This document shows positions 1 to 64,000 of a DNA stretch of 64,000 bases, one piece after another. Source of the DNA: Gemmatimonadaceae bacterium. GTDB taxonomy: Bacteria > Gemmatimonadota > Gemmatimonadetes > Gemmatimonadales > Gemmatimonadaceae. The DNA lies in NCBI GenBank assembly GCA_017881465.1, contig JADGQV010000001.1:1-64000 (forward strand), given 5' to 3'. Numbering within the stretch: position 1 is the first letter of the stretch; every line of letters starts with the position of its first letter. A program made the translations under genes and the position numbers. A model generated the notes under the pieces. That model had not been told where the DNA came from. It saw only the letters and a program-made list of their open reading frames with translations, and searched no databases.

Positions 1-371
1 TTCTGCTCCTGAAGCACAAACGGAATTTTGTGCGCGGTAGCGTAAGCCAGCGCCAGGCCCGACGCATATCCGCCGGTTGCGACAACGCAGGCGGGTGGCT
101 CACTGCGCACCTCGCCGGCGATCATCCGCCAGGCGCTCATCGCGCCCCGGATCGTCTTCCAGTTCTCCCATGGGCGCGCTCGATAGAGCGGGTGCAGGTC
201 GAGCAGATCGAACGCCCATCCAACCTGCGGGAGCACATCGCGCTCGATCCCGCGCCGCGCTCCGATGAAAAAAGGCTCGACCCGAGGGTCAGCCTTTTTC
301 AGCGCACGCGCGATCGCGAGTCCCGGGTAGAGGTGTCCACCCGTACCGCCTCCAGCGAAGATGATCCTCAT
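1..371 (-). CDS. murG: UDP-N-acetylglucosamine--N-acetylmuramyl-(pentapeptide) transferase MurG, N-terminal part, truncated by window edge
   Basis: Minus-strand frame from ATG at 371 reads MRIIFAGGGTGGHLYPGLAIARAL..., the MurG glycine-rich N-terminus; start overlaps the ftsW stop; runs off window so absent from the ORF track. Confidence 0.9.
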   Translation of the reverse strand, partial: MRIIFAGGGTGGHLYPGLAIARALKKADPRVEPFFIGARRGIERDVLPQVGWAFDLLDLHPLYRARPWENWKTIRGAMSAWRMIAGEVRSEPPACVVATGGYASGLALAYATAHKIPFVLQEQ

Positions 372-1549
372 CGAGCGGGAAGCGCGCGAAGAGCGAGTGG
401 ATCCGTCGCTGCTCGGCCAAATACCTTTTCACGGGAACTGCCGATGTTGACGAGGATTCCGGTCATGAGAAGAGAGAGAACCAGATTCGAGCGGCCATAG
501 GAGATGAACGGTAGCGTCAGTCCGGTGGTCGGAAGCAATCCCGTTGCCACACCGATATGAAGATACGCGGTCAGCACCATTGTAACCGTCAAACCCACCG
601 CAACGAGCTGGAGAAAGGGCGTCCGCGCCTTTCGGGCGATCCTGAACCCGAGCGCCGCGTACAGCGCAAAGGCGAGCACGAGGAGCGCGAGTCCGATGAA
701 GCCCCACTCTTCCCCTATGTGTCCGGCGATGAAGTCGTCATAGCCGAATGGGAGAAAGCCGTACTGTTGGCGTCCTTTTCCAAATCCCACGCCAAAGATC
801 TGCCCTGACCCCACTGCTATCAGCGATTGCCGGAGCTGATAGCTCACCTCCAAAGGGGCCGCGCCCGGATCGAAGAAGGCCGTCATCCGGAGCAGGACGT
901 AGTTGAGCCGCTCGACCTTCACGTACAGGAGTGGTATGAGCATCACGCCGAGCGCAACGAAGTGTCCGATGCGCACACCGCCGGCGAAGAGAATGATCCC
1001 CATCATCAGGGTGAACATCATCGCGGTCGAGACATCCGGCTCCAGCATCACCAGGATGTCCAGCGCTCCAATGACCACGAGAAATGGCAGGATGCCTTTG
1101 GTGAGCCGCCTGAGCGCCGGACCTTTTTTTATCATCAGCATCGACGTCCAGAGGATCACAGCGAGCTTGGCCAGCTCCGACGGCTGGAGAGAGCTGCCGA
1201 ACAGATATCTGCGGGAGCCGTGAACTCGGGGGGCAATCTTCGCGGTGAACGGAAGGATCACGATCACGAGGAGCACGAGCGAGAGGATCATGATGGGCCA
1301 CGCCCATTTTTTCCATACTTCCGCATCCATCTTGGCGGCGATGGCGAAGAGCGTGACACCGATTGCCATCCCCAGCACCTGTCGGATTAGAAGGTGCGCG
1401 TGCCCATAGCCCGCCTGCATCTCGACGATCGCGCTGGCGCTGTAAACCGTCGCGAGACCGAACGCCAGCAGAACGCCGGTGAGTATGACGAGAACGCGGG
1501 CCTCGAGACCCATGTGCCAGCGGTGTACCAGATTCGCCGATGCTTCCAT
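368..1549 (-). CDS. ftsW: Cell division/peptidoglycan glycosyltransferase FtsW (SEDS family)
   Basis: Multi-TM SEDS protein with PLPFGYDDFIAGHIGEEWG and GLTLPFISYGRSNL; sits between murD and murG. Confidence 0.93.
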   Translation of the reverse strand: MEASANLVHRWHMGLEARVLVILTGVLLAFGLATVYSASAIVEMQAGYGHAHLLIRQVLGMAIGVTLFAIAAKMDAEVWKKWAWPIMILSLVLLVIVILPFTAKIAPRVHGSRRYLFGSSLQPSELAKLAVILWTSMLMIKKGPALRRLTKGILPFLVVIGALDILVMLEPDVSTAMMFTLMMGIILFAGGVRIGHFVALGVMLIPLLYVKVERLNYVLLRMTAFFDPGAAPLEVSYQLRQSLIAVGSGQIFGVGFGKGRQQYGFLPFGYDDFIAGHIGEEWGFIGLALLVLAFALYAALGFRIARKARTPFLQLVAVGLTVTMVLTAYLHIGVATGLLPTTGLTLPFISYGRSNLVLSLLMTGILVNIGSSREKVFGRAATDPLALRALPAR

Positions 1550-2925
1550 TACGCCTCTTTCGCCGCGAGCGCCCGGAAGCGCTCGCCTCTTTCCTCATAG
1601 TTCGAGAACATGTCGTAGCTCGAGCACGCCGGTGAAAGCAGCACCGCCTCGCCGGCGCTTGCTGCCGCCCGCGCAGCCTGAATGACCTCATCGAAATCGG
1701 AGCCGAGGCGCACGACGTCCACCACGGGACGAAGATCCGTCGCGATAATCGTCGCCGCCTCTCCATAGGCGATCACTCTCTTCACTTTTCTGCGCACCGC
1801 ATCGGCCAGAGACGTATAGGATTCTCCCTTGTGCCTGCCCCCGAGCAATAGGACGGTCGGACGCTCCATACCGTCAATTGCGACTGCTGTCGAGCTGACG
1901 TTGGTTGCCTTGGAATCATTGATCCACTGCACACCGCCGAATTCGCCGACCAGCTCGAGCCTGTGCGGGAGAGAGCGAAAGGTCTTGAGCGCCTTTGCGA
2001 TTCCCTTCCTTGCCTTCTGCGTCTGGTGGGAACGGTCCGCGGCCATCACCGCGAGCGCCGCCGCCAGGGCGTTCCCGACGTTGTGCTGTCCCAGAAGCGG
2101 AAGATCCTGGCGCGCGAGTAGCGGCGCTCCCAACACCACGAGCTGGCCGGTACGCGAATCGACCGACGCCTCCGCCTTTTTCAGGATTGAGAACGAATAT
2201 TTGTGGCCGCCGACGTCGCGCACCATGCGCGTCACTCCCTTGTCGTCCTTATTCACGACCCAGACCGATTCCGCATCGGCGTTGGCGAAGAGACGCGCCT
2301 TGTCGGCGTAATACTCCTCGACCGTCGAATACCGGTCCAGGTGATCGGGACTCAGGTTCGTGAGCACGCCAACCGCCGGCTTGAGGCTCGGCGTATCGTG
2401 CAGCTGGAACGACGACATCTCGAGCGAAATCCATTTCGGCTGCTGCTCGCGGGCGGCGATCTCGGAGAGTGGCGTTCCGATGTTGCCCGCCTCGACTGCT
2501 TCGATGTCAAGTCCGCGCAGAAGATGAGCAATGAGCGTGGTCGTGGTCGTTTTGCCGTTCGTCCCGGTGATGGCGATGATGCGCGGCCCCTCGAGGAAGT
2601 TGAGCGCGACTTCAACCTCGCTCGCGATCGGGATGCCCTTCTCGCGCGCGAATGCCAGGGGCCGCGCCGAAGGAGGAACGCCCGGGCTGGTGACGACGAG
2701 CGCCGCGCGCGCGAGGCGCTCCAGATCGTGCCGACCGACATCGACCGCGACACCCTGCGCGCGCAGCTCCTCCGCCACCCGTCCGGTGTCGGGCGAAGAC
2801 GCTACGTCCGAGGCATAAACGTTGTAGCCGTGCTTTCGCAGGAGCATCCCCACGGCACCACCGCTCCGGGCGAGGCCGATGACGGCGATCTCGCCCTCCC
2901 GCGGCACGAGCTCGCGCGGGCTCAT
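1549..2925 (-). CDS. murD: UDP-N-acetylmuramoyl-L-alanine--D-glutamate ligase MurD
   Basis: Mur ligase motif ITGTNGKTTTTTLIAHLL, WINDSKATN; dcw context. Confidence 0.94.
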   Translation of the reverse strand: MSPRELVPREGEIAVIGLARSGGAVGMLLRKHGYNVYASDVASSPDTGRVAEELRAQGVAVDVGRHDLERLARAALVVTSPGVPPSARPLAFAREKGIPIASEVEVALNFLEGPRIIAITGTNGKTTTTTLIAHLLRGLDIEAVEAGNIGTPLSEIAAREQQPKWISLEMSSFQLHDTPSLKPAVGVLTNLSPDHLDRYSTVEEYYADKARLFANADAESVWVVNKDDKGVTRMVRDVGGHKYSFSILKKAEASVDSRTGQLVVLGAPLLARQDLPLLGQHNVGNALAAALAVMAADRSHQTQKARKGIAKALKTFRSLPHRLELVGEFGGVQWINDSKATNVSSTAVAIDGMERPTVLLLGGRHKGESYTSLADAVRRKVKRVIAYGEAATIIATDLRPVVDVVRLGSDFDEVIQAARAAASAGEAVLLSPACSSYDMFSNYEERGERFRALAAKEA

Positions 2926-4070
2926 CGCAACTTCAGCGTGCTCAGAGCGATGAAAGCGAACAACACTCCGATGATCCAGAATCGCACCACGACCTGAGCT
3001 TCATCCCAACCCTTTACCTCGAAGTGGTGGTGCAGCGGTGCTCGCTTGAACACCCGGTGCTCGCGCGCGTACTCGATTCCGTATCGTCGCTTTCGGTACT
3101 TGAACACGAAGCGCTGTATGATCACCGACATCATCTCGGCGACGAACACGGCGCCGACCAGAACGAGGAGGAATTCGGACTTGAGGAGAATCGCGACCGC
3201 CGCGAGAGCGCCGCCCAGGGCCAGCGACCCGGTGTCGCCCATGAAAACTTCGGCCGGATGTGTGTTGTACCAGAGAAATCCTATGCACGCCCCCATCAGG
3301 GCCGCGCAAAAAACGGTGAGCTCTCCGGAGCCTCGCAGGAAATAGACGTGCAGGTACTGGCTCGCATCGACGCGTCCCACCACGTACGCATAGAACGCAA
3401 ACGTCAGCGCCGCGATCGCAGTGAGACCTGCCGCGAGGCCGTCCAGCCCATCAGTGACGTTGACGGCGTTGCTCGTTCCAGTCATCACGAACGTCACGAA
3501 GAGCACGTACAGCCATCCCATTCCCGCCGTGAGCGGGACGATCAGGATGTATTTGTAGAACGGCAGCGTCGTCGACGCGCCGGGAAGGTTCGATAGAGGG
3601 TGCTTCCACAGGTAGTAGCCGACGGCAAGACCGAGCGTCATCTGCCCCACGAGCTTGTATTTCTCGACGAGCCCCGTGTTCTTCTTCCCGGCAAGCTTCT
3701 GCTTGAGCTTGAGGTAGTCATCCAGGAAGCCGATAACTCCCATCCACGCCATGCAGATCATCGCGATGAGCACGTAGCGGTTGTCCAGGCGCGCCCAGAG
3801 CAGAGTGCTGATGAGCGTCGCTCCGAGAATGATCAGGCCGCCCATGGTCGGAGTTCTGCCCTTCTGCTGGTGAGCGTCGGGCGTTCCTTCGCGTATCACC
3901 TGGTGGAGGCGCATGCGGCGCAGCCGGCGCATTATTCCGGGGCCGACGATCCAGGTGAGAAGAATCGCGCTCACCGCCGCGCCCGCCGCGCGAAAGGTTA
4001 TCCACTGGAACAGTCGCAGAAACCCGAAGTGCGGCAGTCCTACGAACGGAACGAGTAGATAGTTCAGCAC
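2922..4070 (-). CDS. mraY: Phospho-N-acetylmuramoyl-pentapeptide transferase MraY
   Basis: Polytopic; KGRTPTMGGL, NVTDGLDGLAAG, FMGDTGSLALGG, HHHFE motifs. Confidence 0.95.
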   Translation of the reverse strand: MLNYLLVPFVGLPHFGFLRLFQWITFRAAGAAVSAILLTWIVGPGIMRRLRRMRLHQVIREGTPDAHQQKGRTPTMGGLIILGATLISTLLWARLDNRYVLIAMICMAWMGVIGFLDDYLKLKQKLAGKKNTGLVEKYKLVGQMTLGLAVGYYLWKHPLSNLPGASTTLPFYKYILIVPLTAGMGWLYVLFVTFVMTGTSNAVNVTDGLDGLAAGLTAIAALTFAFYAYVVGRVDASQYLHVYFLRGSGELTVFCAALMGACIGFLWYNTHPAEVFMGDTGSLALGGALAAVAILLKSEFLLVLVGAVFVAEMMSVIIQRFVFKYRKRRYGIEYAREHRVFKRAPLHHHFEVKGWDEAQVVVRFWIIGVLFAFIALSTLKLR

Positions 4071-5434
4071 TATGCGGTGGCCCAGGTGGTTAGATGTGGA
4101 ACAAGACGCTCGAGCTGCACACCCCGTGATGCCTTGAGCAAGATGATCGCGTTGCGCTGCAGCCTGGCCTCGAGCTGCGGCCAGAGATCTTCGACATCGG
4201 GCGCCGTAATCACACGCTCGCGCTCGTTATGCTTCTCGAGCGCCGGCGCGAACTCGCCGATGCCGGCCACGATGTCCGCGCCAGATGCCAACGCGAGGCC
4301 CGCAATGTCGGCGTGGCATTGCTCCGACGCCGCCCCGAGCTCCCGCATCGTACCAAGGACGATTACCCTCTGCCGTCCGCTACCTGTGCCCTTCAGCAAC
4401 TCGATCGCGGCCCGGGTGGACCCGGGGTTGGCGTTGTAGGCGTCGTTGATCAGCGTGACATCGCCGATCTGCTCCCACGCCGAACGCATCTTCGGCTGCG
4501 GCATCCCGGCGATTCCCGCGGCCGCGTCCTCGTAGGCCACACCACATTCGCGAGCGACGGCCAGTGCCAGCATCGCGTTTCTGAGATTGTGGAGACCGCG
4601 CACGGGCGGGCGCACTGTCACGCCCGCGATCTCGATCAGGCCGAGTCCATCGGGCCCGATTTCCCATCGATCGGGCTTCACATGGGCATTGTTGTCGAGA
4701 CCCGCGACGACCACACGTTTCGCCTTGGCCCGCGCCGCCTCGGCAATTTCCGGTTGGGCCGAGGGCGCGATGCCGACGGCGACGTTTTCGTAGACGGCGG
4801 CCTCCTCGCGCAAAACACCGGCGAGATCCCCAAGGCCCTCCAGATGCTCCTCGGCGATGGACGTGACCAGAGCGATGTCGGGCTCAGCAATGTCTCTAAG
4901 AATCGCGACCTCGCCCGGCAGGCTGGTGCCCAGCTCGATCACCGCCACCTCAGCTTCGGGCGGAAGCGCGAGCAGTGTAAGCGGGACTCCGACCCGGTTG
5001 TTGAGGTTGCCGGTCGTCGCATGAACGTTGTAGCAACGGCTCAGCGCCGCTCTGAGGAGATCCTTCGTACTCGTCTTGCCGTTGCTGCCCGCCACGCCGA
5101 TGATCGTCTTCCCCCAGGCTCGGCGCCAATAGTGCGCGAGCGTGCCGAGTGCCACGAGGGTATCTCGGACTTCGAAGATCGGAACGCCCAGCGTGTCGAG
5201 CTTCGGAGCGCGCGAAACAACGAGCGCCGACGCTCCGTCCCGAACCGCGTCGCGCAGATAGTCGTGGCCATCGAAACGCTCGCCGCGTAGAGCGACGAAC
5301 ACATTCCCTTTGCCGATCTTGCGCGTGTCGGTCGTTATCCCGCTCAGCTCCGCGGGCCCGCGGGGCAGTTTGCCGACAGCCTGATCCGCGAGCGCCGCGG
5401 CAATTCGGTCCAGCGTCCAGAACCCGGTGCTCAA
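4070..5434 (-). CDS. murF: UDP-N-acetylmuramoyl-tripeptide--D-alanyl-D-alanine ligase MurF
   Basis: GVAGSNGKTSTKDLL, NDAYNANPGS; dcw context. Confidence 0.93.
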   Translation of the reverse strand: MSTGFWTLDRIAAALADQAVGKLPRGPAELSGITTDTRKIGKGNVFVALRGERFDGHDYLRDAVRDGASALVVSRAPKLDTLGVPIFEVRDTLVALGTLAHYWRRAWGKTIIGVAGSNGKTSTKDLLRAALSRCYNVHATTGNLNNRVGVPLTLLALPPEAEVAVIELGTSLPGEVAILRDIAEPDIALVTSIAEEHLEGLGDLAGVLREEAAVYENVAVGIAPSAQPEIAEAARAKAKRVVVAGLDNNAHVKPDRWEIGPDGLGLIEIAGVTVRPPVRGLHNLRNAMLALAVARECGVAYEDAAAGIAGMPQPKMRSAWEQIGDVTLINDAYNANPGSTRAAIELLKGTGSGRQRVIVLGTMRELGAASEQCHADIAGLALASGADIVAGIGEFAPALEKHNERERVITAPDVEDLWPQLEARLQRNAIILLKASRGVQLERLVPHLTTWATA

Positions 5435-6894
5435 GCGTGACTCCCCGTCATCTCTCTCACGATTTCCTTTTCGTCGAATGGATATGAAGTCGTTCCACGA
5501 ATCTGGTAGGTCTCGTGCCCCTTCCCCGCGAGCAGCACGATGTCGCCGTCCTCGGCCATATCGATCGCGCGCTGTATGGCGCTGAGCCTGTCGGTCACGC
5601 GCTGATGCTTCGAGGCGCGCATTCCGGCTTCAATGTCGTCGATGATCGCGTCAGGATCCTCGGTTCGCGGGTTATCGCTTGTAACGATAGCGCAATCGGC
5701 GCAGCGCTCGGCGATCTCGCCCATCAGCGGGCGCTTCCCCTTGTCGCGGTCGCCGCCGCATCCGAACACCACGATCAGCTTGCCGCGCGTTAAGGCGCGC
5801 GCGGTCCTGAGGCTGCGCGTGAGCGCATCGGGCGTATGGGCGTAATCCCGGAGCACGGTCGGCCGCGTCGATATGATCTCGAGCCTGCCCGCGACCTGCG
5901 GGACGGTCCGGAGGCGGCTGGCGATCGCCGTCGGCGTTTGTCCGAGCGCGAACGCGGTGGCGGCGGCCGCTAGCGCGTTCTCGACGTTGATGTCGCCGAT
6001 CAGGGGCAGCGAGACATCGGCAGATCCGCGGGGTGTGACGAGGCGCCACTCGCTTCCTTCTGATGTGTAGCGGACGTCCTGTGCGCAAACGTCCGCGGGC
6101 TCGCGCGCGGCGAACGTGAGCGGGCGCGAGCGTGGCTTGAGCGATTGCCATTCCGGAGCATCCGCGTTGATGATCGCGGTGCCCTGGGCCTTCAGGTAAT
6201 CCAGCAACCGCGCCTTCGCCTCCAGATAACTCTCCATCGTTCCATGATAGTCGAGATGATCGCGCGTGAGGTTGGTGAACACCGCGACATCAAACTCGAG
6301 GCCGTCAACCCGCCTCTGGTCGAGACTGTGCGATGACACCTCCATCGCGATCGTTCGTACTCCGCGGTCGGCCAGCGCGCGCAGGATCCTTTGCAGCTCA
6401 ACGGGACCGGGAGTCGTGAGGCCGCCCCCGCCCGGCAGAATTTCCCCTTCGCTGCCGACCAGCACGCCCAGCGTTCCGATCGACGCACTCGATCCATCGC
6501 CGTCGTCGAAGAGATGGCGCATGATCGAAGTCGTCGTCGTCTTTCCGTTCGTGCCGGTGACGCCGAGCAGTCTCAAGTTGCGGGCCGGATCTCCGTAGGC
6601 GGTTGCCGATGCGAGCGCCGCGGCCCGGCGTCCTTCCCGCACAATGAGCGACGGCAGCGTGGTTCGGGATGGATCCTCGACAATGGCAACTGCGGCTCCG
6701 CGCTTGGAGGCCGCGTCGAGAAAATCATGGCCGTCGCTGCTCCACCCTTTAACAGCGATGAAGAGATCCCCACGGGCAACCTTGCGGCTGTCGTCGGAGA
6801 TTCCGCTCGCCTCCTCCGGAATCTCGCCGCTCACTCCGACCAGCAAGCCACGTTCTGCCAGCGCGGTTTTTATTGCGTTGACGCTCACTCTCAT
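5431..6894 (-). CDS. murE: UDP-N-acetylmuramoyl-L-alanyl-D-glutamate--2,6-diaminopimelate ligase MurE
   Basis: GVTGTNGKTTTT plus the DNPR motif (SDNPRTEDP), indicating meso-DAP specificity. Confidence 0.94.
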   Translation of the reverse strand: MRVSVNAIKTALAERGLLVGVSGEIPEEASGISDDSRKVARGDLFIAVKGWSSDGHDFLDAASKRGAAVAIVEDPSRTTLPSLIVREGRRAAALASATAYGDPARNLRLLGVTGTNGKTTTTSIMRHLFDDGDGSSASIGTLGVLVGSEGEILPGGGGLTTPGPVELQRILRALADRGVRTIAMEVSSHSLDQRRVDGLEFDVAVFTNLTRDHLDYHGTMESYLEAKARLLDYLKAQGTAIINADAPEWQSLKPRSRPLTFAAREPADVCAQDVRYTSEGSEWRLVTPRGSADVSLPLIGDINVENALAAAATAFALGQTPTAIASRLRTVPQVAGRLEIISTRPTVLRDYAHTPDALTRSLRTARALTRGKLIVVFGCGGDRDKGKRPLMGEIAERCADCAIVTSDNPRTEDPDAIIDDIEAGMRASKHQRVTDRLSAIQRAIDMAEDGDIVLLAGKGHETYQIRGTTSYPFDEKEIVREMTGSHA

Positions 6895-8894
6895 TCGAGT
6901 GGGCGGCTCAGCTGAACGAGTGTGCCAGGTGCGGCGATGGTTCCGGCCGCGGGTAATGTTCCGACCGAAGACGCGGCAAGGAGCCGCACCCGGAACCCCG
7001 CGTGGTGGAGCGCTCGCACCGCTTCGCGAACTGACAGTCCTCGCACGTCGGGAACGGCGCGGGGAGCGATCGGCAGCGGCGCCGATTTCAGCGACGTCGG
7101 CAGCTCAACCACGTACGAGGCAGTGCCTTCGCTCGCGTCGCGATTCGTCACGTTCTTGTTCGGGTCGTACGAATCCGGCGCCGGTCGATCTGGTCCCTCG
7201 GCGTCATTGCGCCCCGACTGGGCGACGGCCGTCTTCTCCGATGCGGCCAGATCTTCGCGGTCGAGCGCCGCATCGCGCGCCGCGAGCGCGGCACGCAGCA
7301 CGATCTGCGTTACCGGCGCGGCGATGTCACCGCCCGCGTAGTGCGCGCCCTTCGGATTATCGAGCTTGACCATCACCACGTACTGCGGATCGTTGCCTGG
7401 AAAGAGACCGACGAATGAAGCCGTATAGTTTCCGGCGACGTAACCCGCGTTCTGCGATGTGCGTCGCGCGGTGCCGCTCTTTCCCGCAACCTCGAACGTC
7501 GCGAGATCGGCCTTCGTCGCGGTTCCCTCCCGCACCACCGCCAGAAGCATCTGCTGAACCGTACGCGCCACTTCGCCCGACATCACGCGCCGAACCGAGC
7601 GCGTCTTCGCGCGATACAACACCTTTCCATCGGTCGACCGCACTTCCTTCACCAGATGTGGCTCGAGCAGCTCCCCGCCGTTCGCTATCGCGGCGTACGC
7701 AGTGACGAGCTGGAGCGGCGTCACCGCGATCTCGTAGCCCATGAGGATCGATGCGCTCGTCTGCTTCGACCACTGCTTCGGCTCGCGCAACGTTCCTGAT
7801 GCTTCCGCCGGCAGCGGCACGCCGAGCGGCATCCCGAATCCGAGATCACGGAAGGTCTCGTACTTCTGGCGCGGCGTCAGACGCTGGCCGAACTCGACGA
7901 TGCCGATGTTGCTCGAAAACCGGATGACGTCGGCGAGCGAGAGCGACTTCGACTTGTGCATGTCGGTGATGACCCGCCCGTCGAGCTCGAGCGTTCCGTT
8001 GTGGGTGTCGACGACGTCGGTAGGCCGCGCTCGACCCTTCTCGAGCAGCGCCGCCGCGACGAAGGGCTTGAGCGTCGAGCCCGGCTCGAACGGCTCCGTC
8101 ACGGCAGTGTTCGAGAAAGCCGTGCGTCCGACTCTGTTGCTCGCCAGCGCGAGAATCTCTCCCGTGTGCGGATTCATCACCACGATGTCGCCGCCGTCCG
8201 CGCGCAGGCTGTCGACGGCGATCGACAGCTCACGCTCGCAGATGTCCTGCAGCGTATTGTTGATCGTCAGCACGACCGTCGATCCAGCCTTCGGTTGGTC
8301 GGTCCATCCGTCGGGAGAATCGAGCGGACGCCCATCCTTGTCGCGGGCCAGCCTCACTTTTCCCGAGTCACCGCGGAGCAGCGTATCGAGCGCGAGCTCC
8401 AGCCCATCCAGTGGATTTCCCCGTCCGTCCAGGCTGCCGACGATGCGCTTGATGCCGCCCGAATTGGGGTAGACGCGCTGCAGAACCGGCGTCAGGTGGA
8501 TGCCGTTCAGCTTCGAGATCGACGCGACATCGGAGGCCGTGTAGAGCCCTGGCAGGTCGATCCAGCGCCGCCGGTGCGCGATAGCGGCGCGGACGGCATC
8601 CGCATCAACGCGCGCGTGGTGCAGCGCCCTGAGAACGAACGCGGTGTCACGCACTTCGGGCAGCGCTACGGCGACGCGCGTCATCTCACGACTCTCGACC
8701 AGCGTGTTGCCGCTGGCGTCCAGAATTTCTCCCCGCGGAGCAGACAGAGCGCCCGCGAAGAAGTGCTGCCGCCTGGCGCGGGCGCTCCAATCCTTCCCTT
8801 CAACGACCTGCACCTTCGCGGCGCGAGCAACGAGCGCGAGCGCGAAGAGCACGAAGAAGGCGTGAACTATCGCGACGCGCTTAGGGGTTTTCAT
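6891..8894 (-). CDS. ftsI: Penicillin-binding protein 2/3 type transpeptidase (FtsI) with C-terminal PASTA domain
   Basis: MKTPKRVAIVHAFFVLFALALVARAAKVQ N-terminal TM; FEPGSTLKPF, SSNIG, KSGTA active-site motifs; C-terminal VPDVRGLSVREAVRALHHAGFRVRLL. Start trimmed to ATG 8894. Confidence 0.92.
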   Translation of the reverse strand: MKTPKRVAIVHAFFVLFALALVARAAKVQVVEGKDWSARARRQHFFAGALSAPRGEILDASGNTLVESREMTRVAVALPEVRDTAFVLRALHHARVDADAVRAAIAHRRRWIDLPGLYTASDVASISKLNGIHLTPVLQRVYPNSGGIKRIVGSLDGRGNPLDGLELALDTLLRGDSGKVRLARDKDGRPLDSPDGWTDQPKAGSTVVLTINNTLQDICERELSIAVDSLRADGGDIVVMNPHTGEILALASNRVGRTAFSNTAVTEPFEPGSTLKPFVAAALLEKGRARPTDVVDTHNGTLELDGRVITDMHKSKSLSLADVIRFSSNIGIVEFGQRLTPRQKYETFRDLGFGMPLGVPLPAEASGTLREPKQWSKQTSASILMGYEIAVTPLQLVTAYAAIANGGELLEPHLVKEVRSTDGKVLYRAKTRSVRRVMSGEVARTVQQMLLAVVREGTATKADLATFEVAGKSGTARRTSQNAGYVAGNYTASFVGLFPGNDPQYVVMVKLDNPKGAHYAGGDIAAPVTQIVLRAALAARDAALDREDLAASEKTAVAQSGRNDAEGPDRPAPDSYDPNKNVTNRDASEGTASYVVELPTSLKSAPLPIAPRAVPDVRGLSVREAVRALHHAGFRVRLLAASSVGTLPAAGTIAAPGTLVQLSRPLE

Positions 8895-9189
8895 CTGGTC
8901 GCGGCCGTGGGAGTATGACGACCTGCTTGTCGGTCGGGATGTGCATGCCGAGACGATGTTCGACCGAGGCACCCAGCGTCTGTCTCGCGGAAGCGTCGCG
9001 AATATCGCTGTCGAGCCGGGCCCGCTCGCCCTCCAGCTCAACGCGCTTCGCGTCGAGCGCTGCGAGGCGCTCCGACTGGCTTATTCCGATCGTACGCCGC
9101 CACACGATCGCGAGCGCGACGAGCACGAAGGCGCCGAGTATGAGGGCCACGAGGGTCCGCCCCCGGAATGCTACGCGGCTTTTCGCCAT
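8881..9189 (-). CDS. FtsL-like small bitopic division protein
   Basis: ~102 aa, single N-terminal TM followed by a coiled-coil-like segment; position between rsmH and ftsI. Start trimmed to MAKSRVAFRGR at 9189. Confidence 0.75.
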   Translation of the reverse strand: MAKSRVAFRGRTLVALILGAFVLVALAIVWRRTIGISQSERLAALDAKRVELEGERARLDSDIRDASARQTLGASVEHRLGMHIPTDKQVVILPRPRPDENP

Positions 9190-10121
9190 GCTCGTAGTCT
9201 GGCGCTGCGCGAGCGTGAATTCATAGCCGTCTCCGCCGGACTCGCCGCTAGCGCGCGTTTGGTCAGCACTTCGCCAAGAGCCTTGCCGCGGCAGGTGCAA
9301 TGCAGCTGCTTCGGGGGGCAAATGCAGGACTGACTCCAGCCGCGGATGGTGTGCTTGACGAGCCGGTCCTCTCCGGAGTGGTAGGAGATCACAGCGAGCA
9401 CGCCGCGCGGATCGAGGCGGTCGCGCAGCAACGGCAGTGCCTTCTCGAGTGCCGCGAGCTCGTCGTTGACGGCGATCCGCACGGCCTGGAAAAATCTCGC
9501 GAACTCACTCGGGCCCGTGCGCGCTCCGTAGGCGCCGCGAATCGCGTCGACCAGATCATCGCTCACGCGCATCGGCTTTCGATCGCGGCGACGCACGACT
9601 TCCCGCGCGAGCCGGTTGGCGCGCGGCTCGTCTCCGTAGTCACGAAAAATTTGGGATAGCTCTGCTTCATCGAGGGTGTTGAGCAAATCGGCGGCGGTGC
9701 CCGTAGAGCGACGGTCCATCCTCATGTCGAGTAACGCGCCAGGCCGAAAAGAGAAACCTCGCTCGTCGGCGTCGATCTGCCGGGAGGAAACGCCGAGGTC
9801 GGCGAGGATGCCGTCGAACGTGCGTCCGGCGAGCTCCGGGATGCGATCGATCTCACCGAAATTCCCCCTCAACGCGAGAAAGCGGCCTGACGCCTCGTGG
9901 GGCGCCAGCCGCTCTCGTGCTTCCGTTATGGCGGCCTCGTCGCGATCGATCGCTACAACCGAGGCGCCGGAGGCAAGGAGGGCTTCGCTATGCCCTCCTC
10001 CCCCCAACGTGCAATCCAGAACCTGTTTCGCGCCCTTGAACAGCGCCACCACCTCTTCGACCATGACCGGCGCATGGTAGGAGCTATCCCACCGGCCGGT
10101 CAGGGGGTCGGAGTCTGTCAC
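9171..10121 (-). CDS. rsmH: 16S rRNA (cytosine(1402)-N(4))-methyltransferase RsmH (MraW)
   Basis: YHAPVMVEEVV, DCTLGGGGHS, GRTFDGILADLGVSSRQID, VISYHSGEDRLVK. Confidence 0.95.
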   Translation of the reverse strand: MTDSDPLTGRWDSSYHAPVMVEEVVALFKGAKQVLDCTLGGGGHSEALLASGASVVAIDRDEAAITEARERLAPHEASGRFLALRGNFGEIDRIPELAGRTFDGILADLGVSSRQIDADERGFSFRPGALLDMRMDRRSTGTAADLLNTLDEAELSQIFRDYGDEPRANRLAREVVRRRDRKPMRVSDDLVDAIRGAYGARTGPSEFARFFQAVRIAVNDELAALEKALPLLRDRLDPRGVLAVISYHSGEDRLVKHTIRGWSQSCICPPKQLHCTCRGKALGEVLTKRALAASPAETAMNSRSRSARLRAWRKAA

Positions 10122-11833
10122 TTACAGAAGCGCTTTATCTCATTGTCGACGGCGGGCGTGAACTGAGGAATCGCCGTCATAAGCTGAGCGGCCTCGGTCG
10201 GGTACTTCTGTCCGCCTGCCGGCAAGTTGATGGAGGCGAGGTTGAAGGCATCGCGAGCCATGCGGGCCAGCTCGCAGCTCCGCTTCTCGTTGGCGTCGAT
10301 GGTCGCGCTCTGACCGAGCGAGAACGCGCTGGCGCCGAGCAGGAACTTGGCGTCCGCGGAGCTCTGTAGCTGATCAGAGAGCTGGAGGAACTTGATGGCG
10401 CGCTGGAAATCCGCGCGGTCCTTCGAGCCTTGTCCCGCCTTGTAGGCGTTGCTCCCCTGCTGCAGAGCGATCTGCGAGAGACCCGCAGGATCAGCGCCGT
10501 TGGCCTTCGCCTGGTTCAGAGTGTTGATGACATCGTCGTATTGGTTGAGCGCACCCTGAATGGTTGCGAGCAGGAAGTAGGCTTGCGGGTTCTTCGGATT
10601 CGCCGCGAGCGCCTTTTTCGCCGCGTCCAGCGCCTGCTGAAGCTGTCCGGACTTGTAAAGCGAATTCGCAACGATGATCGAGAGGGTCGGATCATTCGGG
10701 AACTTCTTCGCGCCCAGATTCGAGACTTCCGAGGCCTTCTGCGGCTGGTTTAGCGCGGTGTACGCAGCCGCGAGGCGCTTGTAGTAGTCTGCCGTCGCGG
10801 CAGCGGTGTCTACCCGCACCATCTCGTTGCCCACGTCGATCGCGCCCTGATAGTCCTTTGCATTCAGATAGACCAGCCACGCCAGGTTGAGTAGCTGCGG
10901 ATCGCCGGGGTTGTTCTGAAGAAGATCACGCACTAGTGGAACGGCCTGCGGCGCACGCCCCATCGAGGCATACTCGTTGACGACGTCCTGAACGAGCTTG
11001 ATGTTCGTCGGATCGGCGGCTGCAAGGGAGCCGAGCACCTTCAGGAGCTCCGTCGTGTCGCTGCTCGCCCGAGTCGGGTCGGTCCCGGGCCGAGGTGAGT
11101 CGATCCTAGCGCGGTAAGTGGTGGTGAGCAGTCTCAGCGCCGGAATGTTGCGCGGGTCGCTGGCGCGAACACGCTCAGCGACGGCCACTACCGAGTCCGG
11201 CATCTTGAGATTGTTGTACGCCTCGGCGAGGCATACTCCAACAATGTTCGCGGTCGGATAGCCGACCAGCCCCTTACGCGCCGCGGCCACCGCTTCCTGA
11301 TACTTGCCCTGTGAGATGTCGTTGTGGCAGGTCTCCTCAGCGGGCAGCTGACGGCGCGCATCCTGGATCGCACGCGCGACTTGGCCGGCCGCATCGTCGA
11401 GCTTTGCGCCCTGGGCGCTCGGCAGAGCCTGAGCCTTGAACATGTCGCGGGAGATGATGAGCCGCGAATCGATCTTGTATCCCGTAGGCGTCTTGGTGAC
11501 GGTGCCCTCGAGATACTGCGGAGCGCGAACGAGACTCGCCAGCGCCTTGGCATCACCAGGAGCCAGGGCGTCACTCGGCGGGTACCCGGACGAGATAAGG
11601 CTACTGTTGATGTCGGTCTTGGGGACCACGACGAGATCGCGAGTGTTGGTCTGTTTCTGCAGCTGGTTGCGGATGGCTTCCGCGGCCTGAACTCCCAGCT
11701 CCTTGTCCGAGCTCTGAAGCGTGGGGATCATCACTCGCTCGCCCGTCTTGCCGCTTTGGGCGAATACAGGTGATGCCGTGATTGCCACGAGCGCTATGAG
11801 AACGAGACCGGAAATACCTAAACGTGCCTTCAA
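10118..11833 (-). CDS. Secreted/periplasmic TPR-repeat protein
   Basis: Signal peptide (KARLGISGLVLIALVAITASPVFA|Q) followed by multiple TPR-like units; TTG start at 11833 preceded by GGAGG. The longer ORF-track start reads through the tRNA. Confidence 0.8.
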   Translation of the reverse strand: MKARLGISGLVLIALVAITASPVFAQSGKTGERVMIPTLQSSDKELGVQAAEAIRNQLQKQTNTRDLVVVPKTDINSSLISSGYPPSDALAPGDAKALASLVRAPQYLEGTVTKTPTGYKIDSRLIISRDMFKAQALPSAQGAKLDDAAGQVARAIQDARRQLPAEETCHNDISQGKYQEAVAAARKGLVGYPTANIVGVCLAEAYNNLKMPDSVVAVAERVRASDPRNIPALRLLTTTYRARIDSPRPGTDPTRASSDTTELLKVLGSLAAADPTNIKLVQDVVNEYASMGRAPQAVPLVRDLLQNNPGDPQLLNLAWLVYLNAKDYQGAIDVGNEMVRVDTAAATADYYKRLAAAYTALNQPQKASEVSNLGAKKFPNDPTLSIIVANSLYKSGQLQQALDAAKKALAANPKNPQAYFLLATIQGALNQYDDVINTLNQAKANGADPAGLSQIALQQGSNAYKAGQGSKDRADFQRAIKFLQLSDQLQSSADAKFLLGASAFSLGQSATIDANEKRSCELARMARDAFNLASINLPAGGQKYPTEAAQLMTAIPQFTPAVDNEIKRFCK

Positions 11834-11903
11834 TGGTTTAACCTCCAAGACGGTAAACATTCCTACCCACACCCCAAGCCGTGGGTCCCTTGTTTTGCTT
11901 TGA

Positions 11904-11977
11904 TGGGCGAGGAGGGACTCGAACCCCCGACATCCTGCGTGTAAGGCAGGCGCTCTAACCAACTGAGCTACTCGCCC
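11904..11977 (-). tRNA. tRNA-Val (anticodon TAC)
   Basis: Cloverleaf gggcgag...ctcgccca; anticodon stem-loop ctgcctTACacgcagg; T-arm ggttcgagtcc; CCA not encoded. Confidence 0.95.
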
Positions 11978-12001
11978 GGTGCAGAAACTGAGCCTGTTCC
12001 C

Positions 12002-12199
12002 TCACCGAAGAATGGCCAGCGGGATCAGCACACAGTACCCGATTACAAGCAGAATCGGGGCTAGCGTCTCGCCACCCCGCGCGAGGTCGGCGAATCCGGC
12101 GAGCAACACTAGTGTGGCAACTATCCAATACACCCATGCGCGGCGCGGACCAGAATCGCGCCCCGCCCGGGCACCATTGGCAAGATCGGTTTTGGCCAT
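12002..12199 (-). CDS. Small two-TM hypothetical membrane protein
   Basis: MAKTDLANGARAGRDSGPRRAWVYWIVATLVLLAGFADLARGGETLAPILLVIGYCVLIPLAILR; two hydrophobic spans. Confidence 0.6.
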   Translation of the reverse strand: MAKTDLANGARAGRDSGPRRAWVYWIVATLVLLAGFADLARGGETLAPILLVIGYCVLIPLAILR

Positions 12200-12272
12200 A
12201 AGGGTCGTAGTGTAGGGCGGGATGAAATGCGTGTCAACCCGGAGTGTGCCGGCGGGCCGACTGCAATGGGTG

Positions 12273-13391
12273 CTACGTGGCCGTCTGCCGCCCGTTTGAG
12301 TACTGGAGCTCGACCCAGTCCCGGTAGCTCCCATCCATGACCGAGCGCCACCACTGCTCGTTGGCGATGTACCACTTGATGGTCTTCAGCAGCCCTGTGT
12401 CGAACGATTCGGACGGTCCGTAACCGGTCTCCAGAGTCGCCTTCATCGCATCGATCGCGTAGCGCCGGTCGTGTCCGGGCCGATCCTTGACGAAAGTTAT
12501 GAGCTCGGCGGTGTCGCCGCCGAGCGCGGCCGGGCATTTGGGAAACCGCTCCCGAACCTTCTCGTCCGCCCCGAAAATCTTGTTGATGCTCGCGCAGATC
12601 GTCTTCACCACGTCGAGATTCTTGCGCTCCGAATTGCCCCCGAGGTTGTAAGTCTCGCCCACCCTTCCCTTCTCCAGCACGCGCTCGATTCCGCGGCAGT
12701 GATCGCGAACGTAGAGCCAGTCGCGAATCTGGAGCCCGTCCCCATACAGGGGCAGCGGCTTTCCGTCGAGCGCGTTCACGATCGTGAGCGGAATCAGCTT
12801 CTCCGGAAAATGATAGGGACCGTAGTTGTTGGAGCAGTTCGTCGTCGTGACGGGCAGGCCGTAGGTGTGGTGGTACGCGCGAACGAGGTGATCCGATCCG
12901 GCCTTGCTCGCCGCGTACGGCGAATTCGGGGCGTACGCCGTATCCTCGGTGAACGGAGCGGCGGTCGGACCCAGACTTCCGTAAACCTCGTCTGTCGAGA
13001 TGTGGTGGAACCGTCGGGCGCCGCCCGACCAGTCCTCGGTCCAGGCCGCGCGCGCGGCCTTTAGCAGCTCGTGCGTGCCCCTGACGTTGGTGTCGATGAA
13101 GGGATCCGGCCCGTGGATCGATCTATCCACGTGCGATTCCGCCGCGAAGTGGACGATCGTATCGATTCCCTCGTGCTTGATGATGTCGCGCATGGTGTCG
13201 CCGTCGCGAATATCGCCCTTTATGAACGTGAACCGCTCGTTATTCGCGAGGGGCTCGAGGCTCGCGAGGTTGCCCGCGTAAGTCAGCGCGTCGAGTCCGA
13301 CGATCGCGTCGCCCGAATGATGCTCGGCCCAGAAATGGACGAAGTTGGTGCCGATGAATCCGGCCGCACCCGTTACCAGCATCCTACGCAT
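12273..13391 (-). CDS. rfbB: dTDP-glucose 4,6-dehydratase
   Basis: [67 protein letters not shown]. Confidence 0.94.
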
Positions 13392-13516
13392 CGTGATTCC
13401 CTTCCTCGTTCATTCTGCTTTGTCCTGTGATTGGTGAGCGATCAAAGATCGAATGCGCGACGCGGCGCTTCGAGAGCGCTCCCCGGGCCGCTCAGCGAAC
13501 GATACGTGACGATTCC

Positions 13517-14599
13517 TCATCCGCCAATGCCTCTGGCCGCGCCTGCGCACAGATCTCTGATCAGTGGCGCGATATCGTTCACCGCCGCGACCTTATCGGC
13601 ACCCGCCGCCGCGAGCGCAGCCTGCGGCATTCCGTAAATGATCGAGCTCTCGCGATCCTGCACGATCGCCCTTCCCCCCGCGTCCCGAATTCGCCGCAGC
13701 CCTTCCGCGCCATCCCGGCCCATTCCCGTGAGCACGACACCGATCGCGGCGCGTCCGAACGTCTCAGCGACGGAGAAAAAGAGCGGATCGGCAGCAGGCC
13801 TCACGCCCCACATCGTTGGCGACTCGTCCAGCCGGATCGACGCATTCCCCGGCTCGCCTCTCAAGGTCATGTGATATCCGCCCGGCGCGACGTAGACGCG
13901 ATTCTCGCGCAGGAGCTTGCCATCTATCGCCTCCGCCACCCAGAGAGCGCTCATCGCGCGGAGCCGCTCGGCGAGGAGTTTGGTGAATTCTCCCGGCATG
14001 TGCTGAACGATCACCACCGCCGCGCCCAGTTCTTCGGGAAGGTGCGGTATGATCTCAGCCAGCGCGCGGGGCCCGCCCGTCGACGACGCGATCGCCACTA
14101 CTTTAGTCGCCGCATCGGGCGATTTCTTTGGCGCCGCCTCGCCGTGAACCGCCGACGCGGCGGGCGCGGGTGTCCGGACTCCGCCCATGTTCATCGCCCG
14201 CGCCGCTTCGAGTGCCGACATCAGCTGCACGCGCACAGTCGAAAGGTCGATGCTGACAGGGCCGGACGGCTTTCTCACGAACTCGAGTGCGCCGCGTTCG
14301 AGCGCGCGCAGTGTCATCTCGTTTCCCAGATCCGAGCCCGCGGCGCTGAGCATCACGACCGGCCGCGGCATCTCGGCCATGATCTGCTCGAGCGTCTGCA
14401 GGCCGTTCAAGCGGGGCATCTCGATGTCGAGCGTCACGATATCGGGCTTGAGAGCGCGGATCTTCTGCAATGCCTCGATTCCGTCGCCCGCGGTACCGAC
14501 GACACGGAATGCGCCGCCCGACTCGACCATCTCTGCGATCAGCTTGCGCATGAACGCGCTGTCATCGACGACCAGGACGGTCGCAGCCTTGTCGGTCAT
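13517..14599 (-). CDS. cheB: Chemotaxis response regulator protein-glutamate methylesterase CheB
   Basis: REC domain (TVLVVDDSAFMRK...VTLDIEMPRLNG) plus methylesterase (IASSTGGPRAL, QHMPGEFT, GMGRDGAEGL). Confidence 0.93.
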   Translation of the reverse strand: MTDKAATVLVVDDSAFMRKLIAEMVESGGAFRVVGTAGDGIEALQKIRALKPDIVTLDIEMPRLNGLQTLEQIMAEMPRPVVMLSAAGSDLGNEMTLRALERGALEFVRKPSGPVSIDLSTVRVQLMSALEAARAMNMGGVRTPAPAASAVHGEAAPKKSPDAATKVVAIASSTGGPRALAEIIPHLPEELGAAVVIVQHMPGEFTKLLAERLRAMSALWVAEAIDGKLLRENRVYVAPGGYHMTLRGEPGNASIRLDESPTMWGVRPAADPLFFSVAETFGRAAIGVVLTGMGRDGAEGLRRIRDAGGRAIVQDRESSIIYGMPQAALAAAGADKVAAVNDIAPLIRDLCAGAARGIGG

Positions 14600-14618
14600 C
14601 TCAGCCACGCCAAACGGG

Positions 14619-15437
14619 CTAGATCTTCCGGAAGATGCGTTCGCGCGCATTCACCGGCGTAAAAAGACCTCTCGCGCCACCGAGGAGACTCTCGACCTTG
14701 CCGAGGACGAGGAACCCGCCCCGAGCGAGCGCGCGATGAAATGCCGAGAACAGTGCGTCCTGTGCCTCGCGCTCGAAGTAGATGATCACGTTGCGGCAGA
14801 GGATGAGATGAACGTCCTGAAGCGGAGGCTCGTAGGCGAGGAGATCGTTGCACTCGAAGCTCGCCAGCCGCCTGACCTCGGGCAGCATCCCGTGGAGTCC
14901 GGCAATCTGCGGGAAGTATTGCTCGCGGAGCGCCGGCGGCGTATCGCCGAGGGCCGTGTCGGCGTAGAACGCGCGCTCCGCTTCTCCGAGACAGTCGGCA
15001 TCGATGTCCGTGCCCAGGATCCTGATTGTTTCGAGCCGCGCGCTCTCTCGCCTCTCGGCGGCGTGCTTGTGCATTAGTATGCCGATCGAGTAGGGCTCCT
15101 CGCCCGACGAGCACCCCGCGCTCCAGATGCGCGTCTCGGGCTCCCCGCGCTCCCACAGCTCCGGAACAACTGTGTTCCTGATCACCGAATAGGTGTCCCA
15201 GTTCCGGAAAAACTTCGTCACGTTGACGGTCAGCGATCGAATCAGTCGATCGTATTCCTTCGGATCGGCGTCCAGGGCTGTCGAGTACTCGCCGGCCGTC
15301 GGCGTGTGTTTCGCGCGCATCCGGACAGCGATGCGTCGTCGCAGGCACTTGTCCTTGTAGCTGGAGCAGCGAAATCCCCGATCGCGCGTGATCTTCTCGA
15401 TCAGTGCCTGGAATCCGGCGTCGTCTCCCTGGACCAA
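14619..15437 (-). CDS. cheR: Protein-glutamate O-methyltransferase CheR
   Basis: RNWDTYSVIRNTVVPEL, RIWSAGCSSGEEPYSIG, ILGTDIDADCL, LILCRNVIIYFERE. TTG start at 15437 is a best guess; the ORF-track extension overlaps the upstream gene. Confidence 0.88.
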   Translation of the reverse strand: MVQGDDAGFQALIEKITRDRGFRCSSYKDKCLRRRIAVRMRAKHTPTAGEYSTALDADPKEYDRLIRSLTVNVTKFFRNWDTYSVIRNTVVPELWERGEPETRIWSAGCSSGEEPYSIGILMHKHAAERRESARLETIRILGTDIDADCLGEAERAFYADTALGDTPPALREQYFPQIAGLHGMLPEVRRLASFECNDLLAYEPPLQDVHLILCRNVIIYFEREAQDALFSAFHRALARGGFLVLGKVESLLGGARGLFTPVNARERIFRKI

Positions 15438-15451
15438 CTCCGCGCGCCCCG

Positions 15452-16744
15452 TCAGGAGTGACTCGATGCTTTCGTCGCCTTCCGTTCCGCGCGCGAAATT
15501 CCTTCCAGCGCTGCGGAGAGATTGCGACGGAGCTGCGGAAGCTCCGGTGCCAGCGCCACTCCCTTTTCGGCCGCGTCCTTCGCGCTCTCGTAGTCCTCTC
15601 GCTTGAGGTGAGCCGCGGCGAGATTGTTCAGCATCACCGCGGACTCGGGATGCGTCTCGGTTGCGGCGGCGAGCAGCAGCATCTCGCGGTCGGGGTCGTC
15701 GGTCATTGCGGCGACCTTCGCGGCGTAGTGGAACCAGACCGCGGGAGGCGGATTCGTCTTCCACAGACTGCGCGATTCACTCAGCCGAACCTTCGCCGCC
15801 TGGAAGTCTCCCAGACGCATCGAGACGATCGCCGCCTGCAGCTGGATGAGCGGATCCGTGCTTCCTCCCGCGCCCAGGGCCCGGTCGATCACCAGTCTGG
15901 CTTTTTCGAGCTGCCCGAGCTGTTCGTAGGCGAGCGCGAGGTTATGGAGAAGTGATATTTTGCTCGGCGCGTTGGGCGCCGCGGTCATGAACGCATTCAC
16001 GGCTCCGGCCCATTCCTTCTGCCGGAGCGCGATGAGGCCGACGTGGAACGATGCCACTGGGTCGGCCGCTTCCTCGACGAGCGCGCGGAATTCGCGTAGC
16101 GCCTCGTCGTGCATTCCAGCTCTGTACAACGCGCTGGCGAGCTCACGCCGCTCGAGAGGACTCGCGTTCCGGGGGAGCGTCGGTGTAGTTCTCTTCCGTC
16201 CGACGGGCAGAAGGAAGGATGCGTTCACCAATCCATACAGCGCCTTCCCGACCTCGAACTCGCCGATGCCCGAGTCGCGGATCAATCCATTGATGTCGCG
16301 GTGTCCGTCGATGATCGGAAGCAACGCCTCCTGCTCGGGGGAAAGCGGGTCCCTGTTCATCATCAGGCGCGGACGGTCGAGACTGAACACGACATCGAAG
16401 CTCGGGATCTTCTTCTCGATGAGCGACCACTCGTCGACCCTCCGCGCGCCCTCCAGCAAGAGCGACTGCGGATCGACGGAGACGCGCTCGGCGCCATCTT
16501 CCGGCTCCACGCCGGGCTCGAAGTTGAAGGTGCCGCTCGTCCACGTGAACAGCGTGTAGACGGAGTTCTCCGTGTCGAGCGGCCGGTTCACGATCGCGGC
16601 GTGGCAGATGCGCCCGCTGTCGAAGTAGATCGAGCCGAAGCTGTCGTGGAACGAGAGTCCGAGGCATCCCGTCTTCTTCCCCATCGAGAGCAGCTGGAGG
16701 ACGTCGGGGAGGCTCGCCTCCTTGAGGCTACCCTTGATGGCCAT
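15452..16744 (-). CDS. DUF4388 (PatA N-terminal/PATAN) domain protein with C-terminal TPR repeats
   Basis: MAIKGSLKEASLPDVLQLLSMGKKTGCLGLSFHDSFGSIYFDSGRICHA = PATAN-like N-terminus; TPR-like units after residue ~200. Confidence 0.82.
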   Translation of the reverse strand: MAIKGSLKEASLPDVLQLLSMGKKTGCLGLSFHDSFGSIYFDSGRICHAAIVNRPLDTENSVYTLFTWTSGTFNFEPGVEPEDGAERVSVDPQSLLLEGARRVDEWSLIEKKIPSFDVVFSLDRPRLMMNRDPLSPEQEALLPIIDGHRDINGLIRDSGIGEFEVGKALYGLVNASFLLPVGRKRTTPTLPRNASPLERRELASALYRAGMHDEALREFRALVEEAADPVASFHVGLIALRQKEWAGAVNAFMTAAPNAPSKISLLHNLALAYEQLGQLEKARLVIDRALGAGGSTDPLIQLQAAIVSMRLGDFQAAKVRLSESRSLWKTNPPPAVWFHYAAKVAAMTDDPDREMLLLAAATETHPESAVMLNNLAAAHLKREDYESAKDAAEKGVALAPELPQLRRNLSAALEGISRAERKATKASSHS

Positions 16745-16956
16745 TAGCGCATCTCCTCGATCATCCGGTCGGCGATGTTGGGCCACTCGACGATGAGGCC
16801 CGCGTCCGGCACGGCGGGAGTCTTCTTCCTCTCCTCCGGGGGCGCCTTCGGCTTGGTGTCGAGCGACTCCACGCGCTGCGCGATCTCCTGGCTGATGTCA
16901 GCCATGAAGTCGGCGAATTCGCCGCTCTCCTCCTCCTTCTTCGACTCGTTCGCCAC
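16744..16956 (-). CDS. 70-aa hypothetical protein between MglA-like GTPase and PATAN/TPR protein
   Basis: Acidic/proline-rich small ORF MANESKKEEESGEFADFMADISQEIAQRVESL...; stop overlaps the next start. Confidence 0.6.
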   Translation of the reverse strand: MANESKKEEESGEFADFMADISQEIAQRVESLDTKPKAPPEERKKTPAVPDAGLIVEWPNIADRMIEEMR

Positions 16957-16959
16957 GAA

Positions 16960-17565
16960 TCAGGATTCCTTGACGGCGGGAGCGCTCAGGCGTGACAGCA
17001 CCAGCGACGCGACGCTGCGAAGCGTCTCGAATACGCCGCCGCCGGTGATGGCGGTCCCCGAGAAATAGGGCACGTCCCGAAAGTTGAGCGTTTCGTCCAG
17101 GTCCTCGATCGAGCTGATCTCGCCCGCGGGCAGATCGCGCTTGTTGTACTGCATTACGAGGGGAAGCGTACGCGGATCGAGGCCCTCGTCGGCCAGATTC
17201 GCGTGCAGGTCCTGCAGGCTCTCGATGTTCTCGGCGAGCTGGCGAGACTGGCTGTCGGCAACGAACACCACTCCGTCGACGCCCTGCAGCACGAGCTTGC
17301 GCGTGGCGGCGTAGTACACCTGGCCGGGAACCGTATAGAGCTGAAACCGGGTCGCAAATCCGGAGATGGTGCCGAGATCGAGCGGAAGAAAATCGAAGAA
17401 CAGGGTGCGATCGGTCTCGGTGGCGAGGGAGATCATCTTCCCCTTCCTCTCCTCCGGCAGCTGCGAGTAGATGTGCTGAAGGTTGGTCGTCTTTCCCGAT
17501 CTACCCGGCCCGTAGTAGACGATCTTGCACGTGATTTCGCGCGTGCCGTAGTTGACGACTGACAT
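16960..17565 (-). CDS. MglA-like small Ras-like GTPase
   Basis: [22 protein letters not shown]-loop, [38 protein letters not shown]4-type motif. Confidence 0.93.
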
Positions 17566-17566
17566 G

Positions 17567-18049
17567 CTAGTGCTTTCCTATCGGACCGAAGAGCGCATCG
17601 AGACTGCGATTGAGCTCGCCCTCGAAATCACCGGACGGTCCGACGCCCGCGGCCTGCTTCTCGGGATGCAGTCTCTCGAGCGCCTTCTGAAACTCCGCGA
17701 AGTAGATCTCCACCACGCCGAACGAGCTCTCGCGGTCAAAGACGCCCACGAACAGCAATTCCTGCGCGCCGGCGGATGCGCGGGCCATGAATACCCGCCT
17801 TTCCGCTCCAGCGTGGTGCATCTCGTAGAAGGGCTTGCCATCGAGCTGGCGTCCCAGCTCACGCGCCGAAGCGTTGATGGCGGACGTGAGGGCGCAGATG
17901 GACATCACATCGGCCGCGTTGGAGAAGCCGAACTGTCCGACCGCGCGGCCACTCGGATAGAGGAGAACACCCGAGATGAGACGTGCGTCGTCTTTCAGCC
18001 GCGTGAGCGGAGCCGCGACCCAGGCTTCCGCTACAGTCGGATCGCTCAT
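17567..18049 (-). CDS. Roadblock/LC7-like protein (MglB-like candidate)
   Basis: Roadblock-like pattern ([48 protein letters not shown]...[22 protein letters not shown]); adjacent to MglA GTPase. Confidence 0.7.
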
Positions 18050-18408
18050 GTATTTTCTCGGGCTGCGTTCATCATCTCGAGTCTCACTCGTCCCAGGTTG
18101 GCGTCAGTCGTGACGATCGTGACGAGCACGACCTCGCGGGCGCCCACGACGAAGATGTGACCCCGCTCGGCCTCGAGCCGCATGAACGCGGGCGTGCCAA
18201 GCCTGGCCGCGTCAGACGCGCGAGTGACCTTCGAATAAAGATAGGCGGCGAGTGCCGCGGTATGTTTCCGCGGGTCGGTGCCGTCCGCGGCGCCGCCCAT
18301 GATTGCGCTCGTCTCGACGATGAGCCCGTCGGTTGCGCCGACTACCATGGCCGCGACGACGCCGGGCACGTGGGACAGGGTGGCGACTACCTGACTGAGC
18401 GCCTTCAT
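18046..18408 (-). CDS. Roadblock/LC7-domain protein
   Basis: LSHVPGVVAAMVVGATDGLIVETSAI...HIFVVGAREVVLVTIVTTDANLGRVRLEMMNA; GTPase-adjacent, 4-bp overlap. Confidence 0.78.
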   Translation of the reverse strand: MKALSQVVATLSHVPGVVAAMVVGATDGLIVETSAIMGGAADGTDPRKHTAALAAYLYSKVTRASDAARLGTPAFMRLEAERGHIFVVGAREVVLVTIVTTDANLGRVRLEMMNAARENT

Positions 18409-18779
18409 GCGCGGCCCCGCATCCAGTTGATCGCGAGCACGACCGAGCGCGTGAGAACCCGGCGGACCAGTCCGAGCGGAACGGTCAGGGATGAAGCGAG
18501 CAGAACGACAGCCTCTCGCGAGGCCGGAGCAAGCGCGATCGTCGCTGTGTCGGTCTCCACCACCACCGCGGTCCAGCCGCCGATGGAGAGGAGCCGCATG
18601 GATCTCGTCACTTCCGTGCTGACGCCGCTCAACGCTGCGCCGACCTCGGCGGAGATGTCCCGCCCGCGCTGGTCGATGTAGCTCCCGGCCAGGGGCTTGC
18701 CGGCCGAGTCGAGCAGCAGCGCCGTCTGCTCGGCCTCGCCAATCGCGGTAGCGAACAGCGTCCGCGCCGACTCAGACAT
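18405..18779 (-). CDS. Roadblock/LC7-like small protein
   Basis: AEQTALLLDSAGKPLAGSYIDQRGRDISAEVGAALSGVSTEVTRSMRLLSIGGWTAVVVETDTATIALAPAS; start trimmed to MSESAR at 18779. Confidence 0.65.
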   Translation of the reverse strand: MSESARTLFATAIGEAEQTALLLDSAGKPLAGSYIDQRGRDISAEVGAALSGVSTEVTRSMRLLSIGGWTAVVVETDTATIALAPASREAVVLLASSLTVPLGLVRRVLTRSVVLAINWMRGRA

Positions 18780-19515
18780 TGCTGGCATCATGTTCCTGTA
18801 GCGAGATGTCGATGAGGCCCGTGCTCAGCATTCCGTAGATGATCTTTGCAACCTCGAACTCGGGAAGCACGAGACGCTTCGCGATTTCGTGGAGATTTCT
18901 CTCGCCGTCGATTATCGAGAGCACCTCCCATTCACGCGGAAGGAGGTCGATGAACGACTCCGGGCCGTCGTCGAGGGGGGCGAGCAGCGGGATCACGAGC
19001 GCGTCCGGAATCTTGTCGGCCATGCGCGACCACTCGTCGATGCGCCGCGCACCTTCCATGAGCAGCGATTCGGTGCTCACGCGTACGGCGATGTCCTTGC
19101 GAATGGGACGCGGCGGCTCTTCCGTGAATGAGAAGAAACCCTCGGACCAGGACATCAGATCGAAGACGACGGTCTCGATCTGCTGGCGCATAAAGCGATC
19201 GATGTCCCGCGGCGTCACAATGCCGTGGGCGACGAGAATCTCCCCGACTCGGCGTTTGTCGCCTGCACGCTGCATTGCCGTGGCGCGGGCGAGATCCGCC
19301 GGCGTCGCCTTGCCCGATCTCTCGAGAATCGTTCCGAGAAGATGCGGGTTGCTCTTCATCGTCGCGGCGACGATCGTCCCCGCGTCGAAATAGACGCTCC
19401 CCTCGTTGTTCCTCTCGGGAGAATACACGCGCAGCGTTCCCGTCTTCCGGCTCAGGTCGAGCAGCTGGAAGACGTCGTGAATGCCGAGCTCGCGGAGTGG
19501 TCCTTCGATCGCCAT
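18772..19515 (-). CDS. DUF4388 (PATAN) domain protein
   Basis: MAIEGPLRELGIHDVFQLLDLSRKTGTLRVYSPERNNEGSVYFDAGTIVAATM; paralogous to the 15452-16744 N-terminal half. Confidence 0.85.
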   Translation of the reverse strand: MAIEGPLRELGIHDVFQLLDLSRKTGTLRVYSPERNNEGSVYFDAGTIVAATMKSNPHLLGTILERSGKATPADLARATAMQRAGDKRRVGEILVAHGIVTPRDIDRFMRQQIETVVFDLMSWSEGFFSFTEEPPRPIRKDIAVRVSTESLLMEGARRIDEWSRMADKIPDALVIPLLAPLDDGPESFIDLLPREWEVLSIIDGERNLHEIAKRLVLPEFEVAKIIYGMLSTGLIDISLQEHDASNV

Positions 19516-21956
19516 TAGACGCGTCCGCGCATCAGCAGCCGGCGATAGCGCAGCGCTTCGGCCTGGTTGGGATCGAACCGCAGCACACGCTCGAACGCCT
19601 GGATGGCGTCGGCTTCGCGGGCGAGGTCAATCAGGATCTCGCCGAGCGCGATCAGCGCGGCAAAGTGATAGACGTCGCGGCGAATGAGCGCCACGATCCG
19701 CGGCAGTGCGCTTCGCGACCGGCCGGTGCGCCGATATGGCCCCACCAGCTCCACTACTGCTGCATCGTGATTCGGCGCGGCTACGAGAACCGTCTCCAGC
19801 TCTCTGATCGCCCCCGTGTCGTCGCCGGCCTTCGCGAGGAGCCGCCCGAGCGCGATCCTCGTCTCCGCCTGCCGCTCGTCGATGCCGAGGCTCGAGCGGT
19901 ACGCCGCAATCGCCTCGATCGCATCACCGAGCGCCGCGTAGAGATCGCCGACTCGCTTCAACACGTTGGCATTGCGCGCCTCGCTCTTCTTGAGCGTGAC
20001 GAGGATTTCGCGAGCGCCCGGATTGTCGAGCGAAGCCACGCGCGCTTCCGCGGCCAGAAGGAGCAGGTTCACGTCGGTGCTTCCAGCCTCGACCAGAGCC
20101 TCGGCATATGGTCGCGCCTGCTCAGCGCGTCCGAGTGCGAGCAGCGACCGCGCGGTGCCTTGCCGCGCGTAGGAGTTCGTCTCCTCCATATCCAGCGCGC
20201 GCCGGTATCTCTCGAGCGCCTCTCCGTGCAGTCCCTGCGCCGCGAATCCGTCGCCGGCCAGCACCAGACCGAGAACCTTGTCGCCGCCGCGCGAGAGGAC
20301 CCGCGCAATCTCCGCCTGAGCGCGGTCGTACAGGCCCTTCGTGATCAGGTCGCGGGCGAGCGAGAACCCCGCCATTGCATCCTGCGACGCCGGAGTGGCA
20401 CGCACCGGCTTCTCGGCGAACAGCTCCTCTATGATGGCCGGGTCGAAGTGAAAATCTTCGACGTGTTCGACCGTTTCATCCGACTCGGTGATCGGCGGAG
20501 CGACGGTGAGCCTGATCTCCTCGTGCGGGAGCTCTATCGCCAGTTCGAGCTTCTGCGGCGTGTACATCGGATCGAGCGCCAGCGCGCGCTTCGTCTCGCG
20601 GAGCGCCGACGCGAAGTCGCCGAGGTTTGAGAGCGTGAAGCTCATGTTGTAGTGCGCTTCGGCGAAATCCGGATTTGCCTGGATCGCGCGCGCAAACGCG
20701 TTCCGCGCGTCGGTGTACTTCTCGAGCTCGACCAGGATCAGACCGATGCCGTTCCACGCCACGGGGTGCTCAGGCGCGGCGCTCAGCACCTGTCGATACG
20801 CTTCGAGCGCCAGCTCCGTGTGCTTCCTCCTGAACAACCCGAGGGCGAGGTTCAGGCGGGCTTCGACCGGAGGAGCGGGCGCCTGCAGTGCGCGCCTGAA
20901 TGAGTTGATCGCGGACTTGGTGTCGTTCTTGTGCCAGAGCAGCACGCCCAGGTTGTTCTGCGCGAACGGATAACTCGGGTCGATTTCCAGTGCCAGCGTG
21001 TAGCTCTGCTCCGCCTCGGCGTGCCTGCCTTCCAGTTGCAGCGCGACCCCCTTTCCGTTCCAGGTCTTCGCCGTCGGGGAAAACTCGCGCGCGAACCGCT
21101 CGGCGGTGGCGATCGCGGCGCCGGTATCGCGCTGCAGCAGGTACAGCTCCAGCATCGCCTGGAGCACCTCGGCGTTCGCTTCGCCGCCTTCGATCGCCTT
21201 CTCGTACTCGTGGAGCGCTTCCTGGAAGTAGCCCTTCTGCCTCAGCGCGCGGCCGAGCGTGATGTGCGCGCCGGCCGGCGTCCTCTGCTGGTGGCTCGGG
21301 GTCACGTCATGGCGATACGTCACGAGCGAGAGATTCGCCTGCGCTCGTACCAGCGTCGGATTCAGCAACACGGCGCGCCGATTCGCTTCGGCCGCCTCTT
21401 CACCGCGGCCCAGATCCCCGAGTATGAAGCCGATCAGATAAAGGGCGTCGGGATTCTCCGGGTTCAGCTCGATCGACCGCCTGACGGAGCGCATCGCGTC
21501 TTCGTGCAGACCGCGGTTGTAGAGAGTCTCGGCGAGCAGGAAATGGAGAACTGAGCTGTCGGGATCGAGCTCGATCGCGCGCTGAAAGAGAGTGTGCGCG
21601 CGCTCCATGCGGCCGCCCGTCTTCTCCGCGATCCCGCTCTGAACGAGCGCCTCGAGGTCCTCGGGATTGGCGCGCAGCCGCTCGTCGAGCTCGTGCAGTC
21701 GCCGCTCGACGATGCCGCTGTCTCCGTACGCGATCTCGAGGTTTCGCCTCGCCACGCCCATCCGCTCGTCAAGCGCGAGCGCGCGGGAGAACGCGACGAT
21801 CGCCTCGTCCGTCAGTCCCCTTCGAAAATAGAGGACACCGAGGTTGTTGTACGCGCCCGCATCCGAAGGATCGATTCGGCGGGCGAACGATCGCAGGATG
21901 TCGATCTCACCGCCCTGAGCGGCTGCCGATGGGCGGGCAGTTGCCGCTGCGCTCAT
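19515..21956 (-). CDS. Large TPR-repeat protein (813 aa)
   Basis: Serial 34-aa TPR-like units (AYNNLGVLYFRRGLTDEAIVAFSRALALDERM...; AEQSYTLALEIDPSYPFAQNNLGVLLWHKND...). Confidence 0.88.
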   Translation of the reverse strand: MSAAATARPSAAAQGGEIDILRSFARRIDPSDAGAYNNLGVLYFRRGLTDEAIVAFSRALALDERMGVARRNLEIAYGDSGIVERRLHELDERLRANPEDLEALVQSGIAEKTGGRMERAHTLFQRAIELDPDSSVLHFLLAETLYNRGLHEDAMRSVRRSIELNPENPDALYLIGFILGDLGRGEEAAEANRRAVLLNPTLVRAQANLSLVTYRHDVTPSHQQRTPAGAHITLGRALRQKGYFQEALHEYEKAIEGGEANAEVLQAMLELYLLQRDTGAAIATAERFAREFSPTAKTWNGKGVALQLEGRHAEAEQSYTLALEIDPSYPFAQNNLGVLLWHKNDTKSAINSFRRALQAPAPPVEARLNLALGLFRRKHTELALEAYRQVLSAAPEHPVAWNGIGLILVELEKYTDARNAFARAIQANPDFAEAHYNMSFTLSNLGDFASALRETKRALALDPMYTPQKLELAIELPHEEIRLTVAPPITESDETVEHVEDFHFDPAIIEELFAEKPVRATPASQDAMAGFSLARDLITKGLYDRAQAEIARVLSRGGDKVLGLVLAGDGFAAQGLHGEALERYRRALDMEETNSYARQGTARSLLALGRAEQARPYAEALVEAGSTDVNLLLLAAEARVASLDNPGAREILVTLKKSEARNANVLKRVGDLYAALGDAIEAIAAYRSSLGIDERQAETRIALGRLLAKAGDDTGAIRELETVLVAAPNHDAAVVELVGPYRRTGRSRSALPRIVALIRRDVYHFAALIALGEILIDLAREADAIQAFERVLRFDPNQAEALRYRRLLMRGRV

Positions 21957-21959
21957 GGG

Positions 21960-22607
21960 CTACTCTACGCGCACGGCGCGGAAGATGGCGTCGAATGCCT
22001 TCTGGTCGGGGACGAGCAGGAAGAATCCGTGCAGGCTCTCCACCGGCTCCTCGAGGAAGAACTCCGTCTCCACGCAAAGGATTGGAGATTCGGCCTGCGG
22101 TGCGCGGTCGCCCAGTGTCTTCAGAGCCTCCTCGGTCTTCCCGGTGGTGAGCGACGGCGGAGAGAGCATGAGGCGCATGTCGAGGAACTCACTGAGAGCC
22201 GTGAGATACGCGCCGGCGAGAATGTTTCCCGCTTCGTTCAGCGCCGACTGCTCGAGCTTGCCCAGACTCTGGGATGTCCCACGGGTCCGCCGCAGCATTC
22301 GCTCCGCGAGTCTCAGACCCGCCGGGATTGCCAGGAGAAACACCGTTTGCCCGCCGATGTCGCCGCTCATCGCCATCCGGACGGCGACGATCTCCACGCC
22401 GCTAGCGATCTCCGGCACGAAATCACCGGGCGGTACAATGTTCACCATCGGGACGCTGATCATGATGCGCGTGGCCGTCAGCGTCGAAAGCGCGGTCGCG
22501 GCGTGACCGGCGCCAATGTTGGCAACCTCGCGCAGCGCGTCGAGACGGGCGCTACTGAAGAGCGTCGTAGCGCTATCACCGGATGGTGTATTGCGGGGAT
22601 TAGTCAT
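21960..22607 (-). CDS. cheC: CheC-type CheY-P phosphatase
   Basis: Two D/S-x3-E-x2-N-x22-P motifs: DALREVANIGAG...SVP and SALNEAGNILAG...SPP. Start trimmed to MTNPRNTPSG. Confidence 0.87.
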   Translation of the reverse strand: MTNPRNTPSGDSATTLFSSARLDALREVANIGAGHAATALSTLTATRIMISVPMVNIVPPGDFVPEIASGVEIVAVRMAMSGDIGGQTVFLLAIPAGLRLAERMLRRTRGTSQSLGKLEQSALNEAGNILAGAYLTALSEFLDMRLMLSPPSLTTGKTEEALKTLGDRAPQAESPILCVETEFFLEEPVESLHGFFLLVPDQKAFDAIFRAVRVE

Positions 22608-22608
22608 T

Positions 22609-24219
22609 TCAGAGGAGACTGGAGGCGTCCACGATGAGAGCGGGCGATCCATCGCCAAGAATGGTCGCGCCGCTGAAAAGAGTCTTGCTGGCGTCCACGC
22701 CATCGAATTGCTTGACGACGATTTCCTGCTGGCCGATGAACTCGTCGACGATGAGCGCTGCGCGCCGCTCGGCCAGCTCGATGAGCACGACCTGACCGCT
22801 GGCGGCGCTGGCGGCCGGCGGCAGGCCGACGCGCTCACGCAGCCAGATGGCGGTGAAGAGATCGTCGCGGATGGCGACGACCTGCCTTCCCTTCGACTCG
22901 AGCAGCATCGGCTGCGAGAGGCTGAATGTCTCGAGTACGTGCGTGAGAGGGATCGCGTAAACCTCCTTGTCGACTCTTGCCAGGAGGGCGCGCGAGATGG
23001 CGAGCGTCAGAGGCAGACGCATGGCGACGCTGGTGCCGAGCCCCGCGTCGGTGTGCACCTCCAGCGAGCCGCCGAGCGCGCGCACCCGGGTAGCCACGAT
23101 GTCGAATCCGACACCGCGTCCCGAGATCTCGGTCACCTTCTCCGCCGTCGAGAAGCCGGGCCGGGATATGATCGAGATGAGCTCCTGCTCGGACAGCTTC
23201 GTGGTGCCCTGCTCGACCAAGCCCAGTTTCTTCGCGCGCGGCAGCACTCGCGACTGGTCTATTCCGCGGCCGTCGTCCGTCACACGAATGAGCACCGTCG
23301 CGCGGTCACGCTCCGCCGTGAGGATCAGAGTGGCGACGCGTGGCTTTCCGGCTCTCTCACGATCGTCCGGCGTCTCGACGCCGTGATCGAGCGAGTTCCG
23401 GAGCAGGTGCAGAACGGGCTCGCCCATCTCGTCGAGCATCGAGCGATCGAGCTCGATCTCCCGGCCTTCGATCTTGAAATCCACTTCTTTCCCGAGCGAG
23501 CGCGCGGTGTCGCGCACGACACGCGGGAAGCGCTCGAACACCTGCCACACCGGAACCATGCGGCTCGTCATGATCTCGTTCTGGAGCGTGGCCAGGATCT
23601 GGGAAGCGCGGAGCGTCGCCTCGAGCAGCGACTCGTCACCGAGCTGCTCAGCGATCTTCTGAATGCGGTCGCGCGCGATCACGAGCTCGCCAACGACGTT
23701 CATCAGGGTGTCGAGCCGCTTCGCGTCGATGCGGATGTGGCGCGGCGTCTTTTGCGCCGCCTGAACAGAAGGAGCCGACGGAGAGGGCGCCTTCCTGTCG
23801 ACCGCCACAATGGCGAATTCCGACGTGAACGTCTGCGGTGTCTCCTCGCTCGAGGCCGCTCGGATGCGGGCCATGATCTCCTTCACGTCGAGCTGCTGCG
23901 GAGCTGCACCCGTTGCCAGGTCTACTGCCTGCTCAAGCGCGTCCACGCCGGAGAAAAGCGTGTCGATGATCGGGCGCGTCACGACGAGCGCGCCGTTCCT
24001 GAGCTTGTCGAGCAGCGTCTCCAGCTCGTGGGACAGCTCTCCCACCGAAGTGTAGCCCATCGCGGCTCCCATGCCCTTCATCGTGTGAACCGCGCGAAAG
24101 AGACGCGCTATGGCCGTGTCGCTCCCGCCGCGCTCCAATTCGAGGAGCGCGTTGTTTATCTCGGAGAGGTTTTCACGGCTCTCCGAGAGAAAAAGCTTGG
24201 CGTAGCGACCCGTGTCCAC
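22609..24219 (-). CDS. cheA: Chemotaxis histidine kinase CheA
   Basis: HPt (LFRAVHTMKGMGAAMGY), dimerisation/HATPase (HLLRNSLDHGVE, DDGRGID, GRGVGFDIV), C-terminal CheW-like domain. Confidence 0.95.
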   Translation of the reverse strand: MDTGRYAKLFLSESRENLSEINNALLELERGGSDTAIARLFRAVHTMKGMGAAMGYTSVGELSHELETLLDKLRNGALVVTRPIIDTLFSGVDALEQAVDLATGAAPQQLDVKEIMARIRAASSEETPQTFTSEFAIVAVDRKAPSPSAPSVQAAQKTPRHIRIDAKRLDTLMNVVGELVIARDRIQKIAEQLGDESLLEATLRASQILATLQNEIMTSRMVPVWQVFERFPRVVRDTARSLGKEVDFKIEGREIELDRSMLDEMGEPVLHLLRNSLDHGVETPDDRERAGKPRVATLILTAERDRATVLIRVTDDGRGIDQSRVLPRAKKLGLVEQGTTKLSEQELISIISRPGFSTAEKVTEISGRGVGFDIVATRVRALGGSLEVHTDAGLGTSVAMRLPLTLAISRALLARVDKEVYAIPLTHVLETFSLSQPMLLESKGRQVVAIRDDLFTAIWLRERVGLPPAASAASGQVVLIELAERRAALIVDEFIGQQEIVVKQFDGVDASKTLFSGATILGDGSPALIVDASSLL

Positions 24220-24582
24220 CTAGGCGAGCACCCGCTGCACCGCTTCGAGAACGCGGCTCGGCTGGAACGGCTTCACCACGAAGTCGCGCGCTCCCGCCTG
24301 AAGGGCTTCCTGCACCAGGGCCTGCTGCCCCATCGCGCTGCACATGAGAATTCGCGCGGCAGGATCCATCTGGGTAATCTGCTTCACCGCTTCGATCCCG
24401 CCCATCTCCGGCATGATGATGTCCATCGTCACCAGATCCGGTTTCAGCTGCTGGTATTTCTCAACAGCCTGTTTCCCGTTTTCCGCTTCTCCGACGACCG
24501 TGAAGCCGGCCTGAGAAAGGATATCGCTGACCATCGTCCGCATGAACACCGCGTCGTCACAAACCAGCACAGTACTGCTCAC
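24220..24582 (-). CDS. cheY: Single-domain response regulator CheY
   Basis: TVLVCDDAVFMRTMV...LVTMDIIMPEMGG...CSAMGQ...VVKPFQ. Confidence 0.93.
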   Translation of the reverse strand: MSSTVLVCDDAVFMRTMVSDILSQAGFTVVGEAENGKQAVEKYQQLKPDLVTMDIIMPEMGGIEAVKQITQMDPAARILMCSAMGQQALVQEALQAGARDFVVKPFQPSRVLEAVQRVLA

Positions 24583-24583
24583 C

Positions 24584-25072
24584 CTACCTCCCTTGTCCGA
24601 TGACTTGCTGAACCACTGTCTTGATGTCGAGCACGAGGACGCGCTGCCCCTCGATCTCGACTGCTCCAGTTACCGCGCCCACGAGCGGGATTTCCGCCTG
24701 ATCCGCCGCCCCGAATTGATCTATCGGCACATCCTGAATGTCGCGAACGTCGTCAACGCCGATTCCGATCCACCGATCGAAATAATCGACCAGCAGGATC
24801 AGGCCTTCCGCGCGCCCGCGAGCGAGCTTGCCGAGCGAGGTGCCGCCGTCAATCACAGTCACGATGGTTCCGCGCAGATTGATGAGGCCGCGCACGGTAT
24901 CGGGAGCGCCCGGCAGCCTCGTTATGTGCTGCATGGGAACTATCTCTCGAAAGGAGTCCATGTCGCACGCGAAGGAGCTGTCGCCAATGTTGAACACGAG
25001 CAGGCGGCGGGTCGGTACGTGCGGCTCTTCCTCGACGACCTGTTCGGGAGGGAGCGCGACGGCGTCACTCAT
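24584..25072 (-). CDS. cheW: Chemotaxis coupling protein CheW
   Basis: RRLLVFNIGDSSFACDMDSFREIVPMQHITRLPGAPDTVRGLINLRGTIVTVIDGG. Confidence 0.93.
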   Translation of the reverse strand: MSDAVALPPEQVVEEEPHVPTRRLLVFNIGDSSFACDMDSFREIVPMQHITRLPGAPDTVRGLINLRGTIVTVIDGGTSLGKLARGRAEGLILLVDYFDRWIGIGVDDVRDIQDVPIDQFGAADQAEIPLVGAVTGAVEIEGQRVLVLDIKTVVQQVIGQGR

Positions 25073-26036
25073 AGAATCGGAACGCTGTGAGCGGGTCGAT
25101 GTCGTCCGCCAGTGCGTGCTCTCCGGCCATCACCGCGAGCGCGCTGCGCAAGTCCTCCGGAAGCGGAGAACGGAAATCGAGCGACTCGCCTGTCACGGGG
25201 TGGTTGAACGCGAGCCAGGCCGCGTGCAGGAAATGCCGCCTGGGAGGAAGTCCGGCCACACGACGTCCTCCGCCCCCGCCATACACGTCGTCGCCCATGA
25301 CAGGATGGCCGATAGACGCGAGATGAACGCGGATTTGGTGAGTCCGTCCTGAATGGAGATGGGCACGAAGAAGGTCCCCCGCATCGAACCGAGCAAGGCG
25401 TATGAGGTCGGTCTTGGCCGGCCGACCCTTATTGACGATTGCCATGCGCTTCCGGTCTCGGGGATCACGGGCTATCGGCTTGTCGATCGTGAGAGCGTCC
25501 GTCGAGATATGACCCCAGGTCATGACCGCGTATCGCCGGACCACCCGGCGGGCAGCGATCGCCGCGCTCAGAATCCGGTGCGACCGGTCGGTCTTGGCCA
25601 CCACCAGGAGGCCCGAGGTCTCCTTGTCGAGGCGGTGGACCATCCCGGCCCGCTCCGGCTCGCCCTCGGTCGAGAGGCTGCCCCCACGCCCCAGCAGGGC
25701 ATTCACGAGCGTGCCGCTCCAGTTCCCCGGTGCCGGGTGCACGACCATCCCGGCGGGCTTGTCCACCACGAGGAGGGCCTCATCCTCGTAGACCACGCTC
25801 ACGGGAATGTCTTCGCCCGAGATCGTCCGCTTCGCGGTCTTCGGGATCTCGATCCGCACCAGCTCCCCAGTCTCCGGCCGGTAGCTGGCCTTTTCGCGCC
25901 GCCCATCGACCTGCACATGTCCCTGAGCGATCAGCGTCGCCGCCTGGGTCCGCGAGAGCTCGGCACGGCTGGCAATAAAGAGATCGAGGCGGACATTGCT
26001 GTCCGCCTCGACGGGGAACTCTTTGACGTCGCTCAG
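25065..26036 (-). CDS. rluD: Pseudouridine synthase RluD/RluA family (S4 + catalytic)
   Basis: MVHRLDKETSGLLVVAKT, RTHQIRVHLASIGHPVMGD; S4-like N-terminus (LFIASRAELSRTQAATLIAQGHVQVDGR) extends upstream of the ORF-track start; likely CTG start at 26036 with GGAG upstream. Confidence 0.88.
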   Translation of the reverse strand: MSDVKEFPVEADSNVRLDLFIASRAELSRTQAATLIAQGHVQVDGRREKASYRPETGELVRIEIPKTAKRTISGEDIPVSVVYEDEALLVVDKPAGMVVHPAPGNWSGTLVNALLGRGGSLSTEGEPERAGMVHRLDKETSGLLVVAKTDRSHRILSAAIAARRVVRRYAVMTWGHISTDALTIDKPIARDPRDRKRMAIVNKGRPAKTDLIRLARFDAGDLLRAHLHSGRTHQIRVHLASIGHPVMGDDVYGGGGGRRVAGLPPRRHFLHAAWLAFNHPVTGESLDFRSPLPEDLRSALAVMAGEHALADDIDPLTAFRFYE

Positions 26037-26039
26037 AGC

Positions 26040-26576
26040 CTAGCTCTCCGCCGGCGTATCCGACACTGGCGTGGCTGCGACGGCGGGGCCGGAAGATCGC
26101 TCTTCCCCCCAAAGGACCCAGGCGAGGAGGAATGCGCCGATGCTGACGGCCATGTCAGCGACGTTGAAGGTCGGCCACCGCAGGTCGCCCACCCCGACAT
26201 CGATGAAGTCCACCACGCCCGTTGCCGACCGAATGCGGTCGATGAGATTGCCGACCGCTCCCCCGCAAACCAGAGCCAGGGCTAGCGTGCGCAGGAAATC
26301 TCGCTGCCGCGTGGCCTGGTACAGCCGTCCTAAAATCACGAGCGCCCCCGTCGTCAGCGCCATGAATATCCACCGCGAGTAGACGCCCAGGTTCAGCCCG
26401 AACGCGGCGCCCGGATTGTAGACGAGCGTCAGCCGGAGATGATTGGCGAGGATCTCGTGGGGGATATGCTGCGGCGACAACGTCGACGCGGCGATCAGCT
26501 TGGTCACCAGATCGACCGCCACCACCGTGATCAGCGTGCCCCAGAAGAGGGGCGGATTAGGCTTGGCGCTTTCCAT
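26040..26576 (-). CDS. lspA: Lipoprotein signal peptidase LspA
   Basis: LTLVYNPGAAFG, GGAVGNLIDRI, VVDFIDV...TFNVADMAVSIG; start trimmed to MESAKPNPP. Confidence 0.93.
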   Translation of the reverse strand: MESAKPNPPLFWGTLITVVAVDLVTKLIAASTLSPQHIPHEILANHLRLTLVYNPGAAFGLNLGVYSRWIFMALTTGALVILGRLYQATRQRDFLRTLALALVCGGAVGNLIDRIRSATGVVDFIDVGVGDLRWPTFNVADMAVSIGAFLLAWVLWGEERSSGPAVAATPVSDTPAES

Positions 26577-26979
26577 CTTCTTCGCGCTGCTTGCACTCGA
26601 TGCAATACCTGGCGTGCGGAAGCGCGTCGAGACGCTCGAAGCTGATCTCACGCCCGCAGTTGTGACACTTGCCGAACTGCTCGGGATTGCGATAGAGCCG
26701 GCGGAGCGCTTCGTCGATGTGCCAGAGGAAACGGCCTTCCTGGCTCGCGAACAGAAATGCCTTTTCGCGCTCCATTGCGTCGGTGCCCTGATCGGCCATG
26801 TGGAAGGAATATGCGCTCAGATCGCCGTCCGCGCTCTGCGGCGTCGATCCGAAAGTCTCGTCGTAGTGCCCCAGCTCCTTCAAGACGCGCTTCCGCTCTT
26901 CGAGCAGTCGCTTCTCGAAATGCTGAAGGCTCTTCTTTGGCATCGCCTTCGGTTTCTTGCTGCTGGCTGCTGTTGCCAT
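26557..26979 (-). CDS. DksA/TraR-type zinc finger protein
   Basis: C-terminal CHNCGREISFERLDALPHARYCIECK zinc finger. Confidence 0.9.
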   Translation of the reverse strand: MATAASSKKPKAMPKKSLQHFEKRLLEERKRVLKELGHYDETFGSTPQSADGDLSAYSFHMADQGTDAMEREKAFLFASQEGRFLWHIDEALRRLYRNPEQFGKCHNCGREISFERLDALPHARYCIECKQREEDGKRQA

Positions 26980-26981
26980 TT

Positions 26982-29900
26982 CTAACCTACCCTCTCCAAG
27001 GCGACTTCAACGCTCTGCCCATCAAGGTCGAACGCATGCGTCGCGTGTGTTCCGTCGATTTTCTCGCCCACAGAGACCTTCAGGGCGAGTACTTCATCGG
27101 CGATCCATTTCTGGAAGGCCTTCATCGCTTCCTGAATCTCCGCACCACCCGCAACGAAGAGCGTGATGCGATCGCTTACGGCGAAACCCAATTCTTTCCT
27201 CAACCGCTGAACGCGGCTCACCACCTCGCGCGCGAGTCCTTCGAGGCGCAGCTCGCGCGTTACAACCGAATCGAGCGCGGCAAAATAGCCGCCTTCCTCC
27301 TTTACCACCAAATCCCCGGAAGCGGTCCGCACGACCGTCAGATCCTCGGGGCTCAGCTCCCGCGACTCATTTCCGACCGAAATGTAAAGCGGCTTCCCCG
27401 CCTCGAACTCCCTCAGTGCCTCGCTGCTCAGTGCCTGGACCGCCTCGGCGGCAAGGGGGGTATCCTTGCTGAATTTCTTACCCAGCGATCTGAAATTCGG
27501 CCGAGCTTTTAAAGTTACTAGATCGTCGGCGCTGGAGATGAATTCGACCTTTTTTATGTTGAGCTCGGCCGCCAAGAGGGGGCTCAGCTCTGCCAACATC
27601 CCCTCTGCGCGCATCTGGGCTCCCTTCGAAACGGCCCCGTGAATCGGCACGACGCACACCAGCCGGGCCAAGGGTTGACGCACCTTGACGCCGGCTTCCT
27701 CGCGGGCGGCACGGCCCAGCGTAGCGAGGGTCCGAATGTGCCCCATCGGACGCTCCAGATCGACATCGATCGCCCCCGCTCCGGAGGCCCCACGCGTGAA
27801 CGGCGCCAGATGCACTGAGCCGCCCGTGAGCTCGCGATGGACCCAGTCGGTGATGAACGGAGCGAACGGTGCGAGCAGCCGGCACGTGACCGCGAGGATC
27901 TCGTGCAGCGTCGCGAACGCGGCGCGGTTGTCCGCGGCATCGACGTCGTAGAAGCGATGGCGGCTCTGGCGCACGTACCACTTCGACACGTCCTCGTCGA
28001 AGAAAGTCATCACCGCCTTGGCGGCGTTGGTGGCCTCGTAGCGGCCCAGCAGCTCGTCGGCTTCGCGCTCGACACTGGCAAGCCGCGACAGAACCCATCT
28101 GTCCAGCAGCGGACGATCCTGTGGCGCCGGATCCTTGTCGGATGGCGACCAGCCGAAGTTCGCGTACTCCGCAAAGATGCCGGTATAGACATTCTTGAAC
28201 GTGAGCAGGAAGCGCCCCGCGGTGTCGCGGATGCCCGCCTCGTCGAAGCGGCGCGGCGTCCAGAGCTGGCTCGAGGTCGTGAGGAAGAGCCGAACCGCGT
28301 CGGCACCGTAGCGCGGAATCACGGACGCGGGATCGATGATGTTCCCGAGCCGCTTCGACATTTTCTGTCCCTCGGCGTCGAGAACTAGATCGTTGACGAC
28401 GACGGCGCGGTACGGCGCGGTGTCGCCGACGACCGGTGAATGCGCCTCGTGGGCGAGCAGGTTGTTCGGCAGCGCATCACCGAGTCCGGTGGCGATCGCG
28501 AGCAAAGAATAGAACCATCCGCGCGTCTGGTCGATTCCCTCGGCGATGAAATCCGCGGGGTAGTAGCGCTCGAACTTGTCGCGGTTCTCGAACGGGAAAT
28601 GCCACTGCGCGAATGGCATCGACCCGGAATCGAACCAGGCGTCGATCACCTCGGGCGTGCGCGTCATCGTGCCGCCGCATTTGCACTGCCAGGTGTAGCG
28701 ATCGATGAACGGCTTGTGGGGGTCGAAGTTGGCGGCGAGCGCGACACCGGACCTCTCCGACAGCTCCGCGTATCCGCCGATGGCTTCCGCGTGCGAGTCG
28801 TCCCTATCGCAGACCCAGATCGGAAGCGGAGTGCCCCAGTAGCGGTCGCGCGAAACCGCCCAATCGATGTTGTTGGTCAGCCACTCCCCGAAGCGACCAG
28901 CTCCGGTTTCGGCCGGATGCCAGTCGACGCGCGAGTTGCGCACCAGCATCGCGTCCTTGAACTCGGTCGTGCGGATGAACCAGGAGGTGCGAGCGTAATA
29001 GAGCAGGGGCGTCTCGCAGCGCCAGCAATGCGGGTATGCGTGCTCGAACAGCGTCGATTTCCAGAGCACCCCGCGCCGCTTCAGCTCTTCGAGAATGACG
29101 GCGTCCGCGTCCTTTACGAACATTCCGCCCACGAGCGGCATGTCGGCCGGGAACTCGCCGCGGAGATTTACGGGCTGGAGGAACGCGAGTCCGTTGCGCT
29201 GCCCCGCCGCGTAATCGTCGGCGCCGAACGCGGGGGCCATGTGCACGACGCCGGTTCCTTCGTCGGCGGAGACGAAAGACTCGCCAACGATTATTTCGTG
29301 CTTGCCTTCCTTGTACTCCACCCAATCGAGCGGCCGCTTGTAGCGTTTCCCGACGAGATCGCTGCCACGGACGGAGCTCACCGTCTCCCAGCGGCCGGCG
29401 AAATCGTCACCCAGAACGGCGGGTGTGCGAGAGAGAGCGAGGATGATCGTCTCGTCCGTTTCAGATTTTCTTTTCCGCAACTCGACGTACTCGAGCGCCG
29501 GGTTCACCGCGAGCGCGACGTTCGAGACGAGCGTCCATGGGGTCGTCGTCCAGACCAGGATGCGCCGCCGCGTCTTCGCACCCTTGTCCTCAACAAGATC
29601 GAGCGCGACATAGACGCTCGGATCCTTCACATCCTTGTAACCCTGCGCGACTTCGTGGCTCGAGAGAGTCGTCCCGCAGCGAGCGCAGTACGGCAGGACC
29701 TTGTGGCCGCGGTACAGGCGTCCGCCACGGAACATCGTGGCGAGCGCCCACCAGACGCTCTCGATGTAATTATTGGAGTAGGTGACGTACGGATCGCTGT
29801 AGTCGAGCCAGTACCCGATCCGCTCGCTCAGCTCTTCCCAGTCAGTTCGGTAGCGCCAAACGCTCTCACGGCACATCTCGTTGAACCGCTCGACGCCGAT

Positions 29901-30299
29901 CTTCTCGATCTGCTCCTTCGCCGTCCGAATGCCGAAGTCCTTCTCGATTCTCTTCTCGACTTCGATCTCGACCGGCAGACCGTGCGTATCCCAGCCCGCT
30001 TTGCGCGCGACGTGATTGCCGCGCATCGCGCGGTAGCGGCAGAAGAGATCCTTCACCGTTCGCGAGAACACGTGGTGGATGCCGGGCCGGCCGTTGGCGG
30101 TGGGCGGGCCTTCGAAGAAGACGAACTCGGGCTTCCCCTCCGCCTGGGCGAGGGTCTGCTGGAAAAGATTTTCCTCTTTCCAGCGAGCGAGCATTTCCTT
30201 CTCAAGTTCGTCGGGCGAGCGATCGGTCGGCAGCAAGCGGAAGCGTCTGCCCTTCTCGTCTCCCCCCGCCGCGGCCGGCACGGGGCGGACCACGGTCAT
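26982..30299 (-). CDS. ileS: Isoleucyl-tRNA synthetase, IleRS2-like (1105 aa) with GIHH in place of HxGH
   Basis: PPTANGRPGIHHVFSRTVKDLFCRYRAMRG, KAGWDTHGLPVEIEVEK, KMSKRLGNIIDP. Confidence 0.96.
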   Translation of the reverse strand: MTVVRPVPAAAGGDEKGRRFRLLPTDRSPDELEKEMLARWKEENLFQQTLAQAEGKPEFVFFEGPPTANGRPGIHHVFSRTVKDLFCRYRAMRGNHVARKAGWDTHGLPVEIEVEKRIEKDFGIRTAKEQIEKIGVERFNEMCRESVWRYRTDWEELSERIGYWLDYSDPYVTYSNNYIESVWWALATMFRGGRLYRGHKVLPYCARCGTTLSSHEVAQGYKDVKDPSVYVALDLVEDKGAKTRRRILVWTTTPWTLVSNVALAVNPALEYVELRKRKSETDETIILALSRTPAVLGDDFAGRWETVSSVRGSDLVGKRYKRPLDWVEYKEGKHEIIVGESFVSADEGTGVVHMAPAFGADDYAAGQRNGLAFLQPVNLRGEFPADMPLVGGMFVKDADAVILEELKRRGVLWKSTLFEHAYPHCWRCETPLLYYARTSWFIRTTEFKDAMLVRNSRVDWHPAETGAGRFGEWLTNNIDWAVSRDRYWGTPLPIWVCDRDDSHAEAIGGYAELSERSGVALAANFDPHKPFIDRYTWQCKCGGTMTRTPEVIDAWFDSGSMPFAQWHFPFENRDKFERYYPADFIAEGIDQTRGWFYSLLAIATGLGDALPNNLLAHEAHSPVVGDTAPYRAVVVNDLVLDAEGQKMSKRLGNIIDPASVIPRYGADAVRLFLTTSSQLWTPRRFDEAGIRDTAGRFLLTFKNVYTGIFAEYANFGWSPSDKDPAPQDRPLLDRWVLSRLASVEREADELLGRYEATNAAKAVMTFFDEDVSKWYVRQSRHRFYDVDAADNRAAFATLHEILAVTCRLLAPFAPFITDWVHRELTGGSVHLAPFTRGASGAGAIDVDLERPMGHIRTLATLGRAAREEAGVKVRQPLARLVCVVPIHGAVSKGAQMRAEGMLAELSPLLAAELNIKKVEFISSADDLVTLKARPNFRSLGKKFSKDTPLAAEAVQALSSEALREFEAGKPLYISVGNESRELSPEDLTVVRTASGDLVVKEEGGYFAALDSVVTRELRLEGLAREVVSRVQRLRKELGFAVSDRITLFVAGGAEIQEAMKAFQKWIADEVLALKVSVGEKIDGTHATHAFDLDGQSVEVALERVG

Positions 30300-30817
30300 T
30301 CTCGGTTCGATCCGGAGGAGTTGGAGCCCGCGCCTCTGAGAGTGCTCGCCACAACCTGGGAATCCGAAGCTTCGACTTCGGACAGCTGACGCGCGATCAG
30401 GGTCCGCATCTGCGCCAGATACGTGCGCCGCGAGCGATCGAGATTGTCCAGCTCTTGCTCCATTCGCCGCACGTCGGACTTGGCGGACTCGATGATCCGC
30501 TCGCCCTCCGCCTGCGCCTCGCGCAGAACGAGCTGCGCCTCGCGCTCCGCCTGCTCGCGAACCTCGCCGCGAAGCTGCTGCGCCGCGATGAGCGCATCGT
30601 TCAGCGCCTTGTCGCGCTCACGGAACGCGCGGAGCTGCTCGTGAAAGCTCCTGGCCTTGGAGTCGAGGTCCTGATTGATGCGCGTGAGCCGCTCCATCTC
30701 CTCGGCGACCTGATCCCTGAACTGATCGACGCGCGCGCGGTTGTAGCCGCGCAGCGCCCGGCCGAAGTCGTAGCGCCGCACGTCCAGTGGTGTAAGATGA
30801 AATGACTCGTCGATCAT
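30296..30817 (-). CDS. DivIVA domain protein
   Basis: LTPLDVRRYDFGRALRGYNRARVDQFRDQVAEEMERL followed by coiled coil. Confidence 0.9.
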   Translation of the reverse strand: MIDESFHLTPLDVRRYDFGRALRGYNRARVDQFRDQVAEEMERLTRINQDLDSKARSFHEQLRAFRERDKALNDALIAAQQLRGEVREQAEREAQLVLREAQAEGERIIESAKSDVRRMEQELDNLDRSRRTYLAQMRTLIARQLSEVEASDSQVVASTLRGAGSNSSGSNRE

Positions 30818-31506
30818 TTATCCCTCGCTCCGAAGAGGGTGGTCCCGACCCGCACCAGAGTCGCGCCTTCTTCTACGGCAATCTCGTAATCGTTCGACAT
30901 TCCCATCGACAGCTCCCCGGCCGGGTGCCCAGCCGCGATCAGTTCTTCGCGCCCTTCGCGAGCCTCCGCGAAGGTGCGATGGAGCTGCGACTCCGTTGCG
31001 CTAAAGCTAGCCATTGTCATCACTCCCCGAACCCGGATGCCCGATAGCGAAACGAGTCGCTCGGCTTCCGGCAGAAGATCGGAGAGAGTGTATCCGCCCT
31101 TCGAGGCCTCTCCCGAAAGATTCAGCTCGATCAACACGTCCATCGCCCGGCCGCGCACGATCCCGAATTCAGACACAGCGTCGGCGAGCCGCGGGCTGTC
31201 GAGCGAATGCAGCAACACGAACTGCTCCAGCGCCTTCACCTTGTTCCGCTGAAGATGCCCGATGAGATGCCAGCGCACCGGCACCTCGACCGCGGCCATC
31301 TTCTTCAACGCTTCCTGAACCTTGTTCTCGCCGACGTCGTGCAGGCCCGCTTCATACGCCGCCCGTGCGGCCTCGGGCCCGTGCGTCTTGGTGACCGCGA
31401 CGATCGTGACCTGCTGCCCGTGACCACCCCGCGCTGCCGCCGCGGCGATCCTGGCTCGAACATCGGCGAGGCGCTCAGCCAGGCCTGGAAAAGCCATAAC
31501 TGTCAA
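30814..31506 (-). CDS. YggS/PROSC family PLP-binding protein
   Basis: VAVTKTHGPEAARAAYEAGLHDVGENKVQEALKK, WHLIGHLQRNK, LSMGMSNDYEIAVEEGATLVRVGTTLFG. Confidence 0.93.
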   Translation of the reverse strand: MTVMAFPGLAERLADVRARIAAAAARGGHGQQVTIVAVTKTHGPEAARAAYEAGLHDVGENKVQEALKKMAAVEVPVRWHLIGHLQRNKVKALEQFVLLHSLDSPRLADAVSEFGIVRGRAMDVLIELNLSGEASKGGYTLSDLLPEAERLVSLSGIRVRGVMTMASFSATESQLHRTFAEAREGREELIAAGHPAGELSMGMSNDYEIAVEEGATLVRVGTTLFGARDK

Positions 31507-31578
31507 ATTTAGCCGCGAAGCGCTCGCCGTTCAATTCATCAGGCAGAGCGGCAACGAGTTTGGCGAGGAGCGAGTCGC

Positions 31579-32082
31579 TTACGGTTGGCCGATGCCCAGG
31601 CTGCGTCCGATCATGGCGAGCAGTTTCTCGTCCGGCCCTTTCACGCTCACAGTGACGGCGCCCGCGTAGGCGGTTCCCGTAATGCGCACAACTCTGTCGC
31701 GACTCGCCGCCGTTGGATTGGCGCGTCCCTCATACTTGAGCACGAAGGAACCGAGCAGAGAATCCCCATCGCACTCAACCGCGATCTCGGGCGAAACCGT
31801 GATCTCGATATTGCCGAGGACTGCCACGGCCTCGATCTCGGACAGGCCGTACCCAATTTCGGCCGCGCGCAAATCGAGCTCGATGTTTCCCATCACCGCG
31901 AGCGCGCGGAACCGCCTTGGCAATTGCCAGCGGCCTTCCCTCTCGGCACTGCTGAGAACCGAGACGACGCCCGACGTCGAGCGCGATTCGGGAACCAGCT
32001 GCTCGCCCTGCTCGCTGGCGTAGCTGCGGGGCGGCTCGAGGGGATTGGTCAGGCGATGATCTCCTGCTCTGAAATCTGACAT
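31579..32082 (-). CDS. LiaF-like/cell-wall-active antibiotic response-type protein
   Basis: RFRALAVMGNIELDLRAAEIGYGLSEIEAVAVLGNIEITVSPEIAVECDGDSLLGSF: repeated beta-solenoid pattern; start MSDFRAGDH at 32082. Confidence 0.65.
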   Translation of the reverse strand: MSDFRAGDHRLTNPLEPPRSYASEQGEQLVPESRSTSGVVSVLSSAEREGRWQLPRRFRALAVMGNIELDLRAAEIGYGLSEIEAVAVLGNIEITVSPEIAVECDGDSLLGSFVLKYEGRANPTAASRDRVVRITGTAYAGAVTVSVKGPDEKLLAMIGRSLGIGQP

Positions 32083-32138
32083 CCGGATTCGCGCGAGGGT
32101 GGAGTGCCGAACGTTACGAGAGCAAACGGCCAATGGTT

Positions 32139-33326
32139 TTAGCCCGAGCGCCCGAAAATGCGTCCGAAAAACCGGACGATGTTCTGCATGTTGCGGCTTA
32201 TGTCGTTGAACATCACGGTGACGAACAGCAGGCCGATTATCAATAGCCCGCCCTTCAGGATGCGCTCGCGGGTCTGCGTGCTGAACGCGCTTCCCTTGAT
32301 CGTCTCCGCCACGTTGATAAGGATCTGGCCACCATCGAGGATCGGAATGGGAAGCAGATTGAACACCGCGACGTTGATGCTGATGAGCGCCACCAGCAGC
32401 AACAGCGTCTCTATGCCGCCGCGCGCCGCCTGAACCGACACCTGCGCGATCGCGATCGGTCCTCCGAGATCGGAGACGCCGACACCGTGTGCGAGCGCGC
32501 CCAGCGCCGAAAATATCCTGCTGCCGTTGTCCATCGTCAGTCCCCATGCCGCGCCGAACGCCTGCGGCACGGAGATCGGGGTGAATCCTTCGCTCGCCGC
32601 CATGCCGATTCTGCCGAGCGACCGCTTGACTCCGGTGCGCGGGTCGGGAACGACTTCCGCCGCCGGCGTCACCCGGAGCTCTATGGTCTGCCCGTGCCGG
32701 ACGATCCCCAGGTCCAACGGACGGCCGGCCGACGCGCCGATGCTATCGAGGAGGGTCTCCCAGCTCTTGAGAGGCCGGCCATTCAGCGTGGCGATGCTGT
32801 CCCCCGCCTGAATTCCGGCGAGAGCTGCTGGCTTCCCGGGAGTCACGCCTGCCGCGATGGGAATCGGCGTCGGAAATCCCGAGTGCAGCAGAAGCCCGAC
32901 GTAGATGCCGTAGGCGAGAAGAGCGTTCATCGTGACGCCGGCAAGCATGATGAAGAGCCGCGCGACGAGCGGCTTCGACTCGAACCAGCGCGATTCCGGA
33001 ATCGGCTTGGGTCCGAATGGAATCATGGCGTTCGGATCGTAACCGTCGTGGGGATTGGCGGCTCGCGTCGCCGAATTCTCGCTTCCACCCTCGAGAAATG
33101 CGGTAGCTTCGTCCTCGCGCGAGGCCATGCGCACGTATCCGCCGAGCGGCAGCGCGGCGAGAACGTACTCGGTCTCGCCGAATCTCTTCTTCAACAGGGA
33201 TGGACCGAACCCAATCGAGAAGCGCGGCGCGTACACGCCGGTCAGCTTGGCGGCGATGAAGTGTCCCAGCTCGTGCACGAACACGACGAGCCCGAAGACG
33301 ATGATCGGGGCGAGCCAGCTCAGCAC
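32139..33326 (-). CDS. rseP: RseP-like site-2 membrane metalloprotease (M50) with PDZ
   Basis: VFVHELGHFIAAK HExxH motif, PDZ-like PGKPAALAGIQAGDSIATLNG; GTG start at 33326 next to dxr stop. Confidence 0.92.
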   Translation of the reverse strand: MLSWLAPIIVFGLVVFVHELGHFIAAKLTGVYAPRFSIGFGPSLLKKRFGETEYVLAALPLGGYVRMASREDEATAFLEGGSENSATRAANPHDGYDPNAMIPFGPKPIPESRWFESKPLVARLFIMLAGVTMNALLAYGIYVGLLLHSGFPTPIPIAAGVTPGKPAALAGIQAGDSIATLNGRPLKSWETLLDSIGASAGRPLDLGIVRHGQTIELRVTPAAEVVPDPRTGVKRSLGRIGMAASEGFTPISVPQAFGAAWGLTMDNGSRIFSALGALAHGVGVSDLGGPIAIAQVSVQAARGGIETLLLLVALISINVAVFNLLPIPILDGGQILINVAETIKGSAFSTQTRERILKGGLLIIGLLFVTVMFNDISRNMQNIVRFFGRIFGRSG

Positions 33327-34465
33327 TTGAACATCTCCTGCACGTGGCGGCGCGCTGCAGCGTCCGCCGCCAGCAGCTGCTCCCGCGTTCCGCCTGGCAT
33401 GTCGCTCAGCTTGTCGAGCGCGGAGGAGATTGCGCGGGGAATATCCGGAAAGCGGATCTTGCCGGCGAGGAACGCGGCGACGGCGCACTCATTGGCCGCG
33501 TTGAACACCGCGGGCGCGGCCCCACCCGCTACTCCGGCGGAGATGCCAAGGCGCAGCGCCGGAAATCGCGCGTGATCGACGGGCTCGTAGGTCATCGGAG
33601 AAAGTTTAACCGGATCGAAAGCTGGCACGCCGTCGTCGGCGACGCGTTCAGGATGCGTCAGAGCATAGAGCACCGGCAACTCCATCGTCGGAACGCTCAT
33701 CTGTGCAACGACGCTGCCATCGATGAACTCGACGAACGAGTGAACCACGCTCTGCGGATGCACCACGACCTCGATGCGATCGTAAGGGAGGCCAAACAGA
33801 AAATGTGCTTCGATGACCTCGAGCGCCTTGTTGGCGAGCGTCGCGCTGTCGATCGTGATCTTGCGGCCCATTTGCCAGGTCGGGTGTCTGAGCGCGTCAT
33901 CCACCGTCGCCGACGCGAGCCGCTCCGCGCTCCAGCCGCGGAATGGTCCGCCCGACGCTGTGAGCACGACCCGGCGGACCGCCGACGTCGGGTGTCCGGT
34001 GATGCACTGAAGGATCGCGCTATGCTCGCTGTCCACGGGAATGACCTCACCCGATCCCGCGGCACACGCCTGCCTCACCAAGTCTCCGGCAATGACCAGC
34101 GTCTCCTTGTTGGCGAGCGCGACGCGCTTTCCGCCTTCGAGCGCGGCCAGCGTCGCGTCGAGTCCCGCCGCGCCCACGATCGCATTCAGCACGATGTCGA
34201 CGTCATCGCGCGTGGCGGCGGCGATCAGGGCCTCGGTCCCGCTCTGCCACGCATCGTCCGCGTCGGCTTGGGATTCCACCATGCCGACGAACGCAGGTGA
34301 GAACTTGAGCGCCTGCTCTCTGAGGAGCGCGCCGTTGCTGTTCGCAGTTAGAGCCGTGACTCGGAATCTTGCGCGCTGCCTGTCCAGCACGCGGAGCGCC
34401 GTCGTGCCGATCGACCCCGTCGAGCCCAGCACCGCCACCCCTTTGGGTGCGGTGACCGGCGTCAC
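33320..34465 (-). CDS. dxr: 1-deoxy-D-xylulose 5-phosphate reductoisomerase
   Basis: VLGSTGSIGTTALRVL, IPVDSEHSAILQC, TASGGPFRGWS, MGRKITIDSATLANK. Confidence 0.95.
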   Translation of the reverse strand: MTPVTAPKGVAVLGSTGSIGTTALRVLDRQRARFRVTALTANSNGALLREQALKFSPAFVGMVESQADADDAWQSGTEALIAAATRDDVDIVLNAIVGAAGLDATLAALEGGKRVALANKETLVIAGDLVRQACAAGSGEVIPVDSEHSAILQCITGHPTSAVRRVVLTASGGPFRGWSAERLASATVDDALRHPTWQMGRKITIDSATLANKALEVIEAHFLFGLPYDRIEVVVHPQSVVHSFVEFIDGSVVAQMSVPTMELPVLYALTHPERVADDGVPAFDPVKLSPMTYEPVDHARFPALRLGISAGVAGGAAPAVFNAANECAVAAFLAGKIRFPDIPRAISSALDKLSDMPGGTREQLLAADAAARRHVQEMFKC

Positions 34466-35316
34466 TGGGGCATGGGCAGCAGCAGGCGCCCTAGCAGGAG
34501 GAACGCGATCGGCATCACGAACAGCAGGCTGTCGAAGCGATCGAGAATTCCACCATGCCCCGGGAGGATGCGCGAGCTGTCCTTCACGCCCGCCTCGCGT
34601 TTGAGCAGCGACTCGGCGAGATCACCGGTCTGCGCCGTGACACTCACGACGATGGCGAAGAGAACCGCGCCCTGGATCGTGAGTCCCAGCTGCGCATACG
34701 GCATCAGTATGAATCTCACGTAAAGCAGACACATGACTATAGCGAGGCCGAGTCCACCCACCGCTCCTTCCACCGTTTTTCCGGGACTCACCGACGGAAT
34801 CAGCTTCTTCTTACCGAACGTGCGACCGAATGTGTATGCGCCGACGTCGGTAGCCCAGGTGAGGAGCACGGGCAGGAAGACCAGCGCTGTTCCCGCCGCC
34901 GCCCCGACAGCGTAGTCGTGGTAACGAACAGCGTAGATGTATGAAAAGAGTCCTGCATACATCACTCCGAACGCCGTGATCGCGACGGATGAGAGAGGCT
35001 TGCCCGACGGTCCGCGGAGCCAGATGGTGCTCGCGAAGAGGACGAGGATCATGGCTACGATCGCCGTCAGCGAAAGACTGTAGACACCCAGCCTCTGCGC
35101 ATGGACGGCGATGGGAAGGAGAGCAGCCAGCGCTATTCCCGCAGGCTCCATCGGCAGCGCTCCGGTTTCTTTCGCCATGCGGAAGAACTCCCAGGCGCCT
35201 AGCGCCGCGAGCACCGAAAGAACGATCGCGAGCACCCAGTCGCCGAAGTATACGATCGCGATGCTCACGGGCGCCGCGATCACCGCGAAGATGATGCGCC
35301 GTGTCAGCTCGGACAC
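34462..35316 (-). CDS. cdsA: Phosphatidate cytidylyltransferase
   Basis: Polytopic; DVGAYTFGRTFGKKKLIPSVSPGKTVEGAVGG, KREAGVKDSSRILPGHGGILDRFDSLLF. Confidence 0.93.
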   Translation of the reverse strand: MSELTRRIIFAVIAAPVSIAIVYFGDWVLAIVLSVLAALGAWEFFRMAKETGALPMEPAGIALAALLPIAVHAQRLGVYSLSLTAIVAMILVLFASTIWLRGPSGKPLSSVAITAFGVMYAGLFSYIYAVRYHDYAVGAAAGTALVFLPVLLTWATDVGAYTFGRTFGKKKLIPSVSPGKTVEGAVGGLGLAIVMCLLYVRFILMPYAQLGLTIQGAVLFAIVVSVTAQTGDLAESLLKREAGVKDSSRILPGHGGILDRFDSLLFVMPIAFLLLGRLLLPMPQ

Positions 35317-35319
35317 GGG

Positions 35320-35874
35320 CTAGACTTCCATGATTTCTGCTTCTTTTCCCTTCAACAACTCATCGATCTTGCCGATGAAGTCGTCGTGGAGCTTCTGAAG
35401 CTCTTTTTCGGCTCTCTTCTGCTCGTCTTCCGACGCTTTCTCGAGCTTCTTCAGCTGATCGCGCGCGGCGGTTCTCGCGTGGCGGATGCCGATCCGCGCC
35501 TCCTCGGCCAGCTTGTGAACTACCTTCACCAGCTCCTTTCTGCGCTCCTCGTTGAGCGCGGGGAGCGGGACCCGGATGACGCCCGACTGACTCTGCGGGT
35601 TGAGACCGAGATCCGATTCGCGGAGCGCCTTTTCGATCGCCGTGACGAGTCCCTTGTCCCAGGGCGTCACGGTGAGAAGACGCGGCTCCGGCGCGGAGAC
35701 GCTGCCGACCTGGTTGAGGGGCATCTGCTGCCCGTACGCGTCGACGCGAATGGTGTCGAGGAGGCTCGCCGTCGCCTTGCCGGTACGAATCGAGGCCAGC
35801 TCGCGCTTCGAGGCCTCGAACGATTTCTCCATCGCGGTCCGGCAGTCCTTCGTAATCTGAGGAATTGTCGTCAT
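35320..35874 (-). CDS. frr: Ribosome recycling factor
   Basis: [47 protein letters not shown]. Confidence 0.95.
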
Positions 35875-36584
35875 TGTACGATCGTTCCGACGCGCTCGCC
35901 CACCAGCGCCTTCGCAACCTCTCCGTGACGGTGAATGTTGAGTACGATGATCGGGAGCTTGTTCTCCTTGCAGAGAGTGATGGCCGTCTGGTCCATCACG
36001 CCGAGCTCGTTGACCATGACATCGCGATAGCTGATCGACTCGTAGCGTGTTGCATCGGGATCCCGCTTGGGGTCAGCGCTGTAAACTCCGTCGACGCTCG
36101 TCGCCTTGATGATGACGTCGGCGTGGATCTGGATCGCGCGGAGCGCCGCGGCGGTGTCGGTCGAGAAATACGGATTGCCGGTGCCGGCCGCGAAAATCAC
36201 GACGCGGCCCTTCTCGAAGTGGCGCATCGCGCGACGTCTAATGAACGGCTCGGCGATCGATTCCATCGCGATCGCGGTCATGACGCGCGTCTCCAGCTGC
36301 GCTTTCTCGAGCACGTCCTGAAGCGCGAGCGCGTTGATGACCGTGCCGAGCATGCCCATGTAGTCGGCGCCGACGCGGTCCATTCCCATCTTCGAGAGCT
36401 GGGTGCCGCGCACAATGTTGCCGCCGCCGATCACGAGGCCGACGCTCGCTCCCATCTTCACGATGTCGGCAACCTCCGTCGCGAGGCGCTCGAGGATTTT
36501 GAAGTCGAAGCCGGTGCCCTTCTGCCCGGCGAGAGCCTCGCCGGACAGCTTGAGCAGAACCCGCTTGTACTTGAGATCAGCCAA
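35871..36584 (-). CDS. pyrH: UMP kinase
   Basis: [41 protein letters not shown]; likely TTG start at 36584. Confidence 0.94.
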
Positions 36585-36592
36585 GCTGGTCT

Positions 36593-37204
36593 CTACTCCT
36601 CGCCCATCTGGAAGCGGACGAAGCGGCGAACCTGGATGTTCTCCCCCAGCCTCGCAGATGCTTCCTTGATCAACTCGCCGACGCTCTTCTTCGGCTCGCG
36701 AACCCACGCCTGGTGGACGAGAGCCACGTCCTTGTAGTACGCCTCGACCTTTCCGGCGACGATCCTCTCGATCAGGTGGTCGGGCTTGCCGCTCTCCTTC
36801 ACCTGCTCGACGAAAATGCGGCGCTCCTTGTCGACCTTGTCCGGCGGGACCTGATCCTTGTCGACGGCAATCGGAGCCGCGGCGGCGATGTGCTCGGCGA
36901 TGTACTTCACCAGCTGCTTGAAGTCATCGGTGCGCGCGACGAAATCCGTCTCGCAGTTCACCTCCACCATCACGCCGACCTTGCCGTTGTGGTGGATATA
37001 GCTGCCGATGACGCCTTCGCTCGTTTGCTTGCCGACACGCTTCTCGGCCTTGGCGATTCCCTTGGTGCGCAGGTACTCAATCGCCTTTTCCATGTCTCCA
37101 TGGTTCTCCTCGAGCGCCCTCTTCGATTCCATCATACCCGCACCGGTGCGCTGGCGCAGAGCCTGAACGTCTTTGGCTGTGAATTTCTCTTTTGTAGTCA
37201 TCAT
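36593..37204 (-). CDS. tsf: Elongation factor Ts
   Basis: [52 protein letters not shown]. Confidence 0.95.
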
Positions 37205-37215
37205 CCTGTCTCGTT

Positions 37216-37248
37216 AAAACGCCGCCGGAATTTTCCGGCGGCGTAAAA
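37216..37248 (-). terminator. Hairpin between rpsB and tsf; terminator/attenuator-like
   Basis: Near-perfect inverted repeat ACGCCGCCGGAA-tt-TTCCGGCGGCGT flanked by A/T runs; TTTT follows the stem on the minus strand. Confidence 0.7.
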
Positions 37249-37249
37249 G

Positions 37250-38143
37250 TTAACCTTCCTGCTCGGGCTCGGTGGCTTCCTCTGTTCCGCCACCTTCGTC
37301 GCCGCCTGTCTTGAGCCGCGCGGCAATTGCTTCGGGCTTAGCCCGTCGCCTTCGTGGCCGTTTCTTCCGCTTCTTGTCGCCCTCGCCTTCCGGCTCGGCG
37401 CCGCGGTCCGAGCTGTAGGTGTACGACTCGGCCTCTTCGGCCTCCTCGCGCATCGGCGCCTCGCGGCGCGCCTCGACGATCGCATCGGCAATCGACTTGG
37501 CCATCAGCTCCACGGAGCGGATCGCGTCGTCATTGCCGGCGATCGGAACGGTGATCAGATCCGGATCGGCGTTGGTATCGACGAGCGCGATGAGCGGGAT
37601 TTGCAGCTTGTTGGCCTCGTTGACCGCGATCCGCTCCTTCTTGGAGTCGATCACGAACATGAGGCCGGGAAGGCGCGTCAGGTTCTTGATGCCGGAAAGA
37701 TTCTTCGCAAGCTTGTCGCGCTGACGACCCATCATCAGCTGCTCTTTCTTGGTGTAGTTCTCGAAGTCACCGCCAGCCTCGCTTCCGGCCTCCAGCTCCT
37801 TGAGACGGCGGACCTGCTTCTTCACCGTCTGGAAGTTGGTGAGCAATCCGCCCAGCCATCTCTCGGTCACGTACATCGCTCCGCAGCGCTCGGCCTCGCT
37901 CTTCACTATGTTGACGAGCTGGCGCTTGGTGCAGACGAAGAGGACGTTGTCGCCGCGGAGGATCACTTCGCGCGCCAGCTTCTGCGCGAGCTCCAGCTGG
38001 CGCAGCGTCTTCTGCAGATCGATGATGTGGATGCCGTTTCTCTCCGCGAAGATGAAACGACGCATCTTCGGGTTCCAACGGCGGGTCTGGTGTCCGAAAT
38101 GGACACCGGCTTCGAGTAGCTGCTCCAGGTTTGGCTGAGCCAT
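37250..38143 (-). CDS. rpsB: 30S ribosomal protein S2 with long charged C-terminal extension
   Basis: LLEAGVHFGHQTRRWNPKMRRFIFAERNGIHIIDL, WLGGLLTNFQT. Confidence 0.95.
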   Translation of the reverse strand: MAQPNLEQLLEAGVHFGHQTRRWNPKMRRFIFAERNGIHIIDLQKTLRQLELAQKLAREVILRGDNVLFVCTKRQLVNIVKSEAERCGAMYVTERWLGGLLTNFQTVKKQVRRLKELEAGSEAGGDFENYTKKEQLMMGRQRDKLAKNLSGIKNLTRLPGLMFVIDSKKERIAVNEANKLQIPLIALVDTNADPDLITVPIAGNDDAIRSVELMAKSIADAIVEARREAPMREEAEEAESYTYSSDRGAEPEGEGDKKRKKRPRRRRAKPEAIAARLKTGGDEGGGTEEATEPEQEG

Positions 38144-38164
38144 TAAATAGTTATTCCTTCGGGG

Positions 38165-38554
38165 TTAACGCTTCGAGAACTGGAACTTCTTTCTTGCTTT
38201 CGGACGGCCTGGCTTCTTCCGCTCGACCGCTCTTGCATCGCGGGTCAACAGCCGTAGGTCGCGGAGCTTCTTGCGGTGCGATTCATCCATCCTTACGAGC
38301 GCACGAGCGACGGCGAGGCGGAGCGCCCCTGCCTGGCCGGTGAGCCCACCACCTTCGACCTTCGCCTTCACATCATAGCGGCCGAGGGTATCGGTGATCG
38401 TGAACGGCTGCTGGATGGCGGAGACGTGCGCGGGACGCGGGAAATAATCTCCCAGCGTGCGTCCATTCACCGACCACTTGCCGGATCCCGGCTTGATGTA
38501 GAGGCGGCAGACGGCTTCTTTGCGCCGTCCGATCGTGTGCATGGTATCGGGCAT
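38165..38554 (-). CDS. rpsI: 30S ribosomal protein S9
   Basis: IGRRKEAVCRLYIKPGSGKWSVNGR...LLTRDARAVERKKPGRPKARKKFQFSKR. Confidence 0.95.
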   Translation of the reverse strand: MPDTMHTIGRRKEAVCRLYIKPGSGKWSVNGRTLGDYFPRPAHVSAIQQPFTITDTLGRYDVKAKVEGGGLTGQAGALRLAVARALVRMDESHRKKLRDLRLLTRDARAVERKKPGRPKARKKFQFSKR

Positions 38555-39003
38555 TACTTCTCACTCTTCTTGTTGAGGACGAGCACTTTCGGCTGCTGCG
38601 CGGCATGCGTGTGCTTCGCGTCGGCGAACACCCGGAGCTTGTTGCGGAGCTTCCCGCGTCCGAGAGCCGTCTTCGGCAGCATGCCGTAGACCGCCTTCTC
38701 GATCACGCGCTCGGGGTGCTTGGTGAGCATCATCTCGAACGGCGTAAACCGCTCGTGACCCATGTACCCCGTGTGTCTGAAATACTGTTTCTGCTCCGCC
38801 TTCTTGCCGGAAACGCGGACCTTGGCAGCGTTGATGACGATGACGTTGTCGCCCGTATCCATGTGGGGCGTGAACATCGGCTTGTGCTTGCCACGGATGA
38901 TCTTCGCGACTTCGGTCGCCAGACGGCCGAGGATCATGCCTTCGGCGTCGACGATGTACCACTGGTGCTCGATATCCCGCGGGGTCGCGGAGTAGGTCTT
39001 CAT
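38554..39003 (-). CDS. rplM: 50S ribosomal protein L13
   Basis: WYIVDAEGMILGRLATEVAKIIRGKHKPMFTPHMDTGDNVIVINA, LRVFADAKHTHAAQQP. Confidence 0.95.
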   Translation of the reverse strand: MKTYSATPRDIEHQWYIVDAEGMILGRLATEVAKIIRGKHKPMFTPHMDTGDNVIVINAAKVRVSGKKAEQKQYFRHTGYMGHERFTPFEMMLTKHPERVIEKAVYGMLPKTALGRGKLRNKLRVFADAKHTHAAQQPKVLVLNKKSEK

Positions 39004-39173
39004 GTGAAGCGGAACGGTATGGAAGTGCCGGCCCCCTTTTCGGTCGAGTAGGGTTCCAAGCGGTTGGCTGCGACTAAGTGGTTTTACGACAGCCTTTTAA
39101 GGTATCCGGGACAGGTGGGCATGTCAACCGCGGGACGCTCCGCGAAACGGAGACCACCTCCCCTCACGTTTCG

Positions 39174-39677
39174 CTATTCGAGGGCGACCAGTAGCGCCCC
39201 CTTTTCAACGGCGGTTCCGGGCGTGACCTCCACGCTTTTCACAGTTCCGGCCGCGGTGGCGCGCAGCTCGTTCTCCATCTTCATCGCTTCCATCACGACT
39301 ATCCCCTGACCCGCTTCAACCCGGTCGCCGACGCTGACGTTGACTCGCACGATCAGGCCCGGCATCGGTGCGATGATCGGAGCTGGCCCCGTCGGTACAG
39401 CACTCGCCGCAGAGAGATCGCGGATCGAACGGATTCGCTCGTCGAGCGCCTCGGTCTCGAACCGATAGCCGTCCACCCAGAGCGTGTACCTTCCTCGCCC
39501 CTGCCGCTTCTCGGCGACAACGCGATAGACGGGGGTTCCCAGCTTGACCATTCGCACCGGGCTTCCTTCGATGTCGGAAAGCTCGGCATGCGCCGGCGCC
39601 TCGTCTTCGTAGCGAACGCCCTCCGGCTCGATCGAGACCGTTTTGCGCTGGTCGTTCAGCTGCACGACGTATCTCAT
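39174..39677 (-). CDS. Biotin carboxyl carrier protein of an acyl-CoA carboxylase
   Basis: APMPGLIVRVNVSVGDRVEAGQGIVVMEAMKMENELRATAAGTVK: biotinylation motif EAMKM. Confidence 0.92.
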   Translation of the reverse strand: MRYVVQLNDQRKTVSIEPEGVRYEDEAPAHAELSDIEGSPVRMVKLGTPVYRVVAEKRQGRGRYTLWVDGYRFETEALDERIRSIRDLSAASAVPTGPAPIIAPMPGLIVRVNVSVGDRVEAGQGIVVMEAMKMENELRATAAGTVKSVEVTPGTAVEKGALLVALE

Positions 39678-40912
39678 GCCGACTCTCCCGCGGGACGCAG
39701 ATCGCAGACCGTTTCGACGTGTGCCGTTTGCGGGAACATGTCGAACGCGCGCAGCGACTCGATTCTGTAGCTCGGAAGGCGCGAGAGGTCACGAGCCAGC
39801 GTCGCCGGATTGCAGCTCACGTAGATCACGCCGCGAAGGTGCCCCACTTCTGCCTCGAGCGTGTCGGTCACGCGCGAGTCCACTCCGGCGCGCGGAGGAT
39901 TGAGTACCACGAGATCGGCGGGAAGCAGTCCCGGAAGCGCATCCTCCACTCTCGCCCGAATCGCGCGGGACGGCTCCGCGAGCTTCGATGCGGACCAGGC
40001 CGACGCATCGGGGTCGAGCTCGACCGCGGTCACCCTTACACCCTGCTCACTCAGCGAGATTGCGGTGTGTCCAGCGCCGGAGTAGGCATCGATCACCGTT
40101 CTGGGCTCGAACGAGCGGGCGCGGTCGAGCACGTAAGACCGAAGGATCTCGGCCATCTCGGCATTCACCTGCGCGAACGACGCGCTTGGATCGCGATCCT
40201 GCCGCTTGTCATATAAAAGGCGGCGCGGCTTGTCCTCGGCCGGCTCCCACCACACCGCTGAGATCGAAGGGACCGCGGCGGAGAACTGGTCGCGTGCGGC
40301 CCAGCTCTGCCCGCCGATCATCACGAAAGTCGGCCCGCCACTAGTGATGCGGACGCTTCCGCGCAGCTCCTTCGCGTCCGGGAAATAGGCATCGGCCTCC
40401 ATGACTTCACGCCACGCAGCGACGACGCGACGGTCCGTGATCGGACAATCGGAGAGAGCAAAAATGCGCGAGGGATCATCGTAAGGATGAAGCCCCGCGA
40501 TCCAGCGCGCTCCGCGTCGGCGCATCGCGAGCGTGAGCTTCGTTCGATAATGCCATTCCTTGGGGCTGCGCTCGATCTGAGGTGCGTCGACGATGCGCTT
40601 CCCGATGCGCTGCACGGAATCGCGGATGATCGTCTGCTTGGCCGCCAGCTGGGACTCGTACGTCATGTGCTGCAGCTGGCAGCCGCCACAGTTGTCTCTC
40701 GTGTAGTGCGGGCAGGACGGCTCGATCCGAACGGGAGAGGGAGACACGATGCTCCTGAGCGCGCCGCGCGCGAAATGCCCTTTGCCCGATATCTGCGCCG
40801 TCACGACATCGCTGGGCGCCGTCCGCGGAACGAACACGACGAGCCCATTGCTCCTTCCGACGCCGTCTCCGCCCGCCGCGATCGAGTCGATAGAAACGCT
40901 GACGACAGCCAT
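39674..40912 (-). CDS. TrmA/RumA (RlmD)-type 5-methyluridine RNA methyltransferase with TRAM-like N-terminus
   Basis: PSCPHYTRDNCGGCQLQHMTYESQLAAKQ FeS-cluster motif, VIDAYSGAGHTAI, VLNPPRAGVD, YVSCNPATLARDL; start trimmed to MAVVSVSIDS at 40912. Confidence 0.92.
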   Translation of the reverse strand: MAVVSVSIDSIAAGGDGVGRSNGLVVFVPRTAPSDVVTAQISGKGHFARGALRSIVSPSPVRIEPSCPHYTRDNCGGCQLQHMTYESQLAAKQTIIRDSVQRIGKRIVDAPQIERSPKEWHYRTKLTLAMRRRGARWIAGLHPYDDPSRIFALSDCPITDRRVVAAWREVMEADAYFPDAKELRGSVRITSGGPTFVMIGGQSWAARDQFSAAVPSISAVWWEPAEDKPRRLLYDKRQDRDPSASFAQVNAEMAEILRSYVLDRARSFEPRTVIDAYSGAGHTAISLSEQGVRVTAVELDPDASAWSASKLAEPSRAIRARVEDALPGLLPADLVVLNPPRAGVDSRVTDTLEAEVGHLRGVIYVSCNPATLARDLSRLPSYRIESLRAFDMFPQTAHVETVCDLRPAGESA

Positions 40913-42444
40913 CAGTCGCGCAGCGCCTCGACGCGCGCAGCCTGCTTCCACGAATCGAGCGCGACATCGCTGCCCCTGGCTGGAAGAGTTGCGCCGCCTG
41001 CGGCGGTCGAGACCGCGCGCGCTCCCCTGTCTCGCTCCGCCAGCAAAGCGCCGGCGATCGCCGCGACTCGAACGGACTCTTCGCTGGGCGGACGCTCGAG
41101 AATCGAAGAGAGACGCCGCTCGAGCCACTGAATGTCGATGGCGCCGCGACGGAACTCGTCGTCATCCATGACTCGAATGTGGAAATCGCGCGAGGTCTCC
41201 ACGCCCTGGATGATCAGATCTACGAGAGCACGCCGCATCCGCGTTACCGCCTGCTCCCGATCGGCGCCCCAGACAATGAGCTTGGCGAGCATCGGATCGT
41301 AGTAGAGGCCGATCTCGCTTCCCGATTCCACACCGCCATCCCACCGCACTCCCGGGCCGCTCGGCAAATGCAGGTGCTGAATTCGTCCGGTAGATGGAAG
41401 GAAGTTGTTCGACGCGTCTTCGCTGGTGATGCGGCACTCGATCGACCAGCCGTGCGGCACTATCTCCTCCTGCTTGAACGGGAGCTTTTCACCCGCGGCG
41501 ATTCGCAGCTGCCACTGCACGATGTCGATTCCGGTCACGAGCTCCGTCACCGGATGCTCGACCTGGAGTCGCGTGTTCATCTCCAGGAAGTAAAACTCCC
41601 CGCTCTGATCGAGAAGAAATTCGCAGGTGCCGGCATTCACGTAGCCCGCGGCGCGGACCGCGCGCACTGCCGTCTCACCCATCTTTCGCCTCAGCTCCGG
41701 AGTGACCGCGACACTCGGAGACTCCTCGATCATCTTCTGGTGCCGGCGCTGGACCGAGCACTCGCGCTCGCCGAGCGAGAGAACGGTGCCGTGCGAATCA
41801 GCGAGGATCTGAATCTCGACGTGCCGGGGCCGCGCCACGAATTTCTCCAGATACACTGCGTCGTCGCCGAACGCGCTCTTCGCTTCCCTTCGCGCCGCTT
41901 CGAGCGCGCCCGCCAGCTCCTTCGGCGCTGAGACCACGCGCATCCCCTTTCCCCCACCGCCCGCCGCGGCCTTCAGCAGCACCGGATAGCCGAACTTCTT
42001 CGCGATCTTCTCGGCTTCCTTCGCGTTCTCGAGGGGTTCGGTCGTTCCCGGAACCACCGGAACTCCGGCAGCGACCGCAAGCGTCCTCGCGGCCGTCTTG
42101 CTTCCCATCGCCGCGATCGCCTCGGCCGGCGGTCCGATCCAGACGATCCCCGCATCGCGGACGGCTCGCGCGAACCATTCACGCTCGGAGAGAAATCCGT
42201 AGCCGGGATGAATCGCTTCCGCCTTCGTCATCTTCGCGGCTTCGATGATCCTCTCGCCGCGCAGATAGCTCTCGCTCGAGGGCGGCGGCCCGATCATAAC
42301 GGCTTCGTCCGCCTCGCGGACGTGCGGGGCGCGCACGTCGGCCTCGCTGTACACCGCAACCGTTCTTATCCCAAGCTCGTGGCAGGCGCGAATGACGCGC
42401 AGAGCGATCTCGCCACGATTCGCGATGAGAACTTTCTTGAACAT
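40912..42444 (-). CDS. accC: Biotin carboxylase subunit of acyl-CoA carboxylase
   Basis: KVLIANRGEIALRVIRACHELGI, LLKAAAGGGGKGMRVV, EMNTRLQVEHPVTE. Confidence 0.93.
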   Translation of the reverse strand: MFKKVLIANRGEIALRVIRACHELGIRTVAVYSEADVRAPHVREADEAVMIGPPPSSESYLRGERIIEAAKMTKAEAIHPGYGFLSEREWFARAVRDAGIVWIGPPAEAIAAMGSKTAARTLAVAAGVPVVPGTTEPLENAKEAEKIAKKFGYPVLLKAAAGGGGKGMRVVSAPKELAGALEAARREAKSAFGDDAVYLEKFVARPRHVEIQILADSHGTVLSLGERECSVQRRHQKMIEESPSVAVTPELRRKMGETAVRAVRAAGYVNAGTCEFLLDQSGEFYFLEMNTRLQVEHPVTELVTGIDIVQWQLRIAAGEKLPFKQEEIVPHGWSIECRITSEDASNNFLPSTGRIQHLHLPSGPGVRWDGGVESGSEIGLYYDPMLAKLIVWGADREQAVTRMRRALVDLIIQGVETSRDFHIRVMDDDEFRRGAIDIQWLERRLSSILERPPSEESVRVAAIAGALLAERDRGARAVSTAAGGATLPARGSDVALDSWKQAARVEALRD

Positions 42445-42483
42445 CAGGAGTCGGCCGACGTCAGAGCCTGCGCTCTTGATCCA

Positions 42484-44034
42484 TCAGAGCGGAATGTTGC
42501 CGTGTTTCTTGGGCGGATTCTTGTCGCGCTTCGTCTGTAGCGATTCGAGCGCGTCGATGAGGGCGGGCCTGGTATCGCGCGGATCGATGATGTCGTCGAG
42601 ATAACCGCGACCGGCCGCGATATACGGGTGAGCGAACTTTTCTCGATATTCCACGATCTTCGCCTCGGTCGCCGCCGCTTCGTCCTTGCTCTCGGAGATC
42701 TCCTTCCTGAAAAGAATCTCCACCGCACCCTTTGGTCCCATCACGGCAATCTCCGCCGTCGGCCAGGCGACGTTGAAGTCGCCGCGGATGTGCTTCGAGC
42801 TCATGACGTCGTACGCTCCGCCATACGCCTTGCGCGTGATCACAGTGAGCTTGGGCACCGTCGCCTCGCAATAGGCGTAGAGGAGCTTCGCCCCGTGCTT
42901 GATGATCCCGCCGTGCTCCTGCGCGGTGCCCGGCAAAAAGCCCGGCACATCCTCGAACGTCACGAGCGGAATGTTGAACGCATCGCAGAAGCGGATGAAG
43001 CGGGCGGCCTTGAGCGACGCGCTGATGTCGAGCACTCCGGCGAGCACGGCCGGCTGGTTTGCCACCACGCCGACGCTGAATCCGCCGAGGTGGGCGAAGC
43101 CGCAGATGATGTTCTTCGCGTACTCACGCTGCACTTCGTAGAACTCGGCGTCGTCGACGACACGCGTGATCACCTCGTGCATGTCGTACGGCTTGTTGGC
43201 GTTGTCCGGAACGACATCGAGGAGCGATTCTTCGCGCCGGTTGCGAGGGTCGGTGCCCGGTCCCCGCGGCGCGGCGCCGAGATTGTTCGATGGAATGAAG
43301 CGGAAGAGATCGCGGATGTGTTGGAGACATTCCGGCTCGGAGTCGCAGGCGAAATGGGCGACGCCCGACTTGGCGGCGTGCGTGTCGGCGCCCCCCAGCT
43401 CCTCCATCGTGACATCTTCGTGGGTCACCGTTTTCACGACGTTGGGACCGGTCACGAACATGTACGACGTGCCACGCACCATGTAGGTGAAATCGGTGAT
43501 CGCCGGAGAATAGACGGCACCCCCCGCACAGGGCCCAAGCACCGCCGAGATCTGGGGGACGACGCCCGAGGCGAGCGTGTTGCGAAGAAATATCTCCGCG
43601 TATCCGCCGAGTGAGACGACGCCTTCCTGAATGCGCGCTCCGCCCGAGTCGTTGAGGCCAATCACCGGCGCGCCGTTCCGCATCGCCAGGTCCATGATCT
43701 TCACGATCTTTTCAGCGAAAGACTCGGAGAGCGACCCGCCGAATACGGTGAAGTCCTGCGAGAAGACGTAGACGAGCCTGCCGTCGATCTTCCCGTGTCC
43801 GGTGATGACTCCATCTCCGTAGAACTTCTGAGCCTCGAGGCCGAAATCGGTCGAGCGGTGGACCACAAAGCGGTCAAGCTCGACGAACGAGCCCTCGTCG
43901 AGCAGAAGCTCGAGTCGCTCGCGGGCGGAGAGCTTTCCCTTTTCGTGCTGTGTCTTGAGCCGCGCTTCGCCTCCGCCCAGCTCGGATTCGGCGCGCCGGC
44001 GCTCCAGGAGGTCGAGCTTGTCTCGCATCGTCAT
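42484..44034 (-). CDS. Acyl-CoA (propionyl-/methylmalonyl-type) carboxylase beta subunit
   Basis: [79 protein letters not shown]. Confidence 0.94.
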
Positions 44035-44170
44035 TGGAGCGAAAAGCTAACGCTCCGCGGAGTGGGCATCTAGCGCCGTTCGGAGCGGACGGAGCAAACC
44101 TGGCAAGGACGGCGCATGCATTGCTATCGTTCCCGTTGTACTGATAGCATTAAAAAACAACCCGCCCGAC

Positions 44171-44620
44171 TTGACTCCACCACGAAGAAGATCACGCAAG
44201 CCGCGTAAGCGCGGGGTGCGCCGCCCCGCGCAACAGCACACATCGCTGCCGACGAGTCGCAACGCGTACATGGAGACGCGCCAGTGGCTGCTCGATCGGC
44301 ACGGACCGGTGTGCGCCTACTGCGAGCGTCGCGTCAGCTCGAAGACGATCACAATGGATCACGTGACGCCGCGAAAAGGCAAGACGGCGTACGATCGGCG
44401 CGACAACCTCGTCCTCGCCTGCCCGGCGTGCAACGCGCTCAAGGCCGATCAGCCATTTCTGGCATTCTTGCTGGCGCGACGGGCGCGCGCGGCGAGCCTG
44501 GTGCGCTACGGAGGGCACCTGAGTCCGATGCTGCTCGACCTCGCGAGAGAGATTGCGGGACCGGAAGCCTCGGCGCGCGCGGAGCGGCTCGCGGACCCGG
44601 ACTACCCCTACCTGGACTAG
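44171..44620 (+). CDS. HNH endonuclease
   Basis: CAYCERRVSSKTITMDHVTPRKGKTAYDRRDNLVLACPACNALKAD: HNH with zinc-ribbon cysteines. Confidence 0.88.
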   Translation: MTPPRRRSRKPRKRGVRRPAQQHTSLPTSRNAYMETRQWLLDRHGPVCAYCERRVSSKTITMDHVTPRKGKTAYDRRDNLVLACPACNALKADQPFLAFLLARRARAASLVRYGGHLSPMLLDLAREIAGPEASARAERLADPDYPYLD

Positions 44621-45771
44621 GAGCCCGTCGGCTCCAGCTCGCCCTTTGTTGGGGCTGCGTCACTCGCGGTCTCGGCCCGCGCCTGAGGTGCGCTCGCCGC
44701 TGACTTTGGCGCCCGGGCTACAGCGGCGCGGCGCGTCTTCGGCTTGAGTCTCGCCTTGATGAACCGGAGCACATCCATCTCGTGCTGACGAAGCGTGGGT
44801 CCTTTCGTCTTGCGCTTGTTCCAGTGGCGCTCCGGCAGCCGGCGTAGAACCGAGCCTTCCAGATACGCTTCGATGAGCACCGGATGGATGTAGTACTTGC
44901 GGCAGACGCTCCGCGTGTTGCCGAGCCTCTTGGCGGTGACGTCGACCGCCGCAACGACGTTCTTCTCAGCGTCCCGCTTGGTCTTGGCCGGCCCCATCTG
45001 CCGCAGGGCTTCGGCCACGAGCATCGTCCCGGCCCAGGTACGGAAATCCTTTGCCGTGATTTCTCGTCCGGTGACTTCCTGCAGGTACGCGTTCACGTCT
45101 TCCGCGTCGACTTCCTGCCGCTTTCCGTCGTCGTCCAGGTACTTGAACAACTCCTCACCGCGGAGAGCCTGACAGCGCTGCACGATGCGCGCGATGCGCT
45201 TGTCGGTGACCGAGACTGCGTGCTGAATCCCGCTCTTTCCACGAAACTCGAAGCGAAGCTCCGATCCCACGACGGCAACGTGCCGGCGGCGCATGGTGGT
45301 AAGCCCGAACGACTTGTTGGATTTCCTGTACTCGTCCGATCCGATTCGGATCAGCGTCCTCTCCAGCAGCCATACTACGGTCGCCATGATCTTGTCGCGG
45401 TCGAGTCCCTCCTTCGCGATGTCGGTTTCGACGCGCTCGCGGATCTTCCACAGCACATCGCTCAGCTCGAACATCCGCTCGAACTTGGTTCCGTCGCGGT
45501 GCTGGCGAAAATGTGGGTGGTAGCGATACTGCTTGCGGCCGCGCGCATCGCGGGCCGTCACCTGAAGGTGTCCGTCCTCGTGCGGGCAGATCCACACATC
45601 GGTCCACGCCGGCGGAATCACCAGCGACCGTAATCGATGGAGAGACTCGCGCGACCGGATCACGACGCCGTCGGGACCGACGTACGTGAAGCCACGGCCG
45701 TGACGCTGACGGCGAATTCCCGGCATCGCATCGGTGACGTACGTGAGGCCCGCCGCTACGGCGGACCCCAT
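44617..45771 (-). CDS. DNA topoisomerase IB
   Basis: YVGPDGVVIRSRESLHRLRSLVIPPAWTDVWICPHEDGHLQVTARDARGRKQYRYHPHFRQ, FRGKSGI, TAKDFRTWAGTMLVAEAL. Confidence 0.94.
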   Translation of the reverse strand: MGSAVAAGLTYVTDAMPGIRRQRHGRGFTYVGPDGVVIRSRESLHRLRSLVIPPAWTDVWICPHEDGHLQVTARDARGRKQYRYHPHFRQHRDGTKFERMFELSDVLWKIRERVETDIAKEGLDRDKIMATVVWLLERTLIRIGSDEYRKSNKSFGLTTMRRRHVAVVGSELRFEFRGKSGIQHAVSVTDKRIARIVQRCQALRGEELFKYLDDDGKRQEVDAEDVNAYLQEVTGREITAKDFRTWAGTMLVAEALRQMGPAKTKRDAEKNVVAAVDVTAKRLGNTRSVCRKYYIHPVLIEAYLEGSVLRRLPERHWNKRKTKGPTLRQHEMDVLRFIKARLKPKTRRAAVARAPKSAASAPQARAETASDAAPTKGELEPTGS

Positions 45772-45989
45772 GTATTCGTGAGAGACAGACTGGCCCAGCT
45801 TTCCTCCTCGAACTCGCGCGCTCAGTAGTCACGCCTCATGCCGTGAGACGGAGAGGCGGGGCGTCCGATATGGACGAGACGAGGGCGGGGTGGCAACCTT
45901 TTTTTGCGCCCTCGACCGCTGGACCGCTCGTATGGCCACCCGCGGCTCGGGGTCGATCCGGGTCGGGAGCGGCACGCATGCCCGCAGGC

Positions 45990-47222
45990 TCAATCCAGCT
46001 CGTCGAGATTCCGCAACTGGGGGATTTTCCACGAGGTCACTCCGACTACTCCGAGAGTTATCAGCCCCCCGAAGATCACCGAGCGAACGGTGCCAAGCAG
46101 CTTCGCCGCGACACCCGACTCGAAGGATCCGATCTCGTTCGACGAGCCGATGAAGATCTGGTTGACCGCGGACACGCGCCCGAGCATTTGTGGCGGCGTG
46201 CGAATCGTCAGCAGCGTCGATCGGATCACGACGCTCACGTTGTCGACCATTCCGCTGATGAAGAGGAGCACCAGCGAGACCCAGAACCACCTCGACAACG
46301 CAAACAGAATCCAGCACAGGCCGAACGCGGCAACGCAGATGAAAAGTGTCCGTCCGGCCTTCCGCAGCTTACGGTGGACGAGCAGAAGCGAGATGAGCAC
46401 GGCGCCGGCCGCCGGCGCGGCACGGAGTATTCCCAGCCCCTCAGGACCAACGAGAAGAATCTCCGACGCGAAGATCGGAAGCAGCGCTGGCGCTCCGCCG
46501 AACAACACCGAAAAGAGGTCGAGAAGCTGCGCGCCCAGCAGCTCGGGCTGGGTCAACAGGAAGCGAATCCCGACCGTGAGATTCTCGCCAATGGTCAATT
46601 CCGTGGCGGCCGCCGGCAGGCGGGTGTACGCAATCTGCCCGAACAGAAGCAGTGCGATCGCGCACAGGATCGTTTCCACGATGTAAGCCAGCCGCGCGCC
46701 GGAAAACCCGTAAATCATTCCGCCAGCCGCGGGGCCAACGACGGCAGCGAATTGCCAGAGGGACGACCGCCACGTGATCGCATTCCTGTAGGTCTCGCGC
46801 GGCACGATCTCGGCTCCAAGCGCGGTCCGCGCCGGCTGGAGAAAGCTTCTCGCGAGTCCGCTGACGCAAACGACCGCGTAGATCGGGACTATCGTCCTGC
46901 CCAGCAGCGGCCGCGCATAGACGGTCAGAAGAAGGAGCGCGACTCCGCAGCCCGACTGAACCGCGAGCGCGATGAGCGACAGCAGCTTTCGGTCGTGCCG
47001 GTCGGCGATGTGGCCAGCGTAGAGGGCCGCGGCAATGAAGGGCAGCGCTTCGGCCAGCCCCACCAGTCCAAGGGAAAGTGGATCCTTCGTGAGGGCGTAC
47101 ACCTGCCACGCCACGACCGTCGCCTGGATCTGCGTTCCCAGCGTCATCGCCACCAGGCTGGCAACGTACCAGAGAAAGTTGGTGTTGCGCAGCGATATGT
47201 ACGGATCGTGTCGCTCTGCCAT
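45990..47222 (-). CDS. MFS transporter (EntS-like)
   Basis: 12-TM-like hydrophobic profile; ADRHDRKLL loop, NAITWRSSLWQFAAVVGPAAGGMIYG. Confidence 0.9.
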   Translation of the reverse strand: MAERHDPYISLRNTNFLWYVASLVAMTLGTQIQATVVAWQVYALTKDPLSLGLVGLAEALPFIAAALYAGHIADRHDRKLLSLIALAVQSGCGVALLLLTVYARPLLGRTIVPIYAVVCVSGLARSFLQPARTALGAEIVPRETYRNAITWRSSLWQFAAVVGPAAGGMIYGFSGARLAYIVETILCAIALLLFGQIAYTRLPAAATELTIGENLTVGIRFLLTQPELLGAQLLDLFSVLFGGAPALLPIFASEILLVGPEGLGILRAAPAAGAVLISLLLVHRKLRKAGRTLFICVAAFGLCWILFALSRWFWVSLVLLFISGMVDNVSVVIRSTLLTIRTPPQMLGRVSAVNQIFIGSSNEIGSFESGVAAKLLGTVRSVIFGGLITLGVVGVTSWKIPQLRNLDELD

Positions 47223-47356
47223 TCCTCGCGCTTGGGGACGGGACGCCGGATGATACCGAACCGGTACCGCCTCGGCAATTATTCAGGCGTGGCGGCCGGC
47301 GCGTGAGCGCGTTCTATTTGTTGTGGCGGGAAATTCAGCGTCCCGAGGAGGCAATA

Positions 47357-47896
47357 GTGAGTACGGCAACCCCAGTGAAAGCGAGCGCGACAAAACCGGC
47401 GAAGTCGGAATTCCCTCCCTATTACGAGAAGTACATTACGCTTGTCCCGAACGGCGATGTGATCTCGACGCTCACGGCCCAGATGACCGAAACGCAGTCG
47501 CTTCTTTGCGCCCTTCCGGCGTCAGTCGCGACCTACCGGTACGCGCCCGACAAATGGAGCGTGAACGAGGTCGTCGGACACCTGATCGACAGCGAGCGAA
47601 TCTTCACGGGACGCGCTCTCAGGTTTGCGCGGAATGATGCCACGCCGATCCCCGGCTTCGAGCAGGACGACTACGTTCGCAACGCCACGTTCGACGCGTA
47701 TCCTCTCTCCGAGCTCGCTTCAGAGCTCGAGACGGTGCGCCAGTCCACCATCCTCTTCTTCAGGCACATGGGTGAGCAGGCCTGGACTCGGCGCGGGCTC
47801 GCGAACAACGCTGAAGTCTCCGTGAGGGCGCTCGCCTACATCATCGCGGGCCACGAGCTTCACCACCTCGAGATCCTCCGCGCGAGATATCTCTAG
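47357..47896 (+). CDS. DinB-family protein
   Basis: YAPDKWSVNEVVGHLIDSERIFTGRALRFARND...ALAYIIAGHELHHLEIL; GTG start at 47357 with GAGGAGG upstream. Confidence 0.9.
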   Translation: MSTATPVKASATKPAKSEFPPYYEKYITLVPNGDVISTLTAQMTETQSLLCALPASVATYRYAPDKWSVNEVVGHLIDSERIFTGRALRFARNDATPIPGFEQDDYVRNATFDAYPLSELASELETVRQSTILFFRHMGEQAWTRRGLANNAEVSVRALAYIIAGHELHHLEILRARYL

Positions 47897-48005
47897 CGCG
47901 GAGGAATGCGCCGGAACAAGCTCCCAGCCAGGACGCTGCCAGGCTTACAGCCCCCTGCTTCCGTTCTGTGGAGGCATCCGCGCACGACGATCCGTCCTGT
48001 AGGGC

Positions 48006-49067
48006 CTACGCTACCAGCACCGAGCTCGCTTGCCAGTTGATTCCGAGGAGGGCGTTCGCAACCGTCGGATCGAAGTGACTCCCGGCCCTGCGCTTGATCT
48101 CGGCGAGCGTGTCGTCCATTCCCCACGCCGGCCGGTAGGGACGGTCATGGGTGAGCGCGTCGAGAAAGTCTGCCGCCGCGACTATGCGCGCTTCGAGCGG
48201 AATGCTCTGACCCGAGACGCGGTCGGGATAACCCGACCCGTCCCACCATTCGTGATGGCTGCGGGCGATTCGCTGCGAGAAGCGGACAAGCTCCGAGCGG
48301 CCCTTCGAGAGCATTCTCGATCCGATCACGGTGTGGGTCTTCATGATCTCGAACTCTTCCCCGGTAAGCGGGCCAGCCTTGAGCAGGATGTTGTCCGGGA
48401 TTCCGACCTTGCCGATGTCGTGCAGGGGGGCGGCGCGGCTGATCAGCTCCAGCGTCGCCGACTCGAGGCCGATCGCTTCCCCCAGCCTCGCCGAGATCTG
48501 CGCGACTCGCTTGGTGTGATTGCCGGTGTCGTCGTCCCGGAATTCGACGGCGGCCGCGAGCCTCTCCAGAACCTCGAGCTGTGATTGCTCGAGCTCCCTC
48601 GTGCGCTCCGTGACCTTCTGCTCCAGCTCGGTGTTCTGGTGGCGAAGCTTCCGATAAAGGAAATGCGTTTCAAGGAGATTTCGAATCCTGAGGAGTACTT
48701 CCGCGGAGTCGAACGGCTTACTCAGGAAGTCCTTTGCTCCGAGTGCGAGGGCGCGGCGCTTGGCGTGGGCGCTGTCATCCGCGGTAATCATGATTACTGG
48801 CACCTGCTCCGAGTCGCCATTCTGCGCGACGATTTCTTCCAGGACCTGGAACCCGTCTTTACCGCTCATGTGAACGTCGAGCAGAACGAGATCGGGCTTG
48901 AACTGCTTATGAAGCGCGTGGGCATCCACTGAACTGGTCGTTGACGCAATATCCTCGTATCCGGCTTTCGCAAGGATTTGCTCAAGGAGGCGAACGTTCG
49001 CCTCCTGGTCGTCGATGATAAGGATCCGCCCCAGCTTGTCACGCCGTGGCATCTTGGTCTGTGACAC
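48006..49067 (-). CDS. REC-HD-GYP response regulator (predicted c-di-GMP phosphodiesterase)
   Basis: ILIIDDQEANVRLLEQIL...; HDIGKVGIPDNILLK; HHEWWDGSGYPDRVSGQSIPLEARIVAAADFLDALTHDRPYR. Confidence 0.94.
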   Translation of the reverse strand: MSQTKMPRRDKLGRILIIDDQEANVRLLEQILAKAGYEDIASTTSSVDAHALHKQFKPDLVLLDVHMSGKDGFQVLEEIVAQNGDSEQVPVIMITADDSAHAKRRALALGAKDFLSKPFDSAEVLLRIRNLLETHFLYRKLRHQNTELEQKVTERTRELEQSQLEVLERLAAAVEFRDDDTGNHTKRVAQISARLGEAIGLESATLELISRAAPLHDIGKVGIPDNILLKAGPLTGEEFEIMKTHTVIGSRMLSKGRSELVRFSQRIARSHHEWWDGSGYPDRVSGQSIPLEARIVAAADFLDALTHDRPYRPAWGMDDTLAEIKRRAGSHFDPTVANALLGINWQASSVLVA

Positions 49068-50183
49068 CTAGGCGGAGGTCGTCGGGGGCTTGCTCAGAAC
49101 CGCGCGTACGGCCGAACGAAGCGCGTCCGCTGTAAACGGCTTCTGGAGGAAGTCAGTCTCCGACTTCTGGATTCCGCGACGAAGTATTTCGTTGTCGGTG
49201 TATCCCGACATGAACAGAACTCTCAGTCCGGGGCTGAGCTCGTGCAGCTCGTCGACCATGCCGCGCCCGCCAAGCGTCGGCATCTCGACGTCTGTGAGAA
49301 CGAGATCTATTTCGCCTACCTGTTCGGCGGCAATGCGGAGCGCCATGGCGCCATCTGACGCCTCGAGAACGTGGTAACCGGCCTCAGTGAGCACACGCTT
49401 CCCCAGCTTGCGAAGCGATTTCTCGTCGTCGACGAGAAGAATGGTTTCGCGGCCGGTGGGCGCTCCGTGCTTCAGGCGTCTGACCTTCGACGAATTCCTC
49501 CCGGCTGATTCGCGGTCGGCTGTCTCTTCACCCGACTCCTTCATCGGAGAGCCGGGAAGCGGAAGCGAGCTCGCGCCTCGATCGAGGCCGGTGGCTTGCG
49601 GCAGAACTCGCCGGCTCGTGAGCAGCAGCTTCTTGGTGATCGCTTCCGCACGTTCGGCGGCCAGGCGAATCTCGCCTGCTTCCTGGGTCGAGAGCTTAGC
49701 TTCGCCCAAACTCGACTCGATGATATCCGCGTTCATGCGAATGACGGTGAGAAGATTGTTCAGCTCGTGCGCGCCGCGGCTCGCCACGTCAGCGAAGGTG
49801 TGGAGCTCCTGGGTTCTGAGGGCGAGCGTCTCTTCGACAGGGCGTCCCGCCGTGAGGTCTTCGATCGCGAGGAGAACCGTGGCTTCGGCGGGGTCCGCGG
49901 AGGGGACGAGTCGCGCGCTTAGCCACAGGACTCCTCGGCCACCTTCCTTTTCGTCGTGAACCAGCTCGAAGTGATCCGACTGCGGTTCCCCGCCAAGAAC
50001 GGTCTCGAGCATGGGGCGGAGTTGTTTGTCCCACGTCATTCCACCGAGCTCGTAGACCTTGTGCCCGACGCATTCAGCGGGTGCAAGGCGAAACATGGTG
50101 TAGAAGGCTTTGTTGGCAGCGCGCACGTTGAGCTCGGAGTCGAGAACCAACAGTGCTTCGCTTGGGGCAGGGGAGCTAATCAT
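49068..50183 (-). CDS. PAS - HisKA-like - REC protein lacking a HATPase domain
   Basis: PAS-like N-terminus, HELNNLLTVIRMNADIIESSL dimerisation helix, then linker and REC (ILLVDDEKSLRKLGKRVL...VLTDVEMPTLGG); no N/G1/G2 ATPase boxes. Confidence 0.85.
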   Translation of the reverse strand: MISSPAPSEALLVLDSELNVRAANKAFYTMFRLAPAECVGHKVYELGGMTWDKQLRPMLETVLGGEPQSDHFELVHDEKEGGRGVLWLSARLVPSADPAEATVLLAIEDLTAGRPVEETLALRTQELHTFADVASRGAHELNNLLTVIRMNADIIESSLGEAKLSTQEAGEIRLAAERAEAITKKLLLTSRRVLPQATGLDRGASSLPLPGSPMKESGEETADRESAGRNSSKVRRLKHGAPTGRETILLVDDEKSLRKLGKRVLTEAGYHVLEASDGAMALRIAAEQVGEIDLVLTDVEMPTLGGRGMVDELHELSPGLRVLFMSGYTDNEILRRGIQKSETDFLQKPFTADALRSAVRAVLSKPPTTSA

Positions 50184-50346
50184 TCACGCGATGTAGCAGT
50201 GGGGAATGGAACGCAATCCGACCCTAGTAGGACGACTAGGGGGGGGTTGAGTATCGAAAGGATTGGGGGGGAGGGCGCTGCAGCGACGCCGCGAGCCTCA
50301 CTTCTTTGGCGAAGCACAACACAATCAATCTTGAACACCGCGTCCG

Positions 50347-50385
50347 CAAAAAGAAAATGGCTCGCCCAAAAAGGAGCGAGCCATT
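50347..50385 (-). terminator. Intrinsic terminator downstream of rpsA
   Basis: Minus strand: AATGGCTCGC...GCGAGCCATT stem followed by TTTCTTTTT. Confidence 0.85.
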
Positions 50386-50404
50386 CACTCGAGCCGCGTC
50401 GCGT

Positions 50405-52225
50405 CTACGCCGGCTCTTCTACGAAGGAGTCTGGCGGCGTCGGAATCGGATCCGACAGGTTGTAGTCGTCGGATTCCATCGGGATGACCTTGGACGGCGT
50501 CTCCGGACGGGGAGGCTGCTCCGCCGGAATCGCGGTCACAGCCAGAACGATGCGGCGATGAATCGGATCGACCTCGAGAACTCTGAGATCGAGGTTCATC
50601 GTCTCGTAGACGATGTCCGCAGGACTGCTCACCGGCTGTCCGAAATTGAGCTGGCTCACTGGAACGAAGCCTTCGATGTCGTTGCCGATATCGACGACCA
50701 CGCCCTTGTCCATCAATCTCACGACCTTGCCGTGCAGCTCGGTGCCAACGGGATATGTCTCGCCGATCCTGAGCCACGGATCTTCCGTCGCCTGCTTCAG
50801 GCCGAGCGAGATGCGCTTGTTCTCGGCGTCCACGTTGAGGATCACGACGTCGACCGAGTCGCCCTTCTTCACGACTTCCGAAGGATGCTGAACGCGCTTG
50901 GTCCACGACATGTCGGAGATGTGGATCAGTCCGTCGATGCCCGGCTCGATCTCCACGAACGCACCAAAACTGGTGAGGTTCCGAACCTTGCCGTTGAGCC
51001 GCGTACCGACCGGGTATTTCTCCGGCAGCATCATCCACGGATCCTGCTCCGTCTGCTTCATGCCGAGGGAGATCTTCTCCTCGTTCGGATCGACCTTGAG
51101 CACGACCGCCTCGATCGCTTCACCGATCGACACCAGCTTCGACGGGTGGCGCACGTTGCGCGTCCAGCTCATCTCGCTAATGTGAACGAGTCCTTCGATT
51201 CCCGGCTCGAGCTCGATGAACGCGCCGTAGTTGGTGATCGAAACCACCTTTCCGGAGACGCGGGTGCCGACCGGATATTTCTCGGCGACATCCTTCCACG
51301 GATAACTCTGGAGCTGCTTCAAGCCGAGCGAGATGCGCTCGCGATCCCAATCGATGTCGAGAACCTTGACCTCGAGCTCCTGGCCGATGTGCACCATCTC
51401 GGACGGATGCTGAATGCGGCCGTACGACATGTCGGTGATGTGGAGCAGTCCGTCGACTCCACCGAGATCGATGAATGCGCCGAAGTCGGTGATGTTCTTG
51501 ACCACGCCCTTCCGCACCTGATCTTTCTGGAGCTCCTTCATCAGCTTCTCGCGCTTCCCGGCCCTCTCCTGCTCGAGGATCACTCGGCGCGAGACGACGA
51601 TGTTGCGGCGACGCTTGTTGAGCTTGATGATCTTGAAGTCGAAGCTCTGGCCGAGCAGCTCGTCGACGTTCGGAACGCGGCGGAGCGCAATCTGCGAGCC
51701 GGGGAGGAATGCATCGACTCCCATGAGATCGACGACCACGCCGCCCTTGATCTTCTTGATCAGAGCGCCACGCACAGGCTCGTCGTTCTCGTAGGCGACG
51801 CGGATGCGCTCCCACACGCGCATGAAGTCCGCTTTCTTCTTCGAAAGGACGACGGATCCTTCCATGTCCTCGAGGTGCTCGAGGAGAACTTCGACTTCGT
51901 CTCCCGCCTTGAGATCGGGAAGATCCTTGAACTCTTCGAGCGGAATCGTCCCCTCGGATTTGAAGCCGATGTCGAGGACGACCATGTTGTCACGGATATC
52001 GAGCACGCGGGACTTGACGATTTCGCCCTCTTCGATCGAGGCCATCGTCCCGTTGTACATCTCCATCATTGTCTCGAGCTCGTCCTGCGAGTAATCGTCC
52101 TCGTCGTAGAGCTCGGGCCGCAGGTTGGCAAGCGGACGCAGCTGCGCTTTCTGCAGATCGCGCTTCTCGCGCGCGGTCAGCGTCGTGCCGGTTTGGGTTT
52201 GTGTTTCGGTTGGCGAGTCTATCAT
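50405..52225 (-). CDS. rpsA: 30S ribosomal protein S1 (multiple S1 domains)
   Basis: Repeated S1 motifs (VRKGVVKNITDFGAFIDLGGVDGLLHITDMSYGRIQHPSEMV; FVEIEPGIDGLIHISDMSWTKRVQHPSEVV). Confidence 0.96.
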   Translation of the reverse strand: MIDSPTETQTQTGTTLTAREKRDLQKAQLRPLANLRPELYDEDDYSQDELETMMEMYNGTMASIEEGEIVKSRVLDIRDNMVVLDIGFKSEGTIPLEEFKDLPDLKAGDEVEVLLEHLEDMEGSVVLSKKKADFMRVWERIRVAYENDEPVRGALIKKIKGGVVVDLMGVDAFLPGSQIALRRVPNVDELLGQSFDFKIIKLNKRRRNIVVSRRVILEQERAGKREKLMKELQKDQVRKGVVKNITDFGAFIDLGGVDGLLHITDMSYGRIQHPSEMVHIGQELEVKVLDIDWDRERISLGLKQLQSYPWKDVAEKYPVGTRVSGKVVSITNYGAFIELEPGIEGLVHISEMSWTRNVRHPSKLVSIGEAIEAVVLKVDPNEEKISLGMKQTEQDPWMMLPEKYPVGTRLNGKVRNLTSFGAFVEIEPGIDGLIHISDMSWTKRVQHPSEVVKKGDSVDVVILNVDAENKRISLGLKQATEDPWLRIGETYPVGTELHGKVVRLMDKGVVVDIGNDIEGFVPVSQLNFGQPVSSPADIVYETMNLDLRVLEVDPIHRRIVLAVTAIPAEQPPRPETPSKVIPMESDDYNLSDPIPTPPDSFVEEPA

Positions 52226-52313
52226 GTTGCTGGTTAAAGGGTTGAGTACGTTCGAATCAAGCCTTTAAATGTAGACCCTTCCTGCTGCTGGGTCAACTTG
52301 GCCGACACTACCA

Positions 52314-52530
52314 TGTCAACGGTCATTAGAAATGTCATCCAGGTTAAGCCAATAGAAATGTCACCCTTGTGTTAGGGGTCTTTTCTCTTGTTTTCATGGC
52401 ACTCCGGCGGGGATTAGACCCGCCTTTCGCTGCTCAAAGTCCTCTTTGCGTTGTAGGTAGTCGTTGCCCCGCCATGGATGGTTCGCTGCTGGATGCCTGG
52501 CCTTGTGAGCTGCGATCGCAAACCGGCAGC
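52314..52530 (-). mobile_element. Probable insertion-sequence end remnant (transposase C-terminal tail + terminal repeats)
   Basis: TGTCAACGG end, two identical tagaaatgtca 11-mers 26 bp apart (52327, 52353); minus frame tail HKARHPAANHPWRGNDYLQRKEDFEQRKAGLIPAGVP resembles transposase C-termini. Confidence 0.55.
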
Positions 52531-52749
52531 CTAATACATGAGGCGTTTGGTCAGGAGCAGGATGAGCTCCTGGTCGGTGAGGCCCTCGAGCGCGCCAACC
52601 GGAAGGTCCATCGCGACTTCGCTTCCATCGTCGCACCTGAACGAGACCGCCACGCTCGCGGGCTTCGACCGGCGATCTGGAAGACCTCCCGGCCGCGCGC
52701 CCTCGAACGCACTCCAATCAAGCCCCGAGCGATCAGTGAAACGACGCAT
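52531..52749 (-). CDS. 72-aa hypothetical protein
   Basis: MRRFTDRSGLDWSAFEGARPGG...LEGLTDQELILLLTKRLMY; modest support. Confidence 0.5.
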   Translation of the reverse strand: MRRFTDRSGLDWSAFEGARPGGLPDRRSKPASVAVSFRCDDGSEVAMDLPVGALEGLTDQELILLLTKRLMY

Positions 52750-52809
52750 TCGCGAACATCCTCCGGGTTTTCTCCCTCTCTGACGAGGCGAGAGAAGCCA
52801 CGCCTGGTG

Positions 52810-53475
52810 CTATCCCGAGCGCTGCTTGGATAGAGTCACAATCTGTTCCACCTGCTCCTGCTGAGTCAGGCCCGTCGTGTCGATCATGACCGAATCGGCG
52901 GCTGGAACGGTCTGGCCGGCGTCTCGGGCGTCCCGCCCTGTGATCCGCATCGTCTCGTCGTCGAGCATTTGTTGTGACGCTGGGGTCCCCCGCTGGCGCA
53001 ACCGCCTGGCCGCGCGTTCGCGCGAGTCGGCGACGAGGAAGATCTTGAGATCGGCGTCGGGAAAGACCATGGTACCCATGTCGCGCCCGTCGACCACGAC
53101 GTTCCGCGATTTCGCCGCGTCCCGAACCTTCTGGTTCACCCACTCCCGAACCCGCGGCATCTGCGCGACACGCGACACGTTGTCCGTCACCTCACCTCCA
53201 CGGATCTCGTCTTCGATCGCGCGGCCCTCGAGAAGCGGATAAAACGAGGTGCGAGCCGCGCGTAGCTCCACAGGTCGCGCCGCGTCGAGGACAGCCTGTT
53301 CGGTCCATTTCGACGGGTCGCTCTGGTCACGCAGCGTCGCCGCAGTCGCGGCGCGATAGAGAGACCCCGAGTCCACGTGGAGATAACCCAGCTTCTCGGC
53401 CACCATCTGCGCGGTGGAAGATTTTCCGGACGCGGCTGGACCGTCAATCGCAATCACGAATGTCCGGCGCGTCAT
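52810..53475 (-). CDS. cmk: Cytidylate kinase
   Basis: FVIAIDGPAASGKSSTAQMVAEKLGYLHVDSGSLYRA, VVDGRDMGTMVFPDADLKIFL; start trimmed to 53475. Confidence 0.94.
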   Translation of the reverse strand: MTRRTFVIAIDGPAASGKSSTAQMVAEKLGYLHVDSGSLYRAATAATLRDQSDPSKWTEQAVLDAARPVELRAARTSFYPLLEGRAIEDEIRGGEVTDNVSRVAQMPRVREWVNQKVRDAAKSRNVVVDGRDMGTMVFPDADLKIFLVADSRERAARRLRQRGTPASQQMLDDETMRITGRDARDAGQTVPAADSVMIDTTGLTQQEQVEQIVTLSKQRSG

Positions 53476-54737
53476 GCAGCCACTCGGCGCAGATCTTCCC
53501 AGAAACGCGGATAGGAGACGGCGACACAGTCGGGGTTCGTCACAGTGATGTGATTTCCGGAAGCCGCGGACAGGATGCCAAACGCCATCGCAATGCGGTG
53601 ATCTCCCCGCGGATCGATCGTGCCGGACAACTCCCGACGCGATGCGTGGACGCGCAGCCCATCGGGAAGCTCCTCCGCGTCCGCTCCGACCGCGCGAAGG
53701 TTTTGCACCACCGCGCTGATGCGATCGCTCTCCTTTACTCGCAGCTCCGCCGCGCCAGTGATCTCGAGATCGACCCCCGCACCCGCCGCGATACATGCGA
53801 GCAGCGGCAGCTCGTCGATGAGCGACGGGACCTCGGCCTCCGTGATTCTGGTGCTCCGGAGCGGAGCCGGCCGAACGCGCAGAGATCCGATCTCCTCGCC
53901 GCCGCTGCGGGCGCTTGCGGTCTTGTCGACCTGTGCTCCCATCCGCGTGATCGCCTCGAGAAAGCCCGTGCGCGTAGGATTGAGACAGACATCAGTCAGC
54001 GTCAGCTCTCCGCCGCCGGCGAGCGAGGCAAGCGCCACGAAAAACGCCGCTGAAGATGGATCCGCGGGCACATCTATCTCGATCGGACTGAGCCGGCGCG
54101 CGGGTCTCAGGCAGACCTGATTCCCATCGGTTTCCACGTCGGCGCCCATCGCGCGCAACATTCGCTCTGTGTGGTCGCGCGATGGCGATTTCTCCGTAAC
54201 GCGCACTTCGACCTCCGAAACGAGGCCGGCGAGCAGAATGGCGCTCTTGACCTGAGCGCTCGAGGCATGCGTGTCCCAGTCGATGCTTCTCAGGTCTGCG
54301 CCGTGCACTGTCATCGGCAGTCCATCGCCGTGCTCGAAGTCGAACTTCGCCCCCATGTACGTGAGCGGCTCCGCGATGCGCTTCATCGGGCGCCGGCTCA
54401 GGCTGGCGTCACCCTCGAAGCGCGCCGAGAAGGGATGGGCCGCAACGACGCCGGCGAGGAGACGTGTGGTCGTGCCGCTGTTGGCGCAGTCGAGCGCGCG
54501 GCGTGGCGGGAGAAGTCCGCGGATGCCGGCGCCGTTCACTCGCATCTCGCCGGCCAGCTCCGGAATCGCGGCTCCAAGGGCGCGAAGCACTTCGGCGGTG
54601 GCGCGGACGTCCTCCGAGTCGAGAATCCCCCGAATGCGCGACTCGCCATCCGCCAGTGATGCAAGGATGAGCGAGCGGTGGGAGATCGACTTGTCGCCCG
54701 GCACGCGAATGGTGCCGGACACCTTCAGCGAAGCCAA
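53472..54737 (-). CDS. aroA: 3-phosphoshikimate 1-carboxyvinyltransferase
   Basis: [45 protein letters not shown]. Confidence 0.95.
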
Positions 54738-55597
54738 GATTCGAGCGCCGTCGCCGCGTCCGTTTTCTCGTCGCGGTATTTCACGATCACGGGAGTCTGC
54801 AGGGAGATGCCCTGGCTCTGGCCCCAGTCACCTTTCACCGCGCGCGCGCCCGGGACGACGACCGCGTTCTCCGGAATGACAAGGGGCTTCCCGTTCTCGG
54901 CGCGGTGAACCGTCTGTCGCTCGAGATCATAAACCGGCGTGCCCCTCGTGAGAACGACCCCGGCCCCGATCACCGCCCGCCTGCGCACGACGGTGCCTTC
55001 ATAGATCCCGCAATTTCCTCCGACGACGACATCGTCTTCCACCACGACAGGAGATGCGTTCACCGGCTCGAGGACGCCGCCAAGCTGCGCCGCCGCGCTG
55101 AGGTGGACCCGCTCTCCGACCTGGGCACAGGAGCCGACCAGGGCGTGAGAGTCGATCATCGTACCCGATCCGACGTACGCGCCGACGTTTATGTACATGG
55201 GTGGCATGCACACGACACCGCTCGCGACGTAGGCGCCGCGCCTGATGCTCGATCCACCCGGAACGACTCGAACGCCGTCGGCCAGGGTCAGTGGCCGCGG
55301 CGGATACATGTCCTTGTCGAAGAAATAGAGAGCAGCGTCGCCATCGGATGATCGGATCGACATGTCCATCATCCCGCCAACACGAAAGCCGAGGAGGATT
55401 CCGCGCTTCACCCACAGGACGGCGCGCCAGTCTCCGGTCGCCGGATCCTTTTCCGCCGCTCTGACGCTTCCCGCTTCGAGCGCATCAAGAAGCCGTCTGA
55501 CGATGCTCCGCGCATCGTCCGGGAGCTGAGCACCCGCGGGCGTGGATGCGAGCGCATCGATGCGCTTCTCGATTTCACGCAGGCTGGACACGGTCAC
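54725..55597 (-). CDS. dapD: 2,3,4,5-tetrahydropyridine-2,6-dicarboxylate N-succinyltransferase
   Basis: [66 protein letters not shown] hexapeptide repeats; GTG start at 55597 (or 55591). Confidence 0.94.
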
Positions 55598-56487
55598 GCC
55601 CTGAGGGCGCCGACGGATACGAGAGCTGCGCGCACCGTCGGCTCGAACTTGTCCGCGAGCGGAACGAGCGGGAGGCGAAGGACATTCGCCATCCTGCCCA
55701 TCATCGCGAGCGCGGACTTCACTGGAATCGGATTGGGCTCGACAAAAGCGGCTGCCGTCCACTCCGCGAGCTGGTGGTGGATCGCGCGCGCCGCCCCAAA
55801 ATCTCCCGCCGCGCAAAGCTCCGTCAGCTTAGCGACGAGCTGCGGCGTCACGTTGGATGTGACGGACACGACGCCGTCTCCCCCATCCGCCATGACCTGG
55901 AGCGTGAGCAGGTCATCCCCGGAAAGCACCGAGAATCGCGCGGGCCGGTGCCGGATGATCTCACCGATCTGCGCCAGATTTCCCGACGCCTCTTTCACCG
56001 CGACAATGTTCTCGTGTTCGGCCAGCTCGAGCGTCGTGGCAGCTTCGATGTTGCTGGCGGTGCGGCCCGGCACGTTGTAAACGACAATCGGAGTTCGAAC
56101 CGCATCCGCAATCGCCCGAAAGTGCGCTACGATCCCCCGCTGCGGCGGTTTGTTGTACATCGGCGAAGCGTGTAGCAAGTGCGTCGCGCCGGCTGATTCC
56201 ATCTCGAGCGATAGCGCAATTGCCTTCTTGGTGTCGTTCGATGCGGCCCCGGCGACGACGGGAACGCGCCCTGCCGTTTGTTCGACCGTTATCTCGACCA
56301 CGCGCCGATGCTCGGCCGTCGTCATGGTCGCGGCTTCGCCCGTCGATCCGCAGGGGACTACAAAGTGGACGCCGCTCGTAATCTGCCAGTCGACAAAGGC
56401 GCGCAGTGAGCGCTCATCGATCTCGCCGGATTTGGTGAAGGGCGTGACGAGCGCTGTTCCACAGCCAGTGAGACGCTGCGATTTCAT
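55594..56487 (-). CDS. dapA: 4-hydroxy-tetrahydrodipicolinate synthase
   Basis: [54 protein letters not shown]. Confidence 0.95.
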
Positions 56488-56530
56488 TTGTTAAATGTAC
56501 GCGGCTCTCGCCGCGGAGAGCGAGTGTCGC

Positions 56531-57238
56531 CTACCCGCGCGCGGGAAGCTCGAGTACGTCGCGCATTGTAAAAACGCCGTGTTTCCCGACGAGCCAATCC
56601 GCTGCCTTCAGCGCGCCCTCGGCGAATACGCGACGGTCCCGCGCCAGGTGCGTGAGAGAAAGCTGCTCGAACCCTCCATCGAAAATCAGCTCGTGTGTGC
56701 CGGGCACGGATCCCGTTCTCACACTCGTGGTGGGAATTGGTCGCTCCAAAGCCTCGCTCGCTGCCTTGGCGATGGCGATCGCCGTGCCCGACGGAGCGTC
56801 CTTTTTCCCGGCGTGGTGGGTTTCGACGATGTGTGCATCGAACTCGGTGAGCGCCCGCATCATGGTGCCGGCGTAGCGGGAGAGCTCGATCAGAACGTTG
56901 ACTCCGAGCGAGAAATTCGGAGACCATAGAAGCGGCGTCCCCGTCTCTTTCGCGATGCGCGTCACTTCCGGCAACGAGTCGTACCAGCCTGTCGTGCCGG
57001 CGATGACCGGCACTCCCGCGCGGAGACACGCCGTGATGTTTCCAACCGCCGCGTCCGGCTGCGTGAACTCCACCGCGACCTCCGGCTCCCCAAGAGAGAG
57101 CGCGGTGATTCCCTTCCCGCCGTCGCTTTCGCGTTCGCCGACGACCGCCGTGACCTTCCAGCCCTTCTCGACGGCCAGCTGCCTGATTGTCTGGCCCATT
57201 TTGCCATCACCGAGGATCGCAATCCTGCGCCCGCTCAT
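56531..57238 (-). CDS. dapB: 4-hydroxy-tetrahydrodipicolinate reductase
   Basis: AILGDGKMGQTIRQLA, VEFTQPDAAVGNI, VIAGTTGW, ETHHAGKKDAPSGTA. Confidence 0.94.
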   Translation of the reverse strand: MSGRRIAILGDGKMGQTIRQLAVEKGWKVTAVVGERESDGGKGITALSLGEPEVAVEFTQPDAAVGNITACLRAGVPVIAGTTGWYDSLPEVTRIAKETGTPLLWSPNFSLGVNVLIELSRYAGTMMRALTEFDAHIVETHHAGKKDAPSGTAIAIAKAASEALERPIPTTSVRTGSVPGTHELIFDGGFEQLSLTHLARDRRVFAEGALKAADWLVGKHGVFTMRDVLELPARG

Positions 57239-58593
57239 TTGCCCGCTCGCGCAAAGAACGCGTCGTGAAGCCGCTCCATCACCGGATTCAGCTGATCTCC
57301 ATCCACGATCATCGTGAGGTTTATTCCCGTCGCGCTGAGGGACATCATGTGCACCGTGATTCCGTCGAGGGCGCCGATCGCGCGACCCATCGCCGCGCTA
57401 TCCTCGCTGATGGCGGCCCCGACCACGGCGACGATCGCGCGATCGCGCTCGACCGAGACGTCGCCGAGCTGCGAAAGGTCGACCACCAGCGACTCCAGTC
57501 CCGACGGATCGTCGATTGTCACTGAGACCGAGACTTCCGATGTCGCAACGACGTCGATTGAAATGTCGTTCTTTTCAAAGATCTCGAACACCCGGCGGAG
57601 AAATCCTCGCGCGAACAGCATCTTGGCCGCGCCGACCTTCACCACCGTGATGCCGCCCTTGCCCGCGATCGCGCTCACGGCGCGCCGAGGCGCGTCGAAC
57701 GTGATCCGCGTTCCCTTCCCCTTCGGATTCCGCGAATTGTAGATGAAGACGGGAATGCCGAGGCGGACAGCGGGCGCGATCGTATTCGGATGGAGCACCT
57801 TCGCGCCGAACGACGCGAGCTCCGATGCCTCGTCGAAGCGAATCTGCTCGATCAGCTTGGATCCTTTGACTACCCGCGGGTCCGCGGTCAACATCCCATC
57901 GACGTCTGTCCAGATCTCGATCGCATCCGCGTGGAGCGCCGCGCCGAGGAGCGACGCGCTGTAGTCCGATCCCCCGCGCCCCAGTGTGGTCGTAATTCCC
58001 CGGGTCGTACGCCCGATGAAGCCGCCCATGACCGGCACCTTTCCTTCCTGGATCAACGGCTGCACCAACTCACGGGCGGCTTCCGCGATCGCATCGGTTT
58101 GCGGTTCCGCCGACATGAACTTGTCGTCCGTGACGAAGACGTCGCGCGCATCGATATGCTCCGCCGGAATGCCGCGCAGCTTGAAGAATGCCGCGACGAG
58201 TTGCGACGAGAGCTGCTCTCCGAACGCGGCGATCGCGTCGAAGCTGCGCGGAGTCGCGTGACCGAGCACGGAGAGCGCCTCGGCCAGACTCGCGAGCTCG
58301 TCGAAGCTCGCGCTCATCTCCGCCGCCACGTCGGACGCTTCGCCGGAGGTGCCAAGGAGTTTTTCGCACTCCTGAAAATGGCGATCCCGAAGCGTCTCTA
58401 CTCCGCGAAGCGCGCCGATGAGGTGACCTTTCGCCGACTGCTCTCCGATCGCCAGCAGCGAATTTGTCGCTCCGCCGAGAGCCGACACGACGACCGCGGG
58501 CTGTCGATCGAGACGACCCTTGACGATTTCGGCGGCGCGCTCGATCGCCTCCGCATCGCCGACCGATGTCCCGCCAAACTTTACGACGATCAC
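57235..58593 (-). CDS. lysC: Aspartate kinase
   Basis: VIVVKFGGTSVGDAEAIERAAEIV, TTLGRGGSDYSASLLGAALHADAIEIWTDVDGMLTADPR, C-terminal ACT-like domains; GTG start at 58593. Confidence 0.95.
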   Translation of the reverse strand: MIVVKFGGTSVGDAEAIERAAEIVKGRLDRQPAVVVSALGGATNSLLAIGEQSAKGHLIGALRGVETLRDRHFQECEKLLGTSGEASDVAAEMSASFDELASLAEALSVLGHATPRSFDAIAAFGEQLSSQLVAAFFKLRGIPAEHIDARDVFVTDDKFMSAEPQTDAIAEAARELVQPLIQEGKVPVMGGFIGRTTRGITTTLGRGGSDYSASLLGAALHADAIEIWTDVDGMLTADPRVVKGSKLIEQIRFDEASELASFGAKVLHPNTIAPAVRLGIPVFIYNSRNPKGKGTRITFDAPRRAVSAIAGKGGITVVKVGAAKMLFARGFLRRVFEIFEKNDISIDVVATSEVSVSVTIDDPSGLESLVVDLSQLGDVSVERDRAIVAVVGAAISEDSAAMGRAIGALDGITVHMMSLSATGINLTMIVDGDQLNPVMERLHDAFFARAGK

Positions 58594-59678
58594 GCGGAGT
58601 CGAGAGCGCCGTTGGAAGCGAGCAGCTCCGCGTTCAGCACGGACCCGCCCGCCGCACCCCGAACCATGTTGTGCCCGAGAGCGACCATGCGCAGGTCGAG
58701 CACCGCGTCGCGCCGCACGCGCCCGACCGTCACCGTCATTCCCCCGCCGGCGTTGACATCGCGCTTCGGCTGCGGGCGATCCGGCGCGTCGGTGACAACG
58801 ACCGGATGCTCTGGCCGCGTCGGAAGCCCCCGAGTCATCGGCAATCCCTGCCACGACCGCATCGTTTCGATCGCGGATTCGGGCGTCGGCGTCTCCTCGA
58901 AGCCTATCGTCATGCAGATCGTGTGGCCGTGTTCGACCGGGACGCGGTTCGTGTGCGCACTCACCTTGAACGTCGCACTCGTCACCTCGCCGTCCTCGTA
59001 GGTGCCGAGCAGCTTCAGCATCTCGCGCTCGAGCTTGGACTCTTCGTCGGCGATGTATGGAATCACGTTGCCGAGTATGTCGAGCGATGGCACGCCGGGA
59101 TAACCGGCGCCCGACACCGCCTGCATCGTCGAGAGAAAGAGCTGCCTGATCCCGAATTTCTGATGCAGGGGCGCGAGAGCGACGGTAGCCACCGTCGCCG
59201 AACAGTTCGCGTTCGTCACGATGGCGCCACTCCAGCCCCGCCGTTGACGCTGGCACTCGATGAGAGCGAGGTGATCGCCGTTCACTTCAGGAATCACGAG
59301 CGGCACGTCGGGCTCCATCCGGAAATTCTTGGCATTGCTGAGCACGAACTTCCCAGCCTTGGCGAACGCCATCTCCACCTCGCCCGCCACCGCGGCATCG
59401 AGCGCAGAAAACACGATCGGCGCGCTCACAACGCCTGGGTCACAGGCAATCACACGGCGATTCTGGAGCGCCTGCGGCGGAGGCGGACCTTCCAGCCACC
59501 GCGTCGCCTCGCCGTATTTTTTCCCTGCGGACCGCTCCGATGCCGCCAGCTCGGCGATCTCGAACCACGGATGTTCGGCGAGCAGCCGCACGAACATCTG
59601 ACCCACCGCCCCGGTGGCGCCGAGTACTGCCACGGGCCACTTGCCCTTGCGCTTTCCTGGAATCGGCGGAGTCGTCAT
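58590..59678 (-). CDS. asd: Aspartate-semialdehyde dehydrogenase, archaeal/fungal-like type
   Basis: VAVLGATGAVGQMFVRLL, VTNANCSATVATVALAPL, MQAVSGAGYPGVPSLDILGNVIPYI. Confidence 0.93.
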   Translation of the reverse strand: MTTPPIPGKRKGKWPVAVLGATGAVGQMFVRLLAEHPWFEIAELAASERSAGKKYGEATRWLEGPPPPQALQNRRVIACDPGVVSAPIVFSALDAAVAGEVEMAFAKAGKFVLSNAKNFRMEPDVPLVIPEVNGDHLALIECQRQRRGWSGAIVTNANCSATVATVALAPLHQKFGIRQLFLSTMQAVSGAGYPGVPSLDILGNVIPYIADEESKLEREMLKLLGTYEDGEVTSATFKVSAHTNRVPVEHGHTICMTIGFEETPTPESAIETMRSWQGLPMTRGLPTRPEHPVVVTDAPDRPQPKRDVNAGGGMTVTVGRVRRDAVLDLRMVALGHNMVRGAAGGSVLNAELLASNGALDSA

Positions 59679-60676
59679 CTGGCGAGAAGTGTTTTGGCGA
59701 GCTTTTCGTACGTGTCGACGCTGGCCCTCAGCGCTTCGACATCGATGTACTCGTCCGGAGTGTGCGCGACATGAATCGAGCCGGGCCCGAACAAGAGGGG
59801 CTCGCCCCAGTTCGAGAGCAGGGGAATATCCGATGTGTACGCGACCGGACCCGTCTCGAATCCGGGCACCGTCGCGAATCGCTGCGCCGGGATGTGCGAG
59901 CCGAACTCCACGTCGGCGTGCCCCTTGGCCCAGGCGAGCACCATCTTCTTGATCGGCTCGACGTCGCCGACGAGCCGGAACATGATCTCGGACTCCGCAT
60001 AAGCCGGGATGACGTTGGCCTCGGTGCCGCCCTTGATCGTTCCGATGTTGACCGTGGTTTCGCCCAGCACGGGATCCTTGGGAAGCGGAAGCTTCCGCAG
60101 CGTCGGCAGCAGCTCGAGCAGCGGCTCGATGGCCGAGCGCCCAAGGTGCGGATACGCGGAATGCGCCTCTCGGCCGCGCGTGCGGATCGTCGCCCGGAGA
60201 GAGCCCTTCGCACCGCTCGCCAGCTTGCTCTCCGTTGGCTCACCGTTGATCAGGAAGCGGCTCTTCGCGCGCAGGTTGTTCGCGGCGCGGGCGCCGTCGG
60301 AGCCCTTTTCCTCGCCGACGACGAAGAGCACGCCGACTCGCTTCTCGCCGTCGCTGACGAGGCGGTCGGCCGCCACCATCATCGCTGCCGCTATCCCCTT
60401 CGCGTCGGATGAGCCACGCCCAAAAAGACGCGTGCCTTCCAGCCGCGGTGGGACGAATGGCGGGACCGTGTCGAGATGAGTCGAGAAGGTGACGCCACCG
60501 TCGCCTCCCGATCTCGAGGCCCAGATGTTCGCTCTCCCGCGACTCACTTCCTGCAGAGTCACGTTCCAGCCGCGCGCGACGAGCCAGCGGGACACGTAGT
60601 CGACGACGCTCCCTTCGGAGCCCGTCGTCGATTGGATCGCCACCAGCTCGGCGGCGAGCGATACGACATCGGTCAT
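59675..60676 (-). CDS. M20-family amidohydrolase, candidate succinyl-diaminopimelate desuccinylase
   Basis: FSTHLDTVPPFVPPRLEGTRLFGRGSSDAKG, VGEEKGSDGA, GREAHSAYPHLGRSAIEPL; operon with dapD. Confidence 0.88.
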   Translation of the reverse strand: MTDVVSLAAELVAIQSTTGSEGSVVDYVSRWLVARGWNVTLQEVSRGRANIWASRSGGDGGVTFSTHLDTVPPFVPPRLEGTRLFGRGSSDAKGIAAAMMVAADRLVSDGEKRVGVLFVVGEEKGSDGARAANNLRAKSRFLINGEPTESKLASGAKGSLRATIRTRGREAHSAYPHLGRSAIEPLLELLPTLRKLPLPKDPVLGETTVNIGTIKGGTEANVIPAYAESEIMFRLVGDVEPIKKMVLAWAKGHADVEFGSHIPAQRFATVPGFETGPVAYTSDIPLLSNWGEPLLFGPGSIHVAHTPDEYIDVEALRASVDTYEKLAKTLLAR

Positions 60677-60758
60677 GGGGAGAAGTTAGCGCTGCGCGTG
60701 GATGGTGTCAGGACGATGCGAGCCGGGGTTTCCGCGGCGCCGAGCGCGGTGAGAGCGC

Positions 60759-61313
60759 TCAGGTCGTTGCGTCGAGGCGGTTGAATGCCGACTTCCGCGC
60801 CGCGCCGTCGACCCCCTGGACGTGCTCGACGAACATGTGCTGGACGAGCCTACTCGCCTCTTTTACGTAGGCGTCGTGGCGGCGCTCGCCAATGTCTCCG
60901 ATTTCCTGGAGCGTCCGGTTGCCCATCATTTTGCCGGCTTCGCGAAAGGTCCTGAAGGCGTCCTCGGATTGGCGCGCCATCACGATGTCGCCGACGAGGC
61001 GAATGTAATCGCTCTCACGCGCGGCATCGGCGAGATCGCGTACCGCGCTGACGGTCGTTCCAATCACCGTTCTCGCGATGCCTGACCCACCTCCCAGCTG
61101 CGACTGGTACTCCTCGAGCATGTGCTGGTGCTCGCGCATGTGCGGAAGCTGGCGCGCGCAGAGATCGCTGAAGCGAGGGTCTTCTGCCTGTTCCTCGTGC
61201 GCCTCGAGCGCGCTCAGGAACGCGCCGTGCTGGGTCACGGCATTGTCGATCTGACTCTTCAGGAACGCATTCCCTCTGTCCATCATCGTCTCCGAAGTCG
61301 GGTGTCGGTACAT
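60759..61313 (-). CDS. Helical ferritin-like/DUF hypothetical protein
   Basis: GNAFLKSQIDNAVTQHGAFLSALEAHEEQAEDPRFSDLCARQLPHMREHQHMLEEYQSQLGG; all-helical pattern with repeated E/H; start uncertain. Confidence 0.6.
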   Translation of the reverse strand: MYRHPTSETMMDRGNAFLKSQIDNAVTQHGAFLSALEAHEEQAEDPRFSDLCARQLPHMREHQHMLEEYQSQLGGGSGIARTVIGTTVSAVRDLADAARESDYIRLVGDIVMARQSEDAFRTFREAGKMMGNRTLQEIGDIGERRHDAYVKEASRLVQHMFVEHVQGVDGAARKSAFNRLDATT

Positions 61314-61397
61314 CGGGATGGAACAAGCGAAAGTTGTGCCCGAAACGACTCCTTTCACCCACGATTTCCCCGGGTTACGCGAGTTGGTGCGGGGGTC

Positions 61398-62318
61398 CTA
61401 GTTGCGCCTCGGAATAAGCAAGCTGCCGGCCAGTGGGTCCACCGAAACGGAAAGCGGTGTGCCGTCGAGGAGTTCGCCGTCGGCCTGGGCGGGCATCGGG
61501 GGCAGGGTTTCGACTCTGAAATCGCGCCCGGATTTGTAGAAGAGGCACGGATCGGGACTGAAATCCTTCCTGACCATGCGCCAGAGAATCCTGAGCGAGT
61601 CCTGGAAGTTGTTCGGCGAGAAGACGCAAGCATTGAGAAGGCCGTCGTCATGAACGATCCCGTCGCCGAACGCGACAAGATCGTTGAGAACTGCTCCAAG
61701 ATTGGCGACCAGGATCGCCGAAGCGGATCGATCGTAGACGGTACCGTCCACCGTCAGGCGCAGCTCGAATTTCTGGTTGCGGAGCACGGCCTTGAATCCA
61801 CCGATGACGTAGGCCATGAAGCCGAAGCGCTTCTTGAGGCCGGCCGGTGCCTCGGACATCATCGTGGCATCAAGACCAACCCCCACGCCAATGGCAAAGC
61901 GGCGGCCGTCGCCGAGCCGTCCCAGATCTATCCTCGCTTCATCGCCGTTGAGCAGCATCGGGACCGCGCGAGCCGGATTCAACGGAATGTGAAACGTCCG
62001 CGCGATGACGTTCGCCGTGCCTCCGGCCAACACTCCGAGGGGCGGTCCCTGGTGCGCGAGAGCGCCCAGCACTTCCATGACTGTCCCGTCGCCGCCGAGT
62101 GTAAACACGGCGTCGTATTTGTGCGCGTGCGTCCTCGCGATCGTCGCCGCGTGTCCGGGCGCTTCGGTGGGCATGGAGTCGCAACCGACCCCGGCGTCGG
62201 CAAAGGCCTTCAGGGCCTGGCGGTGGATGCGCGCTCCCCGTCGTGACCCTGGATTCACGATCAATAGTACGCGCTCGATTCTTCTGGGCGCGAACCTCAT
62301 TGCCGTTGCTGCGCTCAT
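61398..62318 (-). CDS. Diacylglycerol kinase/lipid kinase (YegS/DagK family)
   Basis: VLLIVNPGSRRGARIHRQ, FTLGGDGTVMEVLGAL, GVLAGGTANVIART. Confidence 0.92.
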   Translation of the reverse strand: MSAATAMRFAPRRIERVLLIVNPGSRRGARIHRQALKAFADAGVGCDSMPTEAPGHAATIARTHAHKYDAVFTLGGDGTVMEVLGALAHQGPPLGVLAGGTANVIARTFHIPLNPARAVPMLLNGDEARIDLGRLGDGRRFAIGVGVGLDATMMSEAPAGLKKRFGFMAYVIGGFKAVLRNQKFELRLTVDGTVYDRSASAILVANLGAVLNDLVAFGDGIVHDDGLLNACVFSPNNFQDSLRILWRMVRKDFSPDPCLFYKSGRDFRVETLPPMPAQADGELLDGTPLSVSVDPLAGSLLIPRRN

Positions 62319-62440
62319 GGCGTGTCAGGGACTTTGTGAACCCGCATTCCCGGATTCTCCGGCGACGCAGGACGCTGCACGGACTCTACGATTGCTCTCG
62401 CACATCGGCGTGCGTTGGGGCCAGGCAGGGCATTACTGGA

Positions 62441-62525
62441 TGCTCGGGGCGGGGATCGAACCCGCATGGGATCTTATCCCAAGGGATTTTAAGTCCCTCG
62501 CGTCTACCGATTTCGCCACCCGAGC
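62441..62525 (-). tRNA. tRNA-Leu (anticodon TAA)
   Basis: gctcggg/cccgagc acceptor, anticodon loop cTTAAaa in gggactTAAaatccct, long variable arm. Confidence 0.94.
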
Positions 62526-62577
62526 GGAAAAGGACGAGCCAGCGCGGATGGGTGGCACTGACCCCCAAGAAAAACGA

Positions 62578-62650
62578 AGCGGGAAACGGGACTCGAACCC
62601 GCGACCCCAACCTTGGCAAGGTTGTGCTCTACCAACTGAGCTATTCCCGC
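62578..62650 (-). tRNA. tRNA-Gly (anticodon GCC)
   Basis: gcgggaa/ttcccgc acceptor, anticodon stem-loop accttGCCaaggt, T-arm ggttcgagtcc, U discriminator. Confidence 0.95.
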
Positions 62651-62827
62651 AAGCAGTGACAAAGCTACCGGCGAAAAACGACGCGAACAAGCGGCGTGTG
62701 TGTCTCTGGGAGTCTCGCAATTTCAGGTTGACCAAACCTCGCGCGGAATGATAACGTCTCCCTACTGGCGGACGTCTCTTACTGAAACGAACGCCTCTAA
62801 TGCCCGTTCACACCGTGCGGAAAACCT

Positions 62828-64000
62828 ATGCGGCGTCTTTTGGTCAGCGTTTCCACCGTAGCTCTGGCGTTTACGGCGATCTTCGCCAATCCGGCCGGCG
62901 CTCAGCGCGTGCTAGGCGTTGGTGACGACGCCCTGGTGCTTCCTCGGGGTGTGCTCCGGTTCCGGACCCTCGGGAACTGGACCTGGTTCAACGAGCGCTA
63001 CGGCAAGGACACCCCGGGACGTCCAGACGGCGCCCTGGAGCCGCTTGGCATCGACTTCACCCTCGATACCATTGGCGTGAAGCAGTTCCCGAATCTCATC
63101 GCTTTACAGACCGGACTACAGCAGCTGACGGGAAATCCCATTTGGCTCGCGACGCTCGGCAACACCGTCGTAAACCTGCGCGATCGCGTCGCGGCGTTCC
63201 CATTCGTATTCGAGGCCGGACTCTCGAAACGCTTCTCAGTCGGCATTCAGGTGCCGTACGTCCGCACGCAGACCACGGCCTTCTTCAACGCCAACACGAG
63301 CGGAAACCAGGGAAACCTCGGATTCAACCCAGCACTCGCGGTCGAAGCAGCCGCCACCCAGAACGCGACGATGTTGGCGCAGTTCACCACCGCGGCCAAC
63401 ACCCTCGAGGGTGCGCTCGCCGCCTGCCAAGCGAACCCCGGTGCATCTCCCTCGTGTCCTCTGCTCCTTGCCAATCAGGTGAACGCGACGGCGCTGATCG
63501 CTAACTCAAGAGCGTTTGCGGGCGGCGCAGTCGGCCCCGTTGGTGGGGCCTTCAGCCCCATTGGGGGGGTCTACACGACTTCGCCCTTCGTTCCGATCGT
63601 TGGCACCGACGCGCAGCTCGCGATCGAAGCGCGAGTCCAGGCATTCAAGGCGCTCTATAGCAGCTTTCTGGGCGCCGGCAATCCGATCACCACGAATGGC
63701 CCGTTTGCCTCCCAGGGCCGACTCACCCTGCGTGACGCGCAGCGAATCCTGGCCGAACCCGCGTTCGGGATTGGCGCCAATCCGCTGGAGTCCGTCACCC
63801 GCTCTCACGTTGGCGACATCGATGTCGGCGGCAAGTTCTCGGTGTTCGATTCCTTCGGCGGCAGCACCGAGGCGAGAATGTCGCCAAAGGGACTGAACTT
63901 CCGTACCGCAGTGGGAGTAACCTTCCGCCTCCCAACCGCTCAGATCGAGTCGCCCGACAACTTCATCGACGTCGGGACCGGTCGCAAAGCGATGACGGTC
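62828..64000 (+). CDS. Secreted protein, probable outer-membrane (beta-barrel) protein, truncated by window edge
   Basis: Open frame of 391 codons to window end; signal peptide MRRLLVSVSTVALAFTAIFANPAGAQ; alternating amphipathic strands. Confidence 0.75.
   Translation, partial: MRRLLVSVSTVALAFTAIFANPAGAQRVLGVGDDALVLPRGVLRFRTLGNWTWFNERYGKDTPGRPDGALEPLGIDFTLDTIGVKQFPNLIALQTGLQQLTGNPIWLATLGNTVVNLRDRVAAFPFVFEAGLSKRFSVGIQVPYVRTQTTAFFNANTSGNQGNLGFNPALAVEAAATQNATMLAQFTTAANTLEGALAACQANPGASPSCPLLLANQVNATALIANSRAFAGGAVGPVGGAFSPIGGVYTTSPFVPIVGTDAQLAIEARVQAFKALYSSFLGAGNPITTNGPFASQGRLTLRDAQRILAEPAFGIGANPLESVTRSHVGDIDVGGKFSVFDSFGGSTEARMSPKGLNFRTAVGVTFRLPTAQIESPDNFIDVGTGRKAMTV

Follow-up and report, generated by a model that had tools for sequence, protein, structure and literature searches.

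A swapped GIHH signature in the type 2 isoleucyl-tRNA synthetase of a Gemmatimonadaceae bacterium: distribution in Gemmatimonadota and predicted mupirocin resistance

The 64,000-nucleotide stretch of DNA analysed here (the window) encodes a type 2 isoleucyl-tRNA synthetase (IleRS2) in which the class I signature HxGH is replaced by GIHH, the residues at positions 1 and 3 being exchanged. The swap is the norm of Gemmatimonadota and no peculiarity of the window's genome, and the enzyme is strongly predicted, by analogy with characterized IleRS2, to be highly resistant to mupirocin. We hold with high confidence the explanation as a whole, in which a sole GIHH IleRS2 would rely on His75 for catalysis, bind mupirocin in the mM range and carry an inherited motif. 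A 2023 paper (PMC10485003) already described the motif, what it does and how the structure accounts for it; the protein is a typical member of the published G/AXHH IleRS2 class, and the finding is correct but ordinary. A full-text literature search for GXHH returned Brkic et al. 2023 (PMC10485003) alone among the matches listed, and no paper tying Gemmatimonadota to the swapped motif came up in the literature search. The additions are a phylum-scale count and a handful of replacements, which extend the published survey of 379 sequences (PMC10485003).

The swapped signature

The ileS gene is an intact frame of 1105 codons from ATG to stop (Table 1). Residues G73, I74, H75 and H76 are encoded by GGC ATC CAC CAC on the minus strand (30083-30072), exactly as the preliminary description had read the DNA, and the flanking residues are EGPPTANGRP-GIHH-VFSRTVKDLF. 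The replacement of HxGH by a swapped motif, also claimed there, was borne out by alignment. GIHH falls on HxGH without gaps in an alignment of 46 sequences, and the block was matched to IleRS1 and IleRS2 of P. megaterium, to the IleRS of T. thermophilus, S. aureus and E. coli, and to the valyl-tRNA synthetase (ValRS) of the same genome. The aligned signature has the G/AXHH pattern, with Gly or Ala at position 1 and His at positions 3 and 4. Since the genome's own ValRS carries the canonical HMGH, there is no general oddity at the signature in this genome.

Table 1. Features of the ileS locus in the window.
Feature	Coordinates	Strand	Details and evidence
ileS, isoleucyl-tRNA synthetase type 2 (P0001)	26982..30299	minus	1105 aa; TIGR00392, PDB matches, tree
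Class I signature motif, swapped GIHH (G73-I74-H75-H76) for HxGH	30072..30083	minus	sequence and alignment
Second signature motif KMSKR	28350..28364	minus	residues 646-650; sequence, variant census
tRNA-synt_1 catalytic/editing region	28266..30194	minus	residues 36-678; Pfam PF00133, 391.7 bits
Anticodon-binding domain	27669..28103	minus	residues 733-877; Pfam PF08264, 91.2 bits
DUF5915 C-terminal domain	26988..27572	minus	residues 910-1104; Pfam PF19302, 174 bits
DivIVA-like gene, upstream neighbour	30296..30817	minus	overlaps ileS by 4 bases; Pfam PF05103
YggS-like PLP protein (Ala_racemase_N), upstream neighbour	30814..31506	minus	Pfam PF01168
DksA/TraR zinc-finger protein, downstream neighbour	26557..26979	minus	Pfam PF01258
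lspA, signal peptidase II, downstream neighbour	26040..26651	minus	Pfam PF01252

The GIHH residues are identical in the five genus relatives that were read (L139-L143), and the synonymous codons differ among them (GGC/GGA, ATC/ATT, CAC/CAT). The same residues with different codons exclude an error and indicate that the motif is under purifying selection. A sequencing or assembly error, or a pseudogene, is also opposed by the intact 1105-aa frame and by the presence of the swap throughout the phylum; the likelihood of such an origin is negligible.

The usual form of the second signature motif is KMSKS. Within the window's genus its last residue is Ser, Arg or His while GIHH is constant (window 28350-28364, L139-L143).

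Assignment to type 2 IleRS

The enzyme is a type 2 IleRS, because phylogeny, the C-terminal domain and structure comparisons all agree. Identity as an isoleucyl-tRNA synthetase is given by the NCBIfam ileS model TIGR00392 (849.9 bits against a cut-off of 621.4), and a WTTTPWT editing-site stretch is located at residue 250 inside the tRNA-synt_1 region. The top PDB sequence matches are four entries of P. megaterium IleRS2, with 852-860 bits versus 341-349 bits to IleRS1 of the same organism. The best of them, 8c8w (859.9 bits), is a laboratory mutant in which HVGH was changed to GVHH. The mirror pattern was obtained with a control, a true IleRS1 of Gemmatimonadota (L145), which scored 876 bits to IleRS1 and 354 to IleRS2. 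The P. megaterium IleRS2 and its GVHH mutant (8c8u, 8c8v, 8c8w) are the closest solved structures, the P. megaterium enzyme being ~40% identical to the window's IleRS from end to end, the C-terminal tRNA-binding domain included. The AF2 model, ligand-free and of middling confidence (pLDDT 73.5, pTM 0.62), also returned P. megaterium IleRS2 entries at Foldseek ranks 1-4; in it GIHH opens the helix 74-92, in agreement with published descriptions of the alpha-1 tip.

The IleRS2 proteins scanned, including MupA and a second IleRS from Gemmatimonadota, contained DUF5915. The Pfam scan revealed no zf-FPG_IleRS zinc finger in the window's enzyme, whereas E. coli IleRS1 and L145 contain the zinc finger at the C-terminus and lack DUF5915. 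IleRS1 enzymes (E. coli, S. aureus, P. megaterium) share the reaction and the class I fold with it; however, every natural IleRS1 seen has retained the His of position 1 and the Gly of position 3, which are exchanged here. In a maximum likelihood tree of the 46 sequences, built with the motif columns left out, IleRS1 formed a separate clade with support of 100 and the window's sequence was placed inside IleRS2 with those from Gemmatimonadota. Forcing it into IleRS1 was 83 log-likelihood units worse and was rejected (p-AU 4.6e-5). An IleRS1 identity is ruled out by the noncanonical signature, the missing zinc finger and the tree placement. The preliminary description had judged that the rest of the protein fits IleRS2 and had proposed phylogenetic placement as a check; the tree, DUF5915 and the structure comparisons uphold that judgement.

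Among known systems, the swapped IleRS2 of S. griseus and D. radiodurans are alike in IleRS2 architecture and in the exchange of positions 1 and 3. The motif of D. radiodurans is ALHH rather than GIHH; the window's IleRS has KMSKR in place of KMSKS and comes from an uncultured member of Gemmatimonadota. Wild-type P. megaterium IleRS2 has the canonical HVGH and a micromolar Ki for mupirocin, whereas the swap described here is natural. MupA, the IleRS2 of staphylococcal plasmids, has DUF5915 as well and is 37% identical; it was acquired as an additional copy and has the canonical HTGH, in contrast to the sole chromosomal, swapped copy in this genome. Identity of the window's enzyme as MupA was rejected, the score in the NCBIfam MupA exception model being 775.7 bits, below the cut-off of 1900.

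Gene copy number and genomic context

The gene lies in a same-strand run of housekeeping genes for YggS-like, DivIVA-like, IleRS, DksA/TraR-like, LspA, RluD-like and CheW proteins. In E. coli no gene separates ileS from lspA; in the window they are separated by one small DksA/TraR-like gene. The lspA reading frame as listed overlaps the dksA-like gene, and the true start of lspA is probably further in. No T-box or riboswitch was found ahead of ileS, and the Rfam matches in the whole window were three tRNAs only.

The check for a second ileS, proposed in the preliminary description, found one ileS only in the assembly (2.58 Mb, 198 contigs, 93.4% complete). The weaker matches in the genome were one ValRS-like frame (KMSKS, HMGH) and frames whose scores and lengths point to other class I synthetases. 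In all probability the gene encodes the one isoleucyl-tRNA synthetase of this soil-type, Gemmatimonadaceae-like member of Gemmatimonadota, an ordinary housekeeping enzyme. Plasmid-borne IleRS2 genes do exist, and the gene could on that ground be read as a dedicated resistance copy beside a sensitive housekeeping ileS, in the manner of mupA. This reading is very improbable: a single ileS was found in the 93.4%-complete assembly, it is close to lspA amid housekeeping genes, the IleRS2 genes found on plasmids are all below 60% identical to it, and MupA itself carries the canonical HTGH.

Distribution of the swap

The closest named relatives are metagenome-assembled genomes of Gemmatimonadaceae and Gemmatimonadetes. 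A strict DNA pattern for the swap was matched in 350 of 395 Gemmatimonadota genomes and the canonical pattern in 6. The first 150 Gemmatimonadota genomes were analysed in detail, and the motif was readable in 145; the others comprised one unread genome of a GVHH genus, one with an IleRS truncated ahead of the motif and three that gave no IleRS. The swap was present in 141 of the 145, 131 by the swap pattern and ten read directly as GVHH or GLHH. In two genera the genomes without a match to the strict pattern proved to have GVHH or GLHH with NA instead of NG beside the motif. The non-swapped remainder consisted of three HYGH enzymes of another IleRS lineage and one IleRS1.

Since the swap is near fixation in the phylum, it is an old, vertically kept trait with nothing special to the window's genome, and GIHH is most likely a legacy of an ancestor of the phylum and not the product of recent selection in this genome. 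The phylum-wide count was computed in the present analysis; ancestry and cause we infer. On balance we favour the further proposal that the swapped enzyme has been the default IleRS of Gemmatimonadota since their early history and that the rare HYGH-type and IleRS1 enzymes came in afterwards as substitutes. On this proposal the swap would be a second, durable way of achieving catalysis that predates any clinical or recent selection by mupirocin. The results confirm in a poorly studied phylum that a highly conserved catalytic motif can be rearranged and stably inherited.

The swap is found too in Actinomycetota and in some relatives from Bacillota, in line with the published survey. A Bacillota sample of one group (150 genomes) gave 98 pattern matches. 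The swap was present in 11 of the 31 motifs in an IleRS2 context. A swapped IleRS1 was sought in the same sample and none was found, all 67 motifs in an IleRS1 context being canonical, in agreement with PMC10485003. The last residue of KMSKR proved to have no specific link with the swap, as KMSKS, KMSKR, KMSKH and KMSKT all accompany the swap; KMSKH was found also with canonical clostridial enzymes.

The 46-sequence tree needs only three changes of the motif. This economy, together with near-fixation in the phylum, implies long vertical retention and suits the alternative that the swap is an old neutral or structural option of IleRS2, with resistance a by-product rather than the selective cause here; the enzyme itself would work as in the main explanation. 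That a few Gemmatimonadota have exchanged the swapped enzyme for a non-swapped HYGH-type or IleRS1 points the same way. However, the authors of PMC10485003 favour antibiotic selection, and deep retention could itself mirror continued exposure in soil to mupirocin-like compounds. We regard the chances of the neutral origin as evenly balanced.

Mupirocin resistance and mechanism

The preliminary description stated that a subset of IleRS2 with the swap is very strongly resistant to mupirocin, and the published data agree. The G/AXHH swap is present in many IleRS2, and mutagenesis and crystallography linked it to mM Ki values for mupirocin (Brkic et al. 2023, Nat Commun 14:5498, PMC10485003). The natural G/AXHH enzymes of D. 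radiodurans and S. griseus combine near-normal activation of isoleucine with Ki values in the mM range, and the motif swap alters Ki by ~175 to 820-fold (Table 1 of PMC10485003). The Ki of D. radiodurans IleRS2 was 6.6 mM with the natural ALHH and 8.1 uM after mutation to HVGH, while conversion to GVHH raised the Ki of the T. thermophilus enzyme from 0.20 to 35 uM and that of the P. megaterium enzyme from 1.08 to 460 uM (PMC10485003). The His at position 3 of IleRS2 fits beside the adenine, can substitute for the His at position 1 and clashes with mupirocin; the same swap in IleRS1 abolishes activity (PMC10485003).

By analogy, His75 at the third position would do in the transition state what the first His normally does, and the bulk of His75 would clash with bound mupirocin, so that the enzyme would be expected to work normally and to bind mupirocin only at mM levels. 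Both catalysis by His75 and an mM Ki, the latter predicted to be shared with the known G/AXHH enzymes via the same His clash, are strongly suggested by the enzymes of D. radiodurans, T. thermophilus, P. megaterium and S. griseus. For Gemmatimonadota in general the prediction is accordingly an intrinsic, target-level insensitivity to mupirocin, which could matter for their isolation on mupirocin-containing media.

Asn70 and Phe586 are named as mupirocin contacts of IleRS1 (PMC10485003); the window's enzyme has Ser and Leu, respectively, at the aligned positions. Other residues of the pocket could conceivably compensate and leave a swapped enzyme without strong resistance. The pocket has Leu at the His582 position, unlike PmIleRS2, and the fifth residue of KMSKS is Arg. 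Canonical TtIleRS2 shares the Leu, and no other IleRS2 tested had so low a Ki (0.20 uM; PMC10485003). Such compensation is nevertheless improbable since in three IleRS2 backgrounds, TtIleRS2 included, the motif shifts Ki in the same direction by ~175 to 820-fold (PMC10485003).

Unusual IleRS sequences

Several exceptions were encountered during the survey. In two Gemmatimonadota genomes (G311 and G379; L158, L159, L172) the only IleRS found is very divergent, with GPITANNPMGVHH and KFSKT. A member of the same genus (G032, L105) keeps an ordinary GIHH enzyme, suggesting that the divergent IleRS is a replacement. Genome G006 has two full-length IleRS genes (L110, L134), one a GLHH type 2 and the other HYGH-type, and in three further genomes (G139, G034, G095) an HYGH-type enzyme was present and the swapped motif gave no match. 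The IleRS1 of G096 (L117) reads HLGT, the fourth His being changed to Thr (codon ACG), with AMHKS replacing KMSKS; its relatives G335 and G177 have HLGH.

A type 2 ileS with the swapped GTHH and KMSKH was found on the linear plasmid NZ_CP095404.2 of Rhodococcus opacus strain 9 (L173, 1471-4626; L179, 20674-23829). Its neighbours are condensation-domain, AMP-binding, carrier-protein and LLM-oxidoreductase genes, and it could be the self-resistance gene of a biosynthetic cluster.
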